NCBI GenBank assembly: GCA_945900785.1
Contig: CAMDJM010000014.1
Location: forward strand, 1 to 64,000
Direction of reading: 5' to 3'
Origin: Akkermansia muciniphila
Lineage (GTDB): Bacteria > Verrucomicrobiota > Verrucomicrobiia > Verrucomicrobiales > V1-33
Length of the DNA stretch: 64,000 nt
Below are positions 1 to 64,000 of this stretch, one piece after another. How positions within the stretch are numbered: the stretch's first letter is position 1; the number at the start of each line of letters is the position of its first letter. Below the pieces are notes generated by a model, which was not told where the DNA came from, made no database searches, and saw nothing but the letters and a program-made list of their open reading frames with translations. Made by a program: the position numbers and the translations under genes.

Positions 1-2
1 CC

Positions 3-125
3 ACCCGGAAGCCCTATGACGAAGCGGAAGCCTTCAAAATCACCCCGCGCTCCCTCGAACGCCAGCACGCCCAACTCATCAAACAGGCCCAATCCCTCGG
101 CTTCCAACTCGTTCCTGCTGCGTAA
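3..125 (+). CDS. C-terminal fragment of an unidentified protein (cut by window edge)
   Basis: The last 40 codons of a rightward gene run in from the left edge and stop at TAA. The frame reads as a charged helical tail containing RKPYDEAEAF, then ITPRSLERQHAQLIKQAQSL and ending in LVPAA. The other two forward frames give low-complexity proline/serine strings or an early stop, so this frame is the credible one. Tails of this kind, with a basic helix followed by LGFxLVP, occur at the end of some transposases, but that is only an impression and I cannot assign a family. The gene converges on the gpsA group, with about 85 bp between the stops. Confidence 0.45.
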   Translation, partial: TRKPYDEAEAFKITPRSLERQHAQLIKQAQSLGFQLVPAA

Positions 126-210
126 CTTATAAATGAGTTATTCAGGAGATTAAAACCAACCGGTAGACCCTTTGTCCGGCTGCAGCGGGGTAACGCTCCC
201 TTCCCCTCCA

Positions 211-1209
211 TCAGTCATGCTCCGCCCTGGGGTCGCGGGAGAGGAGTTCGGCGAGGGCGGCGGCGCAGGGTTTGCCTTCGTAGAGGATGGCATACATCTG
301 GTCGATGATGGGGGTTCGGATGTGATAGCGGCGGGCGGCGGCGTGGATGCTTTCGGTGTTGGGCACGCCTTCGGCGACCATGTTCATGGCGGCGGTAGTT
401 TCCGTGAGGGTCTGGCCCTGGCCGAGGAGGCGGCCGACGCGGTTGTTGCGGCTGTGCTGGCTGTAGCAGGTGACGATGAGGTCGCCCACGCCGCTGAGGC
501 CCTGGAAGGTTTCGAAGCGGCCCCCGGCGGCCATGCCGAGGCGGGTCATTTCGGCAAGACCGCGGGTGACGAGGGCGGCGCGGGCATTGTCGCCCAGGCC
601 GAGGCCTTCGCTGATGCCGCTGGCAATGGCGAAGACGTTTTTGACGGCTCCGCCCCACTCGATGCCGGGGACGTCGGTGCTGCGGTAGGTGCGGAACCAG
701 GGAAGGGTGAAAAATTCCTGAAGTTGGAGACTGACGGATTCGTCCCGGCTGCCAATCACGGCGGCAGCGGCGAGTTTTTTGGCGATTTCCTCGGCGTGAT
801 TCGGGCCGGAGAGCACGGCGAGGGGGTTGTCAGGAAAAATGCCGGCGAGGATGCCGGACATGGTGAGGCCGGTGTCCATTTCGATGCCTTTGATGCAGCA
901 GAGGAGGATGGCCCCGGGGCGGAGCTGGCCGCTGGCTTTGAGAGCACAGGCGACCTGGCGGAGGGCCCGGGAGGGGACCACGGCGAGCACGAGGGAGGCT
1001 TCTGCCAGGTCCCGGAAATCCGTGGTGGCGTGGATCGCGGGAGGCAGGGAGATGTCAGGCAGATAACGCTGGTTCCGGCGGGTGGCGTTGATCTGGTCAG
1101 CGGTTTCCTGACGATGGCCCCAGAGGGTGACGCGGGCGGATTTTTGGGCAGCGGCGAAGGCGAGGGCGGTGCCCCAACTGCCGCTGCCGAGGATGGCGGT
1201 GTGGTTCAT
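211..1209 (-). CDS. gpsA: Glycerol-3-phosphate dehydrogenase [NAD(P)+]
   Basis: Cytoplasmic enzyme reducing dihydroxyacetone phosphate to sn-glycerol 3-phosphate, the backbone of phospholipids. The 332-residue product has the usual family length. It opens with the Rossmann dinucleotide loop GSGSWG (residues 8-13), carries CCIKGIE and GPNHAEE in the middle, and has the GGAVKNV segment that holds the catalytic lysine. The start was placed at the ATG just before AILGSGSWG; the open frame extends upstream but is arginine/proline-rich noise that overlaps plsY. Its start codon overlaps the plsY stop by 4 bp (ATGA), which suggests translational coupling. PlsY uses the product of this enzyme, so the two adjacent genes are consecutive steps of phosphatidic acid synthesis. 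Confidence 0.96.
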   Translation of the reverse strand: MNHTAILGSGSWGTALAFAAAQKSARVTLWGHRQETADQINATRRNQRYLPDISLPPAIHATTDFRDLAEASLVLAVVPSRALRQVACALKASGQLRPGAILLCCIKGIEMDTGLTMSGILAGIFPDNPLAVLSGPNHAEEIAKKLAAAAVIGSRDESVSLQLQEFFTLPWFRTYRSTDVPGIEWGGAVKNVFAIASGISEGLGLGDNARAALVTRGLAEMTRLGMAAGGRFETFQGLSGVGDLIVTCYSQHSRNNRVGRLLGQGQTLTETTAAMNMVAEGVPNTESIHAAARRYHIRTPIIDQMYAILYEGKPCAAALAELLSRDPRAEHD

Positions 1210-1865
1210 GCAGAGGGGCGTTGGGAACGGGGGACGAAGCGGTTTTCGGTGCCGTCGCGGAGGCGGCGGAGATTGGAGCGGTGGCGCCAGGTGGCCAGTC
1301 CGCCGATGATGGTGGCAAAGCCGAGCAGGGGCAGGGCAGGGGCCTGAGCGGGCGCGGCGAGGGCGCGCTGGACGAGCACGGTGAGAGGCAGGGAGAGACC
1401 GGCGATGATGGAGGCGACGGCGACGTAGCGGGTGGCGTAGAAGAAGATCACCCACAGGAGGATGGCCACGCCGAGCGCAACCGGCAGTACTGCCAGCATG
1501 GCCCCGGCGGAAGTGGCGATGCCTTTTCCGCCTTTAAACCCGAGCCAAAAGGTGAAGTTATGCCCCAGCACGCTGCCGAGCGCGGCGAGGAGCATGGCCC
1601 AGGTGGGATCGAAGGCGTGCTGCTGGCACCAGGTTTTGGCGGCGAGGACGGGGAGCAGGCCCTTGAGCACATCCAACGCGAAGACGGGGAGACCGATCTT
1701 TTTGCCCAGCACCCGGATAACATTGGTGGCTCCGATGTTGCCGCTGCCATGCTGGCGGATGTCGAGCCCTTTCCAACGGGCGACCATGTAGCCAAAGGGA
1801 GTGGCTCCAGCGATATAGGCAAGGATGAAAATGGTGAGAAGAGCGGGGAGGTCCGGGGGCGGCAT
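1206..1865 (-). CDS. plsY: Acyl-phosphate:glycerol-3-phosphate acyltransferase
   Basis: Inner-membrane enzyme that acylates glycerol 3-phosphate from acyl phosphate to give lysophosphatidic acid. The 219-residue product is hydrophobic throughout, as expected for a multi-spanning PlsY. It shows the conserved loops GSGNIGATNV (motif 1) and LGFKGGKGIAT (motif 2). The chosen start is the ATG preceding PPPDLPALLTIF; a start 13 codons upstream is possible but adds a non-hydrophobic stretch. The C-terminus ends in an arginine-rich tail. The stop overlaps the gpsA start, and the Spx-like gene lies about 100 bp upstream on the same strand. Confidence 0.95.
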   Translation of the reverse strand: MPPPDLPALLTIFILAYIAGATPFGYMVARWKGLDIRQHGSGNIGATNVIRVLGKKIGLPVFALDVLKGLLPVLAAKTWCQQHAFDPTWAMLLAALGSVLGHNFTFWLGFKGGKGIATSAGAMLAVLPVALGVAILLWVIFFYATRYVAVASIIAGLSLPLTVLVQRALAAPAQAPALPLLGFATIIGGLATWRHRSNLRRLRDGTENRFVPRSQRPSA

Positions 1866-1970
1866 AACGGGACGACATTCCCGGGGGAAGCAGGGGGGTG
1901 TCAATGGGAATGCCGCGTGTTGGCGGAGCGCCTGCGGCCGCAGCGTTTTGGTGAGGAGGTGGTGCCCGGA

Positions 1971-2336
1971 TTATGCCAGAAGCTTCTCCCAGCTGGCTTC
2001 ATCAAAGCCGGTGGTGCCGCGTCCATTCGGCAGCAGGAGAAAGGGGCGTTTGATCAGATTTCCGTGGGTGGAGAGGAGTTCCAGCGCCTCTGCCGTGGAG
2101 AGATCAGGCAGGCGCTCCTTCATTTTCATGCTGCGGTAGTCCTGACCGGAGATATTGAAAAGCCGGCGGAGACCGCCCGTCGCGGCGAGCATTTTCTGGA
2201 GCTGGCTGACCGTGGGCGGCTGGGTGCGGATGGGGAGCGCGGTGAAGGGATAGTGCCGCGCCGTGAGGAAACGCACCGCCTTCCGGCAGGTGTCACATCC
2301 GTCGTATTGGAAAAGCAGGGCAGGGGCAGGATTCAT
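1971..2336 (-). CDS. Spx/ArsC-family thioredoxin-fold protein
   Basis: Small (121 residue) thioredoxin-fold protein of the ArsC/Spx/MgsR family. The redox pair CDTC sits at residues 14-17 and is followed by RKAVRFL, typical of this family. The C-terminal half contains KERLPDLSTAEALELLSTHG and NLIKRPFLL, matching the family pattern in which an arginine follows IKRP. Such proteins act either as glutaredoxin- or thioredoxin-coupled reductases or, as in Spx of Firmicutes, as RNA polymerase-binding regulators. Which role applies cannot be decided here. The start at the second ATG (MNPAPALL) was preferred because the family begins a few residues before the first beta strand. Confidence 0.85.
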   Translation of the reverse strand: MNPAPALLFQYDGCDTCRKAVRFLTARHYPFTALPIRTQPPTVSQLQKMLAATGGLRRLFNISGQDYRSMKMKERLPDLSTAEALELLSTHGNLIKRPFLLLPNGRGTTGFDEASWEKLLA

Positions 2337-2477
2337 GGGAGGTCTTGCCATTCCACGCGGGGCCGGTCAAGGCGCGGAGTGGCCTCGAAGGGGCTCGCCG
2401 CTCCAGAGCAGGCAGGTGCATTTTCCAGGAATGGGCTATTGGCAGCTTCCTCCTGCCGGAGTATTCATTTTTTTTCT

Positions 2478-3848
2478 ATGTCTCTTTGGATCACTGAATT
2501 AACCCAATCTTTACCTGGCCGGGTCCACACGGACGCCACCACCCTGGCGGGCCATTCCTCCGATAAATGGTTTGCCTCCCACACGCCGGATGCGGTCGTG
2601 CTGGCAACCAGCACGGAGGAGGTGTCAACGGCGCTGCGCATCGCCCACCGGCATGGCGTGCCGGTGACCACGCGGGGATCCGGCGTGGGATATGTCGGGG
2701 GTTGCGTGCCGGTGAAAGGAGGGCTCGTGCTGGCTCTGGCCGGCATGGACCGGATTCTGGAAATCGCGGTCGAAGACGGCATAGCCATCGTGCAGCCAGG
2801 CTTGATCACCGGCGACCTGCAGGATGCCGTGAAAAAGCTGGGCTGGTATTATCCGCCGGATCCCGCCAGCTTGAAGGAGTGCAGCCTGGGCGGTAATGTG
2901 GCGACCAATGCGGGCGGTCCGCGCTGTTTGAAATATGGGGTGACGCGGCCCTACGTGCTGGGTTTGGAGGTGGTGCTGGCCAATGGCGATATCCTCCGCA
3001 CCGGCGGGCGCTGCCATAAAAACCGTCAGGGCTTTGACCTCACCGGAGTCTTCGTGGGCAGTGAGGGCATGCTGGGCGTGATTACAGAAATCACCCTGCG
3101 TATTATCCCGCATCCTCCCACCAGGGCCCTGCTGGGGGCGACTTTCCGGACCTTTCCGGAGGCTGCGATGGCGGTGCAAAAGATCCTCGGGTCCGGGCAT
3201 CTGCCCTCCGCGATTGAGATCACGGATAAGTTCACCCTCCAGGCGGCGCGGGATTACCTCGGTGAGGAGCGGGCCCCCTATGGCGATGCCCATCTTTTTG
3301 TGGAGACGGATGGCCATCCTGAATCCGTGACCGCAGAAGCCAAAAAGCTAACCGCTCTCCTGCGCGGGGGCGGGGCCATTGCGATTAAAACCGCCACGAC
3401 CGAGCAGGAGGTGGAAGCCCTGTGGTCCCTGCGCCGGGAATTTTCCTACAGCCTGCGGGCCACCGGCCTGGTGAAGCTGAACGAGGACGTGGTGGTGCCG
3501 CGCAGCAAGCTGGTGGAGCTGGTGCAGTTCGCTGAAGGCCTGCAGGCGGAAAGCGGGTTTCCTATCGCCTGTTTTGGCCATGCCGGGGATGGGAATATCC
3601 ACGTCAATATCATGGTGCCTGACATGGAGGATCCCGCCCAGCGCCAGCGGGCGGAAGCGGCCCTGGACCAGCTCTTCACCTTTGTCCTGGGCATTGGCGG
3701 AGTGATCAGCGGGGAGCATGGGATCGGTCTGGCGAAAAAACGCTGGTTTTCCCAAGCGATCGACGCTACGGGCCAAGCCGCGCATCTGGCCCTGAAGGCG
3801 GCCTTTGATCCGTCAGGCATACTCAACCCGGGTAAGTTTTTGGATTGA
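2478..3848 (+). CDS. glcD: FAD-linked oxidase, GlcD-type 2-hydroxyacid dehydrogenase
   Basis: Flavoprotein of the GlcD/D-lactate dehydrogenase family, 456 residues, a normal length for the family. The N-terminal FAD_binding_4 domain has TTRGSGVGYVGG and SLGGNVATNAGG. The C-terminal FAD-oxidase domain has the histidine motif GHAGDGNIHVN and the signature SGEHGIGLAKKRW near the end. These enzymes oxidise glycolate or D-lactate and pass electrons to the respiratory chain. No glcE or glcF partner lies next to it, so the substrate is uncertain. The long upstream open frame is antisense to plsY and Spx; the chosen ATG follows a run of T residues and begins SLWITELTQSL. The helicase gene follows after 39 bp on the same strand. 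Confidence 0.9.
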   Translation: MSLWITELTQSLPGRVHTDATTLAGHSSDKWFASHTPDAVVLATSTEEVSTALRIAHRHGVPVTTRGSGVGYVGGCVPVKGGLVLALAGMDRILEIAVEDGIAIVQPGLITGDLQDAVKKLGWYYPPDPASLKECSLGGNVATNAGGPRCLKYGVTRPYVLGLEVVLANGDILRTGGRCHKNRQGFDLTGVFVGSEGMLGVITEITLRIIPHPPTRALLGATFRTFPEAAMAVQKILGSGHLPSAIEITDKFTLQAARDYLGEERAPYGDAHLFVETDGHPESVTAEAKKLTALLRGGGAIAIKTATTEQEVEALWSLRREFSYSLRATGLVKLNEDVVVPRSKLVELVQFAEGLQAESGFPIACFGHAGDGNIHVNIMVPDMEDPAQRQRAEAALDQLFTFVLGIGGVISGEHGIGLAKKRWFSQAIDATGQAAHLALKAAFDPSGILNPGKFLD

Positions 3849-3887
3849 ACGCTCTGCCTGTTCCCTTGTTGGCTGCGCCTTTTTCCC

Positions 3888-6473
3888 ATGTCTGACAATC
3901 CTCTGCTCCAGCGCCTGCCGGCCGATCCTGCCACGCCGGGCGCGGATTTGCTGGACTGCTTTTTGGATTACGTGACGGAGCGGAAGCTGGAACTCTATCC
4001 AGCCCAGGAGGAAGCCATTCTGGAACTGTTTGACGATAAGAATGTCATCCTCAATACCCCGACAGGATCCGGGAAATCCCTGGTGGCGACCGCCCTGCAT
4101 TTCAAATCCATGGCGCAGGGCCAGCGCTCGGTTTACACCTGTCCGATCAAGGCGCTGGTGAATGAAAAGTTCCTCGCGCTTTGCCGGGATTTCGGAGCGG
4201 ACAATGTGGGCCTGGCCACGGGGGATGCCACGGTGAACCGGGATGCCCCTATCCTGTGCTGCACGGCGGAGATCCTGGCCAATCACGCGCTTTGTTCCGG
4301 GGCGGAGGCTCCTTTCCGGGAGGTGATTATGGATGAGTTCCATTATTATTCGGATAACTCCCGCGGCGTGGCCTGGCAGATTCCACTGCTGACGATGGCG
4401 AAATCCCGCTTTCTGCTGATGTCTGCCACGCTGGGGGCGACTTCGTTTTTTGAAAAGGAGATGACCCGCCTGACGGGAGCGGAGTCGACCGTGATTTCCT
4501 CATCGGTCAGGCCGGTGCCGCTGGAGTTCCGCTATGTCAGTGATGCCGGACTGGATGCGGTGGTGCAGGAGTTGGTGGAGGCCAAACAGACGCCGGTTTA
4601 TATCGTTCACTTCACGCAAAACGACGTGGCCGAGACGGCGCAGACCCTGCTCTGTGTGAACTACTGCACGGCGGCGGAAAAGGCGGCGATCGCCGAAGCG
4701 ATCATCGACGTGCCGTTCAACAGTCCTTATGGCAAGGAGGTGAAGCGTTGCCTGAGGCATGGTATCGGACTTCACCACGCCGGGCTGCTGCCGCGTTACC
4801 GCGTATTGATGGAGCAACTGGCCCAGCGCGGGCTGCTCAAGATCATCTGCGGCACGGATACCCTGGGCGTGGGGATCAATGTCCCGATCCGCACGGTGCT
4901 GCTGACGCGCCTGACGAAATTTGGCGGCGTAAAAACCGGCACCCTGAGTGCGCGGGATTTCCATCAGATCACGGGCCGCGCCGGACGGAAGGGATTTGAT
5001 GATATCGGTTATGTCATCGCCATGGCTCCGGAGCACATGATCGATAATGCCAAGCAGGAGGCCAAGGCTTCCGGCGACCCCAAGAAGATGAAAAAGCTGG
5101 TGAAACGCCAGCCTCCAGCCGGATTTGTCGGCTGGAACGAGGAGACCTTCAGGAAGCTGCAGACCGCCGCTCCGGAGGCGCTGGGATCCAAATTTCAAGT
5201 CACGCATGGCATGCTGCTCCAGGTGTTGAGCCGCCCAGGCGATGGCTGCCGGGCGATGCAAAAACTAATCACCGACAGCCATGAAACGGCTGGTGCCAAA
5301 AAGCAGCACCGGAAGCGCGCCCGGCAGTTATTCCGCTCCCTCGTGGAGCGGAAGATTATCCAGATCATCCCCCGCGAATTCCGGGGCACCGGGGCCAAGC
5401 TGCGCCTCGGGATCGATCTCCAGGAGGATTTTTCCCTGAATCACGCGCTTTCGCTTTGGCTGATCGATACCCTGGCGCTGCTGGATCAGCAGGGCCCGCT
5501 TTATCCCTTGGAAGTGATGTCGCTGGTGGAGGCCATTGTGGAGAATCCGGAGATCATCCTGCGCCGGCAACTGGACAAGCTGAAGACGGAAAAGATGGCG
5601 GAAATGAAAGCGGCCGGGGTGGAATACGACGAGCGCATTGCTGAGCTGGAGAAGTTGGAATATCCCAAGCCCGGGCGCGATTTTATCTACGATACCTTCA
5701 ATGCCTTCGCCGCTGCCCATCCCTGGGTGGGGCAGGATAACATCCGCCCCAAGAGCATTGTCAGGGAAATGTATGAGGACTATGAGAGCTTCGCCGGCTA
5801 TGTGCAGCGCTATGAGCTGCACCGTCAGGAAGGCGTGCTGCTGCGGCACATTTCCAGCATCTACAAGGTGCTGGCCCAGACCGTCCCTCCTGCTTTTAAA
5901 AACGAAGCGGTGCAGGAGATGGAAGACTGGCTGGCGGGCGTGCTGCGGGGCACGGATTCGAGCCTGCTGGATGAATGGGAACGCCTTCGGGATCCTAATT
6001 ACCGACCGGCAGACCCCTCATTGGAAGCAGCGGAGGCCCCCGGCAAGGCCGACATTACGAAAAACCGGCGCGAGTTCACCGCCCTGATCCGCACCGCTAT
6101 TTTCCAGTTTCTCCGGCCTCTGGCGGAGGGACGCTATCACATCGCCGCCGGCGCCCTCACCTTGCCGGATGCCGCCCCCGGCTCGCCTCCTCCCTGGGCG
6201 GCGGAGGCGCTCGCTGGGTTCATGGAGGCGTTTTATGCAGAACACGAACGCCTGACGCTCGACCCGGAGGCGCGGAATGCCCGGCACACTTACATTAAGG
6301 TTTCAGAAGATGCCCGGAGCTGGAAGGTGGACCAGGTGCTGGTGGACGCCATGGGGCTGAATGATTGGCAGGCGAACTTCCGGGTGGATCTGGCGGCTTC
6401 CCGGGTGGCCGGCCGGCCCGTTCTGATTCTGGAAGGCATCGGTCCAGTAACTGGAGGTATTGATGACATCTAA
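3888..6473 (+). CDS. Superfamily II DEAD/DEAH helicase with DUF3516 C-terminus
   Basis: Predicted ATP-dependent RNA (or DNA) helicase of 861 residues. All core motifs are visible: Walker A TPTGSGKS (57-64), motif II DEFH (149-152), motif III MSATLG (178-183) and motif [12 protein letters not shown] (360-369), plus LGVGINVP. The DEFH rather than DEAD box and the GRAGRKG motif resemble Ski2/Mtr4-like enzymes. The long C-terminal half matches in layout the DUF3516 helicases found in actinobacteria and other phyla. Their physiological target is not established. It lies downstream of glcD with no strong terminator between. The gene is intact and unremarkable in base use. Confidence 0.88.
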
Positions 6474-6593
6474 AATATCCCGGGTTGAGTGTAAGGTGAG
6501 CCCGGGGCAGAACCGTTGAGTTCAGGTAACTTCAGCCGCGCCTCCCCTGGTGCGGCGTGCGTAACTTTATTCCTCCCAAGATTCTACCCCTTC

Positions 6594-7811
6594 ATGAGAA
6601 AACGCAAACGCCGCTGGCCTTGGTATGTCCTTTTGTTATTGGCCGCTGGTGGCGGTTACTGGTGGTATACCCACCGCGAAAATCCCAAAGACAGCGCGCC
6701 GGAATATCAAACGGTCAAGGTCAGCACAGGCGATCTGACCAAGGCGGTTTCCGCGATTGGTGAATTGAATCCACTGGTCAAAGTGGAAGTGGGCTCGCAG
6801 ATTTCCGGCACGGTTTCGAAGCTGTTTGTGGACTTCAATTCCGAGGTCAAGGAAGGGGATATTCTTTGTGAGTTGGACCCCGCCACCTATGAGGCCAACT
6901 ACGCCCAGGCCAAGGCGGAATGCACCAGCGCCCAAGCCGAGCGGGATCTGCAAAAGAAAAACCTGGAGCGTAAAACGCAATTGAAGGACCGCATGCTGCT
7001 GTCCACCGCCGATTTCGATCAGGTGGAAGCAGACCTGCAACGTGCCGAGGCCCAACTGGAACTGGTGGAGGCCCGGATGAAAAAATCCAAAGTGGATCTG
7101 GAACGATGCCGGATTCCCGCTCCGATCAACGGGGTGGTGATAGACCGCACCGCAGAAATCGGCATGACCATCGCCGCCAGTTTCAGCGCACCCAAGTTAT
7201 TTGTGATGGCTGCAGATCTCACCAAAATGCAGATCAACGCGAAGGTGTCGGAGGCTTACATTGGGCAGATCGTGAAGGGACAGAAAGTGAAGTTTGTGGT
7301 GGATGCCTGGCCGGACTCCTTCCTGGGCGAAGTCGTCCAGGTGCGCAATTCACCCATCACCGAGGAAAACGTGGTGAATTACGATGTTATTATTGCCGTG
7401 AACAACCCTGAGTTGAAACTCAAGCCTGGCATGACGGCCACGGTGCAGGTGGTGACTGGCGAACGGACCAGCGTCCTGCGCCTGGCTAATTCTGCCTTCC
7501 GCTTCAAACCGGCAGCCAAGGCCGCTCCGGGAGCCCCTGCCGCCCCGGCATCGCCGCCTCCGCCGGCAGATGGCACGGCCACCCGCAAGCTGGACAAGCC
7601 CCCAGCGGACGAAAAGACGGTTTACCTGAAACCTAAAACCCCCACCGAAGAACCCGTGCCCTTGAAGGTTAAAACGGGGCTCAACGATGGGATCCAGACG
7701 GAAATCGTATCCGGTCTGAAGGAAGGCGATGAAGTTATCCTTTTGGTCAAACCCAAAGCCGATGAAGGCGGCGGCGCGACCAATCCATTCGGAGGCATGG
7801 GCCGCCGCTAA
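6594..7811 (+). CDS. MacA/HlyD-type periplasmic adaptor of an ABC efflux pump
   Basis: Membrane fusion protein of 405 residues. A basic N-terminus is followed by one transmembrane helix (about residues 8-22), so it is anchored in the inner membrane. Next come a lipoyl-like half (VEVGSQISGTV), a coiled-coil hairpin (about 105-185, rich in A/E/K/L), the second lipoyl half (CRIPAPINGVVIDR) and beta-barrel segments. An unusual proline/alanine-rich linker (about residues 305-350) interrupts the C-terminal membrane-proximal domain. The start was placed at the ATG before RKRKRRWPW. The stop is 2 bp before the macB-like start, so the two are surely co-transcribed. No TolC-like outer membrane factor is in the window. 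Confidence 0.9.
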   Translation: MRKRKRRWPWYVLLLLAAGGGYWWYTHRENPKDSAPEYQTVKVSTGDLTKAVSAIGELNPLVKVEVGSQISGTVSKLFVDFNSEVKEGDILCELDPATYEANYAQAKAECTSAQAERDLQKKNLERKTQLKDRMLLSTADFDQVEADLQRAEAQLELVEARMKKSKVDLERCRIPAPINGVVIDRTAEIGMTIAASFSAPKLFVMAADLTKMQINAKVSEAYIGQIVKGQKVKFVVDAWPDSFLGEVVQVRNSPITEENVVNYDVIIAVNNPELKLKPGMTATVQVVTGERTSVLRLANSAFRFKPAAKAAPGAPAAPASPPPPADGTATRKLDKPPADEKTVYLKPKTPTEEPVPLKVKTGLNDGIQTEIVSGLKEGDEVILLVKPKADEGGGATNPFGGMGRR

Positions 7812-7813
7812 CC

Positions 7814-9802
7814 ATGGATCCCATGACCAGACATCCTGTGATCCTGCTGCGCGGTCTGCGGAAGACCTACATCACCGATGCCGGGGAGGTGCAGGCCGTA
7901 AAGGGCGTGGACCTCACGGTCAACGCCGGTGATTTTGTGGCGATCATGGGCAGCAGCGGATCCGGCAAGAGCACCATGATGAACATCCTGGGTTGCCTCG
8001 ATCAGGCCAGTGAGGGATCCTATCTGCTGGACGGGGTGGATACCTCACATCTGGATTCGGATGAACTCGCGGAACTCCGGAACCGCAAGCTGGGCTTCGT
8101 TTTCCAGGGGTTCAACCTGCTCTCCCGCACCACCGCCCTGGAAAATGTGGAACTCCCCCTGATTTACTCGCCGCGCCGGCTCAGCCCGGAGGAGAGGGCG
8201 GACGGAGCAGTGCTGGAATTGGAACGGGTGGGCCTGGGGGAACGGCTGGATCACCATCCGAACGAATTGTCAGGGGGACAGCAGCAGCGCGTGGCAATCG
8301 CCCGGTCCCTCGTCAACCAGCCTGCCGTGCTCCTCGCCGATGAACCGACGGGCAATCTGGACAGCGCCACCAGCGAGGAGATCATGAAGCTCTTCAAGTC
8401 GTTGAACGAAAGTGGCATCACCATCATCATGGTCACCCACGAGCCGGATGTCGCCGCTCACGCCCGCCGCACTGTGGTGATGAAGGATGGTCTGATCCGC
8501 AGCGACGAACGCCGTTTGCCGGAAGCACGGGTGCTGGACCAGCCGCCGGAAAAAAGTAGCGGAGGCAGCCTAACGGGAGGGATTTACCTGGCCCTGAACA
8601 TCCTGTCCACCTCCGGCCGGGCGCTGCTGCGGAACAAGCTGCGCACTGTCCTCACCGCCCTGGGCATTATTATCGGCGTAGCGGCCGTGATCGCCATGGT
8701 GGCTATCGGACGCGGTGCCAGCGCCATGGTGGAAAACCAAATCCGGAGCATGGGCGATAACATGCTGCTGGTTTTTTCCGGGCAGGTGTTCAGAGGCGGC
8801 GTCTACCGCGGTTATGGCGGAGCCGGGACCCTGACGGTGGAAGACGCCGAGGCGATTGCCGCGGAAGTGCCCGGCGTCATCGCGGTCAGCCCGGAGATCC
8901 GCAGCACTGAGCGGCTCATCGCGGAAGGCACCAACTACTCCGCCAATGTCCGGGGAGCCTCCACCGCCTTCTTCGCGGTGCGGGACTGGGATCTGGCCAG
9001 TGGCACCCCTTTCACCGAGGAGGATGAGCGCAGCATGGCCACCGTCGCCCTGGTGGGGCAGACGGTGGTGGACCGGATGTTTCCGGACAGTGATCCCATC
9101 GGCCGCACCCTCCGGATCGGCATCGTGCCCTTTCAGGTCATCGGCGTCCTGGCAAAAAAGGGGGCGGCCCCCTGGGGGGAAGATCAGGATGACGTCGTGA
9201 TCATTCCCTACACGACCTCCATGAAGCAAATCGTGGGCACCACCCTGCTGCGCACGATTAACATGAAAGTGGCCTCCGCCAGTCAAATGGCGATTGCCCA
9301 GGAGCAGACCCTGCTCCTGCTCCGGGAGCGGCACAATATCTCAGATCCCTCCCAGGATGACTTTTCCGTGCGCACCCAGGATGAATTTATTAAAATGGCC
9401 ACCGCCACGACCAAAATCATGACCATTCTCCTGGGCTCCATTGCCGGGGTTTCCCTGCTCGTCGGCGGCATCGGCATTATGAACATCATGTTGGTCAGCG
9501 TCACGGAGCGCACCCGGGAGATCGGCATCCGCCGCGCCGTCGGAGCCAAGGGGCGCGACATCCGGCTTCAATTTATCGTCGAAGCCATCGTCCTGAGCAC
9601 CATTGGAGGAGCCATCGGGATTGGACTGGGGATCGGCACCGCGCAATTGCTCACCCACTACGCCGGCTGGCCTGCGCTGGTGTCGGGAGCCTCGGTGGCC
9701 ATCGCCTTTGGAGTAAGCTTCGGCGTCGGCGTCGTGTTCGGATTCTTCCCGGCCCACAAAGCCGCCAAGCTGAACCCCATCGAAGCCTTGCGGCATGAGT
9801 GA
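7814..9802 (+). CDS. macB: MacB-type ABC transporter, fused ATPase and permease
   Basis: Tripartite-pump ABC transporter of 662 residues with an N-terminal nucleotide-binding domain and a C-terminal MacB permease. The ATPase shows Walker A GSSGSGKST (46-54), signature LSGGQQQR and Walker B ADEPTGNLD. The permease has a first membrane helix around residues 275-300, a large periplasmic MacB_PCD domain, and three further helices in the last 130 residues, including the conserved NIMLVSVTERTREIGIRRAVGA. MacB pumps use ATP-driven mechanotransmission to push substrates (macrolides, peptides, siderophores or lipoproteins) through an adaptor and an outer-membrane channel. The substrate here is unknown. 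It directly follows its adaptor gene. Confidence 0.93.
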   Translation: MDPMTRHPVILLRGLRKTYITDAGEVQAVKGVDLTVNAGDFVAIMGSSGSGKSTMMNILGCLDQASEGSYLLDGVDTSHLDSDELAELRNRKLGFVFQGFNLLSRTTALENVELPLIYSPRRLSPEERADGAVLELERVGLGERLDHHPNELSGGQQQRVAIARSLVNQPAVLLADEPTGNLDSATSEEIMKLFKSLNESGITIIMVTHEPDVAAHARRTVVMKDGLIRSDERRLPEARVLDQPPEKSSGGSLTGGIYLALNILSTSGRALLRNKLRTVLTALGIIIGVAAVIAMVAIGRGASAMVENQIRSMGDNMLLVFSGQVFRGGVYRGYGGAGTLTVEDAEAIAAEVPGVIAVSPEIRSTERLIAEGTNYSANVRGASTAFFAVRDWDLASGTPFTEEDERSMATVALVGQTVVDRMFPDSDPIGRTLRIGIVPFQVIGVLAKKGAAPWGEDQDDVVIIPYTTSMKQIVGTTLLRTINMKVASASQMAIAQEQTLLLLRERHNISDPSQDDFSVRTQDEFIKMATATTKIMTILLGSIAGVSLLVGGIGIMNIMLVSVTERTREIGIRRAVGAKGRDIRLQFIVEAIVLSTIGGAIGIGLGIGTAQLLTHYAGWPALVSGASVAIAFGVSFGVGVVFGFFPAHKAAKLNPIEALRHE

Positions 9803-9825
9803 TTTTACGACCCGCGCCTCAGTTT

Positions 9826-9853
9826 GAGCGATGGAGGAACGCTCTCCTTTTTT
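9826..9853 (+). terminator. Weak terminator candidate after macB
   Basis: A short stem GAGCG/CGCTC encloses nine bases and is followed after TCC by a run of six T residues, 24 bp after the macB stop. The five-pair stem is weak, so this is only a candidate intrinsic terminator. The rest of the 290 bp gap up to the AlbA_2 gene shows nothing else recognisable. Confidence 0.35.
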
Positions 9854-10092
9854 GCGAATGGCTGGGGGGCGGTGGAGACGGTTTTTGAGTATGGTTGAAG
9901 CAGTGGAGGATATGTGTTTTACCGACCATTCGTAGCTTTTGAGCCCCATCAGAGGGTTCCGCATCTCTTTAAACCATGGGGTGTTTGCCATTGCGTCCAA
10001 TAAAAAATATTTTGAGCTGTGGATGAGCCAGGTGTAAAGCTGTAGTCTACTTTCCTTTTGGCCGACAAAGCCGGTTCAGCTCAGTTTCTCAA

Positions 10093-11952
10093 ATGCAAGT
10101 CATCATCCAAACGCTTCAAAAACTTCAAGCTTTGATCCAGCTGGGGCGTTTTGAGGAATTGGAGACAGAAGGGTTGGAAATCAAGCCGGTGCCTGCCAGC
10201 GGAGGCGACTGGTTGGAGCGGCATAAGAGCATCAATGCCTTCCTGAATACCCGCGGTGGGATCCTGATTTTGGGGATTAGGGAGGAAGGCACCGGCACCG
10301 GCCGGCGCTACGTTTTTCAAGGCTGGAAGGACCACGCGGAGCCCAACTTCAAGGAAATTCCCAATTTATTCACTGACCGTAAAGGAACGATTCAGCATTT
10401 ATCGGATTGTTTCCCCCCGATGCAGCTTATCCCCTTCATGGACGGGAAGATCGCGGTGATTTACGTCGATGAACTTGCTGCGGACCGCCGCTTCGTTTTT
10501 CTCAAAGGAAATGCCTACAAACGAATCCTGACGGGTGATCATAGGATCAGCCCTGCGGATATTGATGCCCAGGAGGAATTCAAGGAGGAGGCCGTTCATG
10601 CCCGGGAACTTCAACCTGTAGTGGGGATGACGAGCGAAGACTTGGATTTATCCAAATTAAACCAATTCATTTACCACCTTAACCAGCCGGTTGAAGTTGA
10701 AACTCTCAAACCCGACCTCGCTTCGGCCTTGGCCTTTCTTCAGCGCCGCTCCTTTCTCAGAGATGGGCAAGTCTCCGTGCTGGGCGCTCTGGTCTGTGGG
10801 AAACATCCTGGTGATCGCCTTGGATTCCGTAGCCATGTCCATGGATATGTGGACGCGCCGCACCAAATTGCGCAGGACAAGCAGGACTTTGTCGATAACG
10901 TCATCCCGCTGATGGAGTCCAGCCTTGGCTATCTCCTGCGGAATATCCAGGTCGGCATCAGCCCTGAACACGGTGGCACCAGTCAGCCGGAATACCCGGA
11001 AACGCTGCTGCGCGAAACGGTCAACAATGCCTTGGCCCACCGCGACTACTCCATCAACAAGCAGATCACCATCTCGATCAAACCCGGCAACCACATTGCC
11101 ATCAAAAACCCCGGCACCTTCCGGCGGCGCCTGATCATTGAAGCCGCAGATGATGCCATCCCGCTCCGCCGTCTCCTGCCCGAAGCCAAACCCCGGAATC
11201 CCAAATTGGCTGATGTGTTAAGAGTCTACCGGAAATGGGAAGGCAAAGGGATCGGCATGGCTACGCTGGTGAACCTTTGCCTCGAAAACCGGATTGATCT
11301 GCCTTATTACCGCATGTTTACCGAAGAAGTCTGCCTTTATGTCTGCGCCGGCAAACTCCTGGATGACAAAATGGAGCGCCTTTTCCAGTCCTACGACCGC
11401 TTCATCGAAGACCGTCTCATGGGCAATCCTCTGACAGAAGAACAAAAACGCGTCCTAGCCTACCTCATCAAGTCCGAGTGGGCCAACGAAAATGTCAGTT
11501 ACACCATTCTGCTGACGCCGGACAATAACCATTACGCCGCGCTCCGGCTGCTTGAAAAAGCAGAACTGATCCGGAAACACCCGCTCAGCACCGCGATTTA
11601 TCCTGTGTATGTCGCGGACCGGCAGCTCATGACAAAAACCTACCTGCCCGCCCTCCGCCAATTGTTTGGCCCGGGCTTTGATACCCTGGATCTCCTCTCC
11701 AAACAATCCCTGGAAGTCGTTTACCGGTTCAACCACTATTCCAAAATCCGGCTGGTCAGCGCCAAGCAGGCAAGCTTTTCCCTCTTTTATGAACTTGATC
11801 GCTCCTTATCCGGTATCAAGCAGTTCGACACCTTCTACCGGAAAGTGAGGAACGCCTTCAACCGCCTTGAAGCCGGCGGCTATCTCCTCAAACCCGCAGG
11901 TGCCAAGGGATACGAAATCAGGACAGACTTCCTGAGCCGGAATCTGATTTAA
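10093..11952 (+). CDS. AlbA_2 (Schlafen-like) protein with C-terminal HATPase_c_4 region
   Basis: Predicted nucleic-acid-linked regulatory protein of 619 residues. The N-terminal AlbA_2 domain spans about residues 20-155 and contains KSINAFLNTRGGILILGIRE, the region typical of this fold. A HATPase_c_4-like segment begins near residue 301 with YPETLLRETVNNALAHRDYS, an N-box-like motif, followed by IKNPGTF. The last 200 residues look like winged-helix segments. This layout matches proteins annotated as putative transcriptional regulators or RecG-like. Some AlbA_2 proteins are linked to stress or phage responses, but nothing here proves that role. It stands alone, flanked by a 290 bp gap upstream and the broken DUF1963 gene 20 bp downstream, with which it may share a transcript. 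Confidence 0.75.
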   Translation: MQVIIQTLQKLQALIQLGRFEELETEGLEIKPVPASGGDWLERHKSINAFLNTRGGILILGIREEGTGTGRRYVFQGWKDHAEPNFKEIPNLFTDRKGTIQHLSDCFPPMQLIPFMDGKIAVIYVDELAADRRFVFLKGNAYKRILTGDHRISPADIDAQEEFKEEAVHARELQPVVGMTSEDLDLSKLNQFIYHLNQPVEVETLKPDLASALAFLQRRSFLRDGQVSVLGALVCGKHPGDRLGFRSHVHGYVDAPHQIAQDKQDFVDNVIPLMESSLGYLLRNIQVGISPEHGGTSQPEYPETLLRETVNNALAHRDYSINKQITISIKPGNHIAIKNPGTFRRRLIIEAADDAIPLRRLLPEAKPRNPKLADVLRVYRKWEGKGIGMATLVNLCLENRIDLPYYRMFTEEVCLYVCAGKLLDDKMERLFQSYDRFIEDRLMGNPLTEEQKRVLAYLIKSEWANENVSYTILLTPDNNHYAALRLLEKAELIRKHPLSTAIYPVYVADRQLMTKTYLPALRQLFGPGFDTLDLLSKQSLEVVYRFNHYSKIRLVSAKQASFSLFYELDRSLSGIKQFDTFYRKVRNAFNRLEAGGYLLKPAGAKGYEIRTDFLSRNLI

Positions 11953-11972
11953 CCGGCTGACTTTCATCATGT

Positions 11973-12826
11973 ATGGATTCCAAGGATCTACCTCACGCCT
12001 GCCACCAGCGGCTGCACCTGCCGGACTACGAAGAAAAATTGTCAGAACTGGATCCCCGGACCCTGGACACGGGTGAGGCGGATTCACCCAGTCAGGTCTG
12101 GGGCCGGGAGCGCTTGAGGGCGGCGATGGATTTGTCTGGCATTGATCAGGTCCCTGTCGATTTGCTCGTGTGGGGCAGAGGAGCCCCGTCCCATCCGGCT
12201 GGGACAAAAATCGGAGGAATGCCGGTCTGGCCCGCCGGTCGGCCGCTGCCGCTGGAAGAGCGGAATGATTGGGAAACGCCAGCCCAACTCCGGTTCTTGA
12301 CTCAAGTCAATTTTGCGGATTCCTTGGACATCCTGCCGGAATTGCCCGGATAAATGCTTTCCATTTGGGGCACGGAGGATTTTCCGTATGGGGAAAATTC
12401 AATGCAAACCTTTTGGCTGGACCTTGAAGGACTGGAACTGGCGGTGGAGTATGCGCACGGTTTTTCATGGGACTTCATGCCCCAAATCCCTTTTTTTGCG
12501 GCCCTGCACCGGAGTTGGGACCGCAGCCATCCTCAGGAACTGTTCGATGAAGCCGCAGGGCAGGAAGCCAGGGACACGGATTTTTGCACGACTTCGTGGA
12601 TGGCGTCAAAAATCGGCAATCGAAGCGGATTTTGCCAATGGAGCGCAGGACCAAACCAAACGCGCTGTCTCCGAGAATGCGAGGATTATGAATTTCGGCA
12701 CGGCGGAATGGGAGTGATCCAGCCGCGAGGTCATTTCGTGTTGGACCTGGAACCTGGCACCAGGAATTGGTATCCAACGATGGCTGCCGTGCCTTGCTCA
12801 TCCGCCGGGCCAAGGCGATGAACTGA
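11973..12826 (+). pseudogene. Broken DUF1963 (YwqG-like) gene
   Basis: Two consecutive open segments in the same frame are separated by TAA (12351-12353) that is immediately followed by ATG. The first half ends in QVNFADSLDILPELPG and contains TKIGGMPVWPAGRPLP, the hallmark opening of DUF1963. The second half (12354 on) continues the fold with MLSIWG and then ASKIGNRSGFCQW, matching the second KIGG-like motif. Near 12750 the frame seems to slip: another frame reads SNDGCRALLIRRAKAMN and stops at 12826, which looks like the family C-terminus. A premature stop plus a frameshift argue for a decaying gene. A two-part gene with re-initiation at TAAATG is the alternative. DUF1963 proteins have no settled biochemical role. 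Confidence 0.6.
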
Positions 12827-13037
12827 AGATGAGGTCTCCAGCAGACTATTTTTTCAGAATGCAATTCCAACCCAAAACCAACTCGAAGCCCAATCTGCTG
12901 GCCTCCTTGAATCTGCTGGAGACTCGCAGTCCTGCGGAGGGAGAGGATTGATTTGATTTTTTCCAATTCCTCGTCCAGGTGGTAGGGTCAACCAGACAGC
13001 TTTTCCCACAGCCGATGTGGCAAAACTCCTTCCTTCC

Positions 13038-16000
13038 ATGAATGCGTTGCGTTTTTTATCTTCCTGGCTGTTGTTGGTTTTGATTTTGCAGCACCTGGCA
13101 TCAGGGCAGGCGCGCGCGGTGGAGTTTCTCGCCGCCACGTGGATGCCTGAGCGGGACCGGGCCGCGCTGGTGCAAGTGCCGGAAGGCACAAAACGACTCC
13201 GCCTGCAGACGCGCAAGGCTGCGCACACTGCCTGGGAGCTGGCCGGAATCGTCCATCTGGAGGGGACGGCAGGCACGTTGAAACTGCGTCTGCCGGATGG
13301 AGTGGCCTTGGAAAATGTGCTCCTCGAGACCAGCCAAAATGATCCATTTCCGTATTCCTATTACCGGGGACAGACTTCGTTCAGTAGCGCGGCCGCGTCC
13401 AATGGTGGCCTCGCGCCAGGGGTAGCTTTCCGGAATGACGCGTTGGAAGACGCGGGCGTGGGCGGCACGACGACGACTACGGTGGAGGAATCAGACATTT
13501 GGAAATGGCGGGGCCGCACCCTATACTATTTCAACTCCCTGCGCGGGCTGCAGGTTTTTGATCTGGCGGATTTCGCCCACCCCCGCCGCGTCGCATCCGT
13601 GCGCATGCCGGCGGTCGGGGAAGACATGTATCTCCTGGGGACGGAACATGTGGCCCTCCTGGCTAACCGCTATAATTATTCCTGGAATGGCTCCGCCGGA
13701 CGCAAGTCGGAGGTCGTCATCTTCCGCCACGCTGGTGACCAGATCACCGAAACTGCGCGCGTGCCCATCGACGGCAACTTTCTCGAAAGCCGGCTGATCG
13801 GCTCCACGCTTTGTGTGGTGATGCAGAAGACGGAAACGGTCACCGTAAAAGGCGAAGTCAGCTATGTTTCGAAGACCATGGTCCATGCTGTGGACCTGGC
13901 GGACCCCTCCAAACCCCAGCTGCGTGGTCCTTTGGATATCACTGGTCCTGACGGAACGTGGAGCTGGCAGGCGGTGGTCCATGCCACCCCGGAGTTTCTC
14001 TTTGTCAGCACAGATTCCTGGAATGCCGGAGCCAACGCGCGTTCCAGCCTCAGCGTGATCGATCTGCGCACCCCGGAAAAACCGCTGGCCGTGGCCGCCA
14101 GGTTCCCTCTGCGCGGACAGCTCCTCACCAAATTCCAGCTTTCCCTCACCGATGGTGTCCTGACCACGGTCTCCCAGAACAACGGTGCCGTGGTGGAAAT
14201 CTGGGACCTGAATGCTGCTCTTGCTGACAGCGCGAAACCCACCCCGCTGGACTCAGTTCTGGTGGGGCAAAACGAACGCCTTTTCGGGACCCGCTTCGAC
14301 GGCAGCCGGGTGTATGTGGTCACCTTCCGGCAGATCGATCCGCTTTTCTGTGTAGACCTGGCCAATCCCCATGATCTGAAAGTGCTGGGGGAACTCGAGG
14401 TGCCCGGCTTTTCCACCTACTTGGAATCCTTTACTGAAGGCACCCGTCTGCTCTCCGTCGGTTTGGAGTCCGGACGCGTGGCTGTATCTCTCTTCGATGT
14501 TAACGATCCCGCCCAGCCCACCATGAAATCCCGCATCAGATTCGGGGATGAAAACCACTGGTCATGGAGCGAGGCCAACTATGATGAAAAAGCGATCGGA
14601 TTCTTCCGCGCCGAGGGATTGCTGGTCCTGCCGATGACAGAATGGACCACGCAGCACGGCTACCGCACGGGCATGCAGTTGGCGGATGCCACGGCAGATG
14701 GATTGAAACCCCGGGGGTTTATCAATCATCGCTTCAGCGCCCGCCGGGGTCGGCTTTTTGAGCAGACGCTTGTTTCCATCGGCAGCACGGATCTCCAGGT
14801 CTACAACCTCGCTGACCGTGATACCCCCCGGCAAATATCGTCCCTCACCATTTCCTGGCCCGTGGAGCAGGTGCTGCCTTATGGTGATTCCCTGATCCAG
14901 TTGGAAAGCGGTGACTCCTACGCCCACGGCCAACCCGGTCGCCATGCCCGGCTGCGCCTTTCCCTGAAAGCGGATCTGGATTCACCAAGCGCAGACCTTG
15001 ATCTCGGCCACCCCGGGGAATTGGCCGGGACTACCGTTAGGGGGGATTTGCTCCATGTGCTGCTCCGCACGACCGAAAGCCGCATCTGGGACCTGCCAAA
15101 TCTTCCCGTCATGAACCATATTCCAGTGCAGTGGTTCACCCGGCTCACTGCGCTAACTGTCCGGCTCACCGGCGAGGGCGCTCCAAAAGTGGAAGGAAGC
15201 GCCTCCAACGATTCAGGGACGGCAGCATCGGGTGGGGACCGCATGAGCGCCCACGAACTGCCAGATGGGCGGCTCCTGTGGTATCCTTCCCAGCCAACCA
15301 GCAACTATTGGTTCAGAGGAGGGCCTTTGGATGCTGTTATCGGAGGTGCCATGGTGGCTGATGTTGCCGATTTTGGTTTTGGAAGGGGGTGGTGGGGTGG
15401 CCTTTCAGAGCTTCTCACCGTGGACATTTCCGAGCCTGCCAAACCAAAAATCCTGACACGTCAATATCTGCTCCCTGACTCTGCGCAGGGCAGCCGCACT
15501 GGGCGCGCCCTGCTCTCCGCTGATAACAGGCTCCTCATTTCCTGGACGGAATCACGGCAGGATGGGGCGATGTGGAAAGAGGATTCCTTCGTGCAGGAAA
15601 TCGACTTTTCGGACCCAGCCGCAATAACACGGAGCCAGAAAGTCAATGTGCCGGCACCGGTGCAGGGGCTGCACCGCACCACTGCCGGCGGCACGATCCT
15701 GTTTACTTCCCGTGATGAAGTCCTCACAGGCCCTGACAATTCAATAACATACACTTCGAATCTGCTGGTAGACGCCCTCGCCTATGACGGCACCCAGGCG
15801 TTTTTGCTGCATACCGGCAAAGCGGAGGGCAGCTCCGGCATGCCAGTGGTTAGCTCCGGGCTGAATCTTTTTGTCTCCCGCCAGCAGTGGCTGTCCACCG
15901 ATCAGACAAAGGGAGCGCTGCACGTGCTGCGCCTGGATGAGCCCGACGGCAAGCTGATCGCGTTGCCCGACATCGCCATCGGGCCAGGCTGGCCCACCCT

Positions 16001-16820
16001 GGAACAGCGGGGTGGCTTCCTCTTCGCGTTTGGTTCGGGGCAAACCCAGGTGATCGCCACCCACCAGCTCCCAGCCGTTCCTGCACAGGTCACGCTGGCT
16101 TCAGATGTCACCGTGTGGCAGGCCACAGACGTCGTGCTGGACCCTCTCCTCCCACTGGCATGGCATTCCCTGGGTGCCTACGGAGTGGAAAAGCTGGACC
16201 TCAGCTCCCTCCCAGTCCCCCCACCTTCCACCGCCCGTTCCCAGCGGGACGTGACTTCCAAATGGCACCCAGTGACTCTGATGGCCAGCGACGTGGTGGC
16301 CACCAAGGGCACCCATGCCGGCGGCCCACTGGATGCGACGGCAGATTTCCGATTTAGTGCGGATGGAGCGGCGGAATCCTTTGAACAATGGCAGTCCCGC
16401 TTTTTCAAACCCGGCAGCAGCGGGTCCGCTGCCTACCACGATTCTGACGCGGATGGATTTGATAACTACTCCGAATGGGCCTTTGGCACCTCCCCGCAGG
16501 ATTCTGGGGCCCGCCCCCAGGCCGCTTCAGGGCTCGTCAGGCTGGACCCTGCCGGGACACCACGTCTTGCCCTCATCGCCGACGTGAATCCTCTGGCCGT
16601 CACGGACGATTCGGGCAGCAACTCCTACCTGGAATTGAGCCCCGAAATGTCCACGGACCTGACCACCTGGCGGAATGTCCTGCAAAATGAAGTGGAAATC
16701 ATCCGGAGTGGTGGCCGCCGCATCTACGTCCTCCCTGCCAGCACGCCGGGCTTACCCGCCTTTGGACGGCTGCGCATGCAGTTTCCATCAGACCCCCTCT
16801 CTCCCCGGTCCCGCCAATGA
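13038..16820 (+). CDS. Secreted beta-propeller protein with LVIVD-like repeats
   Basis: Large exported protein of 1260 residues. A hydrophobic signal peptide occupies about residues 1-26. The body has recurring strands of the type VDLADPSKPQ, IDLRTPEKPL, VDLANPHDLK, FDVNDPAQPT, YNLADRDTPR and VDISEPAKPK, which mark blades of a beta-propeller (Beta_propel/LVIVD type). A calcium-binding-like loop DSDADGFDNYSEWAFGTSP lies near residue 1140, a motif common near the end of verrucomicrobial exported proteins. It is followed by a C-terminal beta module containing LTTWRNVLQNE. The start at the second ATG places the signal peptide at the N-terminus. Function is unknown; an extracellular or outer-membrane-attached role is inferred. 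The CotH gene follows on the same strand. Confidence 0.8.
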   Translation: MNALRFLSSWLLLVLILQHLASGQARAVEFLAATWMPERDRAALVQVPEGTKRLRLQTRKAAHTAWELAGIVHLEGTAGTLKLRLPDGVALENVLLETSQNDPFPYSYYRGQTSFSSAAASNGGLAPGVAFRNDALEDAGVGGTTTTTVEESDIWKWRGRTLYYFNSLRGLQVFDLADFAHPRRVASVRMPAVGEDMYLLGTEHVALLANRYNYSWNGSAGRKSEVVIFRHAGDQITETARVPIDGNFLESRLIGSTLCVVMQKTETVTVKGEVSYVSKTMVHAVDLADPSKPQLRGPLDITGPDGTWSWQAVVHATPEFLFVSTDSWNAGANARSSLSVIDLRTPEKPLAVAARFPLRGQLLTKFQLSLTDGVLTTVSQNNGAVVEIWDLNAALADSAKPTPLDSVLVGQNERLFGTRFDGSRVYVVTFRQIDPLFCVDLANPHDLKVLGELEVPGFSTYLESFTEGTRLLSVGLESGRVAVSLFDVNDPAQPTMKSRIRFGDENHWSWSEANYDEKAIGFFRAEGLLVLPMTEWTTQHGYRTGMQLADATADGLKPRGFINHRFSARRGRLFEQTLVSIGSTDLQVYNLADRDTPRQISSLTISWPVEQVLPYGDSLIQLESGDSYAHGQPGRHARLRLSLKADLDSPSADLDLGHPGELAGTTVRGDLLHVLLRTTESRIWDLPNLPVMNHIPVQWFTRLTALTVRLTGEGAPKVEGSASNDSGTAASGGDRMSAHELPDGRLLWYPSQPTSNYWFRGGPLDAVIGGAMVADVADFGFGRGWWGGLSELLTVDISEPAKPKILTRQYLLPDSAQGSRTGRALLSADNRLLISWTESRQDGAMWKEDSFVQEIDFSDPAAITRSQKVNVPAPVQGLHRTTAGGTILFTSRDEVLTGPDNSITYTSNLLVDALAYDGTQAFLLHTGKAEGSSGMPVVSSGLNLFVSRQQWLSTDQTKGALHVLRLDEPDGKLIALPDIAIGPGWPTLEQRGGFLFAFGSGQTQVIATHQLPAVPAQVTLASDVTVWQATDVVLDPLLPLAWHSLGAYGVEKLDLSSLPVPPPSTARSQRDVTSKWHPVTLMASDVVATKGTHAGGPLDATADFRFSADGAAESFEQWQSRFFKPGSSGSAAYHDSDADGFDNYSEWAFGTSPQDSGARPQAASGLVRLDPAGTPRLALIADVNPLAVTDDSGSNSYLELSPEMSTDLTTWRNVLQNEVEIIRSGGRRIYVLPASTPGLPAFGRLRMQFPSDPLSPRSRQ

Positions 16821-17048
16821 CGCCACCCGCAAAAAGCAAATTCCTTTCAGAACAGACAGACGGTGCTGGGCAAGACGCCGAAAATTGGACTGCGTTTGAA
16901 AATCGGCAATGCGCCGGCAGGCACAGAAGACTGTCAGGTGCTGCAATTCGAGCAACTCTTGCAGGCGGAAGGCCACTTGGGCTATCAAGGGCTCAACCTC
17001 CGGCAGGCACATGGATCGTCAATTTCACTTCCAACCTTCACAACGCCC

Positions 17049-20000
17049 ATGAAATTCTTATTTCCATGGATCGCGGCACTCATTCCGCCCGGGGTGGCGA
17101 ATGCCCAATTCAACATCAATGATGCCTTTGTTGCCAACGAACTGGGCGCGGGAGCCATCACATTTCCGGGGCCGCCCGGGGGCACGCTGCGGCTGGGACA
17201 CAATCTCACACCAGCCAACCCTGTTACGTTGCTCATAACGGGCTTGAGCCACACGGACAGGTGGGCGAGTGCTCCGGCCCTACAGGGATGGAATTATCCC
17301 AACGGCGCGATCGTCCCCTCGCTGGTCGTGAATACAACCGGAGCGGCGGTGGACACTGGCTTTGCGATTACGGGACCGGGGCAGATTCACCTGCACCCGG
17401 GCAATCCATCAAGCAATGCGTTCGGACAACCCGCGTCAGCCGTGGTGCTGCGCTTTACGGTCGACACGGGCGGCGTGCATACGATCAGCGGCGAGTTTCA
17501 GTCTCTCAATAGTGGCACCGTCGCGGTCGATGTCCTGCGCAATGGATTGTCGATTCTCACGAGCGGCGCGGGCTCGGATGCGACATCCTTTTTTGAAGTC
17601 GTGACGCTCACTGCAGGCGACTTCATTGATTTTGTCGTCGATGATGCGGGAGACATTGGAAGCGATTCAACAGGCCTCTATGCGAACATCGTGCAAGGTT
17701 CGCCGCCGGTGGACCCTGTGGATCTGAGCTTGGACAAACCGGAGCCAATCGGCCCCGCGACCCGGCGCGGACCTTTCGTTTTCTCCGAGATCATGTATCA
17801 CCCGGCGACGCGCCCAGACGGGCTCAACGTGGAGTTTATCGAACTCTATAATTCGCAACCATGGGCGGAAGATCTAACCGGATACCGCATCAGCGGCGAT
17901 GTGAGCTACGATTTTCCCGGGGGCACCACAATTCCCGCGTTGGGACGTCTTGTAATTGCCGCAGTGCCTGCGGATGTGCAGACCGTGTATGGAATCACTG
18001 GGGTGCTCGGACCGTTCACAGGCCAACTTGCGGACAGTGGCGGAGCTTTGCGGCTGCGTAATGAAGGCGATGGGATCGCGTTCGAAGTCGATTACGACAG
18101 CGAGCACGGCTGGTCTCCTGCGCCCGATGGCGGCGGCCCATCGCTCGTGCTCACAAGACCAAGCCTTGGTATGTCAAACCCGCTCGCATGGGCGGCGGGC
18201 GCTCTGGTCGGCGGATCACCAGGAGCGGCGGAAACGGAGCCGGTCAATCCACAAGCGGGCGTCCTAATCAACGAAGTGCTCGCTAACTCCACAGGCGTTG
18301 ATTTTGTCGAACTTTACAACTCCAGTGCGACCGCCGTGGACCTCGCCGGCTGTGTTCTTACGGACAATCCGGACGTTTCCAAATACACCTTTCCACCCGG
18401 GACGACGATTCTTCCAAACGACTTCCTCTCCCTCACGGAAACGGAACTCGGTTTTGCGCCGCACGCGACCGGCGACACGCTTTATCTCAAATCGCCCGAC
18501 GGAACGCGCATCCTTGATGCCGTCCGCTTTGATGCGCAGGAGCATGACGTGAGCAGCGGACGCCTGCCGGACGGGGCACGAAATTGGTCCCAGCTGGCGA
18601 GCCCGACCCCGGGCGCAGGAAATTCATTCATGAACCGTGCAGACGTGGTCATTAGCGAAATCATGTATCACGCGATCACGACCCTTGCTGAGGACGAATA
18701 CATCGAGCTGCACAATCGCAGTGCTGCTTCCGTGGACCTCGGCGGCTGGCGGTTGCGGGGCGAAGCGGACTTTGACATTCCTTCCGGCACGACGCTCGCG
18801 GCCGGCACGCGCCTCGTGATTGCGAAAAATCCAACGCACCTCATCGCGGCCTACCCGGGTCTCAATCCAGCAAACGTTCGAGGACCGTTCTCCGGATCGT
18901 TGAGCGATCGCTCGGGTCGCATTTCGCTGCAAAAACCGGTCGCCTACACGCCTGAGGGCGGAACCACGACGATGATTCGTGTCGAGGTGGATGCAGTCGA
19001 TTACAACACGGGTGGACGCTGGGGGAAATGGAGCGACGGCGGCGGCAGCAGTCTCGAACTCACCGATGTTCACTCGGATGCACGGCTCGCGCCAAATTGG
19101 GCCGATAGCGACGAATCTGCAAAGAGCGGATGGAAGACCATCCAAGTCACTGGTGTGCTCGACAACGGCATGAGCGCGGCCCCGGCAAATCAAGTCCAGC
19201 TTTTCCTTCTCGGCGCAGGCGAATGTCTGGTGGATGACGTGGAGGTGATTTCGAACAGCGGTGCAAATGTCGTTAAGAACGGTGGCTTTGCATCCACCAC
19301 GGGCTGGTCGTTTCAGGGCACGCAGGAGAATTCGACGATAGCAAACGGAGTGCTCAATTTGCGCGCAACCGATCGCGGCGACACCGCGAATCGTGTCTTC
19401 GCGAATCTTACCACCACTCTAGCCACTGGCACGACGGCAACCCTCCGGGCACGCGTAAAATGGCTGCGCGGGTCGCCGGAATTTCTCATCCGCTTCCGTG
19501 GAAGCTGGCTGGAAGCGGGCGGCAACATCCTCACGACCTCCGCATTTGGCTCTCCCGGGGCTCCCAATTCCCGGGAAATTGCGAATGCTGCACCGGCCAT
19601 TACCGAAGTCACCCATCGTCCGATTCTGCCCGGCTTTGGTCAGCCAGTGACGGTCTTTGCGCGTAGCTCTGATCCGGATGGGCTGGGTGCTGTCACGCTC
19701 CAGTATCGCCTCGATCCTTCGCAAGTTCCCGCAAATGTTGCGATGACACCCGTTGGTGCCGGCTGGTTCAGCGCTCAGATTCCCCCGCAGGCTATCGGCA
19801 CGCTCGTCGCATTCCGAATCGCGGCCACCGACAGTCCCGGGGCATCCGCCATTTTCCCGGACGACGCACCGGCCCGCGAATGCCTCGTGCGCTGGGGTGA
19901 TCCGAAACCAGTCGGCTCGCTCGGAGCTTATCGACTGTGGATGACGCAGGCCACGCGCGACCGCTGGGCATCGCGCGACAAGAACAGCAACTCCCCGCTC

Positions 20001-21995
20001 GACGTAACGTTCGTCTATGGCGGGGTGCGGGCGATCTACAATGCAGGGGCCAAATACAGCGGCAGCTGGGCTCACACGCCGAACTACACCAGCCCCGTCG
20101 GCAATGCATGCGATTACACTCTGGATTTTCCCGCCGACGATCGGCTGCTCGGAGAAACCAGCGCAGTCCTCGCCCTCCCTGGCACCGTCGGCGACGACAC
20201 CACCCTGCAGCGCGAACAACTGATCTGGTGGATGGCACGCAAGCTTAGGATGCCGGCGCTGCACCGGCGCTTCGTGCGCGTTTTTGTGAACGGACAGCAG
20301 CGCCAGCAAGTGCTCGAGGATACGCAGCAGCCCGCCGGTCAATTCCTCGCAGAATGGTTTCCGGACGACGACGGAGGGCGGCTGCACAAATCGCAGGATT
20401 GGGTCGAATTTCAGGACAACGCAATGAGCGCGCTCGGCGACGTCCGGGCAACGCTGGGAAACTTCACGACTACGGGAGGCATCAAAAAGACGGCCCGCTA
20501 TCGCTGGCAATGGGCCCCGCGGGCCGGTGATGTTTTGGACAACGATTTCGCGGACTTCCTGGCCCTCGTCGATGCCCACAATCAGACCTCGCTTCCACTC
20601 TACAAAACACAGGTCGCGGCGCTTGTGGATGTCAGTTCGTGGATGCGCGCGATGGCGCTGCAACGGATCGCCGGCAACTGGGATTCCTATGGCTGGAGCA
20701 TCGGCAAAAACATGTATGCCTACAAACCGCGCCTGGGTCGCTGGTCGATGATTCCGTGGGACATTGACTTCTCATTCGGACAAGTCGGCGACTCCGCAGT
20801 CTCCAATCTTTTCACGAACACCTCGGAGCACATCGGCGACGAGTCCATGGCCGATGCACTGATGACGAAGTTCCGGAATACCGTAGCATTCCGGCGCGAA
20901 TACTGGCGTGCATTCAGTGACGCAGCACGTGGCCCGATGTCGGTCGCAAACGCACGCATCGACCTCGTAAACAACGGGCTCGTCGCGGAAGGCATTACGC
21001 CGGGCGGAATCCAGACGGTGAAGAGCTACACGACCGGCCGGCGCAATAACATCCTCGGCCAGCTCGCCACCGTCGCCGCGACATTCACCGTCGCCGGACC
21101 CATCACCTTCGACACCGCAAACAGCACGCTCTCACTGAGCGGAACCGCACCCGTCGGCACGGCGGTGATCGAGATCAATGGGCTCGTCATTTCTCCCGTA
21201 TGGTCATCAGTCACGGCATGGAGCGCAAGCTATCTGCTTGCACCCGGAACCAACACCCTCGTCATCCGTGCAATAGACGGCATGGGTTCCGGGCTTGGCA
21301 CAACGACGCTCACGATCACCTATACTGGAACTGCCTCCTGGTCTGCCCTTCGCATCAATGAGTGGATGGCTTCAAACAATGCATACTTCGATCCGGCTGA
21401 TGGTGATACCGACGACTGGCTGGAAATTTACAACCCGGGTGCAGCTCCGGTGGACCTCACGAATTGGCGGCTGAGCGACAACGCCGCGAAACCCGCAAAG
21501 TATGTAATTCCCGGTGGCTACAGCCTTCCCGCCGGAGGGCGGTTGCTCGTCTGGGCCGACAACGAACCCCTGCAAAACACCGCTGGAAATTTACAGTTAC
21601 ACAGCAATTTCAAACTCAGTGCGGCCGGCAGCACCATCCTCCTCTCCGCACCCGATGGCTCTCTTGTCGACGCGGTCACCTTCGGCCCGCAAACAACGGA
21701 TCGATCGGAGGGCCGTTACCCTGACGGCAACGCTGGCATCCAGACGCTCACCCTGCCAACGCCCGGCACCGCGAACTCTCTCACCCAATTCACTCATGTG
21801 ATGCGCACCGGCACCGCCGTAACCGTTGCTTTCACCACGACTCCGGGTCTGAGATACCAAATCGAATCCAGTCAAATACTTGGTGTTTGGCTGCCGCTGG
21901 GAATCCAACAGGTCGCGGCTGGCACGATCCTCACATTTGTGGATTCCGCCGCCACCGATGGAAGGAAATTTTATCGTGCGGTCGTCTCAGAATGA
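17049..21995 (+). CDS. Giant secreted lamin-tail-domain / CotH-kinase protein
   Basis: Exported protein of 1648 residues with a signal peptide ending near ANA (residue 19). Predicted order: an N-terminal beta domain; lamin-tail domains at about 237-395, 404-524 and 530-680, beginning FSEIMYHP, LINEVLANS and ISEIMYHA; a carbohydrate-binding-like beta-sandwich at 694-824; an Ig-like spacer; a CotH domain at about 960-1337 with YSGSWAHTPNY and IPWDIDFSFG; a short repeat domain; a fourth lamin-tail domain at about 1433-1577 starting RINEWMASNN; and a C-terminal module ending KFYRAVVSE. CotH proteins of spore formers are atypical kinases that phosphorylate coat proteins. Whether this member is active is unknown. 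The start was placed at the ATG before KFLFPWIAA. Codon choice (ACG, TCG, GCG, GCA frequent) looks different from adjacent genes by eye. Confidence 0.85.
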   Translation: MKFLFPWIAALIPPGVANAQFNINDAFVANELGAGAITFPGPPGGTLRLGHNLTPANPVTLLITGLSHTDRWASAPALQGWNYPNGAIVPSLVVNTTGAAVDTGFAITGPGQIHLHPGNPSSNAFGQPASAVVLRFTVDTGGVHTISGEFQSLNSGTVAVDVLRNGLSILTSGAGSDATSFFEVVTLTAGDFIDFVVDDAGDIGSDSTGLYANIVQGSPPVDPVDLSLDKPEPIGPATRRGPFVFSEIMYHPATRPDGLNVEFIELYNSQPWAEDLTGYRISGDVSYDFPGGTTIPALGRLVIAAVPADVQTVYGITGVLGPFTGQLADSGGALRLRNEGDGIAFEVDYDSEHGWSPAPDGGGPSLVLTRPSLGMSNPLAWAAGALVGGSPGAAETEPVNPQAGVLINEVLANSTGVDFVELYNSSATAVDLAGCVLTDNPDVSKYTFPPGTTILPNDFLSLTETELGFAPHATGDTLYLKSPDGTRILDAVRFDAQEHDVSSGRLPDGARNWSQLASPTPGAGNSFMNRADVVISEIMYHAITTLAEDEYIELHNRSAASVDLGGWRLRGEADFDIPSGTTLAAGTRLVIAKNPTHLIAAYPGLNPANVRGPFSGSLSDRSGRISLQKPVAYTPEGGTTTMIRVEVDAVDYNTGGRWGKWSDGGGSSLELTDVHSDARLAPNWADSDESAKSGWKTIQVTGVLDNGMSAAPANQVQLFLLGAGECLVDDVEVISNSGANVVKNGGFASTTGWSFQGTQENSTIANGVLNLRATDRGDTANRVFANLTTTLATGTTATLRARVKWLRGSPEFLIRFRGSWLEAGGNILTTSAFGSPGAPNSREIANAAPAITEVTHRPILPGFGQPVTVFARSSDPDGLGAVTLQYRLDPSQVPANVAMTPVGAGWFSAQIPPQAIGTLVAFRIAATDSPGASAIFPDDAPARECLVRWGDPKPVGSLGAYRLWMTQATRDRWASRDKNSNSPLDVTFVYGGVRAIYNAGAKYSGSWAHTPNYTSPVGNACDYTLDFPADDRLLGETSAVLALPGTVGDDTTLQREQLIWWMARKLRMPALHRRFVRVFVNGQQRQQVLEDTQQPAGQFLAEWFPDDDGGRLHKSQDWVEFQDNAMSALGDVRATLGNFTTTGGIKKTARYRWQWAPRAGDVLDNDFADFLALVDAHNQTSLPLYKTQVAALVDVSSWMRAMALQRIAGNWDSYGWSIGKNMYAYKPRLGRWSMIPWDIDFSFGQVGDSAVSNLFTNTSEHIGDESMADALMTKFRNTVAFRREYWRAFSDAARGPMSVANARIDLVNNGLVAEGITPGGIQTVKSYTTGRRNNILGQLATVAATFTVAGPITFDTANSTLSLSGTAPVGTAVIEINGLVISPVWSSVTAWSASYLLAPGTNTLVIRAIDGMGSGLGTTTLTITYTGTASWSALRINEWMASNNAYFDPADGDTDDWLEIYNPGAAPVDLTNWRLSDNAAKPAKYVIPGGYSLPAGGRLLVWADNEPLQNTAGNLQLHSNFKLSAAGSTILLSAPDGSLVDAVTFGPQTTDRSEGRYPDGNAGIQTLTLPTPGTANSLTQFTHVMRTGTAVTVAFTTTPGLRYQIESSQILGVWLPLGIQQVAAGTILTFVDSAATDGRKFYRAVVSE

Positions 21996-22056
21996 AACCC
22001 ACACCACTTGGCTTTGGGCTTTGACTTTGTCGCACCCTCTGCCTAAGCGGTGAAGC

Positions 22057-22785
22057 TCACCGTTGGCCATCATACCAGATGCCGCAGGATTCCCGGCGTT
22101 TCAGGGTCCGGCCGCCCGTGAGGATGGTTTTCAGCAGCCAGCCCAGATGATGCCAGGGATGGTGCATCTGCAGCTTCCTCGGCGAGGTGGGCATGGGGTG
22201 CTTGGTCAGGATGACAAACTCCTGTCCATCCCGCCGGGCCAGCGTCTTCAGCTTTTTGGACAGGAAAAGTTCCTCCCCGGCGAAGAAGGCAGGATCGAAT
22301 CCCCCGGATTCCCGGAAGGCGGCGGTTCTGACAAAGAGGAAGGAACCGGCGGCATAACGGCACCGCGTGGAAATGAAATGCCAGATGGCAAGCGCGGTGC
22401 GGGCCCCGCGGGTGTCGAGCGGCATGTGGAGCAGACTGCCACCGCCCAGAATTCCCGGGTCCTGCAAAGCCACCGCAAGGTCCGCGAACAGTTCCGGGGA
22501 AGGCGTGGAGTCGGCATCCACAAAGAGGATCCATTCCCCTGTGGCAACGGTGGCCCCCGTGTTCCGGGCGCGGCCGATTTGGTTGATGGGCTCAAAAACG
22601 ACCTTGGCTCCGGCTGCCACCGCGACGGCGGCGGTGTGGTCCGTTGAGTTGTTATCACAAACGATGAGTTCGGACCGGATCCCGGCGGGAGCGAGGGCCA
22701 GACTGGCCGCAGACTGAATGGCCGTCAGGGTCCCGGGAAGGAGTTTTTCCTCGTTCCACGCAGGAATGATGATGGAAAGGAGCAT
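22057..22785 (-). CDS. Family 2 glycosyltransferase
   Basis: GT-A fold glycosyltransferase of 242 residues. The N-terminus reads LLSIIIPAWNEEKLL, the usual nucleotide-sugar-binding beginning. IVCDNNSTDHT follows, and the metal-binding DxD motif is DADS in WILFVDADSTP. FAGEELFLSKKL occupies the acceptor-side position. It probably transfers a sugar to a lipid, polysaccharide or protein acceptor at the cytoplasmic membrane; no transmembrane helices are evident. An alternative start 11 codons upstream exists, but the fold begins at the chosen ATG. It lies about 176 bp downstream of the debranching enzyme on the same strand and converges with the CotH gene. Confidence 0.88.
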   Translation of the reverse strand: MLLSIIIPAWNEEKLLPGTLTAIQSAASLALAPAGIRSELIVCDNNSTDHTAAVAVAAGAKVVFEPINQIGRARNTGATVATGEWILFVDADSTPSPELFADLAVALQDPGILGGGSLLHMPLDTRGARTALAIWHFISTRCRYAAGSFLFVRTAAFRESGGFDPAFFAGEELFLSKKLKTLARRDGQEFVILTKHPMPTSPRKLQMHHPWHHLGWLLKTILTGGRTLKRRESCGIWYDGQR

Positions 22786-22961
22786 GGAAAAAGAAGGCTT
22801 TGGATTTAAGTGGAACACTAAAGCGGTGCCCCGCAGGATTCAATGGCAGCCCTTGCCACGGTGCTGGAGCAAGCGGGGTGACGGGAATGGCTGTTGTTTC
22901 ATTTTACGTCCTGGCTCGGCTCCCGATACTGGCTGATGGTTTCAGCTGAAGAAAAGCGATT

Positions 22962-25900
22962 TCAGGAAGTTTCCAGCAATTTCCTGACCCGCACCCACTC
23001 GGTGATGGACCAGGCCTGGGAGCCGCAGCCGCGGGGGGCGTGGGGGTAGCCGCCGTCAACGATTTCCTCGAGGGAGCCGAGGGAGAAGCGCTGGAAGAGG
23101 GGGGCGCTGGAGGCTAGAATGCCGCTGGCGCGGGCTTTGGCCGGGGCACCCCAGGTGAGGAGCATGGCTTCGGCGAGCATGGGCATGAGCCAGGGCCAGC
23201 CGGTGCCGTTATGATAGGCGGGTTTGCGGCGGGTGTCTTCGTCGCCTTCGTAGTGGGGCCAGAAGGGGAAGAGGGGATGGTTGAGGAGTTGGCTGTGGCG
23301 CTCGATGGGCAGGGCGAAGGTGACGCGGCGGTCAGCCAGGGTGCGCAGGGCACCAGGAATGAGGAGTTCCATGCAGGCTTCGATGATGCCGGCGCGGAGG
23401 GTGGGATCGGTGACAGCCCCCAGAGTGACAGCGAGGAGTTGGTTGGGGCGCAGGTGGTCGTCGGCAATGGATTCCTGGGCGCTTTGTCCGGCGGTGCCGT
23501 GGAGGCAATCACTGAGCCAGGGCTGGCCAGGGCGGGTGTAATAGGTATGGATGGAGGCCTCGACTTGTTTTGCCAGGGTGGACCATTGCGGGTCGTGGTC
23601 GATGCGGGCGAGGAGGGTGAGGGAGGCGAACCAGAGGGCCTGGATGGAGATGGGGTAACCTTGGCGCGGAGTGCCGGCGGGGTAGTTGGTGTCCATCCAG
23701 GTGAAGTGGGAGGGGCTGTAGATGAGGCCGCTGGAAGGATCCATGGCGATGCCGTTAGGGGTGCCGCAGATGTAGCCTTGGGCGAGGGAGATGAGAACTT
23801 CCCGGATGGTGCGGCCGCCGGCGGTTTCGGTGAGGAAATCGTCGTGTTCCTCACGTTCCATGAGGTCGGCGACGCTGACAATGAACCAGAGCGGGGCGTC
23901 CGAGGTATCGCGGTTGGAGTCGTCATCGCCGCGGATCATGTTGGGCAGGGTGCCGTCCTTCTCGTAGCGGGCAAAGGTTTTCAAAATATCGCGGACGGCG
24001 GTGAGTTCTCCGGCAGCGGCGATACCACGGAGGCAGATGAGGGTGTCGCGGCCCCAATCGAGGAACCAGGGGTAGCCGGCAATAACGGTGAGGGAGTCGT
24101 CGCGTTTGACGATGAATTGACGGACGGCGTCAGTGGTGGTGAAGCGGCGCCAGGAGGCGTGGGAGGGGGCGGGATCCGCAGTGGTGTGGGGGCTGGCGGC
24201 GGTGTCGAAGCCAGCTTCCAGGGTGGCGCTATGGCCGGAGTAGAGGTCGGCGCTGAAGTAGCCTGGGCTGAAGAGATCAGAGTGGGAGCCGAGGCCGCGG
24301 GAGGCGTCGATGGGATGTTCGACAGTGAGGCGCTCGGGTTCCTTGATGAAGGTGGAACCCGGGACGCTGAGGTGGAGGCGGCCTTGCTGGCAGGGCATGA
24401 GGATTTCGTCAGGACGGGCGGTGATGGCCTGGTCGAGCAGGGCGGTGCGCCCGGCCGGGAGGTGCCATTTTTCATGGAAGCTGCGGTCTTCGACGTCGGG
24501 TCGGAGGATGAGGGTGAGGGGGCCGGCGTTGTCGCCGGAGAGGCGCTCGAAGGTGATGCTGACGGCGTCTTTTTCCTCGCTGAGGTGGACGGTGGCGTTG
24601 AGGCGCACCCAGTGGCCATCGCCGCTGGGGAGGCGGAATTGCCAGACGGCGGTGTGCTCGGAGACGAGGCGGACGCGTTCGGTCCAGAGGGCACTGAGCT
24701 CCGTGGAAAAGCCCCGCCGCAGGATCCAGGCACGGCAGCGGGTGAGGAGAATCCGGCGGTCGACGGGGAAGTCAGGATGGGGGTTGGCCGCGAGCAGGGC
24801 GTCGTATTGGGTGCGGACGGTGCCCCAGGCGGCGCGGAGGTGGGACATGGCTCCGGTGCCATTGGTGAGGACGACGTGGAGGTCGGGTTCGGAGCGGATT
24901 TGGGGGCCCTCGGCTTCGGCTGGAGGATCAGTTAGTTCAGGCGGGAGGAAAAGGTGGACGGTGCCCCGGGTGTCAGGAAGACGGAGCAGGACGGAGGCGT
25001 TGCCGCTGCGGTTGGCCGGGCGGGGAGCGAGGGCGAAATGGCCGGCGGGGCCGCCAGGGAGGCTGTGGCCCTCGGCGAGGGAAGTGTCACCGGCTTTGAT
25101 GGAATAACGGAATGGCTGGGGAGCGGTTAGGAGGAGGAGATCGCCGGGGAGCCAGACAATCTGGCGGCGGGCATCGCGGGGCCAGGTGAGGGTGGTGAGG
25201 GGAGGGAAGGGGAGGCCGGAAAGTTGTTGGCAGAAGGCGGCGGGGTCGGCGGCGAGGGCGGCGGAATCGGGGGGGGACGGGACCGCTTCTGATGCGTCAG
25301 GGTTGGTCAGCCAAACGGCGGCCTGCTGGGCGAGGGCGGCGGTTTTCTGACGAATGATGGGTTCAGGCGCGGGGCTGAGGAGGGGCGCGGCGGAAAGGAT
25401 AGTGACGGTGCCGGGCGGCAGTGTGGTGCGGCCGGTGCCATCAGACCACGTGGGAGGTTCCGGCGTTGGGCCGCAGGGGGTGGCGGCGGGGGCACCGGTG
25501 GGAAAATCGCTGGCGGGCCAGGTGATTTCGGCCGCAGTGTCCGGGTCGAGATTGATCAGGATGAGGAGGGTCTGGGAGTTGTCAGGAGCGATGCGGCGGA
25601 GGGCGACAGCCGGGCCGCTGCTGGTGGTGATAAGCTGAAGGGCGGCTCCGGCGTGGAAGGCGGGCTGGAGGAGGAGTTGTTGGAGGGTGGCGATGGCAGC
25701 GGTTTGGTTCTCCGGCGCGTTTTCTGAAAGGGCGGTGAAGCCGTGGACCCGGATTTGTTCCGTGGCGAACCATTCCGCCCCGCAAGTGAGACCCCAGCCG
25801 CCGGCGGGGCTGGTGAGGGCGGCTACAGCGGTGCGGAGGCGCGACCAGGCGGGAGAAGTGGCGGCGAGGCGTGGGTTGTCGTGCGTTTCCGCGAAGTTCA

Positions 25901-27128
25901 CCTGGTAACCCTGACATTTTGACTGGGCGATGGCCTGCGGGAGATACCAGTCGGTGGCGCCCCGTCCAGTGTTTTGGAAGAGTTCGCTGTAGGCCCAGTT
26001 GAGGCCGCCGGTGCTGAGGAGGTCGAGCATGACCGGGATGGGTCCGCCGAGGCCTTCGAGGAGGAAGATGGTGTCAGGAAATTCCGCGCGGACCTTGGCG
26101 GTGATGTAGCGCCAGACCGGTTGGGGGATGAAGTAGCCGGCATCACAGCGGAAGCCATCGACCCCCTGACGGCACCAGTAGAGGAAGACGGCGGCCATTT
26201 CCTGCCAAAGGGCGCGGTGTTGATAGTCGAGCTTGACGAGATCTGCCCAGGTGACACCCCAGGCCCCGGGGGAGTGGAAGGTGCCGTCTCCGTTCCTGAC
26301 AAACCATTCCGGGTAGTGGGCGAGAAGTTGGGACGCCCAGCCGGTGTGGTTGATGGGGATGTCGATGAAGAGGCGGGCACCGCGGCCGTGGATGGCATCG
26401 GCGAGTTCGCGGAATTGCTGGAGCGGGGTGGTGCGCTGGTCGAATTCAGCCTGGGCAGGGTCGACGTTATAAAAGTCCGTGGCGGCAAAAGGGCTGCCAT
26501 AGCGGCCCATGCGGGCGTGGGTGGCAGGGACGGGGAAGGGCGGCAGGAGGAGCACGATGCGGAACCCCATGCCGCCAAGAATGTGGTCCAGGCGCGAGGC
26601 GACATCCCGGAAGGTGCCGCCAGGTGGAATGACGGTGTAGCCGGCGGCATCCAGGGGTTGGAGGGAAGTGTCAGGGAGGTCGGCGCTGCCGTCGCGGTAG
26701 AGTCGGGGAAAGGCGGCGTAGATGGAGTTTTGGGCGGCGGTCCAGGCGGGCTCGACCTTGATCCTGACATTACCCTCCCCGCCAGGCCAGGCGGGGGGAC
26801 GGGAGGGGTCGGGGAGGAAAAAGGCTTTGGCTTCAAAGACGCCGACTTCCGGGAGCGGCAGCGTCAGGGTCCAGCGGGCGGCAGCTTCACCATCGGTTGG
26901 GTCCTGGACCATGGGCAGATCTTCCCAATCAAGGCCAGGGGGCGGGAGGTTATCATCAACGGCGGCGATGAGTTCGGCGCGGTGGCGGGCGGCCTGGCGG
27001 AGATTGGTGCGGAGAAAGGCGGGACCAGCGGCGGCCTGATCGCAGGTAAGGATAAAAGTCAGGGTGTCTCCAGCAAGGCGGATCAGGAAAGTGCCGGGAG
27101 CGGGCGATTGGGACAGGGCGAAAGACAT
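22962..27128 (-). CDS. Glycogen debranching enzyme: GH13-like domain fused to GH133 (GDE_C)
   Basis: 1388-residue two-enzyme fusion. The N-terminal half is an alpha-amylase-type barrel with all four GH13 regions: DIPINH (256-261), GFRCDAG with the putative nucleophile Asp329, FLLEGLGG with the acid/base Glu358, and ETHDN with Asp417. The C-terminal part from about residue 985 is an amylo-alpha-1,6-glucosidase (GDE_C, GH133) with GYPWFLDWGRDTLI, PNMIRGDDDSNRDTSD and YHNGTGWPWLMP. The architecture parallels the eukaryotic indirect debranching enzyme, in which 4-alpha-glucanotransferase and alpha-1,6-glucosidase lie on one chain. No signal peptide is evident, so it is probably a cytoplasmic enzyme of glycogen turnover. 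The glycosyltransferase lies downstream; the aquaporin is divergent, with a 154 bp gap. Confidence 0.9.
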   Translation of the reverse strand: MSFALSQSPAPGTFLIRLAGDTLTFILTCDQAAAGPAFLRTNLRQAARHRAELIAAVDDNLPPPGLDWEDLPMVQDPTDGEAAARWTLTLPLPEVGVFEAKAFFLPDPSRPPAWPGGEGNVRIKVEPAWTAAQNSIYAAFPRLYRDGSADLPDTSLQPLDAAGYTVIPPGGTFRDVASRLDHILGGMGFRIVLLLPPFPVPATHARMGRYGSPFAATDFYNVDPAQAEFDQRTTPLQQFRELADAIHGRGARLFIDIPINHTGWASQLLAHYPEWFVRNGDGTFHSPGAWGVTWADLVKLDYQHRALWQEMAAVFLYWCRQGVDGFRCDAGYFIPQPVWRYITAKVRAEFPDTIFLLEGLGGPIPVMLDLLSTGGLNWAYSELFQNTGRGATDWYLPQAIAQSKCQGYQVNFAETHDNPRLAATSPAWSRLRTAVAALTSPAGGWGLTCGAEWFATEQIRVHGFTALSENAPENQTAAIATLQQLLLQPAFHAGAALQLITTSSGPAVALRRIAPDNSQTLLILINLDPDTAAEITWPASDFPTGAPAATPCGPTPEPPTWSDGTGRTTLPPGTVTILSAAPLLSPAPEPIIRQKTAALAQQAAVWLTNPDASEAVPSPPDSAALAADPAAFCQQLSGLPFPPLTTLTWPRDARRQIVWLPGDLLLLTAPQPFRYSIKAGDTSLAEGHSLPGGPAGHFALAPRPANRSGNASVLLRLPDTRGTVHLFLPPELTDPPAEAEGPQIRSEPDLHVVLTNGTGAMSHLRAAWGTVRTQYDALLAANPHPDFPVDRRILLTRCRAWILRRGFSTELSALWTERVRLVSEHTAVWQFRLPSGDGHWVRLNATVHLSEEKDAVSITFERLSGDNAGPLTLILRPDVEDRSFHEKWHLPAGRTALLDQAITARPDEILMPCQQGRLHLSVPGSTFIKEPERLTVEHPIDASRGLGSHSDLFSPGYFSADLYSGHSATLEAGFDTAASPHTTADPAPSHASWRRFTTTDAVRQFIVKRDDSLTVIAGYPWFLDWGRDTLICLRGIAAAGELTAVRDILKTFARYEKDGTLPNMIRGDDDSNRDTSDAPLWFIVSVADLMEREEHDDFLTETAGGRTIREVLISLAQGYICGTPNGIAMDPSSGLIYSPSHFTWMDTNYPAGTPRQGYPISIQALWFASLTLLARIDHDPQWSTLAKQVEASIHTYYTRPGQPWLSDCLHGTAGQSAQESIADDHLRPNQLLAVTLGAVTDPTLRAGIIEACMELLIPGALRTLADRRVTFALPIERHSQLLNHPLFPFWPHYEGDEDTRRKPAYHNGTGWPWLMPMLAEAMLLTWGAPAKARASGILASSAPLFQRFSLGSLEEIVDGGYPHAPRGCGSQAWSITEWVRVRKLLETS

Positions 27129-27282
27129 GGCCCATGGCTTCGCAGATTCCGTGCCTTGGCAACCGGAGGGTTGGGGAGCACTTCAATCAAACCACGTCAT
27201 TTTAAAGGAAGTCGGCACCCAATCTTTGGGGGAAGGCAGGGGCGCTCCTTGACCGGAGGGCCTGGGCGATGTAGGCAGACGC

Positions 27283-27948
27283 ATGAAGAAATTGCTGGCG
27301 GAAGCTTTTGGCACGTTTTGCCTCGTCTTTGCGGGGACGGGGGCTATCATTATCAATGATGTTTCCGGCGGGGCGGTCACGCATTTGGGGGTGGCGCTGA
27401 CTTTTGGCCTGATCGTGATGGCGATGATCCACACCGTGGGAGATGTGTCAGGAGCGCATTTGAATCCAGCGGTGACGCTGGGGTTCTGGGCGGCGCGCCG
27501 CTTTCCGGCGGCTGAGGTGCTGCCTTACCTTGCCAGCCAGGTGACCGGGGCGGTGCTGGCCAGTGCAGTGCTGCGGGGTCTTTTTCCAGGCCATGCTACC
27601 CTGGGGGCTACGCTGCCTGCGGGACCGGTGATGCAGTCGTTCATTCTGGAAGTGATTCTCACGGGGATCCTGATGTTCGTGATTTTAAGTGTGACGCATG
27701 GGGCGAAGGAAAAAGGACTGACTGCGGCGGCCGCGATTGGTGGCGTGGTCGCACTGGAAGCGTTATTTGCCGGGCCGGTCTGCGGGGCCTCCATGAATCC
27801 GGCGCGCTCGCTCGCTCCGGCGTTGGTTTCCGGTCATCTGGAGCACCTGTGGATTTATCTGACGGCGACGGTGCTGGGGGCGCTGCTGGCGGTGCCGCTC
27901 TGTTGCGGGATGAGGGAGGAAGGGTGCTGCAGCCGCAGGACCGCCTGA
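27283..27948 (+). CDS. Aquaporin / major intrinsic protein channel
   Basis: Integral membrane channel of 221 residues with six predicted helices and two half-helix loops. The two signature NPA boxes are at 61-63 (GAHLNPAVT) and 172-174 (ASMNPARS). By eye alignment with AqpZ the selectivity-filter positions are Phe41, Ala160, Ala169 and Arg175, so the His and Thr of the strict water channel are replaced by small residues. A wider pore that passes small neutral solutes is possible. The C-terminal tail CCGMREEGCCSRRTA is cysteine- and arginine-rich. The gene is divergent from the debranching enzyme and is followed by a palindromic element. Confidence 0.92.
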   Translation: MKKLLAEAFGTFCLVFAGTGAIIINDVSGGAVTHLGVALTFGLIVMAMIHTVGDVSGAHLNPAVTLGFWAARRFPAAEVLPYLASQVTGAVLASAVLRGLFPGHATLGATLPAGPVMQSFILEVILTGILMFVILSVTHGAKEKGLTAAAAIGGVVALEALFAGPVCGASMNPARSLAPALVSGHLEHLWIYLTATVLGALLAVPLCCGMREEGCCSRRTA

Positions 27949-27981
27949 ACTGGAGGGGCTATTCGCGGGATGCTGAATAAA

Positions 27982-28082
27982 TTAATTCTACTTTGTTAAG
28001 TTCCCCGTGGCGCAGGCTTCCAGCCTGTGCGGCCAGCGGGCTTCCAGCCCGCTGATTCCCCAACTTAACAAAGTAGAATTAA
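27982..28082 (+). repeat. Palindromic element copy A (complete)
   Basis: 101 bp element bounded by perfect 21 bp inverted arms at 27982-28002 and 28062-28082. Inside are two hairpins: GCGCAGGCT-TCC-AGCCTGTGC (9 pairs, one G-T) and AGCGGGCT-TCC-AGCCCGCT (8 pairs). It shares nearly its whole length with copies at 34508-34602 and, inverted, 52018-52110. It has no coding capacity, so it resembles a MITE or REP-like element. It sits between the aquaporin stop and the DUF1460 gene. Confidence 0.9.
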
Positions 28083-28228
28083 ACAAGTGACAGGAGGTTT
28101 TCCGTCCGCGCGGGGGAAATCCGGGACAGGGAATCCGTTCGTGCATTTACTGGATCCTGTGCTAAGAAAGTGGGATTGCGTGTTCCTGCTGCCTTGCCGC
28201 TGGATCACAGCCCAACCCCTGACTGATC

Positions 28229-29182
28229 ATGGACACGAACCGCCGCCGCTTCCTTCTCCTCGCTGCCAGCGCTTTTGCGCCTGCCATGCCGGTGCGGGCG
28301 GGGGTGAATCATCTGCCTCTCAGCACTGCGTTTAAAAACGTGGAGCGCTACCACCGGATCATGACCAAAGCCCGCACCGCAGGCTGGGCTCAACGCCCGA
28401 TTGGCCCGCGCATGGCGCTGCTGGGCCGGGAGTGCCTTGGGGTGCCCTATCAGGGTTACACCTTGGAGATTGATGATAAAATCGAGTGCCCTTCCGCCAA
28501 TTTTGATGGGCTCGATTGCTGGACTTTTTTTGAAATCACCCTCGGCATGGCCCGGTTGCTGGAGCGTCCCCGCTATGTATACCCGCCGGAGGAACTGCTG
28601 AAGGAAATCCAGTGGACACGTTACCGCGCGGGTCTTTGCTCAGGCAACTACCTTGAGCGGATTCACTATCTGAATGAATGGTTTATCGACAATGAAGCCC
28701 GGGGCAATGTGAAGGACATCACCCGCGAACTGGGCGGAGCCATTCTCCTGAAGGGCCGCCAAAGCCGGGAGATGACGGTGCTGTGGAAAGGCTACCGGTA
28801 TTTGCGGAATAATCCCCAACTCCGTCCCCAAATGGCCCGCATTGAAGCCAAGGTGAACACCCTGCCGGTTTGGTATATCCCCAAGGCTGATGTCGCGAAA
28901 ATCGAGCACAAACTGCAGGACGGGGACATCGCCGGCATCGTGACCAAAGATCAGGGCGGGGTTTGCTCCCACGTGGGGCTGATTACCCGGGAAAAGGGCC
29001 AGGCGTGTTTGATGCATGCCTCCAAAAACTATCGCCGCGTGGTGATTGATCAGACCATTTCCAAATATTTGAACAGCTTCCGCAGTCACGCCGGCCTGAT
29101 CATTGCGCGCCCCAATGCTACCGGAAAAGAAGTCACCAGCCGCCGCACCTACGAAAGCAACCTGCGTGCTCTGGGGGCTTAA
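28229..29182 (+). CDS. DUF1460 family amidase-like exported protein
   Basis: 317-residue member of the DUF1460 family, papain-like (NlpC/P60-related) proteins proposed to act as cell-wall amidases. The N-terminus begins MDTNRRRFLLLAASAF, a twin-arginine-like or Sec signal, so export is likely. The putative catalytic cysteine is Cys97 in FDGLDCWTF, and the partner histidine lies in CSHVGLITRE in the C-terminal third. Substrate is unproven; cleavage in peptidoglycan stem peptides is the usual proposal for the family. The gene follows palindromic element A and precedes the phoB gene by 127 bp. Confidence 0.8.
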   Translation: MDTNRRRFLLLAASAFAPAMPVRAGVNHLPLSTAFKNVERYHRIMTKARTAGWAQRPIGPRMALLGRECLGVPYQGYTLEIDDKIECPSANFDGLDCWTFFEITLGMARLLERPRYVYPPEELLKEIQWTRYRAGLCSGNYLERIHYLNEWFIDNEARGNVKDITRELGGAILLKGRQSREMTVLWKGYRYLRNNPQLRPQMARIEAKVNTLPVWYIPKADVAKIEHKLQDGDIAGIVTKDQGGVCSHVGLITREKGQACLMHASKNYRRVVIDQTISKYLNSFRSHAGLIIARPNATGKEVTSRRTYESNLRALGA

Positions 29183-29309
29183 AGATCAAGGGGCAGACGC
29201 TTCCGTGATCCTGGCCTTCAGGGGCTGGCAGGCCAGGCCCGGGAATGTCACGGATTCGTTGCAAGAAAGACAGTTGTCCGGCGGACGGCATCCGATACTC
29301 TTGTGATAC

Positions 29310-30005
29310 ATGCACACTGTTTTGGTTGTTGATGATGAGACGGACATTCTGGATTTGGTTTCCTTTAACCTCCAAAGGCAGGGACTCACGGTCCTGACGG
29401 CGGAGAACGGGATCGAAGCCGTGCGGATCGCCAAGGACAAAAATCCTGACATGATCGTGCTGGATCTCATGCTGCCAGGGAAGGATGGGTTCACGGTTTA
29501 CAAGGAACTCCGCGCGGATCCCCGCACCAGCAGCATCCCGGTGCTGATGCTAACGGCCAAAGGCGAACTCAACGACCGCATCGCCGGACTGGAGCTGGGG
29601 GCGGATGATTATGTGACAAAACCGTTTAGCCCCAAGGAGTTGGTCCTGCGCGTCAAGGCGCTGCTGAAACGTTCCAAGAAAGTCACAGTGGATTCCAGCC
29701 TGCGGCAGGGGGATTTTCACTTGGAGCGGAATTCCCTGAAGCTCTTCCTTGCGGGACAACCGGTGGATTTGACCGCGACGGAGTTCAAGCTGCTGCGTCT
29801 CCTCGTGGAGGCGAATGGGGAAGTGCAGGAACGTGATGTGTTATTGCGGGAAGTCTGGGGCTACTCGGATACGACCCTGACACGCACCCTCGACACGCAT
29901 GTAAAGCGGCTCCGCGAGAAATTGAATAAATTCGCCGATTGCATCCAAACCGTGCGTGGCGTGGGCTACCGCTTCTGCCCGGCCCCGGTGTCTGCCGGGG
30001 AGTGA
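29310..30005 (+). CDS. phoB: OmpR/PhoB-family response regulator
   Basis: 231-residue two-component regulator. The receiver domain has the acidic pair Asp8-Asp9, phospho-acceptor Asp52 (VLDLMLPG), Thr82 and Lys104 (VTKPF). The C-terminal winged helix (about 130-226) contains LTATEFKLLRLLVE and the recognition segment TLTRTLDTHVKRLREKL, then VRGVGYRF. The PhoB assignment rests on the neighbouring PhoR-type kinase and close PhoB-like wording; no pst or phoU genes lie nearby, so the actual regulon is inferred. The stop is 7 bp before the kinase start, giving a bicistronic arrangement. Confidence 0.88.
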   Translation: MHTVLVVDDETDILDLVSFNLQRQGLTVLTAENGIEAVRIAKDKNPDMIVLDLMLPGKDGFTVYKELRADPRTSSIPVLMLTAKGELNDRIAGLELGADDYVTKPFSPKELVLRVKALLKRSKKVTVDSSLRQGDFHLERNSLKLFLAGQPVDLTATEFKLLRLLVEANGEVQERDVLLREVWGYSDTTLTRTLDTHVKRLREKLNKFADCIQTVRGVGYRFCPAPVSAGE

Positions 30006-30012
30006 TGAAGCC

Positions 30013-31233
30013 ATGCCGACTGCAATTCCTGTGCTTGCTATTTTGTGCGCCCTTTTTGGGCTGGCGGCCTTGTGGTTCTATATCCGCCTGAAGCAGGCCG
30101 GGGTGCCGCTGGCAGATTCCTCCACCATGCTGCGCCAGCGGAATGATGTGCTGGAAAGTGTGCTGGAAGGCCTGGGGGACTCCTGTCTGCTCGTGAATCA
30201 GAGGCAGGACATCGTTTTTGCCAACCACGAGACGCATGATCTGTTCCGCACCAGTGGGCAACTGCATGGCCGTCCGCTGGCAGAATTGATCCAGGATCAG
30301 GCCATCCTGTCCTTTGTGGCCCGCGTCACCAAGGGAAACCGTTGGCAGGAAGAGGAATTCCGCCTCGGTTTGATCCGGGATGGCAGCCTGGAGGAGCGTT
30401 ATCTGGTCGTCAGCGCCGCTCCCGTCCGGCTGTTTGGTGAGGAGCAGCCGGACCACCTGCGCGTGGTGATCCGCGATGAAACGGACCGGCATGAAACGGA
30501 ACAGATCCGCAAGGACTTTGTGGCCAATGCCTCCCACGAACTGCGCACTCCCCTATCCATTATCAATGGATATCTCGAAAACCTTCTCGATGGCGTGATC
30601 GATGATCCGGTCATGACGAAACGCAGTCTGCAGACCATGCAAAAGCATGGCGAGCGCATTGCCCGCATTGTGGAGGACATGCTCACCCTATCGAAATTCG
30701 AATCAGCATCGGAAACCGGGGCCTCCGCCCTGCGCCAGTCCTCCTTTTCCTGCCAGGAGTGTGTCGAGGATGTGGTGGACCGTCTAGGGCCTAAGATCGA
30801 GGAAAAGCGGGCGCGGGTGGAATTGCTCTTCCCGCAGGATGCTTCGGATGTGATCGATGCCGACCGCTTTTACTGGGATCAGATTTTTTTCAATCTGATC
30901 GAGAATGCCCTGAAGGAAAACCAGGCCGATGGCAAGCTGATCCTAACCATCTCCTTCACCAGAGCGGGTGGGGCTGCCATCATGCGGATTGCCGATAACG
31001 GCGTCGGGATTCCCCGGGCGGATTTGCCCTTCATCTTCAAGCGCTTTTACCGCGTGGCCAAGCACCACAGCCAGACCATCAAAGGCACCGGTCTGGGTCT
31101 CTCCATCGTGCGCCGCGCGATCGAATCCCACGGCGGCACCATTGCCGTGGACAGCACCTTGGGCGTGGAGACGGCGTTTACGATCCGTTTGCCGGATCTG
31201 ACCGAAGCGGACCTCGCCGGACAGGAGCCGTGA
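30013..31233 (+). CDS. phoR: PhoR-type sensor histidine kinase
   Basis: 406-residue membrane kinase. One N-terminal transmembrane helix (about 4-24) is followed by a PAS-like domain (about 42-155). The HisKA dimerisation helix carries His175 in FVANASHELRTPLS. The ATP-binding domain has the N box NLIENALKE, G1 DNGVGI, F box FKRFYR and G2 GTGLGLSIV. The short extracytoplasmic region and PAS domain resemble PhoR, which senses phosphate status through the Pst/PhoU complex rather than directly. It lies downstream of its regulator. The gene has no obvious terminator and faces the leftward Lon-N gene across 43 bp. Confidence 0.88.
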   Translation: MPTAIPVLAILCALFGLAALWFYIRLKQAGVPLADSSTMLRQRNDVLESVLEGLGDSCLLVNQRQDIVFANHETHDLFRTSGQLHGRPLAELIQDQAILSFVARVTKGNRWQEEEFRLGLIRDGSLEERYLVVSAAPVRLFGEEQPDHLRVVIRDETDRHETEQIRKDFVANASHELRTPLSIINGYLENLLDGVIDDPVMTKRSLQTMQKHGERIARIVEDMLTLSKFESASETGASALRQSSFSCQECVEDVVDRLGPKIEEKRARVELLFPQDASDVIDADRFYWDQIFFNLIENALKENQADGKLILTISFTRAGGAAIMRIADNGVGIPRADLPFIFKRFYRVAKHHSQTIKGTGLGLSIVRRAIESHGGTIAVDSTLGVETAFTIRLPDLTEADLAGQEP

Positions 31234-31276
31234 CGGGGCGGTGGGGGACTACCAGGAGCGGGGAAATGCCAATGCG

Positions 31277-31903
31277 CTATGTTTTAGCGGGGTTGCCGCC
31301 GGCTTCGGGAACGAGGTGGAGGAGGAAATCAAGCCGGTCTTCAACTTCGGACATGCCGAGGAGGGGCTGGCGTGCGCCGGCGTTATGGATGAGGTTGGCA
31401 GCGACGAAATCGGCGAGGTGGGCGGGGTCGCTGAGGGTCTCCAATTGGCTGATCAGTTGCTGGCCGTTCGGGGAGTCGGGGGCGATGAGGGTGAGGACCC
31501 GGTCGAGGAGCAATTTGCTCTTGCGGGCGGCTTTGGCTTTTCTGGCACAAAGGGTGGGCACAGGTTCGACGCGGGCGATGCGGAAGGGCTCGTATTGGTC
31601 CCAGGCGAGAAAGCGGATGCGCTGGGCTCCCTGCAGGACAAGGTGGGAGGTGCCGTCGGCATTGCCGATGCAGGCACGGATGATGCAGGCCGTGCTGTAG
31701 TCGTCGATCCGGTCGTCGGTCTCCGCCGCGTCAGGATCGGTGGAGGCGGCGAGGTGGCCGATGCAGAGCAGGCGGTCATTTTCCAGAGCGTGGCGGAGCA
31801 TGGCCCGGTAGCGGGGCTCAAAGATATAAAGCGGGAGCAGGCCGTGGGGAAAGGCGTTGCACTGCTCAAGAAGCATAACAGGAATGACAGCGGGTAAATT
31901 CAT
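31277..31903 (-). CDS. Lon N-terminal (substrate-binding) domain protein
   Basis: 208-residue stand-alone protein consisting of the Lon/LAN domain (PF02190) without the protease or ATPase parts. The opening LPAVIPVMLLEQCNAFPHG followed by LPLYIFEPRYRAML is typical of the family, and the C-terminal helical part resembles that of bacterial LonN proteins. Such proteins are thought to bind unfolded substrates, but no activity is established. The start was moved to the third candidate ATG because the upstream 30 codons are not family-like. It is convergent with phoR and lies 131 bp downstream of nagB on the same strand. Confidence 0.85.
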   Translation of the reverse strand: MNLPAVIPVMLLEQCNAFPHGLLPLYIFEPRYRAMLRHALENDRLLCIGHLAASTDPDAAETDDRIDDYSTACIIRACIGNADGTSHLVLQGAQRIRFLAWDQYEPFRIARVEPVPTLCARKAKAARKSKLLLDRVLTLIAPDSPNGQQLISQLETLSDPAHLADFVAANLIHNAGARQPLLGMSEVEDRLDFLLHLVPEAGGNPAKT

Positions 31904-32034
31904 CAGGAGGGAAAAGCCAACTGAAAGGGAACGCTGGGACACCGTTCCGGGATGCGGCGGACTCTGCCCGGGGCATCCTTTCCATCCTGGCATTTTCCCC
32001 GTCTTTGGCCCGGCGCGCCGGCGGAGTTGCGGCC

Positions 32035-33915
32035 TCAGCTCTTCCAGCGGCGGAAGGCTTCGATGGCTTCGTATTCGGCGGTGCCCAAGGCGTCGTAGGT
32101 GCGGGCAGTGTGGCGGTTGCGTTCGCCGTCGAGCAGGTCGGGCAGGGTGTGGGACTGGAATTTCTGCACCGCACTGAGCTTTTGGCTGAGTTGGTCCGGG
32201 CTCATGGGGATGGCCATTTGGATTTCATGGGGCTCGTATTCGGACTGGTGGCTGCGGTAGAGCCAGATGCGGCAGTGCTCCTGCCAATTGTGGCCGGCCC
32301 GGGCGTCCCAAGCGCTGCGGAAGGCGGCAAAGGCCATGCCCTGGACACTGCTGGGATCGGCGCTGGCTCCAGTGATGTAAATCTGGTGGGGCCGGAGGGT
32401 GGCGAGGACGGAGCCGGTGGCGGTGGCGTCCTGGGGGCTGAGGCGGAATTGGCGGTAGCGGCCTTCGGTGTAGAAGGGAAGGTCGAGGAAGCGGATTTGT
32501 GAGGGTTTGACGCCGAGGCTGATAGCCGCATCGCGGGCTTCGCCCCGCCGGATGAGGGCCTTGAGGTGGCGGAGGCGGGCCGGGGGATCGCCAAAGGGAC
32601 CCTTGGTTTCGATCTCGGAGAGGATGCCGCGGGCATAGCTGATTTGTTCCTTCCAGAGATCGGAATCCTGTTCGGCGGTTTCGAGGAGGACCCGGGCAAA
32701 GCGGATGGCTTCAGCGTCGGTGACGCGGAGGTCGCCGCCGGTCATATAGCAAATATGGACATCGTGCCCCTGGGTGACGAGGCGCTCGATGGTGCTGCCC
32801 ATCCCAAGCACGTCATCCTGCGGTTCCGGGGCAAGGACGAGGACGGTTTTGGGGAACGGGGCGGCGCGTTCCGGGCGGGAGGTGTCGTCAGCGTTGGGCT
32901 TGCCGCCGGGCCATCCGGTGATGGTTTGCTGCTGGCGGTTGAAGACTTCGATGTTTAAATGATAAGCGTTGCCATAACGCGTCAGGAGTTCCGCCATCCC
33001 GTGTTCGTTGTATTCGTTATCCCGCAGCTTGAGGACCGGTTTTTTCTCCTTTAGGGCCAGCCAGAGGACGGCGCGGCGGGTTTCGGCGGGAGTCCACTCC
33101 GCGCGGCCAACGAGCCAGGGCAGGCGGATGCGGGTGAGGGCACTGGAGGCACCTTTGTCGAGGAAGGCGCGGGCGTCAGGATGGCTTTGGAGGAAGCTGG
33201 CGGAGACGGCTTCGGTTTCCGGGCCTTCGATGGCTTTGGCGATGATGCCTGCTTTGTTGCCGCCCCAGGCCATCATGACGAGCTTGCGGGCCCGGAGGAT
33301 GGTGCCGACGCCCATGGTGATGGCAAAGCGGGGCACGTTTTCCCCGCCGAGGAAGTCGGCGGCGGCATCAAGGCGCGTCAGGGGATCGAGCGGCAACAGG
33401 CGGGTCAGGGAATCGCGGGAGGAGCCGGGTTCGTTGAAGCCGATGTGGCCGGTGCGGCCGATGCCGAGGATTTGGAGATCGACGCCGCCGGCGGCTTCGA
33501 TGGCGGCTTCATAGGCGGCGCAATGGGCAAAGACTTCGTCGAGGGGGACGGTGCCGTCCGGCAGGTGGATGTTGTCAGGCTGGAGGTCGATATGGGCGAA
33601 GAGTTGCTCCTGCATGAAGCGGAAATAACTTTCGCGGTGGGTGCGCTCCAGGCCGTAGTATTCATCAAGGTTGAAGGTAATAACGTCGTGGAAGCTGAGG
33701 CCTTCCTCCTTGTGCAGGCGGATCAGTTCGCGGTAGAAGGGGACCGGGGTGGAACCGGTGGCGAGACCGAGCACGGTAGGGCGGCCTGCGGCGCGGCGGG
33801 CGAGGATGAGATCGCGCACTTCGCGGGCGAGGGCGGCGGCGGCTTCCGGGGCATGGCCGAAGAGCACGGTGGGGATTTTTTCGAAGGCTTCAGCCGGAGA
33901 AGTTCTTGCAGACAT
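32035..33915 (-). CDS. nagB: Glucosamine-6-phosphate deaminase fused to a degenerate PIG-L domain
   Basis: 626 residues. Residues 1-300 are the NagB isomerase/deaminase, which converts glucosamine 6-phosphate to fructose 6-phosphate and ammonia. Visible active-site motifs are FNLDEYYG with Asp84 and GRTGHIGFNEPGSS with His157 and Glu162. The Asp of the E. coli NDGH motif is Thr here, a substitution I recall from Bacteroidetes-type NagB fusions. Residues 355-620 are a PIG-L/LmbE deacetylase fold, but its metal motif, normally HPDD, reads PEPQDD (363-368), and the later HGTH-type motif reads SSVQ (522-525). The second domain has therefore lost its metal ligands. The gene is divergent from gntK with a 24 bp gap. 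Confidence 0.9.
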   Translation of the reverse strand: MSARTSPAEAFEKIPTVLFGHAPEAAAALAREVRDLILARRAAGRPTVLGLATGSTPVPFYRELIRLHKEEGLSFHDVITFNLDEYYGLERTHRESYFRFMQEQLFAHIDLQPDNIHLPDGTVPLDEVFAHCAAYEAAIEAAGGVDLQILGIGRTGHIGFNEPGSSRDSLTRLLPLDPLTRLDAAADFLGGENVPRFAITMGVGTILRARKLVMMAWGGNKAGIIAKAIEGPETEAVSASFLQSHPDARAFLDKGASSALTRIRLPWLVGRAEWTPAETRRAVLWLALKEKKPVLKLRDNEYNEHGMAELLTRYGNAYHLNIEVFNRQQQTITGWPGGKPNADDTSRPERAAPFPKTVLVLAPEPQDDVLGMGSTIERLVTQGHDVHICYMTGGDLRVTDAEAIRFARVLLETAEQDSDLWKEQISYARGILSEIETKGPFGDPPARLRHLKALIRRGEARDAAISLGVKPSQIRFLDLPFYTEGRYRQFRLSPQDATATGSVLATLRPHQIYITGASADPSSVQGMAFAAFRSAWDARAGHNWQEHCRIWLYRSHQSEYEPHEIQMAIPMSPDQLSQKLSAVQKFQSHTLPDLLDGERNRHTARTYDALGTAEYEAIEAFRRWKS

Positions 33916-33939
33916 GGCGGGTGGCGTGGAAAAGGAAGG

Positions 33940-34488
33940 ATGAGCAACAACGCTGGGCCTGATTCTGCAACAACCGCTGGAATCAATCTTTTTCCGATTA
34001 GGGTGTTAGTCCTGATGGGGGTCAGCGGCTGCGGAAAAACGGCAGTGGGACGGCAGGTGGCAGCGCGCTGGGGGGCTGGATTTGAGGATGCCGATGAATG
34101 GCATACGGCGGCGGCAGTGGCGAAGATGGCGTCGGGCCAGGCCTTGACGGATGAAGACCGGGCCCCGTGGCTGGAGCGGCTGCGGGATCAGGTGATCGGC
34201 GCGGTGCCGGAGGGCGGACGAGGGGTGCTGGCGTGTTCCGCCTTGAGGAAGCGATACCGGGAGGTGCTCCGTCAGGGGCAAAGCGGGGTGAAGTTCGTTT
34301 ATCTGTCCGGCAGCCAGGCCCTGATCGCTGGCCGGATGGCGGCGCGGCGGGGGCATTATATGCCGTCCAGTCTGCTGGATTCCCAATTCGCCGCCCTGGA
34401 ACCGCCCGGGCCTGAGGAGGCGCTCACAGTGCCGGTGGATCAGGCCTTGGAAGCTGTAGTGGAGGCAGTCATGCAGGCGCTCCGGTAA
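33940..34488 (+). CDS. gntK: Gluconokinase
   Basis: 182-residue P-loop kinase that phosphorylates gluconate to 6-phosphogluconate. Walker A is GVSGCGKT. DADEWHTAAAVAKMASGQAL with DRAPWL forms the gluconate-side segment, ACSALRKRYRE is the lid-side motif, and HYMPSSLLDSQFAALEPP is characteristic of GntK. The start at ATG (MSNNAGPD) has AAGGAAGG directly before it, one of the few purine-rich leaders in the window but too close to be a standard ribosome-binding site; a GTG at about 34003 is an alternative. It is divergent from nagB and is followed by palindromic element B. Confidence 0.9.
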   Translation: MSNNAGPDSATTAGINLFPIRVLVLMGVSGCGKTAVGRQVAARWGAGFEDADEWHTAAAVAKMASGQALTDEDRAPWLERLRDQVIGAVPEGGRGVLACSALRKRYREVLRQGQSGVKFVYLSGSQALIAGRMAARRGHYMPSSLLDSQFAALEPPGPEEALTVPVDQALEAVVEAVMQALR

Positions 34489-34507
34489 AAAAGAAAAAAG
34501 CACGCCT

Positions 34508-34602
34508 AATTCTACCTTGTTGACTTCCCCGTGGCGCAGGCTTCCAGCCGGTGCGGCCAGCGGGCTTCCAGCCCGCTGATTCCCCGACTTAACAAAGTAG
34601 AA
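34508..34602 (+). repeat. Palindromic element copy B (diverged arms)
   Basis: Same orientation and internal layout as copy A, with both TCC-loop hairpins retained. Its 5-prime arm (from 34508, CTACCTTGTTGACTT) no longer pairs fully with the 3-prime arm (GACTTAACAAAGTAG), so this copy is decaying. It lies between the convergent gntK and LamG genes. Confidence 0.85.
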
Positions 34603-34608
34603 CCAAGT

Positions 34609-34640
34609 CGCAGACGCTGCGGAGTTCCGTTGCGTCTGCG
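34609..34640. terminator. Strong hairpin between convergent genes
   Basis: Perfect 9 bp inverted repeat CGCAGACGC/GCGTCTGCG encloses a smaller CGGA/TCCG pair. No T-run follows on either strand, so this is a possible bidirectional terminator of the factor-dependent type. It lies between gntK and the LamG gene. Confidence 0.4.
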
Positions 34641-34719
34641 GCCTGCGGCGTTGGGCAGGTCGGATAGCTCATCCCTGATTCCCTGGGCTTGGGACTGCTT
34701 TTTAACTATCTATTCATGG

Positions 34720-34791
34720 CAGCGGGCTGGAAGCTCACTGGCCCCGCACCGGCTGGAAGCCTGCGCCACGGAGAAGCTTACAAGGAGAATT
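34720..34791 (-). repeat. Truncated inverted copy of the palindromic element (B2)
   Basis: Reverse-orientation remnant lacking one terminal arm. It shares the variant AGCCGGTGCGG with copy B but not with A or C, so it probably arose by a local inverted duplication. It begins within the stop codon of the LamG gene, meaning the 3-prime end of that gene abuts the element. Confidence 0.75.
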
Positions 34792-37204
34792 ACCGTCTCA
34801 GACGGTAGAACCGTTTGGTGACATTCTGTGGCAGGGTGGTAACGTAGGGACTGCTGGGATTTCCCGCGACATCCGTCCATTGACTCATATTGCCTGATTC
34901 CTGAAGGGTGCCGCTGCCCGTCCATGACAAGGTGACCTGCGAACCGGCAACGACTGGTTTATTGATGGTTCCCAGAGAGACATTCGAAACTGGGGCATAG
35001 GCGGACAGGAATTGGCCAGGGATGGGCTGCAGGGAGCCGGGGGCGGTGCCATCGTTGGCCGCGCGCCAGGCGACTTCCATGTAGTCGCCCCCCCCGCCTT
35101 CCTTGTAGATGCCTTCGAAAAAGTATCTTTGACCAGCCACCAGGGGAATGGGTTGGGACGAGAGGGAGCCACCCAGGGTGAAACCATTGCAACAACCGGG
35201 CTGCGCCGCGATCTGCGCGAGGTTCTCCGGACTCTCATCGGTGCTGACAGAGAAGACGGAGGCGTCATCGCTGCGGATGAAGAAGGTATAATCGGAGGTC
35301 TGGGTAGGCGTGATCCAGCCATACATGCGCGCTCCATAAAATTCGCCCAATCTGGCGTTATTGATGGGGTTGATCATGTTAAAGTCAGGGTGGGTGCTCA
35401 GGTCAAAGTTGAGGGTCAGCGTCATGGTGCTGAACCGGTTCAGGATGCGGTGGGTCCACGGGCCATCCGGGTATTGGTAATTGTTCGTCAGGCCGGAGAC
35501 GACACTGCCCGGGGTGTTGCGGTAGTAGTCCCAGGCAATGGCACCCTGGGTCAGCACATAGGATTTGAAGCTGGTCAGGTTCGGGCCGATGAGATTCTGT
35601 GAGACCCGGGCATCCCTTACTCCGGTAATGCTCAAGGTGTAGTCCTGGCCTGGCAGCATCCCGTCGGTCGTGACGTTGATGACGGAAGGATCGTCCGTGG
35701 GGAATACGCCAGTTGTGATCAGTCCACCACTGAAGGTATAGGAGCTGGTATCCACGATGGTGTCGGCGGACATGGGTTTATTGAAGCCGATGCGCACCCG
35801 GTTCAGGGTAGGAGTGCCCGTGACATAGGTGACCGTCGGGGGAACCGTATCCGGAGCCACCGTGATGGTGGTTCCTTCGCTGTCGAGATTGGTGAGGGGG
35901 TTGGAAATGGACAGAACGTAGACGCCTGCATCAGTATCCGTGAGGCCATGAATCACCAGGGTGGTTCCGGTGACACCCTGCGGGTATTTTCTGCTGCCAT
36001 CCAGGTTGGTGTCCGTGGCACTGAGCGGATTGCCGTCCTTCAGCCATTGGAAAGTGTTGGGGAATCCGGTTACGTTGGCGGTGAGGGTGACGTCGTTTTC
36101 CTCCAGACTATTCACCGTCGCGGGCGGGGGCGTGGTAATGGTCGGGGCAAAGTAAGTGATGGAGAAATGATTCTCCACCTGTTCCGGGGAGAGTTCGTAA
36201 TTGTAGTAAGCCACTTCATCCACGGCACCGGCATATGGCAGTGCTCCGCCAAAGCGGCTGCCGATTTCGAGGCCTTGGGCTTCATTGTTGCGGAAGGGCA
36301 GGACAAAGGTGGTGGAGCGCTGTTTGAATCCGTTCACATAAAGGCTGGCAACACCGGGGTCCCCGCCGTCCCAGGTGACTACAATGTGATCCCATCGGCC
36401 TGCGACGATGGGAGTGCTGCCATTGAGAGCGACAAAACTGCCGCCAGCGCCCAACTGCACGTCCCAGAAGTTTCCACCGGTGCCCTGATAGATCACGTAG
36501 CCGGCCCGCCCGGCGTTCCGGTTTTGGGTGGAGAGCACTGCTTTCCCGGTATTGGCGGCGAGATCAGGCTTGACCCAGCATTCCACGGAGAAAGGCCCGG
36601 CGGAATTGACATTGGGCGTGAAGGGCACGCTGGCGGAGATGCCATCCGTGGTGGCTTTAAAGCGGGTCGCGGTGTCAGGAGCAAGGCCTTTGGGGCCGGT
36701 AATGCCGCGTTCGATCCGGGTGGTGTTCATGGTGCCGTTGTGGCCGCCTGCAACATCGGTGAAGACGGAGCCTGTCGATTCACTCAGACGCCAGTAAGCG
36801 GTAGGACCGTCGGCCAGCACCTTGGCGGCGTAGAGGTCGGGAGCGGGGAGGTTGCTGAAATTCACCGTGAACGGATTACTGGTCACGGAACCGGTCGGAT
36901 CGCTGACCGTGACGGTATAGCTTCCGGAATTGGCCGTGGTGGTATTGCGCAGCGCCAAGGCGGCGGTCGTCGCGGAATCATTGCCGGCTACCGGGTCGCC
37001 ATTCCGGTTCCATTGGTAGGTGATGGGTGCCGTTCCTGTGGCCTTGACCCGGTAAATGGGAGCCCCCCCGGCATACAAATTGGCAGTTCCAGTGGGGGCG
37101 GAAGTGATGGTCGGAGCAGCCAAACAGGGCAGTGCTGCAAGGAAGGTGATTGACAGCACCAGTGCTTTGGTCGGGAGGGGAGTGGCTGAGTGAAACAGTT
37201 TCAT
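34790..37204 (-). CDS. Secreted Ig-LamG-Ig-PA14 protein
   Basis: 804-residue exported protein. A signal peptide ends near CLAA (about residue 27). Domains in order by eye: Ig-like (28-115, with YRVKATGTAPITYQWNRNGD), LamG/concanavalin-like (120-325), second Ig-like (330-425), an SbsA/Big_5-like domain with LNRVRIGFNKPMS (425-525), PA14 (about 530-740, with MYGWITPTQTSDYTFFIRSD and KEGGGGDYMEVAW), and a C-terminal module ending KRFYRLRR. LamG and PA14 domains bind carbohydrates, so adhesion or polysaccharide capture is likely. The layout matches the last 770 residues of the protein at 55509-59672. The start was placed at the ATG before KLFHSATPL. A terminator separates it from the upstream gene. 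Confidence 0.85.
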   Translation of the reverse strand: MKLFHSATPLPTKALVLSITFLAALPCLAAPTITSAPTGTANLYAGGAPIYRVKATGTAPITYQWNRNGDPVAGNDSATTAALALRNTTTANSGSYTVTVSDPTGSVTSNPFTVNFSNLPAPDLYAAKVLADGPTAYWRLSESTGSVFTDVAGGHNGTMNTTRIERGITGPKGLAPDTATRFKATTDGISASVPFTPNVNSAGPFSVECWVKPDLAANTGKAVLSTQNRNAGRAGYVIYQGTGGNFWDVQLGAGGSFVALNGSTPIVAGRWDHIVVTWDGGDPGVASLYVNGFKQRSTTFVLPFRNNEAQGLEIGSRFGGALPYAGAVDEVAYYNYELSPEQVENHFSITYFAPTITTPPPATVNSLEENDVTLTANVTGFPNTFQWLKDGNPLSATDTNLDGSRKYPQGVTGTTLVIHGLTDTDAGVYVLSISNPLTNLDSEGTTITVAPDTVPPTVTYVTGTPTLNRVRIGFNKPMSADTIVDTSSYTFSGGLITTGVFPTDDPSVINVTTDGMLPGQDYTLSITGVRDARVSQNLIGPNLTSFKSYVLTQGAIAWDYYRNTPGSVVSGLTNNYQYPDGPWTHRILNRFSTMTLTLNFDLSTHPDFNMINPINNARLGEFYGARMYGWITPTQTSDYTFFIRSDDASVFSVSTDESPENLAQIAAQPGCCNGFTLGGSLSSQPIPLVAGQRYFFEGIYKEGGGGDYMEVAWRAANDGTAPGSLQPIPGQFLSAYAPVSNVSLGTINKPVVAGSQVTLSWTGSGTLQESGNMSQWTDVAGNPSSPYVTTLPQNVTKRFYRLRR

Positions 37205-37240
37205 GTTGGGACGGAGCAGGTTGAAAGAAAGGGAAAAAAG

Positions 37241-37271
37241 AAAAAGGCGGGCAGTTGTGGAACTGCCCGCC
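37241..37271 (-). terminator. Intrinsic terminator of the upstream LamG gene
   Basis: Perfect 11 bp stem (GGCGGGCAGTT/AACTGCCCGCC) with a four-base loop. On the minus strand it is followed by TTTTTC. It lies 34 bp after the stop of the leftward 696-residue gene and upstream of the next leftward gene, so the two LamG genes are probably separate transcription units. Confidence 0.88.
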
Positions 37272-37304
37272 TTCGTGTGGGCGATGAAGACCCAATTATC
37301 TGGA

Positions 37305-39395
37305 TTACCGTGTTCTGATGGCGCGGTAGAAGAGCTTGCCGGCCGTGTGGGCTGCTTCGGAGGTATCAGTATATTGCACCGTGGCACCAGACGCTACGAT
37401 GTCCGTCCGGATCAGGGTCCATGGACCAGCCGGGTTGGTGGCGCGCTCCACTGCATACGAGGCGTCAGCCACGGATTCAATGGTGAGGGTCACGTCTTTG
37501 CTGATAAGATCACGGGAGACCCCAGCGATGTTGAAGGCAGGGCCGGGGGCGACGAGGGAGAGCCACATGGAAAGGGCCTCGGAGTCCGTCAGAGCGCGGT
37601 CCAGCCAGATCGCCACTTCATCCTGCGCCCCGGAGTGGGTCGTGGTGTCAGTAGGGTTGTCCCGGCGTCCGCCGATTTTGGCGAAGTCGGTGTTGATGCC
37701 CCAGCCAGTGACATCGGGCTTGAGGTCGTCAGTGCGGTTTACGCCATTGACCCAGACTTTGATGTTGGAGGCGCGTTCCGCTCCAGTATCACCCTCGGTG
37801 GTGGCAATGATATGGAACCAGCCGGCAGCAGCGCTATAAAGGCTGCGGTCGCGGTCAGCGCCGCTACTGAGCCAGAGGGTGCGTTCTGCGGTCAGGCCAG
37901 TGGTGTTGGGATCCACCGATATCACCAAGCCGTTGTTGGCGACGTTGAGCTGGAAACTGGTCGTGGGATCAGCAAGGTTGTTGGTGAAGACACGGTCCCC
38001 CCCTTGAGGGAAGTCGGCTTTCAGGAACAGGGACACCGTCATGGCTTTGGCACCATAGTCCGTATTCGCGCCACCCAGAACGATGTGGCCCTTGTTCCGG
38101 CTGTTGTGGCTCAGGTTGGGCTCGGCTCCTGGGGCAGAGCTGTTCAGACCGGGAATAGGGATCCCGGGGCGCTGGTTCGCCGGTGGGTTTCCACCAGCAA
38201 GGTTGGCCCCATCGGTGGTGCCGCCAAAGACCTCCGTCGGACCGGCAAAGCCCACCTCAGGATTTGTGGAAGGGATGAAAGGGTCGGCTGGGGGATCTGT
38301 CGGAGCGGGATCGTAGAGGTAGTTCCCATTGTAGGAGGAACCAGCAGGCTGATTGCCCATCAGGTCAACCACTCCAGCGGGAGGAGTGCCCAAAGCGTCC
38401 ACAGGTTTTTCATCGAGCTTGAAGTAATACTTCGGATTCAAGGAAACGACTTTCTCGGTGTAAGGAGCCGCTGTTGCCGCCTTCCAGAGGCCTTTCACTT
38501 CGGCGTCGGTGAGCACGCGGTTCATCCAAATGGAAACTTCGTCCTGGGCACCGGAGTGGGTGGTGGAATCAGCTGGGTTGTCACGGCGTCCGCCAATTTT
38601 GGCGAATTCGGTATTGATGCCCCAGCCGGTCACGTCGGGCTTCATGTCGTCGGTCCGATCCACCCCGTTGATCCAGACCTTGATATTGGAGGCCCGCTCC
38701 GCACCGGTAGCGCCGCTGGTGGAGGCCACCACGTGGAACCAGCCTGCATTGAAGTTATAAAGATTGCGGTCGCGATCCGTCCCATCCGATAGGTAAAGCG
38801 TCCGTTCTGCAGTGAGGCCGGTGGTAGTAGGGTCTACGGCAATGACAAGACCGTTGTTGGCGACGTTCAGTTGGAAACTGGTCGTGGGATCAGCCAGATT
38901 GTTGGTGAAGACGCGGTCTCCACCCTGGGGGAAATTGGCCTTGAGGAACAAGGCCACCGTCATGGCATTCGCTCCGTAGTCCGTATTGGGTCCGGGCAGG
39001 ATGATGTGACCGACGTTGTTGCTGTTGTGGGAAAGATTGCTCAGGCCGCCCAGACCGGGCACCTTGATGCCAGGAAGACCGTTGGTAGCGCCGAGGTTTT
39101 TGCCGTCGGTGGTGCCGCCGAAGACTTCCATCGGCCCAGGGAAACCGGCCATCGGGGCATTGGCGGCACCACTGTAGTTGCCGTTGTAGGTTCCTTTTTC
39201 GCCCATGGGGCGCATGGAGTCCAGCACCCCGTTGGCGGTGCTGGTTTCGTTCAGCTCAAAATAATACGTGGGAGCGAGTGCTTTAACCGCTTTTTGGTAG
39301 GTGGCGGCACCGGCGATTTGGGGTGATGCGGCAAAAGCACACAGCAGAGCGGCGAGGGTGCCGGAAGTGGAGTCATTTAAACGGCGTTTTTTCAT
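37305..39395 (-). CDS. Secreted protein with two tandem LamG-type repeats
   Basis: 696-residue exported protein with a signal peptide of about 30 residues. The mature part consists of two long homologous repeats (about 31-312 and 313-602). Each contains a YYFxL start, GPxEVFGGTTDG, LSHNS, GGDRVFTNNLADPTTSFQLN, TGLTAERTL, GAERASNIKVW and WGINTxFAKIGGRRDNP. The sets are nearly identical, so the duplication is internal and fairly recent or homogenised. The repeats resemble LamG/concanavalin sandwiches. A C-terminal beta module (about 610-696) ends LFYRAIRTR. Carbohydrate binding at the cell surface is inferred. A strong terminator follows. Upstream lies a long AT-rich gap. Confidence 0.82.
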   Translation of the reverse strand: MKKRRLNDSTSGTLAALLCAFAASPQIAGAATYQKAVKALAPTYYFELNETSTANGVLDSMRPMGEKGTYNGNYSGAANAPMAGFPGPMEVFGGTTDGKNLGATNGLPGIKVPGLGGLSNLSHNSNNVGHIILPGPNTDYGANAMTVALFLKANFPQGGDRVFTNNLADPTTSFQLNVANNGLVIAVDPTTTGLTAERTLYLSDGTDRDRNLYNFNAGWFHVVASTSGATGAERASNIKVWINGVDRTDDMKPDVTGWGINTEFAKIGGRRDNPADSTTHSGAQDEVSIWMNRVLTDAEVKGLWKAATAAPYTEKVVSLNPKYYFKLDEKPVDALGTPPAGVVDLMGNQPAGSSYNGNYLYDPAPTDPPADPFIPSTNPEVGFAGPTEVFGGTTDGANLAGGNPPANQRPGIPIPGLNSSAPGAEPNLSHNSRNKGHIVLGGANTDYGAKAMTVSLFLKADFPQGGDRVFTNNLADPTTSFQLNVANNGLVISVDPNTTGLTAERTLWLSSGADRDRSLYSAAAGWFHIIATTEGDTGAERASNIKVWVNGVNRTDDLKPDVTGWGINTDFAKIGGRRDNPTDTTTHSGAQDEVAIWLDRALTDSEALSMWLSLVAPGPAFNIAGVSRDLISKDVTLTIESVADASYAVERATNPAGPWTLIRTDIVASGATVQYTDTSEAAHTAGKLFYRAIRTR

Positions 39396-39864
39396 AGAGT
39401 TTAATGTTAGAGGTTGCAGAGAGGTTCAGATTTACTGTAGGTGGGTCCCCTTTACGATTGAATTCAGCACTTTGTGCAGTGGAACTCAAGTTTTTTTTAA
39501 GGCTGATTTAATTATGTTATTTTTGCATCATTTTCCATCCTTGAAAATCAGGGGGGCCATTCGGGGAAAATGTGTCCAGAAACTACGAAAATCACGTAAA
39601 TTCGCTCAGAATACTTATTTCTTCTTATTTTATTATGGATTTGATGGCCCTGTATCGCCCGGATGTTTTCAGAAATTCATGTGAATTGGCTCGTTTTTTG
39701 GCATTCTATTTTAATGATTATAATCCTGCTTTTATACACGGTAATCCTGATTTTATGATGCATATCCCGTGAGGTTGGCCGGGATTTATGAAACGGACGG
39801 GGAATGGCTGAAAACATCTCATGAGGCAAAGGGTATCTGGATCATACGTTTGCTTTTGACTCCC
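39396..39864. other. AT-rich divergent intergenic region
   Basis: 469 bp between the leftward LamG gene and the rightward Gfo/Idh gene. The middle (about 39480-39770) is much more AT-rich than the surroundings and contains T8 at 39491-39498. A 66-codon open frame (39572-39772) is present but shows no family features. Promoters for both flanking genes should be here; no convincing -35/-10 pair could be chosen by eye. Confidence 0.6.
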
Positions 39865-41223
39865 ATGATTGCCATGACCCGCCGCCAAGCCCTCGCCGCC
39901 GCTTCCTCCGCTTTTCCACTCCTGCTGCCTTCACGGATTTGGGGGGCAGAGGCGGCTCCCTCGAAGCGTATCACGATGGGGTTTATCGGGATGGGAACGC
40001 AATCCAGAGGGTTGTTGGGGGGATTCCTCGGGGACAAGTCAGTCCAGGTGCTGGCGGTGTGCGACGTGGATAGCACGCGCTGCGCAAATGCCAAAAAGAC
40101 GGTGGAGAATTTTTACGCGAAAACAGCGTCGGATGGATGGAAGGGCTGCGTCGCCTACGGGAATTATGAGGAAATGCTGGCCCGGACCGACATTGATGCG
40201 GTCTGCATCGCCACGCCGGATCATTGGCATGCGCTGGCCACCGTGGCGGCCCTCAAAGCGGGGAAGGATGTGTATTGCGAGAAGCCGCTGACGCACAATA
40301 TTCACGAAGCAATCAAGGTGGCGGAGACGGTGCAGGCGACGGGCCGCATCCTGCAGACCGGCTCGATGCAGCGCTCCATGGGGGAATTCCGCGTCGCTTG
40401 TGAATTAGTGCTGAACGGCGTGATCGGAAAAATCATCCGGGTGGACGCCAGCTTTGGCGGACCCGCGCGGCCCAATGATTTGCCGGAGGAGCCGATGGAA
40501 CCCGGCCTCGACTGGGACCGCTGGCTGGGACCGGCCCCCTTGGCCAAATTTAATGCGGCGCTGTCTCCCCGGGGCGTGCATGGGCATTATCCTGCATGGA
40601 GATCCTACTCGGAATACGGTGGCGGCGGCGTCTGTGATTTTGGGGCGCACCAGTTTGATATCGCCCAGTGGGGCCTCGGGATGGATGGCAGCGGCCCGGT
40701 CTCGATCCAGCCACCACCCGGGGTGAAGGAGGCCTTTGCGGTGAAAAAGAACGCGGAACTGATCGGCTGCGAAGCCACCTATGCGAATGGCATCGTCGTC
40801 CGTCAGGAGACCGGAGGAGGCGTAAAATTCATCGGCAGTGATGGGGAAGTGCGGGTGGACCGGGGCAGTTTCCAAGTCACCCTGAAAGGCAAGGTTTTTG
40901 CCAAAAAATGGGCTCAGGAAGACCGGGTGAATGTAGAGAGCCAATACATGAAGGCGGACAAGGAATTGCTGGCCGATGCCAAAATCCGGCTGATCAAGTC
41001 CACGAATCACCTGGCGAACTTCCTGGACTGCATCCGCTCCCGGCAAAAACCGGTGGCCAGCGAAATCGCCGGGGCCAGCACCGCGATTTGCTGTCACCTG
41101 ATGGGTATCGCCTACCGCACCGGCCAGGCCTTCCAATGGGATCCGGCCAAGCAGGTGCTGCTGGGCAATAACATCAGTCCTGCGGAACTGACCCGGGAAT
41201 ACCGGAGCGGGTATGGATTCTAA
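39865..41223 (+). CDS. Gfo/Idh/MocA-family oxidoreductase, Tat-exported type
   Basis: 452-residue NAD(P)-dependent oxidoreductase. The N-terminus MIAMTRRQALAAASSAF carries a twin-arginine-like motif, as in the many exported Gfo/Idh proteins of Planctomycetes and Verrucomicrobia. The Rossmann loop is GFIGMGTQSRG, followed by VCDVD. The family motif is CEKPLTHN, with the preceding TPDHWHALA. The C-terminal beta-sheet domain contains GGGGVCDFGAHQFDIAQWGL. These enzymes act on sugars or sugar derivatives, but the substrate cannot be read from sequence. A start 3 codons later (MTRRQ) is equally plausible. The gene stands alone, with long gaps on both sides. Confidence 0.88.
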   Translation: MIAMTRRQALAAASSAFPLLLPSRIWGAEAAPSKRITMGFIGMGTQSRGLLGGFLGDKSVQVLAVCDVDSTRCANAKKTVENFYAKTASDGWKGCVAYGNYEEMLARTDIDAVCIATPDHWHALATVAALKAGKDVYCEKPLTHNIHEAIKVAETVQATGRILQTGSMQRSMGEFRVACELVLNGVIGKIIRVDASFGGPARPNDLPEEPMEPGLDWDRWLGPAPLAKFNAALSPRGVHGHYPAWRSYSEYGGGGVCDFGAHQFDIAQWGLGMDGSGPVSIQPPPGVKEAFAVKKNAELIGCEATYANGIVVRQETGGGVKFIGSDGEVRVDRGSFQVTLKGKVFAKKWAQEDRVNVESQYMKADKELLADAKIRLIKSTNHLANFLDCIRSRQKPVASEIAGASTAICCHLMGIAYRTGQAFQWDPAKQVLLGNNISPAELTREYRSGYGF

Positions 41224-41567
41224 ATCAAAATGGGCCGCCGCTGATCCCAATCCGTCGCCCGGCCTTGATCAAGGATCAAGTCTCCGCCTACCTTGATTCA
41301 AGGGGTGTCCCGGGTTGCTGGCGTCCTGCGCGCGTTCAAAGGTCAGCCGAATTCGGGGAGACCCATGAGGCCAGTAATGCCTGTGCGTGGGAGGAAATAA
41401 AGATCAACTTAAGAACTTGCAACGCGATGCCACGGGGCGTGTCCATTACAGCCGGGACGGGCGGGTTGGGCTTCCGGCGTTTTTTCCTCTCGACATGAGG
41501 CGGTGCGGGGTCCTTTTACCGGAGGGCGGCGTTATTGGAATGCTGCTGATGGTTTGCCTGCTGATTT
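41224..41567. other. Intergenic region before hisD
   Basis: 344 bp without a credible gene. Near its start lie CTTGATC-AAG-GATCAAG (41264-41280) and CCTTG-ATT-CAAGG just after, two small hairpins that could mark the end of the Gfo/Idh transcript, but no T-run follows. Nothing else was recognised. Confidence 0.5.
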
Positions 41568-42866
41568 ATGATGAAACGCCTCTCCTACACCTCCCCTTCA
41601 TTTGCTGCTCAAGTGCGCCGTCTCGACCGGCGGCATGTGCCTTCGGCGGAGCTTTCGGGGTATGTCGCGGGCATCATTGCGGAGGTCGTGAAGGATGGCG
41701 ACAAGGCCCTGCTGGGTTTTGCCGAGAAATTTGATGGAGCGAAGCTGTCCGTGAAAACCCTGGCAGTGACCCCGGCGGAACTGGAGGAAGCGGCGGCGGC
41801 AGTGCCGGCGAAGGTGAAGCGGGCGCTGGCTTTGGCGCATAAAAATGTGCGCAGCTTTGCGAAAAAGGGGCTGCGGAAGGACTGGTCGATGGAAAACGCC
41901 CAGGGTGCCGAAGTGGGCGAAGTCTATCAGCCTTTCCAGCGGGTGGGAATTTATGTGCCTGGAGGGAGCGCTCCGCTGATTTCCACGGTGATCATGACGG
42001 TGACCCTGGCCCAGGCGGCAGGAGTGCCGGAGATCGTGGTCTGCACGCCCTGTGACAAGGAGGGGCGGGTGAATGCGGCGATGCTGGTGGCGCTGAAGCT
42101 GGCGGGGGCCACGGAGATTTACAAAGTCGGTGGGGCGCATGCGATTGCGGCGCTGGCTTTTGGCACCAAGACGATCCGGCCGGTAGAAAAGATCATGGGG
42201 CCGGGCAATAAATTTGTGGTGGAGGCGAAACGTCAGTTGTTCGGAGCAGTGTCGATCGATCTCCTGCCGGGGCCCAGCGAAATCATGGTGCTGGCGGATG
42301 ACTCGGCCAATCCTGCCTTTATTGCCGCTGATCTGCTGGCGCAGGCGGAGCACGGAAAAGATAGTCAGGTGCTGCTGGCCACGGATTCTGAAGCCCTGCT
42401 GGAGGCGGTGGAACTGGCGGTGGAAAATCAGCTATCGATGCTGCCCCGCGCGGCGCTGGCCCGGGAATCCCTGGAATCCGGCGGCACCCTGGTGCTGGTG
42501 AAGGATCTGGAGCAGGGCATCGCCCTGGCCAATGCCTGGGCACCGGAGCACTTGAGCCTGGTGGTGCGCAAGGAGAAGAAAATTATACCGCAATTGCGCA
42601 CTTCAGGGGCGATTTTTGTAGGGCATTACAGCCCGGTGGCGGTGGGGGATTTCCTGGCAGGTCCCAGCCACACCCTGCCAACCGGAGGCGCCGGCAAGTC
42701 CTTCCCTGGACTGACGGTGGATATGTTCCAGCGCCGCACCAGTATTGTAAAACTGAGTGCGAAGGCGCTGGAAAAGTCAGCTCCAGTGGTGGAACTGTTC
42801 GCGGAAATCGAGGGGCTGGCGGCGCACGGGCGCTCGGCAACGATCCGCACCGGCCGGCCGCTTTAG
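41568..42866 (+). CDS. hisD: Histidinol dehydrogenase
   Basis: 432-residue zinc enzyme catalysing the last two steps of histidine synthesis, L-histidinol to L-histidine with two NAD+. Family motifs are complete: RVGIYVPGGSAPLISTV, KVGGAHAIAALAFGT, IMGPGNKFVVEAKR, DLLPGPSEIMVLAD, LAQAEHGKDSQV with a metal-ligand histidine, APEHLSLVV with the catalytic Glu-His pair, and GPSHTLPTGGAGKSF. Length is standard. No other his genes are adjacent, so the pathway is scattered in this genome. It begins a rightward cluster running to about 49.4 kb, with 38 bp to the TPR gene. A second ATG directly follows the first (MMK). Confidence 0.95.
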   Translation: MMKRLSYTSPSFAAQVRRLDRRHVPSAELSGYVAGIIAEVVKDGDKALLGFAEKFDGAKLSVKTLAVTPAELEEAAAAVPAKVKRALALAHKNVRSFAKKGLRKDWSMENAQGAEVGEVYQPFQRVGIYVPGGSAPLISTVIMTVTLAQAAGVPEIVVCTPCDKEGRVNAAMLVALKLAGATEIYKVGGAHAIAALAFGTKTIRPVEKIMGPGNKFVVEAKRQLFGAVSIDLLPGPSEIMVLADDSANPAFIAADLLAQAEHGKDSQVLLATDSEALLEAVELAVENQLSMLPRAALARESLESGGTLVLVKDLEQGIALANAWAPEHLSLVVRKEKKIIPQLRTSGAIFVGHYSPVAVGDFLAGPSHTLPTGGAGKSFPGLTVDMFQRRTSIVKLSAKALEKSAPVVELFAEIEGLAAHGRSATIRTGRPL

Positions 42867-42904
42867 AACCGCCTGCCCAGCCCTGTTGCCCCCTGCGACC
42901 GAAT

Positions 42905-45451
42905 ATGAAAGTCCTGACTCCCACCGCGATGCTGCTGGTGGCGTTGTGTCAGGCTCCGGCAGGGATGGCCCAAACCGCGCCGGCCAACCAGGCCGGGCCG
43001 GGCCGGGCTCCGGAATTGGAACCAGCCCGGACTGCCCTGCGGGACCGTCTGCCGGAAGTCGCGGCGGTGAAACTGCGCCGGCTGCTGGCGTCCGGCCCGC
43101 TGAAAGACGCGCTGCGGGAACCGGCCTTGGCGATGCTGGTGGAGTCTCTGATCCGGGCCGGACAGGCGGCGGAAGTTTTGCCGCTCACCGAATCAAAATC
43201 CCTGTCTCCCGGGCTCAAGTTCTGGCGGGCCCAGGCGCTGGCGCGTTTGAACCGCTGGGGCGAGGCGGAGGCCTTGCTGGCCACGCTCAGTCCGCTGCGC
43301 GAATTCCCCTACGCCGCCGAAGTGGCGTTTTCCCGGGCCGGCCTGCTTGCCGCGATGGGGGATCCCGTCGGCGCAGCCGCGATTCTCAAGGCTCTGCGTC
43401 AACCCGCCGGGACGGAAAATGCCACCCGGGCGACCTTGTGGCTGGCGGATTTGAGCCTGGCAGGCGGGCAGCCCACAGAGGCGGCGGCCTTGCTGGCAGA
43501 ACTGGAGGCGGTGTCTCCTCCCACTCCGGAGCGGCTTTATCTGAAAGCCCGCATCGCCATGGCAGCGGGAGACCTTCCCGGGGCGGAATCGCTGTTTTCC
43601 CTTTTGTCGGAAAGCCGCAGCCAGGCTCCCCTGCTGCTGCAGCAGGCGGCGCGGCTGGGACGGGCCCGGGCCTTGCGCGCCCAGGAAAAGACCACAGAGG
43701 CCCTGACGGTGCTGCGCCAGTTGGTCATGGCCGCCCCGGTGCCCTCCGGGGCGATCCTGGATGCCGCGTTTCAGGATCTGGAGAGTCTGAATCATCCGCC
43801 GACGGCGGAGATGGAGACCTTCTTTAAATCCCTCACGGAGGGGACTGATTCCAATCTGAAATTCCGCGCCCGGATGGCCTTGGCCGGAGCCTTGGAATCC
43901 GTGGCGGATCCCCACCAGGCCGAAGCCGCCTGGCAGGCCATGGCAAAGGATTTTCCGGGTCACCCGTCCCTTGCCCTGGCGCTCCTGCGCGAGACCCGTT
44001 TTCTCATCGGTCAGGGCCGGCGGAAGGATGCCGCCCCGCTCCTGGAGAAATTAAGAAAACTATCGCCTTCACCGGCGATCGCGGCGTGGACCGCCTGGAT
44101 CGCCGGCCAGGCGGAGTATGACGCCGCTGCCTACCGCGCGGCCACCACCCATTTTCTGGAAACGGCCTCCAGCTCCCCGGATCCGGCGCTGCGGGCTGCC
44201 GCTTCCTACAATGCCGCGATGGCCGAGCTGCAATCCGGCGCGCTCAACCCCGGACGTGGCCTCAGCCTGCTGGATGAATCTCCGCTGCCGGAATACCGGA
44301 TGGCAGGGGCCGAGTTCCATCTCGAACGCGCCCTCCGCATGGCCTCGCGGAATCAGCCGGAAGCCGTGGAAGGGCTCCAGGCCTTTGCGGATAGTCTGCC
44401 GGATCACCCCCGACGCTTTGATGCCCTGATCGCTCTGGCAGAAATTTCCCTGACGGCCACGCCTTCCCGCACTGCGGCCGCCCTCGCCGCCGCCCAGGCT
44501 GCTGCCCGGGAGCCATGGCAAAAGGAGCGCACCGCCCTGCTCGCTTGTTATGCGGCGGAAATCCCGCTGCCCGGACAGCCGGAGGACAACGCTGCGGCCG
44601 CCACCGCCTTCACCGCCCAGGCCACGGCTTTCCTGACGGAATATCCCCAGTCCTGGGCCCGCACGGATCTGCGCATGAAAGTCGCCCAGGTCAACTACCG
44701 GCGGGAGAATTTCAGCGGAGCCCGCCAGATGTTCGAAGCCCTCGCCGCCGATGATCCGCTGCATCCTCTGGCAGAGCCCGCCCTCTTCTGGGCCGGCCGC
44801 GCGGCCCTGCTCACCATGGAGCCGACCGCCAGTGTGCAGGCCGTGGTGCTTTGGGAAAAAGTGTTCGCGCGGAATGGTCCCCTCAAATGGCAGGCCCGCC
44901 TTCAGGAAGCACTGCTGAACCAACGCCAGCTCCAACCCGCCGCAGCGATCCAGCTGCTGGATGAGATCCTCCTGCCTACCGCCAACCCGCTGCCGGATGC
45001 CGCCACCCGCTGGCAGGCCCTGACAGTTCGCGGGGAAATCCTCGCCGCCCCGGGCATGAAACCTGAAGAGCAGGTGCTGGGCCTGCAAGCCTTTGATGAA
45101 GTCCTCCGCTCGGCTGGACTGCCCATCGCCCGCCGCCGCCAGACCCTCGTCACCAAGGGCGTCTGCCTCGAAGCCCTCCAGCGTCCTGACGAAGCCCTGG
45201 AAGCCTACTACGATGTCCTGGCCGATCTGCCCACCACCCCCGCCGCTGCCACAACGCAGCCCGCGGATGACTACTGGTTTCACCGCGCCGGGGGCAAGGC
45301 GCTGCACCTGCTGGAAAAGGCGGGAAAAATTGAGGAAGCGATTGAGATTGCTAAAAAGATGGCCAAAGCTCCCGGCCCGCGGGGCCATGCCGCTGCGGAA
45401 TTGGTGGACGAGTTGGCTCTGAAATATGGCGTCTGGTCCCCCCGTCCGTAG
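42905..45451 (+). CDS. Exported tetratricopeptide-repeat protein
   Basis: 848-residue protein with a signal peptide ending near GMAQ (about residue 23). The mature part is almost entirely helical, alanine- and leucine-rich, with repeated paired helices of TPR type such as AEALLATLSPLREFPYAAEV and LQAFDEVLRSAG. No catalytic domain is visible. TPR solenoids act as protein-binding scaffolds; a periplasmic or outer-membrane assembly role is inferred. It lies between hisD and the aminotransferase with short gaps (38 and 33 bp) and may be cotranscribed with them. Confidence 0.78.
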   Translation: MKVLTPTAMLLVALCQAPAGMAQTAPANQAGPGRAPELEPARTALRDRLPEVAAVKLRRLLASGPLKDALREPALAMLVESLIRAGQAAEVLPLTESKSLSPGLKFWRAQALARLNRWGEAEALLATLSPLREFPYAAEVAFSRAGLLAAMGDPVGAAAILKALRQPAGTENATRATLWLADLSLAGGQPTEAAALLAELEAVSPPTPERLYLKARIAMAAGDLPGAESLFSLLSESRSQAPLLLQQAARLGRARALRAQEKTTEALTVLRQLVMAAPVPSGAILDAAFQDLESLNHPPTAEMETFFKSLTEGTDSNLKFRARMALAGALESVADPHQAEAAWQAMAKDFPGHPSLALALLRETRFLIGQGRRKDAAPLLEKLRKLSPSPAIAAWTAWIAGQAEYDAAAYRAATTHFLETASSSPDPALRAAASYNAAMAELQSGALNPGRGLSLLDESPLPEYRMAGAEFHLERALRMASRNQPEAVEGLQAFADSLPDHPRRFDALIALAEISLTATPSRTAAALAAAQAAAREPWQKERTALLACYAAEIPLPGQPEDNAAAATAFTAQATAFLTEYPQSWARTDLRMKVAQVNYRRENFSGARQMFEALAADDPLHPLAEPALFWAGRAALLTMEPTASVQAVVLWEKVFARNGPLKWQARLQEALLNQRQLQPAAAIQLLDEILLPTANPLPDAATRWQALTVRGEILAAPGMKPEEQVLGLQAFDEVLRSAGLPIARRRQTLVTKGVCLEALQRPDEALEAYYDVLADLPTTPAAATTQPADDYWFHRAGGKALHLLEKAGKIEEAIEIAKKMAKAPGPRGHAAAELVDELALKYGVWSPRP

Positions 45452-45484
45452 TCCGTCATCATCCGTTGTTTTAATCCATTTATC

Positions 45485-46561
45485 ATGTCACACGTCAAGT
45501 TATTCATCCCCGGTCCCGTCGAAGTCAGCGCCAAAACCCAGCAGGCCATGATCCAGCCGCTGATGGGCCACCGCAGCAAGGACTTCCAGGCGCTTTACGA
45601 ACGCATTATGCCTGGCCTGAAGACCCTCTTCGGCACCACCCAGCCCGTTTTCCTCTCCACCTCCTCCGCCTGGGGTGCCATGGAAGGCTCCATCCGGAAC
45701 CTCGTCACCAAAAAAGTCCTGAACTGCTGCTGCGGGGCCTTTTCTGACAAGTGGTATGACGTCTCCCTGAATTGCGGGAAGCAGGCCGAAGCCTTGAAAG
45801 TGGCCTGGGGGCAGCCCATCACGCCGGAAGCCGTCGACGAACGCCTCGCCACCGGGGAATTTGATGCGATCACCGTGGTGCATAACGAAACTTCCACCGG
45901 CGTTCTCAATCCGCTCAGGGAAATCGCCGCCGTCGTCAAAAAATATCCCGGCGTCAGCCTCATCACCGATACCGTCAGCAGCTTCAGCACTGTGCCGATT
46001 GGTTTTGATGAACTGGGGTTGGATGTGATGCTGCTCGGCACCCAGAAAGCGCTCGCCCTGCCGCCCGGCATGGCGCTGTTTGCCATCAGTGAGGCCGCGC
46101 TCGCCAAGGCCGGCACGTTGAAGGACCGCGGTTACTACTTCGACTTCGTGGAGTTCCGGAAAAACGCGGACAACTACATGACCCCCAGCACCCCGGTCAT
46201 CCCCCTCATCTTTGCCCTCGAGAGCAAGCTGGAGGACATCTTCAACGAAGGCCTGGAGAACCGCTATGCCCGCCACGCCCGCTTGAACGGTCTGGTGCAC
46301 GACTGGGTGCGCCGTCACGGCTTCGAATGCTTCGCGCCCGAAGGCTACCGCTCCAAATCCCTCACCTGCGTCGCCAATAACCGCGAAATCGATACCGCCA
46401 AACTCGTCTCCCTCATGAAGAAAAACCACCTCATGGCCATCGACGGCGGTTACGGCAAAATCAAAGGCACCACCTTCCGCCTCAGCAACATGGGAGACGA
46501 AACCGACGCCACCATCGCTGAACTGATCGCCGCCCTCGACGATTCCCTCGCGAAGCTCTAA
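45485..46561 (+). CDS. Class V aminotransferase (alanine-glyoxylate / serine-pyruvate type)
   Basis: 358-residue PLP enzyme. The N-terminus LFIPGPVEV is typical of the alanine-glyoxylate/serine-glyoxylate aminotransferase group. The PLP-binding lysine is Lys188 in LGTQKALALPPG, preceded by ITDTVSSF, which holds the PLP-contacting aspartate. It probably transaminates glyoxylate, pyruvate or hydroxypyruvate with alanine or serine. A serine-pathway role is possible, but the donor cannot be fixed from sequence. It is followed after 9 bp by a long imperfect palindrome and then the epimerase gene. Confidence 0.88.
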   Translation: MSHVKLFIPGPVEVSAKTQQAMIQPLMGHRSKDFQALYERIMPGLKTLFGTTQPVFLSTSSAWGAMEGSIRNLVTKKVLNCCCGAFSDKWYDVSLNCGKQAEALKVAWGQPITPEAVDERLATGEFDAITVVHNETSTGVLNPLREIAAVVKKYPGVSLITDTVSSFSTVPIGFDELGLDVMLLGTQKALALPPGMALFAISEAALAKAGTLKDRGYYFDFVEFRKNADNYMTPSTPVIPLIFALESKLEDIFNEGLENRYARHARLNGLVHDWVRRHGFECFAPEGYRSKSLTCVANNREIDTAKLVSLMKKNHLMAIDGGYGKIKGTTFRLSNMGDETDATIAELIAALDDSLAKL

Positions 46562-46569
46562 TGGTGGAA

Positions 46570-46637
46570 AAGGGTTCAGGTGTCAGGGTTCAGGGTCATT
46601 TCCCGGACTGCTTCTGAACCCTGAATCCTGAACCCTT
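46570..46637. terminator. Long imperfect palindrome between aminotransferase and epimerase genes
   Basis: Two 24-nt arms (46570-46593 and 46614-46637) pair at 22 of 24 positions around a 20-nt loop. Each arm contains two GGGTTCAG-type words in tandem. It fills most of the 89 bp gap. It could act as a transcription terminator or an mRNA-stabilising hairpin; there is no T-run on the plus strand. Confidence 0.55.
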
Positions 46638-46650
46638 CCTCCTGCCTGCC

Positions 46651-47568
46651 ATGCTCTCCTTCTCCACCTGCTGGAACAGCAGCCGCCATTCCGACGGCGG
46701 GGCCATGGTGGACGAGATTCTCAGCATGGGCTTCGACACTATCGAAATCAGCCATGGGCTGAAGGTTTCGTTATTGCCGGGCATCCGCAAAGCCTACCAG
46801 GAGGGCAGGGTGAAGGTCTCCGGGGTGCATAACTTTTGCCCCTCGCCGGTTGAACTGATGATTGATGCCCCGGACGCTTACGAATTCACCAGCCACCGTC
46901 CCCAAAACCGCGAGCGTGCCCTCGTCCTCACGCTGAAAACCATCGAAACCGCCGCCGAATACGGTGCAAAATACGTCGTGCTCCATCTCGGCAAGGTGCC
47001 CATGGGCAAGCCCTCCCACAAGCTCACCGACATGGTCATTGATGGCCGGATGAACAGCCGCCAATTCGTCCGGCAAAAACTCAAAATGATCCAAACCCGC
47101 GAAGGCCTCAGCCCGCTCTACCTGGACCGCGCGAAGGAGGCCCTTGTCAAAATCGCCGAAAAGGCCGAGAAATTCCAGGTCCCAGTCGCTATCGAAAGCC
47201 GCAGCCACTACGAGCAGGTGCCCAGCGAGCGCGAGATGCTCAGCCTGATGCAGGAAATCGCCGGCCCCTGGGTGGGGTATTGGCATGACTTCGGGCATGT
47301 CCAGCTCAAGGCCAATCTCAGCCTCCTCGACCACCACCAGTGGCTCTCCAGCATGACCCCATGGCTGATTGGCTGTCACCTCCACGACGTCATCTGGCCG
47401 GAGCGCGACCACCGCGTCCCCTTCCAGGGCAGTGTCGATTTCGACCGGCTCCTGCCCCTCGTGCCGCCGGACAAGCCTATCGTCTGGGAACTCAGCTACC
47501 GCCGGAAAAAGGAAGACATCGAGATGGCCCTGCCCGTCTGGCGCGCCAAATACCCCGCGTGGTCCTAA
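46651..47568 (+). CDS. Sugar phosphate isomerase/epimerase-type TIM-barrel protein
   Basis: 305-residue member of the AP-endonuclease-2/xylose-isomerase-like TIM-barrel family. Visible features are LSFSTCWNSSRHS at the start, GFDTIEISHG, VSGVHNFCPSP, YVVLHLG, PVAIESRSHYEQ with a metal-ligand glutamate, GYWHDFGHVQLKAN with Asp/His ligands, and CHLHDVIWPERDH. These proteins isomerise or epimerise sugars or act in inositol catabolism; the substrate is unknown. The start ATG directly follows the palindrome and a CT-rich leader. The gap to the GtrA gene is 9 bp. Confidence 0.82.
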   Translation: MLSFSTCWNSSRHSDGGAMVDEILSMGFDTIEISHGLKVSLLPGIRKAYQEGRVKVSGVHNFCPSPVELMIDAPDAYEFTSHRPQNRERALVLTLKTIETAAEYGAKYVVLHLGKVPMGKPSHKLTDMVIDGRMNSRQFVRQKLKMIQTREGLSPLYLDRAKEALVKIAEKAEKFQVPVAIESRSHYEQVPSEREMLSLMQEIAGPWVGYWHDFGHVQLKANLSLLDHHQWLSSMTPWLIGCHLHDVIWPERDHRVPFQGSVDFDRLLPLVPPDKPIVWELSYRRKKEDIEMALPVWRAKYPAWS

Positions 47569-47577
47569 CTATCCATC

Positions 47578-48084
47578 ATGTTTAAAGCCCTGACTGATCT
47601 TCTGAAGCTCTGGCGCAGCCATGACCTGCCCACGCTGCTGCGGCTCTTTCACAGCCGGGAAGCCCCACCCGCCATTCAGTTTCTTAAATACGCCATCAGT
47701 GGCGTCGGTGCGTTGGCCGTCCATCTGGCCGTCTATCTTTCCCTGATCTATCTGGTCTGGCCGCACCTGAATGACAGAAACCTTGATGACTGGACCCGGG
47801 CCAAATCCACTTTTGCCCCCACCGCTATCGCGTTCCTGTTTTCGAACGCCTTCGTTTATTGGCTGAACATGAAATGGGTCTTCACCCCCGGGCGGCATTC
47901 CCCGGTGAAGGAATTCCTGCTCTTCACGATCGTCAACCTGCCCGGTGCCCTCAGCGGCACCCTCGCCCAGGCGGCCCTTGTCTATTTCCTGCACTGGCCC
48001 AAATGGGCCGCCATCGCCGGCTTTGTCCTGCCCAATGTTCTCATCAATTTCCTCTGCCGGAAATTCTTCATCTTCCGGAAGTAG
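47578..48084 (+). CDS. GtrA-family membrane protein
   Basis: 168-residue protein with four predicted transmembrane helices (about 38-60, 80-98, 112-134 and 138-160) after a cytoplasmic N-terminus. The segment FLKYAISGVGALAVHL and the final VLPNVLINFLCRKFFIFRK are typical of the GtrA/DPMS family. Members help move polyprenyl-linked sugars across the membrane for surface polysaccharide or teichoic acid glycosylation. No partner transferase is adjacent. It lies in the rightward cluster, 9 bp after the epimerase stop. Confidence 0.88.
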   Translation: MFKALTDLLKLWRSHDLPTLLRLFHSREAPPAIQFLKYAISGVGALAVHLAVYLSLIYLVWPHLNDRNLDDWTRAKSTFAPTAIAFLFSNAFVYWLNMKWVFTPGRHSPVKEFLLFTIVNLPGALSGTLAQAALVYFLHWPKWAAIAGFVLPNVLINFLCRKFFIFRK

Positions 48085-48196
48085 ATAGGATTGATTCCGC
48101 TGGGCCTGGATTTTTTCCGGGCGGTGGGCTGCGCGGTTGCGCCCGGACGGGTTCTTCCGGATGATGACCATTCCTTCCCGTTCCCCCTCCTTTTTC

Positions 48197-48751
48197 ATGG
48201 ATCCCTCCAACACTTCATCATTTCTCGCTTCCCATTTTGTCTGGGGGCTTGGCCTCGGACTGCTGCTTTGTTTTTTTTCAGCCTGGGGGCATTTTAAAAC
48301 AAAACGTGAGTTGCGCCGTTACCGGAAACATTTGTCAGACAAGCTGGAACTGGAAGCCCGGCAGTATGAAATCGTGCGGCGGGAGAAGGAGACGCTGGGC
48401 AAGGAAAATGAGAATCTGCGCCTCCGGATCGGGCAGTTGAATGAAAAACCGGAGCAGAAGATGCTGCGGGATCTCGAAGTGATGAGCCGTGCGGAAAAAC
48501 GCATGATCCTGCAGGCTCCTGGTTTTGCCGGAGCCTGGGAGAATGCCAAGGCGGCGGCGATCGAAGAGTTGACGGCGGAGGATCAGGGCCGCAGCCTGCC
48601 GAAACGCATTTTCACGCGCCTTTTTGGCATCAGCACCGTAACGGCACCGGCGGAACCCTCCATGCTCTCCAGCGGAACTCCCGTTGCTGCTGAAGCGGAG
48701 GCTTCCCCTGGCACGGTGACCACTCCATCGGACAAGAGCCAGGCTTCATGA
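48197..48751 (+). CDS. Hypothetical membrane-anchored coiled-coil protein
   Basis: 184-residue protein of unknown family. A single transmembrane helix (about residues 12-32, WGLGLGLLLCFFSAW) is followed by a charged coiled coil (about 35-85, rich in E, K, R, L with heptad spacing) and a less ordered alanine/serine/threonine-rich tail. The start ATG (MDPSNTSSF) follows a CT-rich leader; ATGs further upstream in the same frame are possible. Its stop overlaps the start of the HAD gene by 4 bp (ATGA), suggesting translational coupling. The function is not known. Confidence 0.65.
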   Translation: MDPSNTSSFLASHFVWGLGLGLLLCFFSAWGHFKTKRELRRYRKHLSDKLELEARQYEIVRREKETLGKENENLRLRIGQLNEKPEQKMLRDLEVMSRAEKRMILQAPGFAGAWENAKAAAIEELTAEDQGRSLPKRIFTRLFGISTVTAPAEPSMLSSGTPVAAEAEASPGTVTTPSDKSQAS

Positions 48752-49362
48752 ATTTGGTCTTTCCTCCGGGCGATTTTGACGCCTATATTTTTGACTGCGA
48801 TGGGACGCTGATTGATTCCATGCCGCTGCACCTGGAGGCATGGCGGGCGGCTCTTGCGGAGCACGGGTTTCCGCCGGAGCAGTTTACCTATGTGATGCAC
48901 CATGAGTTCGCGGGAATGCCTGGGCCGGCCATTGTGGAAATTCTGAATGAGCGCTTTGGGACAGATCTCCCGCCCTTCCAAGTGGAAGCGGCCAAGCTGA
49001 AATGGTATCTGGCGCATCATCATGAAATCACCCCGGTGCAACCTGTGGTGGATCTCGCCAAAGCCAAGGCTGGCCTGCTCCCGATGGCAGTGGCATCCGG
49101 CAGTGATGCGGCAATCGTGCGGCAGGGGCTGGAGGCCATCGGCATTCTGGATTTATTCCAGACCATCATCACCCCTGCCGATGTGGTGCACGGCAAGCCG
49201 GCTCCGGATATGTTCCTCCTCGCCGCGCAACGCCTCGGAGTGGCACCCTCCCGCTGCCTCGTCTTTGAGGATGGCCTGCTGGGCGTGCTGGCTGCCAAGG
49301 CGGCCGGCATGGCGCATGTTTTTGTGCCGACCGTGGATGGACCGCCAGCGGTTTCTGTTTGA
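48748..49362 (+). CDS. HAD-superfamily phosphatase / beta-phosphoglucomutase-like
   Basis: 204-residue HAD hydrolase of subfamily IA. Motif I is FDCDGTLIDS with the nucleophile Asp16 and Asp18, motif II is AVASGSD, motif III lies in HGKPAPDMF, and motif IV is FEDGLLGVLAAKAAGM. The PLHLEAW cap region resembles beta-phosphoglucomutase and sugar-phosphate phosphatases. Substrate is not readable. Its start overlaps the preceding membrane protein gene. It closes the rightward cluster; a palindrome-rich gap follows. Confidence 0.88.
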   Translation: MNLVFPPGDFDAYIFDCDGTLIDSMPLHLEAWRAALAEHGFPPEQFTYVMHHEFAGMPGPAIVEILNERFGTDLPPFQVEAAKLKWYLAHHHEITPVQPVVDLAKAKAGLLPMAVASGSDAAIVRQGLEAIGILDLFQTIITPADVVHGKPAPDMFLLAAQRLGVAPSRCLVFEDGLLGVLAAKAAGMAHVFVPTVDGPPAVSV

Positions 49363-49455
49363 GGAGCGACCGGATGGCCATGGCAAAAGCACCTTGGGGC
49401 CAAGCCGGGTGCTGGCATGTGACATTTTCTCTACCGCGCGACGGATGGAAGCAGT

Positions 49456-49560
49456 GGAACACGGGCGTCCCGCCGGTGCTGGCTGGCGGTCATCCTGACC
49501 GCTGCATGCTCCTGCCGGCAGGACGCCAGCAACCCAGCACCGCCGGGACGGCTGTGTTCC
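49456..49560. repeat. Complex palindromic element between HAD gene and tRNA-Leu
   Basis: Imperfect outer arms of about 33-37 nt begin GGAACAC (49456) and end GTGTTCC (49560). Inside lie a hairpin GCGGTCA-TCC-TGACCGC (49486-49502) and a perfect 14 bp palindrome TCCTGCCGGCAGGA (49510-49523). It has no coding content. Its sequence differs from elements A-C, but the TCC loop recurs. It occupies most of the 316 bp gap after the HAD gene; the remainder shows nothing. Confidence 0.7.
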
Positions 49561-49678
49561 GTTCCATGAATAGGCGGTCGCACCCGGAAGCAACGCCCCG
49601 GGGAAATTGGGAAGTTGTGCAGGAAGAGCTTGCAGAGTCAACATCCAACGTTCATGCTGGCGCGTGCAGCTATTGCAG

Positions 49679-49760
49679 GCCAGGATGGCGAAATTGGTAG
49701 ACGCGCCAGACTTAGGATCTGGTGGAGCAATCCGTGCAGGTTCGAGTCCTGTTCCTGGTA
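49679..49760 (+). tRNA. tRNA-Leu (anticodon UAG)
   Basis: Class II cloverleaf. The acceptor stem GCCAGGA pairs with TCCTGGT, followed by discriminator A. The D-arm contains AAATTGGTAGACGC. The anticodon stem CCAGA/TCTGG closes loop CTTAGGA with anticodon TAG. A long variable arm (TGGAGCAATCCGTG) and the T-loop TTCGAGT follow. The long variable arm and the A discriminator fit leucine. CCA is not encoded. It decodes CUA and, by wobble, other CUN codons. Confidence 0.95.
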
Positions 49761-49805
49761 TTTAAACTTTCCCCCGTAATTTCAAACCCCCCGACCTACC
49801 CAGTC

Positions 49806-50951
49806 ATGAATGCCCCCATCGCCCCCCGCCGTGCGGCTTCGCGTGTGTGCCTGACCCAATGGGATGAAGCCGTGGTGACCCAGACGGCCCGGGACTTGAA
49901 GGCGGAAACCGGTGGCGCATCGCTGGCCTTGGTTTTCGTTTCTCCGGATTTCCGGAGCCACCTGAAGGAATTCATCGAGATCCTGCAGGTGGATGGTCAT
50001 GCCAAACAAGTCGTGGGCTGCTCAGCCGATGGATTCATCGGGGTGGGGCAGGAGGATGAAGATGTGAGTGGATTCTCGGTGCTTTTTCTGAACTTGCCTG
50101 ATGATGGGATCGGCACCTGGGTGATCGACGAGCATTTTCAAATCCCCCGGGACCGCCCTGCCGAAGGAGGCTGGCTGGTGCTGGGGAACCCGCTGCGGCT
50201 GAATGCCCAGGCGCTGCTGGAGGATATGAACCGCATCTACCCCGGCGTGCCGCTCTACGGCGGTCTCGCCACCGGCGGCTGGGATGCCGGGAATCTCTTT
50301 ACCTTCCACCATGACGCAGGCCTGGTGGATTCGGCGGGAGTTGCCATCCACTTCCCCCGCTTGGTGCTCCAAGGGATTGTCAGTCAGGGCTGTCAGCCTA
50401 TCGGGGAACCCTACACCATCACCCAGGTGGATAAGGATGTGGTGCTGGGCGTGGGAGGCCGCCGCGCCTACGATGTGCTGGTGGAAACCTACGAAAACCT
50501 GCCGGAGGACGACCAGAAGGTGGCGAAAGGCAATATCATGGCAGGTCTGGCGGCGAGCGAATACCGCGATGACTTCCAGCGGGGCGACTTTTTAGTGCGG
50601 AATATCATCGGCGGGGACCCGAAAACCGGAGCGCTGAAAATCGGAGCCCTGCCGAGGGTGGGACAGACCATCCAATTCCAACTCCGGGAAAAGGATGCTG
50701 CGGATGAGGATCTGCGGGTCCGCAGTGAAGCCCTGCGGATGCGCGAAGGCGTTCCTCTTGCAATGTTGTGTTTTTCCTGCGGCGGCCGCGGGCAGGGACT
50801 CTTCGGCGTGCCAAACCATGACGCCGGCATCCTGCAGGATACCTTCGGCGAAGTGCCCGTGGCTGGCTTTTTTTGCAATGGGGAGTTCGGTCCCGTGGCC
50901 GGAGTCAATTTCCTGCACGGCTATACTGCGGCGGTAGCGGTCATCTACTGA
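49806..50951 (+). CDS. FIST N/C domain protein (small-ligand sensor type)
   Basis: 381-residue protein with FIST_N (about 30-220) and FIST_C (about 230-370) domains. Typical segments are VVGCSADGFIG, PLYGGLATGGWDAG, LVLQGIVSQGCQPIG, and near the end LCFSCGGRGQGLFG and VAGFFCNGEFGPVAG. FIST domains are predicted sensors of small ligands such as amino acids and usually sit beside histidine kinases or methyl-accepting proteins, but none is adjacent here. No signal peptide is seen. The gene starts 45 bp after the tRNA. A GC-rich hairpin follows its stop. Confidence 0.87.
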   Translation: MNAPIAPRRAASRVCLTQWDEAVVTQTARDLKAETGGASLALVFVSPDFRSHLKEFIEILQVDGHAKQVVGCSADGFIGVGQEDEDVSGFSVLFLNLPDDGIGTWVIDEHFQIPRDRPAEGGWLVLGNPLRLNAQALLEDMNRIYPGVPLYGGLATGGWDAGNLFTFHHDAGLVDSAGVAIHFPRLVLQGIVSQGCQPIGEPYTITQVDKDVVLGVGGRRAYDVLVETYENLPEDDQKVAKGNIMAGLAASEYRDDFQRGDFLVRNIIGGDPKTGALKIGALPRVGQTIQFQLREKDAADEDLRVRSEALRMREGVPLAMLCFSCGGRGQGLFGVPNHDAGILQDTFGEVPVAGFFCNGEFGPVAGVNFLHGYTAAVAVIY

Positions 50952-50952
50952 A

Positions 50953-50978
50953 GGCCCCCCAACAGATTCCAGGGGGCC
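50953..50978 (+). terminator. GC-rich hairpin after the FIST gene
   Basis: A seven-pair stem GGCCCCC/GGGGGCC with a 12-nt loop begins one base after the stop codon. No T-run follows, so this is a probable 3-prime stabilising or weak terminator hairpin. Confidence 0.45.
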
Positions 50979-51029
50979 CCGCCTGCCGCAGGGATGCCCC
51001 CCGTGATTCAACCTAAAAAAAGCAGCGGG

Positions 51030-51060
51030 AAACCACGGATTTCACGGAACATACGGATTA
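51030..51060 (+). repeat. Short dispersed repeat (GAAACCACGGATTTC type)
   Basis: The sequence GGAAACCACGGATTTCACGG followed by AACATACGGATTA closely matches the reverse complement of 63221-63254. It is an example of the intergenic words of the form CCACGGATTTCACGG seen in several bacterial phyla. It lies in the 448 bp gap between the FIST gene and the vWA gene; the remainder of that gap (to 51399) holds no gene I can support. Confidence 0.6.
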
Positions 51061-51399
51061 CCAATGTTTTGTTAGCGATGTGTCTTTCAAGCGGAAGCTC
51101 CGCGAACTCGTTCTCGCCAAAGAGGGGCCTGTTTGGGCACAGTTTAAAGCAGGCTGTCCACCACGAGCGAAGAACCCTCGCGCAACGGATTCAAACATTG
51201 CCTTGCACGCCGACCACGTGGGCACCGGATACGAGATCGGTGCCGCCCCAGTGTCCGGTCGGGTGAACATAGCGGCAGGGCCGGAAATTTCAAATTGAAC
51301 AGCGTAGGGCTGGCTGGTCTGGTTCATACAAGGGGCGCGGTAGAGGATGGGTTTTGTCAGGATAGAAGAAAAACGCGGAAGTGCATGTTTCGGCTATAG

Positions 51400-51993
51400 T
51401 TATTTCCGCCGCTTTTCGGAGACTTTGGCGGACATTTCCATGAAGGCACCGGCGGTGCCGGCTTCGTTGCAGACGAAGTTCAGGGCGTCGGCGGCGTCGA
51501 TGCGGAGGGCGCTGGCGGTGGCGATGGCGTCCTGGTTGGCGGCGAGGAAGACGAATTGCCAGGCGAGTTCCTTTTTGGCTTCGATGAGGTCGGCGATGTG
51601 GGCGGCGGTGTATTCGCGGCTGCTGTTTTCCTCACCGTCGGTGAGGATGGCGATGATGATGTGGGAAGGCTTTTTCTCTGCGGGACGGGCAGTGAAGGAG
51701 CGGGTCATTTTGGAGAGGGTGCGGCCGATGGCATCGCGCAGGGCGGTGTTGCCGCGGGGCACGAAGGTGGTGCTGGTGAGAGCGGGGACTTCGGTCAAGG
51801 GGATGGATTTGTAAGGGACTTCGTATTCGTTATCGAAAAGGATGAGGGTGAGGTGGGTGTGCGCGGCTCCCGGCTCGCGGCGCTGGGATTCAAGGAAGGC
51901 ATTGAAGCCGCCAATGGCGTCGTTGGCGATGGATTGCATGGAGCCGGAGCGGTCGAGGATGACGGCGATTTCGGTGGGTGGGGTGGGGGTCAT
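51400..51993 (-). CDS. von Willebrand factor type A domain protein
   Basis: 197-residue protein consisting almost wholly of one vWA domain. The metal-ion-dependent adhesion site is complete: DRSGS at 14-18, the NTALRDAI threonine in the middle, and LTDGEEN later. No signal peptide or membrane helix is present, so it is probably cytoplasmic. Bacterial vWA proteins often work with AAA+ ATPases or other partners, none of which is adjacent. It is divergently transcribed from the WYL regulator across 311 bp that hold palindromic element C and a putative operator. Function is unknown. Confidence 0.85.
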   Translation of the reverse strand: MTPTPPTEIAVILDRSGSMQSIANDAIGGFNAFLESQRREPGAAHTHLTLILFDNEYEVPYKSIPLTEVPALTSTTFVPRGNTALRDAIGRTLSKMTRSFTARPAEKKPSHIIIAILTDGEENSSREYTAAHIADLIEAKKELAWQFVFLAANQDAIATASALRIDAADALNFVCNEAGTAGAFMEMSAKVSEKRRK

Positions 51994-52017
51994 GGGTTAT
52001 TGGTTTCTGGTTATTAG

Positions 52018-52110
52018 TTCTACTTGGTTGAGTTGGGGAATCAGCGGGCTGGAAGCCCGCTGGCCCCACAGGCTGGAAGCCTGCGCCACGGGGAACTCAA
52101 CAAAGTAGAA
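52018..52110 (-). repeat. Palindromic element copy C (inverted orientation)
   Basis: Reverse-orientation copy of element A, near-identical along its length. Both TCC-loop hairpins are present. Its arms carry GTTGAGTT/AACTCAAC where A has GTTAAGTT/AACTTAAC, a paired change that keeps the stem. It lies between the divergent vWA and WYL genes, 24 bp from the vWA start. Confidence 0.88.
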
Positions 52111-52191
52111 TTAGTTATTGATTATTGGGCGGGTGCGGGCTGTGGGGGATGGCGTGGCGGCTTGGCGGGATCGAAAGGAATTAAAATTTGC

Positions 52192-52219
52192 TTGATTATT
52201 CGGAAAACTTGAATACTAT
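52192..52219 (+). promoter_or_regulatory. Candidate promoter of the WYL regulator
   Basis: TTGATT (52192-52197) and TACTAT (52214-52219) are separated by 16 bp in the most AT-rich part of the gap, in the correct orientation for the regulator. Four of six bases match each consensus box except the third -35 position, so this is tentative. The predicted start point would fall just before the palindrome at 52229. Confidence 0.4.
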
Positions 52220-52228
52220 TTATGATGT

Positions 52229-52243
52229 ATCGTTTTGAACGAT
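52229..52243. promoter_or_regulatory. Candidate operator palindrome ATCGTT-TTG-AACGAT
   Basis: Perfect 6+6 bp inverted repeat with a three-base spacer, 62 bp upstream of the WYL regulator start and just downstream of the candidate -10 box. BrxR/CapW-type regulators bind inverted repeats upstream of their own genes, so autoregulation is plausible. This is a sequence-based inference only. Confidence 0.45.
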
Positions 52244-52304
52244 GGTTCCGGGAGGGTAACGGAATCAGGCGTTCTGTCAAAAAATATTTTCCGGAATTTA
52301 CGTT

Positions 52305-53132
52305 ATGGGCAATGCAACCAATCCTGAACAATGGGCCGCGCTGGAGCGGCTGCGGTTTATCGAGCGGGCGGCGTGGTGGCGGGGACGGGTGGGGCGTCAG
52401 GATGTGAGCGATGTTTTCGGCGTGGGGCCGGCTCAGGTGAGTTCGGACTTTCAAAAGTATCTGGAATTGAACCCCGGGGCGCTGATGTATAGCCTGAGCC
52501 GGAAGCGCTATGAGGGACAGCCGGGGATGACGAGGGTGCTGGATGCGAGCACGCTGGAAGACGCGGTGGCGCAGTTTATCGACCGGGCAGGGCGCTTGCC
52601 GGTGACGGGGCGGGAGGCAGGCTCGGGATCAAACCGGGTGGAGTGGCTGGTGCTGCCGGAACGGCGGGCCAGCCCGGAAGTGGAACGGCGGATCTTCCAG
52701 GCGGTGCTGCATGGGATGCAGGTGGAAGTGCTCTATGCTTCTGCCCACGGAAAGACGCGGAAGTGGCGGCGGATCATGCCGCATGCCTTGGCGTGGTCGG
52801 GCCACCGCTGGCATGCGAGGGCGTGGTGTCTGGAGAATCTGGACTACCGGGATTTTGTGCTGGGCCGGATGGAGGAGGCCCATTGGCCGGAAGCGGCCCC
52901 GTCCCTGCCGCTGCGGGATGCGGCTTGGGAGACCATGACCACGGTGGAGGTGCGGCCTCACCAGGAACTGGAGGAGGAAGCGCAGGCGGGGATCGCCAAT
53001 GAGTTCCGGATGATCCAGGGCCGTTTGTTGATCCCGGTGCGGCAGGCCATGGTGCAGTATTTGGAAACGGCTTTGGGCTTGGCTCCGGCAGAGGGGTCGC
53101 CGGGACCGCCAAGGCTGGAGCGGGTGCGGTGA
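52305..53132 (+). CDS. WYL-domain transcriptional regulator, BrxR/CapW-like
   Basis: 275-residue DNA-binding regulator. An N-terminal winged helix (about 10-85) contains RVGRQDVSDVFGVGPAQVSS and the following SRKRYE. The WYL domain (about 118-215) has HGMQVEVLYAS, RIMPHALAW and RWHARAWC (168-175), the BrxR/CapW-type version of the WYL motif, then FVLGRM. A WCX-like C-terminus follows. Relatives repress BREX, CBASS and other defence operons and respond to nucleic-acid ligands. Here no recognisable defence effector follows: the next gene is a convergent ABC-F gene, and the divergent neighbour is the vWA gene. The ATG has no Shine-Dalgarno sequence. A candidate promoter and operator lie upstream. 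Confidence 0.85.
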   Translation: MGNATNPEQWAALERLRFIERAAWWRGRVGRQDVSDVFGVGPAQVSSDFQKYLELNPGALMYSLSRKRYEGQPGMTRVLDASTLEDAVAQFIDRAGRLPVTGREAGSGSNRVEWLVLPERRASPEVERRIFQAVLHGMQVEVLYASAHGKTRKWRRIMPHALAWSGHRWHARAWCLENLDYRDFVLGRMEEAHWPEAAPSLPLRDAAWETMTTVEVRPHQELEEEAQAGIANEFRMIQGRLLIPVRQAMVQYLETALGLAPAEGSPGPPRLERVR

Positions 53133-53241
53133 AAGGGGTTTTTGGAAATGACTTTGGAACTGGACGCCTATGTAACCAGAATGAGTTCCAGCACGTGCCG
53201 GGCTTGAGCGTATTCAGTTATTGACGCTTGATTTGAAACGA

Positions 53242-53258
53242 ACAGGCGGGACGCCTGT
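53242..53258. other. ACAGGC-GGGAC-GCCTGT hairpin between convergent genes
   Basis: A six-pair stem with the loop GGGAC (GTCCC on the other strand) lies just past the ABC-F stop on the minus strand. The word GGCGTCCCGCC also occurs, imperfectly paired, in the element at 49461-49477. It may be a dispersed small palindrome or a weak transcript end. Confidence 0.45.
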
Positions 53259-53269
53259 GCTCCTGTTGG

Positions 53270-55147
53270 TCAGTCTTCAGCAGGAGCATTTTCCATGGCG
53301 GCGAGGTCTTCGAGGGCTTTTTCCCAGCGGGCGGTGGTTTTGGTGAGGAGATCCTGGACGTCCATGAGGCTGCGGTTGAGGCGCATGGCTTCGTGGGGTT
53401 TGTCGTAGGTGGCGGGGAGTTCGAGTTCGAGGGCGAGGTCGGCTTGTTTTTTCTCGAGGTCGGTGATGAGTTTTTCCATCTCGTTGACGGACTTTTTGAG
53501 ATTGCGTTTGGTAATGAGGGCGGCTTCGCGGCGTTGGTTTTCGGCTTTTTTCTCCTCGCGGGTTTTGAAGAGTTTGATGGGCCCGGCGGTGGCGGCGGGG
53601 ACGGCTTCGCCGGCGCGGGAGTCGGTGAGGGCTTCGCCGGAGACGAGGGAGGCTTTGCCGGAGGTCTGGTTGGATTTGTCGAGGTAGTATTGATAATCCC
53701 CGGCGTAGGGGGTGAGCTTGCCGGCGCTGATGTGGAGGACGGTGGTGGCGAGCTTGCGGATGAAGTGGACGTCATGACTGATGAAGATGAGGGTGCCGGT
53801 GAAGGCTTCCATGGCACCGATGAGGGCGTCGATGCTGGCCATGTCGAGGTGGGTGGTGGGCTCGTCCATGAGGAGGAGATTCGGCGGATCAAGGAGGAGC
53901 TTGCAGAGGGAGAGGCGGGATTTTTCCCCGCCGCTGAGGACGCCGACGGGCTTGAAGACATCCTCACCGCTGAAGAGGAAGCTGCCGAGAAGATTGCGCA
54001 CCATCTGCTCGGGGACGTGGTTTTCCAGGTCCATCGCTTCAGCGAGGACAGTGCGGTTCATGTTGAGGGTTTCCTGACGGTTCTGGGCGAAATAACCGAC
54101 CCTGACGTTGTGGCCGGGGGTGCGCTCGCCGCTTTGGTGATGAAGGACGCCGGCGAGGATTTTCAGCAGGGTGGATTTGCCTGCGCCGTTGGGGCCGACG
54201 AGGACGGTGCGCTGGCCGCGCTCGGCTTCGAAGTTGAGGCCCTCATAAATTTTGAGTTCCGGGTAGGAAAATTCGATGTCCTTCAGTTGAATGGCGCGGA
54301 TGCCGCTGCGCGGCGGCTGGGGGAAGCGGAAGGCGACGGTTTTGGCAGCGGCCATCGGGGCGGCGATTTTTTCCATGGCGTCGATTTGCTTCAGCTTGGA
54401 CTGGGCCTGGGCGGCTTTGCTGGCTTTTGCGCGGAAGCGGTCGGCGAAGTCCTGGAGCTTTTTGATTTCGCGCTGCTGGTTTTCGTAGGCGGCGAGGTGT
54501 TGTTCTTCGCGGGCGACTTTTTCTCGGCAATAGGATTCGTAGTTGCCGGTGTAGAAGTTGAGGCGCTCATGGGCGATTTCGACGACTTTGCGGATGAGGG
54601 TGTTGAGGAATTCCCGGTCGTGCGAAATCATCAGGATGCCGCCCGGATAGGTTTTGAGGTATTCCTGGAACCATCCGAGGGATTCGAGGTCGAGGTGGTT
54701 GGTGGGTTCGTCGAGCAATAGCAAGTCGGGTTCCTGGACGAGGAGGCGGGCGAGGTGGGCGCGCATGACCCAGCCTCCGCTGAGGGCTTTGGCGGGGCGG
54801 TTGAAGTCGGATTCCCGGAAGGCGAGGCCGCGGAGGATGCGTTTGGCTTTGGGCTCGGCTTCCCAGCCGAGGGAGTCGGCCATGTGGGCGGTGGCCATTT
54901 CGAGGACGGTTTCATCGCCAACGGGCGCACTTTCCTGGGGGAGGAAGCCGAAGGTGACGCCGCGTTCCAGGAGGACCTTGCCGGAGTCCGGCGCTTCGGT
55001 GCCAAGGATGATGTTGAAGAGGGTGGATTTGCCGGCACCGTTGGGGCCGACGAGGCCGAGGCGGTCGCCGCGCATGAGCTGGAGGGAGGCCTGGTCGAAG
55101 AGAACGCGGCCTGCGTAGGCTTTGCTGATATTATTGAGCTGAAGCAT
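53270..55147 (-). CDS. ABC-F family ATPase (Uup/YheS-like)
   Basis: 625-residue protein with two nucleotide-binding domains and no membrane segment. Each half has Walker A GPNGAGKST. Signatures are LSGGWVMR in the first half and LSGGEKSR in the second. Walker B segments are LLDEPTNHLD and LMDEPTTHLD. The inter-domain linker is charged and helical, and the C-terminus (about 535-615) is a coiled coil, as in Uup-type members. ABC-F proteins act on ribosomes, relieving stalling or conferring antibiotic protection. Housekeeping function is more likely here than resistance. The start at the ATG before LQLNNISKAY fits the family; a CT-rich leader precedes it. Confidence 0.92.
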   Translation of the reverse strand: MLQLNNISKAYAGRVLFDQASLQLMRGDRLGLVGPNGAGKSTLFNIILGTEAPDSGKVLLERGVTFGFLPQESAPVGDETVLEMATAHMADSLGWEAEPKAKRILRGLAFRESDFNRPAKALSGGWVMRAHLARLLVQEPDLLLLDEPTNHLDLESLGWFQEYLKTYPGGILMISHDREFLNTLIRKVVEIAHERLNFYTGNYESYCREKVAREEQHLAAYENQQREIKKLQDFADRFRAKASKAAQAQSKLKQIDAMEKIAAPMAAAKTVAFRFPQPPRSGIRAIQLKDIEFSYPELKIYEGLNFEAERGQRTVLVGPNGAGKSTLLKILAGVLHHQSGERTPGHNVRVGYFAQNRQETLNMNRTVLAEAMDLENHVPEQMVRNLLGSFLFSGEDVFKPVGVLSGGEKSRLSLCKLLLDPPNLLLMDEPTTHLDMASIDALIGAMEAFTGTLIFISHDVHFIRKLATTVLHISAGKLTPYAGDYQYYLDKSNQTSGKASLVSGEALTDSRAGEAVPAATAGPIKLFKTREEKKAENQRREAALITKRNLKKSVNEMEKLITDLEKKQADLALELELPATYDKPHEAMRLNRSLMDVQDLLTKTTARWEKALEDLAAMENAPAED

Positions 55148-55508
55148 GAGGGAGGGGAAAAAGGGAACGCGCACCCTGGCCGGGGTGCGCGTTATTGCAA
55201 GGCTCCAGTGGGAGGGGAATGCAGGCACGGGCACTGCCGGTGAGGGGAGGGCGCTGCAGCGACGGCGTTTTTCATGGTGCTTATGGAAAGCTTCTGCGGA
55301 GGACGTCTAAAGTAGGAGGACTAAACTCTAAAATATCGTTAATTTTTCTTGCCCTCAGCAAGGCCATTCGACTTAAATCCTAATTTGCTGCCGTTGCTGA
55401 TTCCAGACTCTGAATTGTGCTGATTTTAGCCAATGAAAAGGGTGGTTTTGGTGCGGCGTATGCTGATAGCCCTCATCCCCGGAAACTGGGATACAAACCT
55501 TGAAAAAC
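55148..55508. other. Promoter-containing gap between ABC-F and LamG genes
   Basis: 361 bp between divergent genes. The part from about 55300 to 55440 is AT-rich and should contain the promoter of the large LamG gene, but no clear box pair could be chosen. No gene or repeat was recognised. Confidence 0.5.
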
Positions 55509-58500
55509 ATGAAAAATCCTCAAAAAACTTTAAAGCTCGCTCCCTTCTCCCGTGGAGCGGTGGCCGCAGCCTGCCTGTTGGCTCCCACAGCGTTTGCAGC
55601 CGTGACTCCTTATTCCTGGTTGCGCGGTGGGGAAGCTGGCATCCAAACGGACTCGACGGGGCTCAACCACCCGTTCAATGCGGCGTTCTCCTCCGGTGGC
55701 GGCAATCCTGCGGTCGGAGGCGGCCTCACCGCCACGGTGCTGACTGCTGATAGTGCCGGTGGTCCTCTGGGGGTCACAGGGGCGGTCAGCACGGTAGCTT
55801 CCATCTGGGGCTCCTTGAACAATGGAAATGGCGGGATGTGGGTGCAGGGCACCAACTCATCCGGCGGCACGGCTCCGCCCAGTGCGGCGCAATTCAGTTT
55901 GCCCGCTCAAAACTGGGTGATGGAGTGCTGGATATTGCCTGTGGGCAGCGGTAAGGCCGGCGGTGGCAATGATTCCGAGTTCATGAGCACGGGCACGGGC
56001 CAGTTTGGAGCCACCCCAGGGGGGGCTGCCTTCCGTTTGACCCGCACCTTTGATGAATTGGGCGATAACGTCATCACGGTCCGCGCCGATGCCATCGGGC
56101 CGCTGCCTGAGAATAGGTTCACGATTGGAACGCCGGTGGTGGTGTCGCAATCCCGCTGGACTCATGTTGCGGTCGTCAATGCAGGCGGAGTGACCACCTA
56201 TTATGTCAATGGTGTTCCCAGTGGGGACTCCAGTGCGCTCGTCACTGCCCCCAGCGGAACGCCTTACATCGGTTCCGGTCAGGACACCGGTGCCTCTTAC
56301 CGGGGTTACCTGGATGAAATGAGATACTCTACCTTTGCGCCAGGGGCCTTCACGGTGGCGGACCTGCTGCTGCTGCCCCCCGGCCCTGGTTTCATCAGTA
56401 AACCTCAATCGGCTGCGGTTTGGGAGGGTGGGGCGGCTCCCTTTGAGTCCCTGACGGTGCGTGACCCGAGTAAAGTGTTCCAATGGAAGTTGAACGATGT
56501 GGATATTCCCGGCGCGACCGATCCGGATTACATTGTGCCCTCCGTGGTCGCTGGCGATACCGGCAAGGCCTATAAGTTGACCGTCACCAACGACACCAGC
56601 ACCTCGACGACGGATGCTGCGGTTCTGACGGTGACGCCCAAGCAAACCGACAATAACACCTTCTACCGCGCCGCGATCACGGCGGAATCCAGCTTGGTGG
56701 CTTATTTTCCGGTCGATGGCAGCACCACCTCCACCGTGACGAACGTCACTGACGGGACCCATTCCGCCTCCCTGCAGGGCACGGCTTATTACGATGGCCG
56801 CACTACCCGGTCCTACGGGGAACGCGCCGTCCGCCTCCGTTCCACGGGTTATGCCACGATTCCAGCCAACCCGGCTTTTGAATTCGCGGATGGCAGCGGC
56901 ACCATTGAGGCCCTGGTCTATCTGGATCCACCGAGCAAATCCACCAACAAGACGATCTTTGCCCTCACGGATGGTGTGGCGAACTATTACGCGCTGCAGG
57001 TCTCCTCGGACGGCAATACGGTGACCTACAAAAATGACAGCGGCGTGGTCGCCAGCTGGGCCGTGACCCCTACCCTGGTGGGCCGTCTGGCCCATCTTGC
57101 CGTGGTCTTCACGCCTGGCAAAATCACCGCTTACGTCGATGGAGTATCCCTTGGTCAAAAGGACAATGCCCAGTTCGGCACCACTCCAGGGCTGGCGGCC
57201 TACATTGGAAGTCTGGGTGTGGATGGAACGGATGTGCCGATCGAAGCCTGGACGGGTTCGATTGATGAACTGGCGATTTACGGGGATGCGCTCTCCGAAA
57301 ACACCATCGCCGTGCACAACTCCCGCTTCATCTACGGCACAGCAGTCACCGCTCCGACGATCTCCACTTCTCCGAGCGGCACATGGAATCTCCTTTCCGG
57401 TGGGGCTCCGATCTACCGGGTGGCAGCGGCAGGCACGGCTCCCTTGGCCTACACCTGGAAACGCAATGGCGTTCCCGTGACCGGAAATTCCACCGCCAAC
57501 AAGGCGACCTTCACTCTGCTGAATTCCACGGCAGCTTCCTCCGGCACTTACACCGTCACGGTTTCGAACCCGATCGGTGAAGTCACCAGCGATCCGTTCT
57601 CGGTCAATTTCAGCGACCCATTGCCCACGGACAAGTATGCCGGTTTCGTCCTGGCAGATGGACCTACAGGATACTGGAGAATGGACGAACTTACGGGGAC
57701 GGGTCTGAAGGACTACGCCGGTGGATTCGACGGCACCTACAACGAAGCCCGGGTGACCCGCGGTCAGGAAGGTCCTTTTGGGATTGATCCCAACAAGGCC
57801 ACCAAGTTCAATGCCAACAGTGTGGGAGCCAGTATCCCCTACACCCCGATTCTGAATCCTGCCGGGGCCTACTCCTTGGAGTTCTGGGCCAAGCCTTCCC
57901 AATCCGGGAGAGCCAACAACGCCGTGCTGGGCACCCAAAACCGGAATGTTGGCCGGACCGGATACGCGATCTACCAAGGGTTCAATGGCCCCTTTTGGGA
58001 AGCTCACCTCGGTTTTAATAACACGGTCCTCTTCCTGCAGGGCACCACCGCTCCTGTCGCCGGAAGGTGGGATCACGTGGTGGTGACTTGGAATGGAGGA
58101 GTCGGTGGCAGCAATCTGTCCCAATTGTTTGTGAACGGAGTGTTGGAAGATTCCGATACCTCTGGTCCCCACCAAAACAACACCGCCCAGCCTCTGGAAA
58201 TTGGCAGCCGTTTCAATGGCAGTGTTCCCTACAATGGCACGGTGGATGAAGTGGCCTTCTACAACTATGCGCTGACCCCAGTGCAGGTGGAGAAACACTT
58301 CAGCATTGCCTACTTCGCGTCCAGCATTACGACCAATCCGGCACCCGTGCCAAACGGTCCTGAAGCGGGCACGATCACGCTGACAGCAGTGGCCACTGGT
58401 TTCCCCAACACCTATCAGTGGACCATCGGGGGAGTCGCCTTGGACCCACTTGCAACCAACGCTGATGGCAGCCTGAAATATCCTGGCGGGGTAACCGGCC

Positions 58501-59672
58501 AGACGCTCAGGATCTCCCAAGCCTTGCCCTCGGACAATGGCTTGTATCAGTTGGACGTCACGAACGGCCTGGGCAATTCCTCCACCACACCGGTGCAGGT
58601 GACGGTGCCGCTGGATACGACGCCTCCGGCCACGACCTATGTCACCGCGTCCTCCACGCTGAACCGCGTGAGGGTTGGCTTCAACAAGCCAGTGTCTGAC
58701 TCGGTGCTGACTCCGGCGAACTACACCTTCACCGGTGGACTGACCGCGACGGAAATCACCCGCACCACAGACCCGATGGTGATTGATATCACCACCACAG
58801 GAATGACTCCTGGAGGCACTTACAGCCTGAGCATGAGCGGCATCCGCGATACCCGGACCAATGAAAACCTGATTGGAGCGAACAACGCTGCCTTTGGCGG
58901 ATTCGTCTACACGCCGGGAATTCTGACCTGGGATTACTACCGCGGCATCACTGGCAGCACCCTGGGGCTGCTCCAAGGGGATGCCCAGTATCCTGCTGGC
59001 GTCTGGACCACCCGCTTCCTGCCAGGGTTCACCACAGCTTCCGTGACGCTGGGCAATGACCTCAACAACAACCCAGGCTTCGCAGGAGATCTGGGCAGCA
59101 ATTATGGAGCCCATGTCTATGGCTGGATCACCCCTACGGTGACCGGGAACTACAACTTCTTCCTGCGCAGCGATGATGCTTCGGAGTTGTTCCTGAGCAC
59201 CGATTCCAGTCCAGCCAATGCGGTCCAGATTGCGTTTGAAGCGGCTTGCTGTGATCCCTTCAAGGAGCCCGCTCCTGCCAATACCGAAACTTCGTTGGGC
59301 ATTCCTTTGGTAGCTGGCCAAAGCTATTATGTGGAAGCCTTCCAGAAGGAAGGGGGCGGTGGAGATTATGTGGAAGTCGCCTGGCGTCTGGAAGGGGAAA
59401 CCGTTCCCGCTGCGGGCAGCCTGAAGCCAATTCCGGCCAGCTTCCTGTCCACCTATGCTCCGGCAGCAGTCACCCCAGGCCTCCCCGGCTTTGGTGGCCT
59501 CAGTGCTCCAGTGGTCAATGGCAACCAGGTCACCCTGTCCTGGACAGGCACTGGCTTCCTGCAGAGTTCTCCTGACCTGAACACCTGGACGGATGTCGCG
59601 GGACTCCCTGCCAGCCCAGCCGTGCTGACCCAGCAATCCGATACCAGGCTCTACTACCGCGTGCGCCAATAG
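55509..59672 (+). CDS. Giant secreted LamG/Ig/PA14 protein
   Basis: 1387-residue exported protein with a signal peptide ending near AFA (about residue 31). Order by eye: LamG (95-290), Ig-like spacer, LamG (395-600), Ig-like (615-700, YRVAAAGTAPLAYTWKRNG), LamG (705-920), Ig-like (925-1020), SbsA/Big_5-like (1020-1125, LNRVRVGFNKPVS), PA14 (1130-1320, VYGWITPTVTGNYNFFLRSD, KEGGGGDYVEVAW) and a C-terminal module ending LYYRVRQ. Three carbohydrate-binding LamG domains plus PA14 suggest adhesion to or capture of glycans. From about residue 615 it parallels the whole 804-residue protein at 34790-37204. The ATG was preferred to an upstream TTG. A strong terminator follows. Confidence 0.86.
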   Translation: MKNPQKTLKLAPFSRGAVAAACLLAPTAFAAVTPYSWLRGGEAGIQTDSTGLNHPFNAAFSSGGGNPAVGGGLTATVLTADSAGGPLGVTGAVSTVASIWGSLNNGNGGMWVQGTNSSGGTAPPSAAQFSLPAQNWVMECWILPVGSGKAGGGNDSEFMSTGTGQFGATPGGAAFRLTRTFDELGDNVITVRADAIGPLPENRFTIGTPVVVSQSRWTHVAVVNAGGVTTYYVNGVPSGDSSALVTAPSGTPYIGSGQDTGASYRGYLDEMRYSTFAPGAFTVADLLLLPPGPGFISKPQSAAVWEGGAAPFESLTVRDPSKVFQWKLNDVDIPGATDPDYIVPSVVAGDTGKAYKLTVTNDTSTSTTDAAVLTVTPKQTDNNTFYRAAITAESSLVAYFPVDGSTTSTVTNVTDGTHSASLQGTAYYDGRTTRSYGERAVRLRSTGYATIPANPAFEFADGSGTIEALVYLDPPSKSTNKTIFALTDGVANYYALQVSSDGNTVTYKNDSGVVASWAVTPTLVGRLAHLAVVFTPGKITAYVDGVSLGQKDNAQFGTTPGLAAYIGSLGVDGTDVPIEAWTGSIDELAIYGDALSENTIAVHNSRFIYGTAVTAPTISTSPSGTWNLLSGGAPIYRVAAAGTAPLAYTWKRNGVPVTGNSTANKATFTLLNSTAASSGTYTVTVSNPIGEVTSDPFSVNFSDPLPTDKYAGFVLADGPTGYWRMDELTGTGLKDYAGGFDGTYNEARVTRGQEGPFGIDPNKATKFNANSVGASIPYTPILNPAGAYSLEFWAKPSQSGRANNAVLGTQNRNVGRTGYAIYQGFNGPFWEAHLGFNNTVLFLQGTTAPVAGRWDHVVVTWNGGVGGSNLSQLFVNGVLEDSDTSGPHQNNTAQPLEIGSRFNGSVPYNGTVDEVAFYNYALTPVQVEKHFSIAYFASSITTNPAPVPNGPEAGTITLTAVATGFPNTYQWTIGGVALDPLATNADGSLKYPGGVTGQTLRISQALPSDNGLYQLDVTNGLGNSSTTPVQVTVPLDTTPPATTYVTASSTLNRVRVGFNKPVSDSVLTPANYTFTGGLTATEITRTTDPMVIDITTTGMTPGGTYSLSMSGIRDTRTNENLIGANNAAFGGFVYTPGILTWDYYRGITGSTLGLLQGDAQYPAGVWTTRFLPGFTTASVTLGNDLNNNPGFAGDLGSNYGAHVYGWITPTVTGNYNFFLRSDDASELFLSTDSSPANAVQIAFEAACCDPFKEPAPANTETSLGIPLVAGQSYYVEAFQKEGGGGDYVEVAWRLEGETVPAAGSLKPIPASFLSTYAPAAVTPGLPGFGGLSAPVVNGNQVTLSWTGTGFLQSSPDLNTWTDVAGLPASPAVLTQQSDTRLYYRVRQ

Positions 59673-59706
59673 AGCGTTGGACGGCAGTCCAAAGAAACAT
59701 CATCGG

Positions 59707-59738
59707 GAGACCGGAGGGCAACCTCCGGTCTCTTTTTT
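59707..59738 (+). terminator. Intrinsic terminator of the LamG/PA14 gene
   Basis: Perfect 11-pair stem GAGACCGGAGG/CCTCCGGTCTC with a GCAA loop, followed directly by six T residues, 34 bp after the stop codon. A textbook Rho-independent terminator. Confidence 0.95.
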
Positions 59739-59943
59739 GTTCACGCGAAATAAAAATAGCGATTTGCCGGAAGCGCCCGGCACGAAAAACGAAGTGGGGG
59801 TTTTCTTTTGGTTTGTGGCATCCGCAAAGCTTGAGTCCGGCACCAGCAGGAGATGCTAACTTTTTCCGGAAAGTCAGCGGGCTGGCCGCACAGGCTCAGA
59901 CCTCCTGACCTGCCGGGAAAGCGGGTGAACCGATTTGCGGCAT

Positions 59944-60159
59944 TCAAGCCGGAGGCTTGACAGAGGGTAGCCGGTGGTTGAGCGCCAGCGACACCACCGG
60001 AAAACAGGCATCACCTCTCCCGACCCCGGCAGGGGTCGTAGCTCCTCCTGCTCCACTCCGCCTGTTGTGCCTGCAACCCCTCCGGGGTCGGGAGAACCTT
60101 GGCCTTGGTTCCGGTGGTGTCGCTGGCGCTCAACCACCGGCTGCGATCCCTCCGGGATC
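59944..60159. repeat. Island of nested inverted repeats and small hairpins
   Basis: A perfect 34 bp inverted repeat (59969-60002 with 60109-60142) encloses a second inverted repeat of 14 bp (60016-60029 with 60082-60095). Small hairpins lie inside and outside: TCAAGCC-GGA-GGCTTGA (59944-59960), GACCCC-GGCA-GGGGTC (60022-60037), ACCCC-TCC-GGGGT (60077-60089) and GATCCC-TCC-GGGATC (60145-60159). No protein is encoded. It lies in the 604 bp gap between the LamG terminator and trxB. The flanks (59739-59943 and 60160-60276) hold nothing recognisable. Confidence 0.85.
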
Positions 60160-60276
60160 AGGAACCACGGTGGCCACCAAATGCCACGGCGACCGGTTCA
60201 TCTCCTTTCCCCAAGGTTCCGCAGTCACCTTCCGGCAGGTCAGGATGTCTGAGGATGGAAGCCCGTGCCACTGGAA

Positions 60277-61215
60277 TTACCCAGCGTGGGCTTCGTCCTG
60301 GAGGAAGCGTTCGCAGTCGATGGCGGCCACGCAGCCCATGCCGGCAGCGGTGATGGCCTGGCGGTAAACTTTATCGGCACAGTCGCCCGCGATGAAGACG
60401 CCAGGGACGCTGGTTTTGCTGCCTTCGGTGAGCTTGAAGTAACCCGCTTCATCCGTGGCGAGGATGCCGGTAAAGAGCTGGGTGCTGGGAACGAGGCCGA
60501 TGGCGATGAAGACGCCAGCGCAGTCGAGGGTGGTTTCGGTGCTGGTTTTGAGGTTTTGCAGGCGGACGCCGGTCACTTCGTCCTGGGAGACGTCGAGGAT
60601 TTCCAGGACCTGGGTGTCCCAGATGGGTTGGATTTTGGGATGCCCGAGCACGCGGTCCGCCATGATTTTGGAAGCGCGTAGTTCATTGCGGCGGTGCACC
60701 AGATAGACGGTGCTGGCAAAGCGGGTCAGATAAAGCGCTTCCTCACAGGCAGAGTCGCCGCCGCCGACCACGACAAGCGGTTTGTTCCGGAACATGGGCA
60801 GGGCTCCATCGCAGGTGGCGCAGTAAGTGACGCCTTTGTTTTCCAGGAGGTGCTCACTTTCGATGCCGAGGTGGCGGTGCCCGGCTCCGGTGGCGACAAT
60901 GAGGGTTTTGGTGTGGAAAATTTCGCCATCAATGGTCACGGCGAAGGGCCGCTGGCTGAGGTCGACGGATTCAACTTTGCTGAGGGTGCGGAGGCGCGCC
61001 CCGAAACGCTCGGCCTGCTTCTGCATGTTCATCATGAGCTGGAAGCCATCAATGCCATCCACAAAGCCCGGGTAGTTTTCCACGATGGTGGTCGTGGTGA
61101 GCAATCCGCCGGGCATGATGCCGGTGACGACAAGCGGGGCGAGATCGGCCCGGGCGGTGTAGAGGGCGGCAGTGAGACCAGCGCAGCCGCTGCCGATGAT
61201 GATGACGTTTTCCAT
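60277..61215 (-). CDS. trxB: Thioredoxin reductase
   Basis: 312-residue FAD/NADPH flavoenzyme reducing thioredoxin. The FAD loop is GSGCAG (8-13), and the redox pair is CATC (Cys132, Cys135) in VTYCATCDGALP. The NADPH loop is GGGDSA (151-156) followed by HRRNELRAS, the NADPH-preferring HRR motif. The FAD C-terminal motif is GVFIAGDCADKVYRQA. Length is normal. The enzyme is cytoplasmic and supplies electrons for disulfide reduction. It is divergent from the TPR gene with a 201 bp gap; the repeat island lies downstream. Confidence 0.95.
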   Translation of the reverse strand: MENVIIIGSGCAGLTAALYTARADLAPLVVTGIMPGGLLTTTTIVENYPGFVDGIDGFQLMMNMQKQAERFGARLRTLSKVESVDLSQRPFAVTIDGEIFHTKTLIVATGAGHRHLGIESEHLLENKGVTYCATCDGALPMFRNKPLVVVGGGDSACEEALYLTRFASTVYLVHRRNELRASKIMADRVLGHPKIQPIWDTQVLEILDVSQDEVTGVRLQNLKTSTETTLDCAGVFIAIGLVPSTQLFTGILATDEAGYFKLTEGSKTSVPGVFIAGDCADKVYRQAITAAGMGCVAAIDCERFLQDEAHAG

Positions 61216-61416
61216 AAAGTGACTGGTAATGTAATGGGAAGGGGTTGTGGGAAGGCTGAGAAAAAATCCAGGAAAGGAGACGTTGGAGGGGTGACGGCAG
61301 GGCAGGATCGATTCCCATGGTCTGGCGGGACTATGCGGCCCGCTGGCGCGGCGGAAAGGGAAAATTGCGGCTGCTTGTGCGATGGCTTTTTGTGGCGCTT
61401 GGGTTTTTCATGCGGG

Positions 61417-62421
61417 ATGAGGCGGAATCCATTTTTCAAAAGCTGGCGCACCGCCGGTTTGGTGCTGGCGTGGGCAGGCATTCCCGCGGGCTGGGCGAAT
61501 CCCGGTCATGAGGTGACAGTGGCGGAAATCACGGCCCAGATCGCCCAATCTCCGGCCATGCCGGAACTGTATTTCCAACGGGCCTGGAACTACCGCGAGA
61601 TGAGCCGGATGGCGGAAGCGCGGGCGGATTGGGAGACGACTTTAAAATTGAATCCAGGCTTCCTGCCTGCCTCGCGCGAGCTGGCCCGTCAGGATGCTTT
61701 GGAAGGGCACCTCGAAGCAGGCATCGCCCGGCTCCGGCAGGCGATGGCGGCGGCCCCGGCGGACCAGGCGTTTCACCGTCCTGGCTGTTCCAGCGTGCTG
61801 GCGGAACTGCTGCTGAAGCTGGGGAAAAACGATCAGGCTCTGGCTGAAATTAACGAAGGGATCCTTGCCGCCCCGGATTTGCTCCTTGACCTTTGTCTGT
61901 TAAGATCCGAGGCGCAGCGCCGTCTGGGACAGCACGGGGAGCGGGTGCGCGACCTCGCCGCAGCCATGGTCCAACTGCGCAGCTTTGTGGTGAAGACCAA
62001 GTGGTATGACGCCCTGATCGACGCCGGTCGCGGTGCTGAGATCCTCACGGAGGTGGACCAGGAAATCGCCAATACCCGCTACCACGCCGCCTGGCTGATC
62101 CGCCGGGCCCGGATCCTGCTGAAGGCAGGTGAAAAGGACGCAGCGGCCAGCGACCTGAGGGCTGCGGCCACGGAAATCGAATCCCGTCTCCGGCCGGAAA
62201 ACCCGGATCTTTCCCTGATCTGTGACCGGGGAGTGATCCGCGCCCTTCAGGGAAATTTATCGGCGGCTCACGCAGATCTGACGCTCGCCCGCCAATCCGG
62301 GGCGGATTTTTGGATGTTGATGATGCTGGAAGCCCTGACTGCTTCTACCCTGCCGGCGGCCCCGCCTTCCTTGGAAATTCCACGGACGGGAAATTCCAAA
62401 AGTAACGGAAACGACAAATAA
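61417..62421 (+). CDS. Exported tetratricopeptide-repeat protein
   Basis: 334-residue protein with a probable signal peptide (basic RRNPFFKSWR then a hydrophobic stretch ending near GWA). TPR-like helical pairs run through the mature part, for example ELYFQRAWNYREMSRMAEAR with DWETTLKLNPG, and DQALAEINEGILAAPD. The C-terminal 20 residues are polar and disordered. No enzyme domain is visible. The start ATG (MRRNP) was chosen because it begins the signal peptide; the frame upstream is antisense to trxB. The partner is unknown. Confidence 0.72.
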   Translation: MRRNPFFKSWRTAGLVLAWAGIPAGWANPGHEVTVAEITAQIAQSPAMPELYFQRAWNYREMSRMAEARADWETTLKLNPGFLPASRELARQDALEGHLEAGIARLRQAMAAAPADQAFHRPGCSSVLAELLLKLGKNDQALAEINEGILAAPDLLLDLCLLRSEAQRRLGQHGERVRDLAAAMVQLRSFVVKTKWYDALIDAGRGAEILTEVDQEIANTRYHAAWLIRRARILLKAGEKDAAASDLRAAATEIESRLRPENPDLSLICDRGVIRALQGNLSAAHADLTLARQSGADFWMLMMLEALTASTLPAAPPSLEIPRTGNSKSNGNDK

Positions 62422-62620
62422 CCTCCCGAAATTCTTGCAAATTGTGATAATTTAGACGACTTTAAGGAAGTCTTCTCTTGCCTACATCCTAAAAAAGTGT
62501 TTTAACCCGGCGCTGCAAATGCTTATCGTAGCTCTGTGCAGTCTGATTCACTGGAATAATCTGCAACCTGCCGCCTGAATTGCCCTGCACTTCAGCTATC
62601 ACCAAACCCCACTTCCAAAT

Positions 62621-63175
62621 ATGGCTTGCCGCTCCTTCCTGACTGCTCTCTCGGCCCTCCTGCTCGCTGGTCTCTGCAGTTGCTCTTCCACCAGCTCCAA
62701 CCTCGCCAGCGCCAAAGTTTACCGCCAAGGGACTTCCACTCAGGTGGACAATGCCAAATACTACAAAGTCCGCACCACTGCCTACAGCCACATGGAGGCA
62801 GATAGCCTTAAATACGGCCTTGCCAGCGCAGAAGGGGGCGATTTGAAATACGGCAACTACCGCAGCGCCGCCGCTGACTGGTCCGTCTTCCCACTCGGCA
62901 CCGTTTTCAAAATCGAAGGCCTCCCCTGGACCTACCGCATCGACGACTACGGCAGCGCCCTCGTCGGCACCAAAACCATTGACCTCTACAAGCCCAACAT
63001 GGCTGGTATTTCCAACTGGGGCGTCCGGAACGTGAACATCAAGCTGTTGAAGTGGGGTTCCTACGCCCAAAGCTATAAGATTCTCAAGGACCGCACCAAA
63101 CACAACCACGTCCGCGCCATGGTGCAGAGCATCCAAAAGAAACACGGCCAGGAAGCTTCCACGGCATCCCTGTAA
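62621..63175 (+). CDS. 3D-domain (double-psi barrel) lipoprotein
   Basis: 184-residue exported protein with a 3D domain, the RlpA/MltA-like double-psi beta-barrel named for its three aspartates. Visible signatures are VRTTAYSHME, FPLGTVFKIEGLPWTYRIDD, YGSALVGTKTIDLY and NWGVRNVNIKLLKW. The N-terminus has a hydrophobic signal followed by LAGLCSCSST, so lipid attachment at one of the two cysteines is possible, although the box is not canonical. Relatives bind or cleave peptidoglycan. The aspartates of IDDYG and TIDLY are present. It stands alone between short gaps. Confidence 0.8.
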   Translation: MACRSFLTALSALLLAGLCSCSSTSSNLASAKVYRQGTSTQVDNAKYYKVRTTAYSHMEADSLKYGLASAEGGDLKYGNYRSAAADWSVFPLGTVFKIEGLPWTYRIDDYGSALVGTKTIDLYKPNMAGISNWGVRNVNIKLLKWGSYAQSYKILKDRTKHNHVRAMVQSIQKKHGQEASTASL

Positions 63176-63220
63176 CGGAACTACCGGACGCCTTGGTTTT
63201 CTGGCTTCCCAAAGCTCCGG

Positions 63221-63254
63221 AAATCCGTGTCCTCCGCGAAATCCGTGGTTTCTT
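63221..63254 (-). repeat. Second copy of the CCACGGATTTC-type dispersed repeat
   Basis: On the minus strand this reads GAAACCACGGATTTCGCGG and then ACACGGATTT, matching 51030-51060 apart from a few substitutions. It lies directly upstream of nth, and an in-frame GTG inside it gives a false early start for that gene. Confidence 0.6.
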
Positions 63255-63265
63255 CAAACAATCCC

Positions 63266-63913
63266 ATGACCCGCGCCGAACGAGCCGCGCGCATTCATGA
63301 AGCGCTGGCGGGGCTCTACCCGGAAACGCCGGTCCCGTTGGACCATCGGGATCCTTACACGCTGCTGATCGCGGTTCTGCTCTCCGCCCAGTGCACGGAT
63401 GCCCGGGTAAATCTCGTTACGCCTGCCCTCTTCGCCCGCGCCTCCACCCCGCAGGCCATGAGTGAGGTGCCGGTGGAGGAAATTCGCAGCATCATCCGGC
63501 CCTGCGGGCTCTCTCCCCGGAAATCGCAGGCCATTTCCGATCTCTCCCGCATCCTTGTCGAAGAGCACGGCGGCGAAGTCCCGCAGAATTTTGCCGCCCT
63601 CGAGGCGCTGCCCGGGGTTGGCCACAAAACCGCCTCCGTCGTCATGGCCCAAGCCTTCGGCGTCCCCGCCTTTCCGGTGGATACCCATATCCACCGCCTC
63701 GCCCAGCGCTGGAAACTCACCAATGGCAAATCCGTGGAGCAGACCGAGGCCGATCTGAAAAAGCTCTTCCCCCGCGAATCCTGGAACCAGCTCCACCTCC
63801 GCATCATCTTCTACGGCCGGGAACACTGCTCCGCCCGGGGCTGCGATGGCACCACCTGCGGCCTCTGCCGCGAATGCTTCCCCGACCGCACCCCGGTTAA
63901 AACAAAAAAATAG
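63266..63913 (+). CDS. nth: Endonuclease III
   Basis: 215-residue DNA glycosylase/AP-lyase that removes oxidised pyrimidines in base excision repair. The helix-hairpin-helix LPGVGHKTA carries the catalytic Lys121, and FPVDTHIHR carries Asp139. The N-terminal ATLLIAVLLSAQCTD region is typical (here YTLLIAVLLSAQCTD). The C-terminal iron-sulfur region has cysteines at 188, 193, 198, 201 and 204, a spacing that differs from the usual C-x6-C-x2-C-x5-C. The ATG was preferred over the upstream GTG, which lies in a repeat. The last 87 bp of the window show nothing recognisable. Confidence 0.92.
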   Translation: MTRAERAARIHEALAGLYPETPVPLDHRDPYTLLIAVLLSAQCTDARVNLVTPALFARASTPQAMSEVPVEEIRSIIRPCGLSPRKSQAISDLSRILVEEHGGEVPQNFAALEALPGVGHKTASVVMAQAFGVPAFPVDTHIHRLAQRWKLTNGKSVEQTEADLKKLFPRESWNQLHLRIIFYGREHCSARGCDGTTCGLCRECFPDRTPVKTKK

Positions 63914-64000
63914 TTGGGAGCGCCTCCGCTGGCAGCGCCATCCGTCCCGGCGGCCCTGGAGCACCGGTTTCTCAAAGCAAAAGAACAGCGCCCCGCCCCA

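Follow-up and report, generated by a model that had tools for sequence, protein, structure and literature searches.

The 93-bp element that recurs in the window (the whole 64,000-nucleotide stretch of an Akkermansia muciniphila contig analysed here) is a MITE, very probably one whose ends are of the IS701 family and whose interior is a captured REP. This assignment is based on the ends and target signature of the IS701 family, a REP-like core and the existence of a longer version, of 160 bp, that bears a REPIN. The element is short and non-coding, has terminal inverted repeats (17-bp arms) and is dispersed in about 30 copies, the features by which MITEs are recognised. MITEs, REPs and REPINs are known, and passages of a study of Pseudomonas note composites of a REP and a stem-loop around RAYT genes (PMC3733652). 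In the open-access papers searched, we found none that describes IS701 ends enclosing a REP or REPIN.

Copies A, B and C of the window (Table 1) share one plan, in which a 17-bp arm, TTCTACTTTGTTAAGTT, is followed by CCCC, a 48-bp core, ATTCCCC and the complementary arm. The core consists of a GTGG head and two hairpins. Folding of the three copies is far more stable than that of dinucleotide shuffles (z of -11.0, -5.4 and -7.6 for A, B and C, respectively), and the arm and hairpin motifs occur in the window above chance. One end of copy C lies about 25 bp upstream of the start codon (ATG) of a minus-strand frame (51400-51993), and individual copies may affect neighbouring genes. An earlier note on this DNA had reported three elements at these places, each built of long terminal arms and a pair of internal hairpins, all of which we confirm; its range for copy A, 27982-28082, is exactly the 93-bp element plus 4 bp of duplicated target on each side. 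Its prediction of many further copies in the genome was also borne out. The source genome (G000) is a draft that is 86% complete, with 5.08 Mb in 172 contigs. It contains about 30 near-complete 93-bp copies with 92-100% identity, besides many partial or decayed ones and related longer ones.

Table 1. Features of the 93-bp element copies in the window
Feature	Position	Strand	Remarks
Copy A, 93-bp element	27986..28078	+	
Target duplication of copy A, 5' side	27982..27985	.	TTAA
Target duplication of copy A, 3' side	28079..28082	.	TTAA
Left terminal arm of copy A	27986..28002	+	TTCTACTTTGTTAAGTT, IS701-type tip
REP-like core of copy A	28007..28054	+	GTGG head and two GC-rich hairpins
Right terminal arm of copy A	28062..28078	-	inverted repeat of the left arm
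Copy B	34510..34602	+	flanks CTAA / CCAA, a duplication with one difference
REP-like core of copy B	34531..34578	+	
Copy D, decayed and truncated	34720..34792	-	core and one arm; absent from the list of the earlier note
Copy C	52018..52110	-	carries the one two-sided arm change
Target duplications of copy C	52014..52017 and 52111..52114	.	CTAA on the minus strand
REP-like core of copy C	52042..52089	-	

The long element was found in G000 only, with no copy in 36 relatives or in 384 sampled genomes of the class, and none in the plasmids and phages searched. The exact core pattern had no match in genome and viral contigs, and a shorter core retrieved one genome contig. Placement within G000 is mostly intergenic: a frame of at least 250 codons would cross the empty site in 8 of 28 copies, as against 85% of random window positions.

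The flanks of the element carry the signature of transposition. Identical 4-bp flanks are found in 19/28 copies, compared with a mean of 5.6 in shuffles, none of which reached 19 in 5000 trials; in the other nine copies the two flanks are not identical. Targets conform to NTAN, mostly YTAR, with a nearly invariant central TA. With YTAR as target, insertion often falls on a TAA or TAG triplet, in some cases apparently a stop codon. Copy A (27979-27985) and two copies elsewhere in the genome (L025, L020) start directly at or after the end of a gene, apparently at its stop codon. An empty site is available for one copy (L003, contig C18), which lies inside a dispersed repeat, and it is provided by two paralogous sites within G000 rather than by another strain: the repeat is uninterrupted at C13:50031-50244 and at C6:86724-86945. 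These repeat copies span the junction free of gaps at 93% and 91% identity, respectively, and read TTTG where the filled site has TTAA. Their continuity across the junction indicates that the insertion at L003 added the element plus 4 bp. Empty sites were also sought in other species, in which no sequence spanned a junction.

The source of these ends is indicated by the tips of the element, TTCTACTTTGTTAA, which match insertion sequences of the IS701 family. Members of the IS701 family insert at YTAR targets and generate 4-bp duplications there. A search with the tips retrieved, besides the elements themselves, many places about 130-180 bp from the ends of G000 contigs, and these contig ends (L102-L121) run into at least two kinds of multi-copy IS701-type elements that fragment the assembly. 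Their tips are TTCTRCTKTGKTRA followed by NTA, or TTCTGCTTTGGTAA, TTCTGCTTTGGTGA and TTCTACTGTGTTAT, each likewise followed by NTA. The C-terminal coding part present at one contig end matches proteins of the relatives G003, G004 and G026; the full-length protein of G003 is recognised by the IS701 transposase model NF033540 with 300 bits (cut-off 150) and by Pfam DDE_5. Complete IS701 copies of about 1.5 kb are found in G026 and G003, for instance TTAA-TTCTACTTAGTTAA...TTAACTAAGTAGAA-TTAA, whose tip equals that of the 93-bp element at 13/14 positions. Agreement between IS701 tips and the element is 11-13 of the first 14 bases overall. Three complete copies (L124, L125, L129) have TTAA or ATAA on both sides. 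None of the IS701 elements observed has arms identical to the 17-bp arm, the best agreement being 15/17, in G026. No complete IS701 element or transposase gene was found in the G000 draft, in which the family is present as ends of 100-170 bp at contig borders; the autonomous partner is thus documented by these ends and by relatives, and mobilisation of the MITE in trans is what we infer. At two loci IS701 copies and 93-bp elements are in direct contact: in L108 (C85, about 20906) an IS701 copy is inserted into the TTAA of an element's arm, and in L107 (C32, about 47850) one adjoins half an element.

The 93-bp element thus resembles IS701-family members (NF033540; Pfam DDE_5) in tip sequence, 4-bp NTAN duplication and inverted ends, and differs from them in its length of 93 bp versus about 1.5 kb, in the lack of a transposase gene and in the presence of a REP.

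The interior of the element has a different affiliation. REPs are recognised by a head of the form GT(A/G)G next to a palindrome rich in GC, and by a RAYT gene that has inverted copies on either side (PMC2817692), and passages of PMC3733652 report GTGG heads in the verrucomicrobium Opitutus terrae. The core has both the head and the palindrome of a REP, GTGG being followed by CGCAGGC-TTCC-AGCCTGTG, and in both G000 (C20) and G002 (C43) a Y1_Tnp gene that encodes the HUH motif PNHVH is flanked on either side by inverted cores. It is on account of this head, the GC-rich palindrome and the RAYT between inverted copies that the core is assigned as REP-like; this cautious name was chosen because about 60-80 core units are present in all, most of them inside these elements, which is below the usual abundance of REPs (>100). 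Cores also occur without arms in G000, singly and as inverted pairs, and the core is present in G002, of the same genus.

Two other Y1_Tnp genes of G000 are associated with repeats. One (L031, C7, locus positions 1-546) adjoins a 68-bp tandem array containing the palindrome CCTGGGGTTTCAACCCCAGG, which in L080 and L094 also borders lone cores. The other lies in L036 (C37, locus positions 971-1437 and 2207-2280) amid inverted-pair repeats, CGTAGCYCGACTTTCCAAAGTCGRG, that apparently form a separate REP family.

The 93-bp element holds one REP unit and is therefore not a REPIN, whereas its 160-bp relatives hold two. About ten such 'type 2' elements (L220-L237, L078, L086 and others) have arms CTCTACTTTGTCA...TGACAAAGTAGAG around a whole REPIN made of two inverted double-hairpin units. 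Armless REPINs are found at L092 and L095, and L070 is a hybrid with one arm of each type. The simplest order runs from a bare REPIN to a REPIN in IS701-type ends and then to the 93-bp element, so that the 160-bp elements would be older than the 93-bp element.

We privilege the following scenario for an IS701-type MITE with a REP as cargo. A REPIN would have become enclosed between IS701-type ends, giving the 160-bp elements, and a shorter derivative with a single REP unit and more symmetrical arms would then have spread recently to its present copies, mostly between genes. A DDE transposase of the IS701 family, which the multi-copy IS701 of G000 would provide in trans, would recognise the TTCTACTTTGTT... 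tips and insert the element at YTAR-type targets with duplication of 4 bp. The cargo, devoid of a transposase gene, would be the REP-like double hairpin with GTGG head, like those flanking a G000 RAYT gene. Movement by the IS701 transposase, use of the core as a substrate by the RAYT and the succession of these steps are inferred.

An alternative, which we consider improbable, is that the whole 93-bp unit is an ordinary REP or REPIN moved by a RAYT through single-stranded intermediates, its arms being the outer part of the hairpin. The REP-like core, the presence of RAYT genes and the cores flanking one of them would fit this view. It does not account for the 4-bp duplications, which transposition of the IS200/IS605 type does not leave (PMC8944449), nor for the match of the arms to IS701 tips. 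Moreover, a distant core is found in 12 other genomes of the class, where it is often arranged in inverted, REPIN-like doublets; no IS701 arms accompany it in the loci examined. The comparison with described REP/REPIN-RAYT systems (PMC2817692, PMC3116915) is of the same kind: the GTGG head, the GC-rich palindromes, the inverted pairs and the RAYT between inverted copies are shared, while the element differs in being one REP unit in IS701-type arms, with target duplications and with few copies outside elements. The REP and stem-loop composites at the RAYT (TIRYT) genes of Pseudomonas putida and P. fluorescens (PMC3733652) are also similar in joining a degenerate REP to an unrelated inverted sequence and in having many dispersed copies; in the passages concerned they are defined as RAYT-flanking repeats and are assigned neither an IS family nor a target duplication.

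The nearly invariant TA at the centre of the target first raised the suspicion that the MITE belonged to a different DDE family, for example IS630/Tc1, which duplicates TA, as is the case for RUP and Correia elements. This candidate was rejected, and we hold such an origin to be very unlikely, since the two outer flank positions also agree, in 25/28 copies each versus 14.9 and 13.0 in shuffles, which makes the duplication one of 4 bp and not of a 2-bp TA. In addition, no DDE_3 (IS630) protein is found in G000 (no match at E 0.001), and elements with the same tips carry IS701 transposases. RUP and Correia, which are IS630-related, nevertheless resemble the IS701-type MITE in size, terminal inverted repeats, target duplication and intergenic spread in one lineage; they depend on a transposase in trans, as the 93-bp element would. 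The latter differs from them by its 4-bp rather than TA duplication, its IS701-type tips and its internal REP.

Variation of the arms bears on the idea of a conserved fold. The earlier note had read the arms as covarying, and had concluded either to selection for the folded form or to a mechanism that rebuilds both arms. The change in copy C from GTTAAGTT/AACTTAAC to GTTGAGTT/AACTCAAC is real and affects both arms. Among 28 aligned copies it is the only two-sided change against 46 one-sided ones, and the substitution is found on a single arm in other copies. Dealing the 3' letters randomly among copies yields a mean of 1.3 compensated pairs. One-sided changes dominate and compensated pairs are at the level of chance, so the arms give no sign of compensatory evolution, and the other copies lend no support to either conclusion drawn from covariation. 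Two of the observations that the earlier note had named as contrary to its reading, restriction to the copies of the window and lack of empty sites, were not made; the third, lack of further covariation in the arms, was. Its proposal of 'MITE or REP/REPIN' holds in both its terms and not as a choice between them, the outer part being a MITE (target duplication, empty site, IS ends) and the inner part REP-like and linked to RAYTs.

Variable columns are more frequent in the arms (24/34) than in the core (13/48; p 0.0001) in the 28-copy alignment. All core variants are singletons, and several arm variants, on either arm, are common to multiple copies; the higher variability of the arm columns thus comes partly from variants shared by several copies. 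Sequence exchange between arms was considered, since a variant may sit on the left arm in one copy and on the right arm in another; it is not significant (p 0.11-0.15). A structured RNA or regulatory element under selection on its fold, for which mobility would be unneeded, is suggested by the strong folding, the intergenic copies and the less variable core columns, yet it is scarcely credible given the chance level of compensatory changes in the arms, the lack of any known RNA family of Rfam matching at the element site, the detection of the long element in just one of the genomes searched, with no conservation seen between species, and a placement that is explained by the target duplications and the empty site.

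Y1_Tnp genes of the RAYT type were also observed inside essential genes. In G000 a RAYT is encoded in frame and without stops inside carB (C20:40915-41454, L212), where it is flanked by inverted cores of the window type, inside leuS (C12:19787-20341, L210) and inside alaS (C13:43859-44155, L211). The other parts of these three hosts are full length. The carB frame of 1356 aa matches residues 1-478 and 487-1069 of E. coli CarB, whose residues 479-486 are replaced by a stretch of 268 residues that includes the RAYT. In leuS the insert is 227 residues long and falls between positions 364 and 369 of Thermus LeuRS. RAYTs in open frames at recurring places are likewise seen in related genomes of the order (L190-L209, L213-L217), at the same place of carB in G002 and G006 and at the same place of leuS in G011, G213, G217, G419, G434 and others. 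Further hosts in relatives are clpB, metH, ispG, restriction enzymes and glycosyltransferases, some of them named from sequence only. In-frame REPs inside genes are described in passages of PMC3733652, and a survey of such transposases discarded unexpectedly long proteins, which it ascribed to gene fusions or annotation errors (PMC6006769). We found no earlier account of RAYT guests lying in frame within essential genes in the open-access papers searched.

These gene arrangements lead to a tentative and somewhat doubtful proposal, that the REPs of this lineage could be spread by two unrelated engines: RAYTs that would persist in frame in essential genes, and a DDE transposase that would disperse REPs packaged in IS701-type ends. 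If true, RAYTs in essential genes would be hard to lose without harm to the host, and the in-frame guests would represent an intein-like strategy without splicing. The presence of RAYTs in essential enzymes makes the persistence of RAYTs as single-copy genes directly testable. The 93-bp element itself suggests that two unrelated transposition systems, the DDE type of IS701 and the hairpin-acting HUH type of RAYTs, are brought together in a single element, and that REPs can thereby be dispersed with no transposase of their own. This would caution against equating REP copy number with RAYT activity.

Follow-up and report, generated by a model that had tools for sequence, protein, structure and literature searches.

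The hairpins with a constant TCC loop that are dispersed through this stretch of DNA are very probably repetitive extragenic palindromes (REPs) and inverted REP pairs, non-autonomous elements spread by transposases of the RAYT (TnpA-REP) type, which are Y1, HUH enzymes. Like REPs elsewhere they are short palindromes in many dispersed, mostly extragenic copies, and three of their four families flank RAYT genes in inverted orientation. REPs are a known kind of element, here with a shared loop; the unusual part is the occurrence of RAYT cassettes in frame within host genes.

Repeat families of the window and the loop census

The window is a 64-kb stretch of contig C14, in a genome of 5.08 Mb (172 contigs, 86% complete). 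It contains the following elements, which we group into families F1 to F4:

27981-28085, plus strand: element A (F1), terminal inverted repeats enclosing two TCC hairpins, with a GTGG foot
34506-34608, plus strand: element B (F1), one of its two hairpins decayed
34720-34792, minus strand: partial F1 copy
49452-49585, unstranded: element F3, an inverted arm pair around the hairpin of the next line, each arm ending in a TCC-loop hairpin
49486-49502, plus strand: hairpin GCGGTCA-TCC-TGACCGC, the centre of F3 and the one first reported
52013-52116, minus strand: element C (F1), inverted relative to A and B
53235-53267, minus strand: single F2-type REP with a GGAGC foot, ACAGGCG-TCC-CGCCTGT
59891-60258, unstranded: element F4, a composite inverted-repeat element with TCC hairpins at 59944-59960, 60076-60088 and 60145-60159

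Each of these families is repeated in the genome. The hairpin at the centre of F3 has further copies at C14:65182, C27:20894 and C3:78719, and F3 itself, whose boundaries were set from its copies in the genome, has 20 matches there; a GTGG is found in F3 at the left arm only, 4 bases away from it. We count 138 copies of the F1 core, GGCTTCCAGCC, genome-wide and none of its reversed-pattern control. F2, which has a GGGGAGA foot, consists of ACAGSCG-TCC-CGSCTGT next to another TCC hairpin, and its copies are mostly inverted pairs about 100 bp apart. F4 has 56 matches in this genome and 90 in that of a congener (G004). The sequence-only reading had placed two TCC hairpins in each of elements A to C, which is correct for A and C; in B one of them, near 34537, now has a stem of only 4 bp. 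The hairpins that it named near 60 kb are all present, namely TCAAGCC-GGA-GGCTTGA (59944-59960), GATCCC-TCC-GGGATC (60145-60159) and ACCCC-TCC-GGGGT (60076-60088), the last with a 5-bp stem that falls under the 6-bp cut of the census described below. Applied to the whole window, that cut leaves 38 perfect triloop hairpins, of which 9 have a TCC/GGA loop.

Some further features of the window may be recorded here. An Rfam scan of the window matched a tRNA and nothing else, and a tRNA-Leu gene (49679-49760) begins 94 bases past the end of F3. In elements A to C the REP core is enclosed by outer terminal inverted repeats, TTCTAC...GTAGAA, which may be used by another transposase. The coding region at 37579-39146 contains repeat pairs of 278, 243 and 53 nt that are 75-77% identical and about 0.9 kb apart.

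For the census we tabulated perfect triloop hairpins with stems of 6 bp or longer in 2.06 Mb of the 5.08-Mb genome, after removal of 3304 spurious hairpins formed by masked Ns. The loop is TCC/GGA in 95 of 249 intergenic hairpins and in 27 of 623 coding ones, the division between the two being approximate because genes were called by a purpose-written script; such a strong intergenic enrichment is what the sequence-only reading had asked to see. Seen from the other side, 95 of the 122 TCC hairpins in the 2.06 Mb sampled are intergenic. Dinucleotide-shuffled intergenic DNA gave, as the mean of 20 shuffles, 5.15 TCC/GGA loops among 127 hairpins; these shuffles and the reversed-pattern control (0 against 138) rule out chance or base composition as a source of the hairpins.

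The excess is concentrated in repeated sequences. The TCC loop is found in 12 of 20 intergenic hairpin types that are present at least twice and in 10 of 12 that are present at least three times, as compared with 11 of 140 single-copy types. As the single-copy hairpins are near background, the TCC excess belongs to dispersed repeats. A single repeat family is ruled out, since 12 different TCC hairpin types are repeated. The description of these hairpins as unrelated structures that share a loop is thus right in that stems vary while the loop is kept, and needs amending in that most of them fall in a few repeat families.

RAYT genes and the strand-specific loop and tag

No RAYT gene was found inside the 64-kb window, and the nine matches to the Y1_Tnp profile in this genome are all on other contigs; in the scheme set out below the window would carry passengers only, with the RAYT genes elsewhere in the genome. 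A RAYT on C13 has F2 hairpins on either side as an inverted pair, and another, on C20, is flanked by F1-type hairpins, although the perfect one downstream of it has a loop of 4 nt. The F3 sequence flanks a RAYT (81714-81935) in G007, a member of another genus of the same family, where it lies at 81334-81373 on the plus strand and at 82029-82072 on the minus strand; no F4 copy was seen beside a RAYT. Matches of the RAYT domains to PF01797 exceed the cut-off, and three RAYTs of this genome score 60-76 bits with NF047646 (REP_Tyr_transpos), below its cut-off of 80. The solved structures closest by sequence are TnpA-REP 4er8, which is the best match, and IS200/IS605-type transposases. Three further RAYTs, L017 (C60), L013 (C33) and L014 (C37), have flanking palindromes of their own with other loops, namely a TTC/GAA loop, a TGC triloop and GTAG-footed palindromes centred on CC.

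The association is seen on a larger scale around 80 RAYT loci, the best 80 of at least 406 confirmed relatives, which come from Verrucomicrobiota, Planctomycetota, Bacteroidota, Chlorobiota, Chloroflexota, Kiritimatiellota and other groups, and include related organisms. Around these best 80 RAYTs, up to 450 bp away, we counted 201 triloop hairpins, a density of 29 per 10 kb as against 6 per 10 kb at more than 1.5 kb away. The loop is TCC/GGA in 77 of the 201 and TCT/AGA in 38, together 115 (TCY hereafter); GCA (15), GAA (12), AAA and AGC loops also occur. The RAYT has a TCY hairpin on either side at 29 of the best 80 loci, which is the case at none of 762 random positions there, and a TCY hairpin on at least one side is seen at 40 of the 80 as compared with 57 of the 762 positions; at half of the 80 loci no TCY hairpin with a stem of 6 bp or more is found within 450 bp. 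A shared recognising factor or a common origin, the two causes that had been offered for the constant loop, are both in keeping with this arrangement. The proposal that stems vary while the loop stays holds here as well, with 41 different TCC stems over 30 of these loci, and the orientation of the tag is also kept.

This orientation is apparent in two ways. TCY on the RAYT strand is mostly upstream of the gene (37 against 18 downstream) and TCY on the opposite strand mostly downstream (41 against 19), so that the hairpins are inverted about the gene. In addition, of 86 distinct TCY hairpins at the best 80 loci, 36 have a GTAG, GTGG or GGAG tag at the foot of the TCY strand and 5 have one at the foot of the opposite strand (GTAG/GTGG 21 against 0, GGAG 16 against 5); 50 of the 86 have no tag in the 10 bases inspected. 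In this genome the TCY strand carries GTAG/GTGG in 5 of 41 hairpins and GGAG in 6, together 11 of 41, as against 0 of 41 for the opposite strand.

A plausible explanation is that the RAYT enzyme would bind one strand of the folded hairpin. Given a perfectly palindromic stem, one strand would differ from the other in the loop (TCC, more rarely TCT) and the foot tag (GTAG, GTGG or GGAG) alone, and an enzyme that acts on single strands and chooses one of them would therefore be obliged to read loop and tag; for the same reason the stem would be free to drift or to be replaced, with loop and tag kept. From a RAYT clade that reads TCY one would then expect a constant TCC loop with variable stems. 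That RAYTs recognise these hairpins we infer from the association described above together with work on a related enzyme. For the TnpA-REP of S. maltophilia the available portions of the published account (PMC8266576) describe a substrate with a perfect 8-bp stem, the 3-nt loop GCT and a GTAG foot; in vitro, reversal of the loop severely affects cleavage and compromises binding, and changes to blocks of the stem are, in the authors' words, "not drastic" in effect. The S. maltophilia REPtron Sm thus resembles the present elements in its perfect stem and 3-nt loop, the loop being needed there and the stem sequence mattering less, and differs in that its loop is GCT, with G as the key base, rather than TCC or TCT (same portions of PMC8266576). 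The present elements are presumably also cleaved and mobile.

Two other readings of the hairpins account for part of these data. They might be RNA elements that favour a UCC loop by coincidence, for instance intrinsic terminators or stabilisers of 3' ends. In favour of this, convergent gene pairs enclose 32 of the 92 TCC hairpins that could be placed, as compared with 143 of 786 intergenic regions, an excess, and divergent pairs enclose 10 of the 92, as compared with 170 of the 786, a deficit; however, REPs too are described as avoiding divergent regions, in the part of PMC3733652 available. Placement in inverted pairs, within open frames and beside RAYT genes also argues against RNA elements, and we regard this reading as very unlikely. 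A T run follows within 10 nt of only 1 of 95 TCC hairpins, as against 7 of 154 others, which rules out terminators.

It is also known that GNA triloops, of which GGA is one, fold very stably in single-stranded DNA, with C-G as the stable closing pair, so that such hairpins might arise and persist through DNA shape alone with no factor reading them. GNA on one strand is common near RAYTs (GGA 77, GCA 15 and GAA 12 of 201 at the best 80 of at least 406 loci), but AGA, with 38 of the 201, is not a GNA loop, and the closing pair on the TCY strand is G-C in 67 of 115 hairpins at these loci and C-G in only 13. The co-orientation of tag and loop and the small TCC excess among single-copy hairpins likewise speak against shape alone, to which we give very little credence.

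RAYT cassettes in frame within host genes

The position of three RAYTs of this genome was unexpected, as they lie in frame within leuS (L012, on C12), alaS (L015, on C13) and carB (L016, on C20). In all three the frame is open from the host start through the host end, the cassette has no stop codon, and Pfam domains of the host lie on either side of the RAYT; the leuS insert falls in the editing domain and the carB insert in the oligomerisation domain. Two of the embedded RAYTs have TCC-loop hairpins, on both sides or on one, and the third a degenerate hairpin. Other members of the family have RAYTs embedded in carB (G002, G007), leuS (G010, G011) and a gene for an Eco57I-type enzyme (G007).

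Counting a RAYT as embedded when the open frame extends more than 120 aa past the RAYT match on at least one side, we find 40 embedded loci among the best 80 of at least 406 relatives. Their hosts are carB (9), leuS (7), hsdR (7), the DUF1156 type (5), alaS (2) and adenosine deaminase (2), with one each of SNF2 helicase, MmeI-type, UDG, menaquinone-biosynthesis, NUDIX and AnmK; L202 and L206 have no assigned host, nine of the 40 frames reach a contig end, L223 has its RAYT at the C-terminal end, and L173 (carB) and L237 (DUF1156-like) were assigned by eye. Insertion sites recur, at about position 360-370 of TIGR00396 in leuS, 200-220 of TIGR00348 in hsdR and after about position 55 of CPSase_L_D3 in carB, and alaS has two distinct sites, at about 374 and 653 of TIGR00344. 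The HUH and tyrosine patterns are present in 37 of 37 embedded RAYTs, a conservation that is partly built in because the locus search pattern contained the HUH motif. Family scans of the embedded proteins returned host families, Y1_Tnp or REP_Tyr_transpos and one Cas_NE0113 match (L176); no protein-splicing (Hint) family was found at the E-values used. The structure predicted for the leuS-RAYT protein has a mean pLDDT of 51 (6 sequences). The host enzymes presumably continue to function with the insert.

Comparison of alleles shows the sites filled, empty or with REPs only. In leuS the site is spanned by a short linker in most of the 30 relatives that were fetched, with 48 residues between the two motifs used, and a RAYT-sized insert or its beginning is present in G000, G011, G082, G090 and G087; in G002, which belongs to the window's own genus, this site contains two REPs with GTAG feet, inverted and in frame, and no RAYT. 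At the carB site, where 14 of 30 rows could be placed, the length is 278-316 residues in G000, G002 and G007, as against 46, 47 and 73 in the congeners G003, G004 and G001, and 26 residues in the remaining families placed. G001, which is 99% complete, has no Y1_Tnp match. A single MAG, G010, has both a RAYT-filled and an empty leuS (L150 on C286 and L294 on C89), reflecting either a population polymorphism or a mixed assembly.

The cassettes might also be assembly chimeras, given that most of the genomes are MAGs, that assemblers fail at repeats and that G010 holds both leuS forms. The same host sites are nevertheless occupied in many separate assemblies by different RAYTs, frames are open across both junctions, and cassettes lie within contigs with host sequence on either side, including the RefSeq record NZ_NQWI01000001.1 (L242); we consider chimeras most improbable. 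A different possibility, somewhat doubtful in our view, is that the RAYT is an old domesticated domain, immobile and inherited with its host gene. RAYTs do cluster by host site in the tree, with 6 host-label changes over 38 rows as against at least 19 in 200 shuffles. Distances between RAYTs follow those between their hosts in hsdR (r 0.86, from 6 of 7 loci as L181 is cut) and to some extent in carB (r 0.60, 12 rows), and purifying selection acts on the embedded RAYTs (for example L182/L190, dN 0.055 and dS 0.65 by NG86, many pairs being saturated). However, leuS distances disagree (r -0.17, 9 rows), the carB genes of L165 and L169 are 97% identical and the RAYTs at the same site in them only 59%, the RAYT of a menaquinone-biosynthesis gene (L171) is nested among carB RAYTs, RAYT presence varies inside one genus, and a congener has the RAYT-less REP pair at its leuS site. 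A single leuS clade is weakly rejected (p-AU 0.044, in an AU test chosen after the tree was seen).

As far as these sequence comparisons go, alleles and distances agree better with one site having been occupied, or its occupant replaced, repeatedly than with simple descent. We put forward, tentatively and as something that may quite possibly be the case, that RAYT-REP cassettes make up a class of selfish elements that resemble inteins but need no splicing to persist. They would insert in frame at a permissive loop of a gene, essential or for defence, with the REPs, whose TCY-loop hairpins would guide the enzyme, holding the frame open; one site (in leuS, carB, hsdR, the DUF1156 type or alaS) would be repeatedly re-occupied or have its cassette replaced, leaving REP-only or empty alleles.

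Relation to known systems

Inteins insert in frame into conserved essential genes, at recurring sites, with a patchy distribution and site-specific lineages. The cassettes in leuS, alaS and carB of this genome are similar in their in-frame insertion in a host protein and dissimilar in that a splicing domain was not found, the insert appears to be retained in the protein and the enzyme class is Y1/HUH.

Much else has precedents. In the parts of the published accounts available to us, REPs as such, their occurrence in ORFs, REPtrons and short loops are already known (PMC3733652, PMC2817692), in-frame REPs are reported inside tnpA-REP genes, and a superfamily survey discarded unexpectedly long TnpA proteins as gene fusions or annotation errors (both PMC6006769). 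Judged by those parts, the present elements resemble GTAG/GTGG-tagged REPs and the REPtrons or TIRtrons (PMC3733652, PMC6006769, PMC2817692) in being dispersed short palindromes, often in inverted pairs and in part of the cases with a tetranucleotide foot, in flanking RAYT genes in inverted orientation and in having some copies in open reading frames; they differ in that many families with different stems have a common TCC/TCT triloop, that a GGAG foot is frequent and that whole RAYT cassettes lie in frame within housekeeping genes. Rickettsia palindromic elements and other intragenic REPs are likewise translated in host proteins, including tRNA synthetases, but as far as the available text of PMC3733652 goes these inserts encode 20 to 82 residues, whereas here a complete transposase of about 190 residues is inserted. 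A full-text search, whose reach leaves out most subscription journals and bioRxiv, found no report either of whole in-frame RAYT cassettes in housekeeping genes or of TCC/TCT as a loop common to a RAYT clade.

Taken across several phyla, these results suggest a simple grammar of REP recognition, in which the stem is free and loop and tag are fixed. Transposase cassettes are embedded in frame in two tRNA synthetases (leucyl and alanyl), in carbamoyl-phosphate synthase and in restriction enzymes, which raises directly testable questions, namely how essential enzymes tolerate the insert and whether there is intein-like homing. By eye, we also see in the second half of carB at L165 and L169 an apparent in-frame insert of a few dozen residues, free of RAYT, ahead of DRFLEDAMEVDV.
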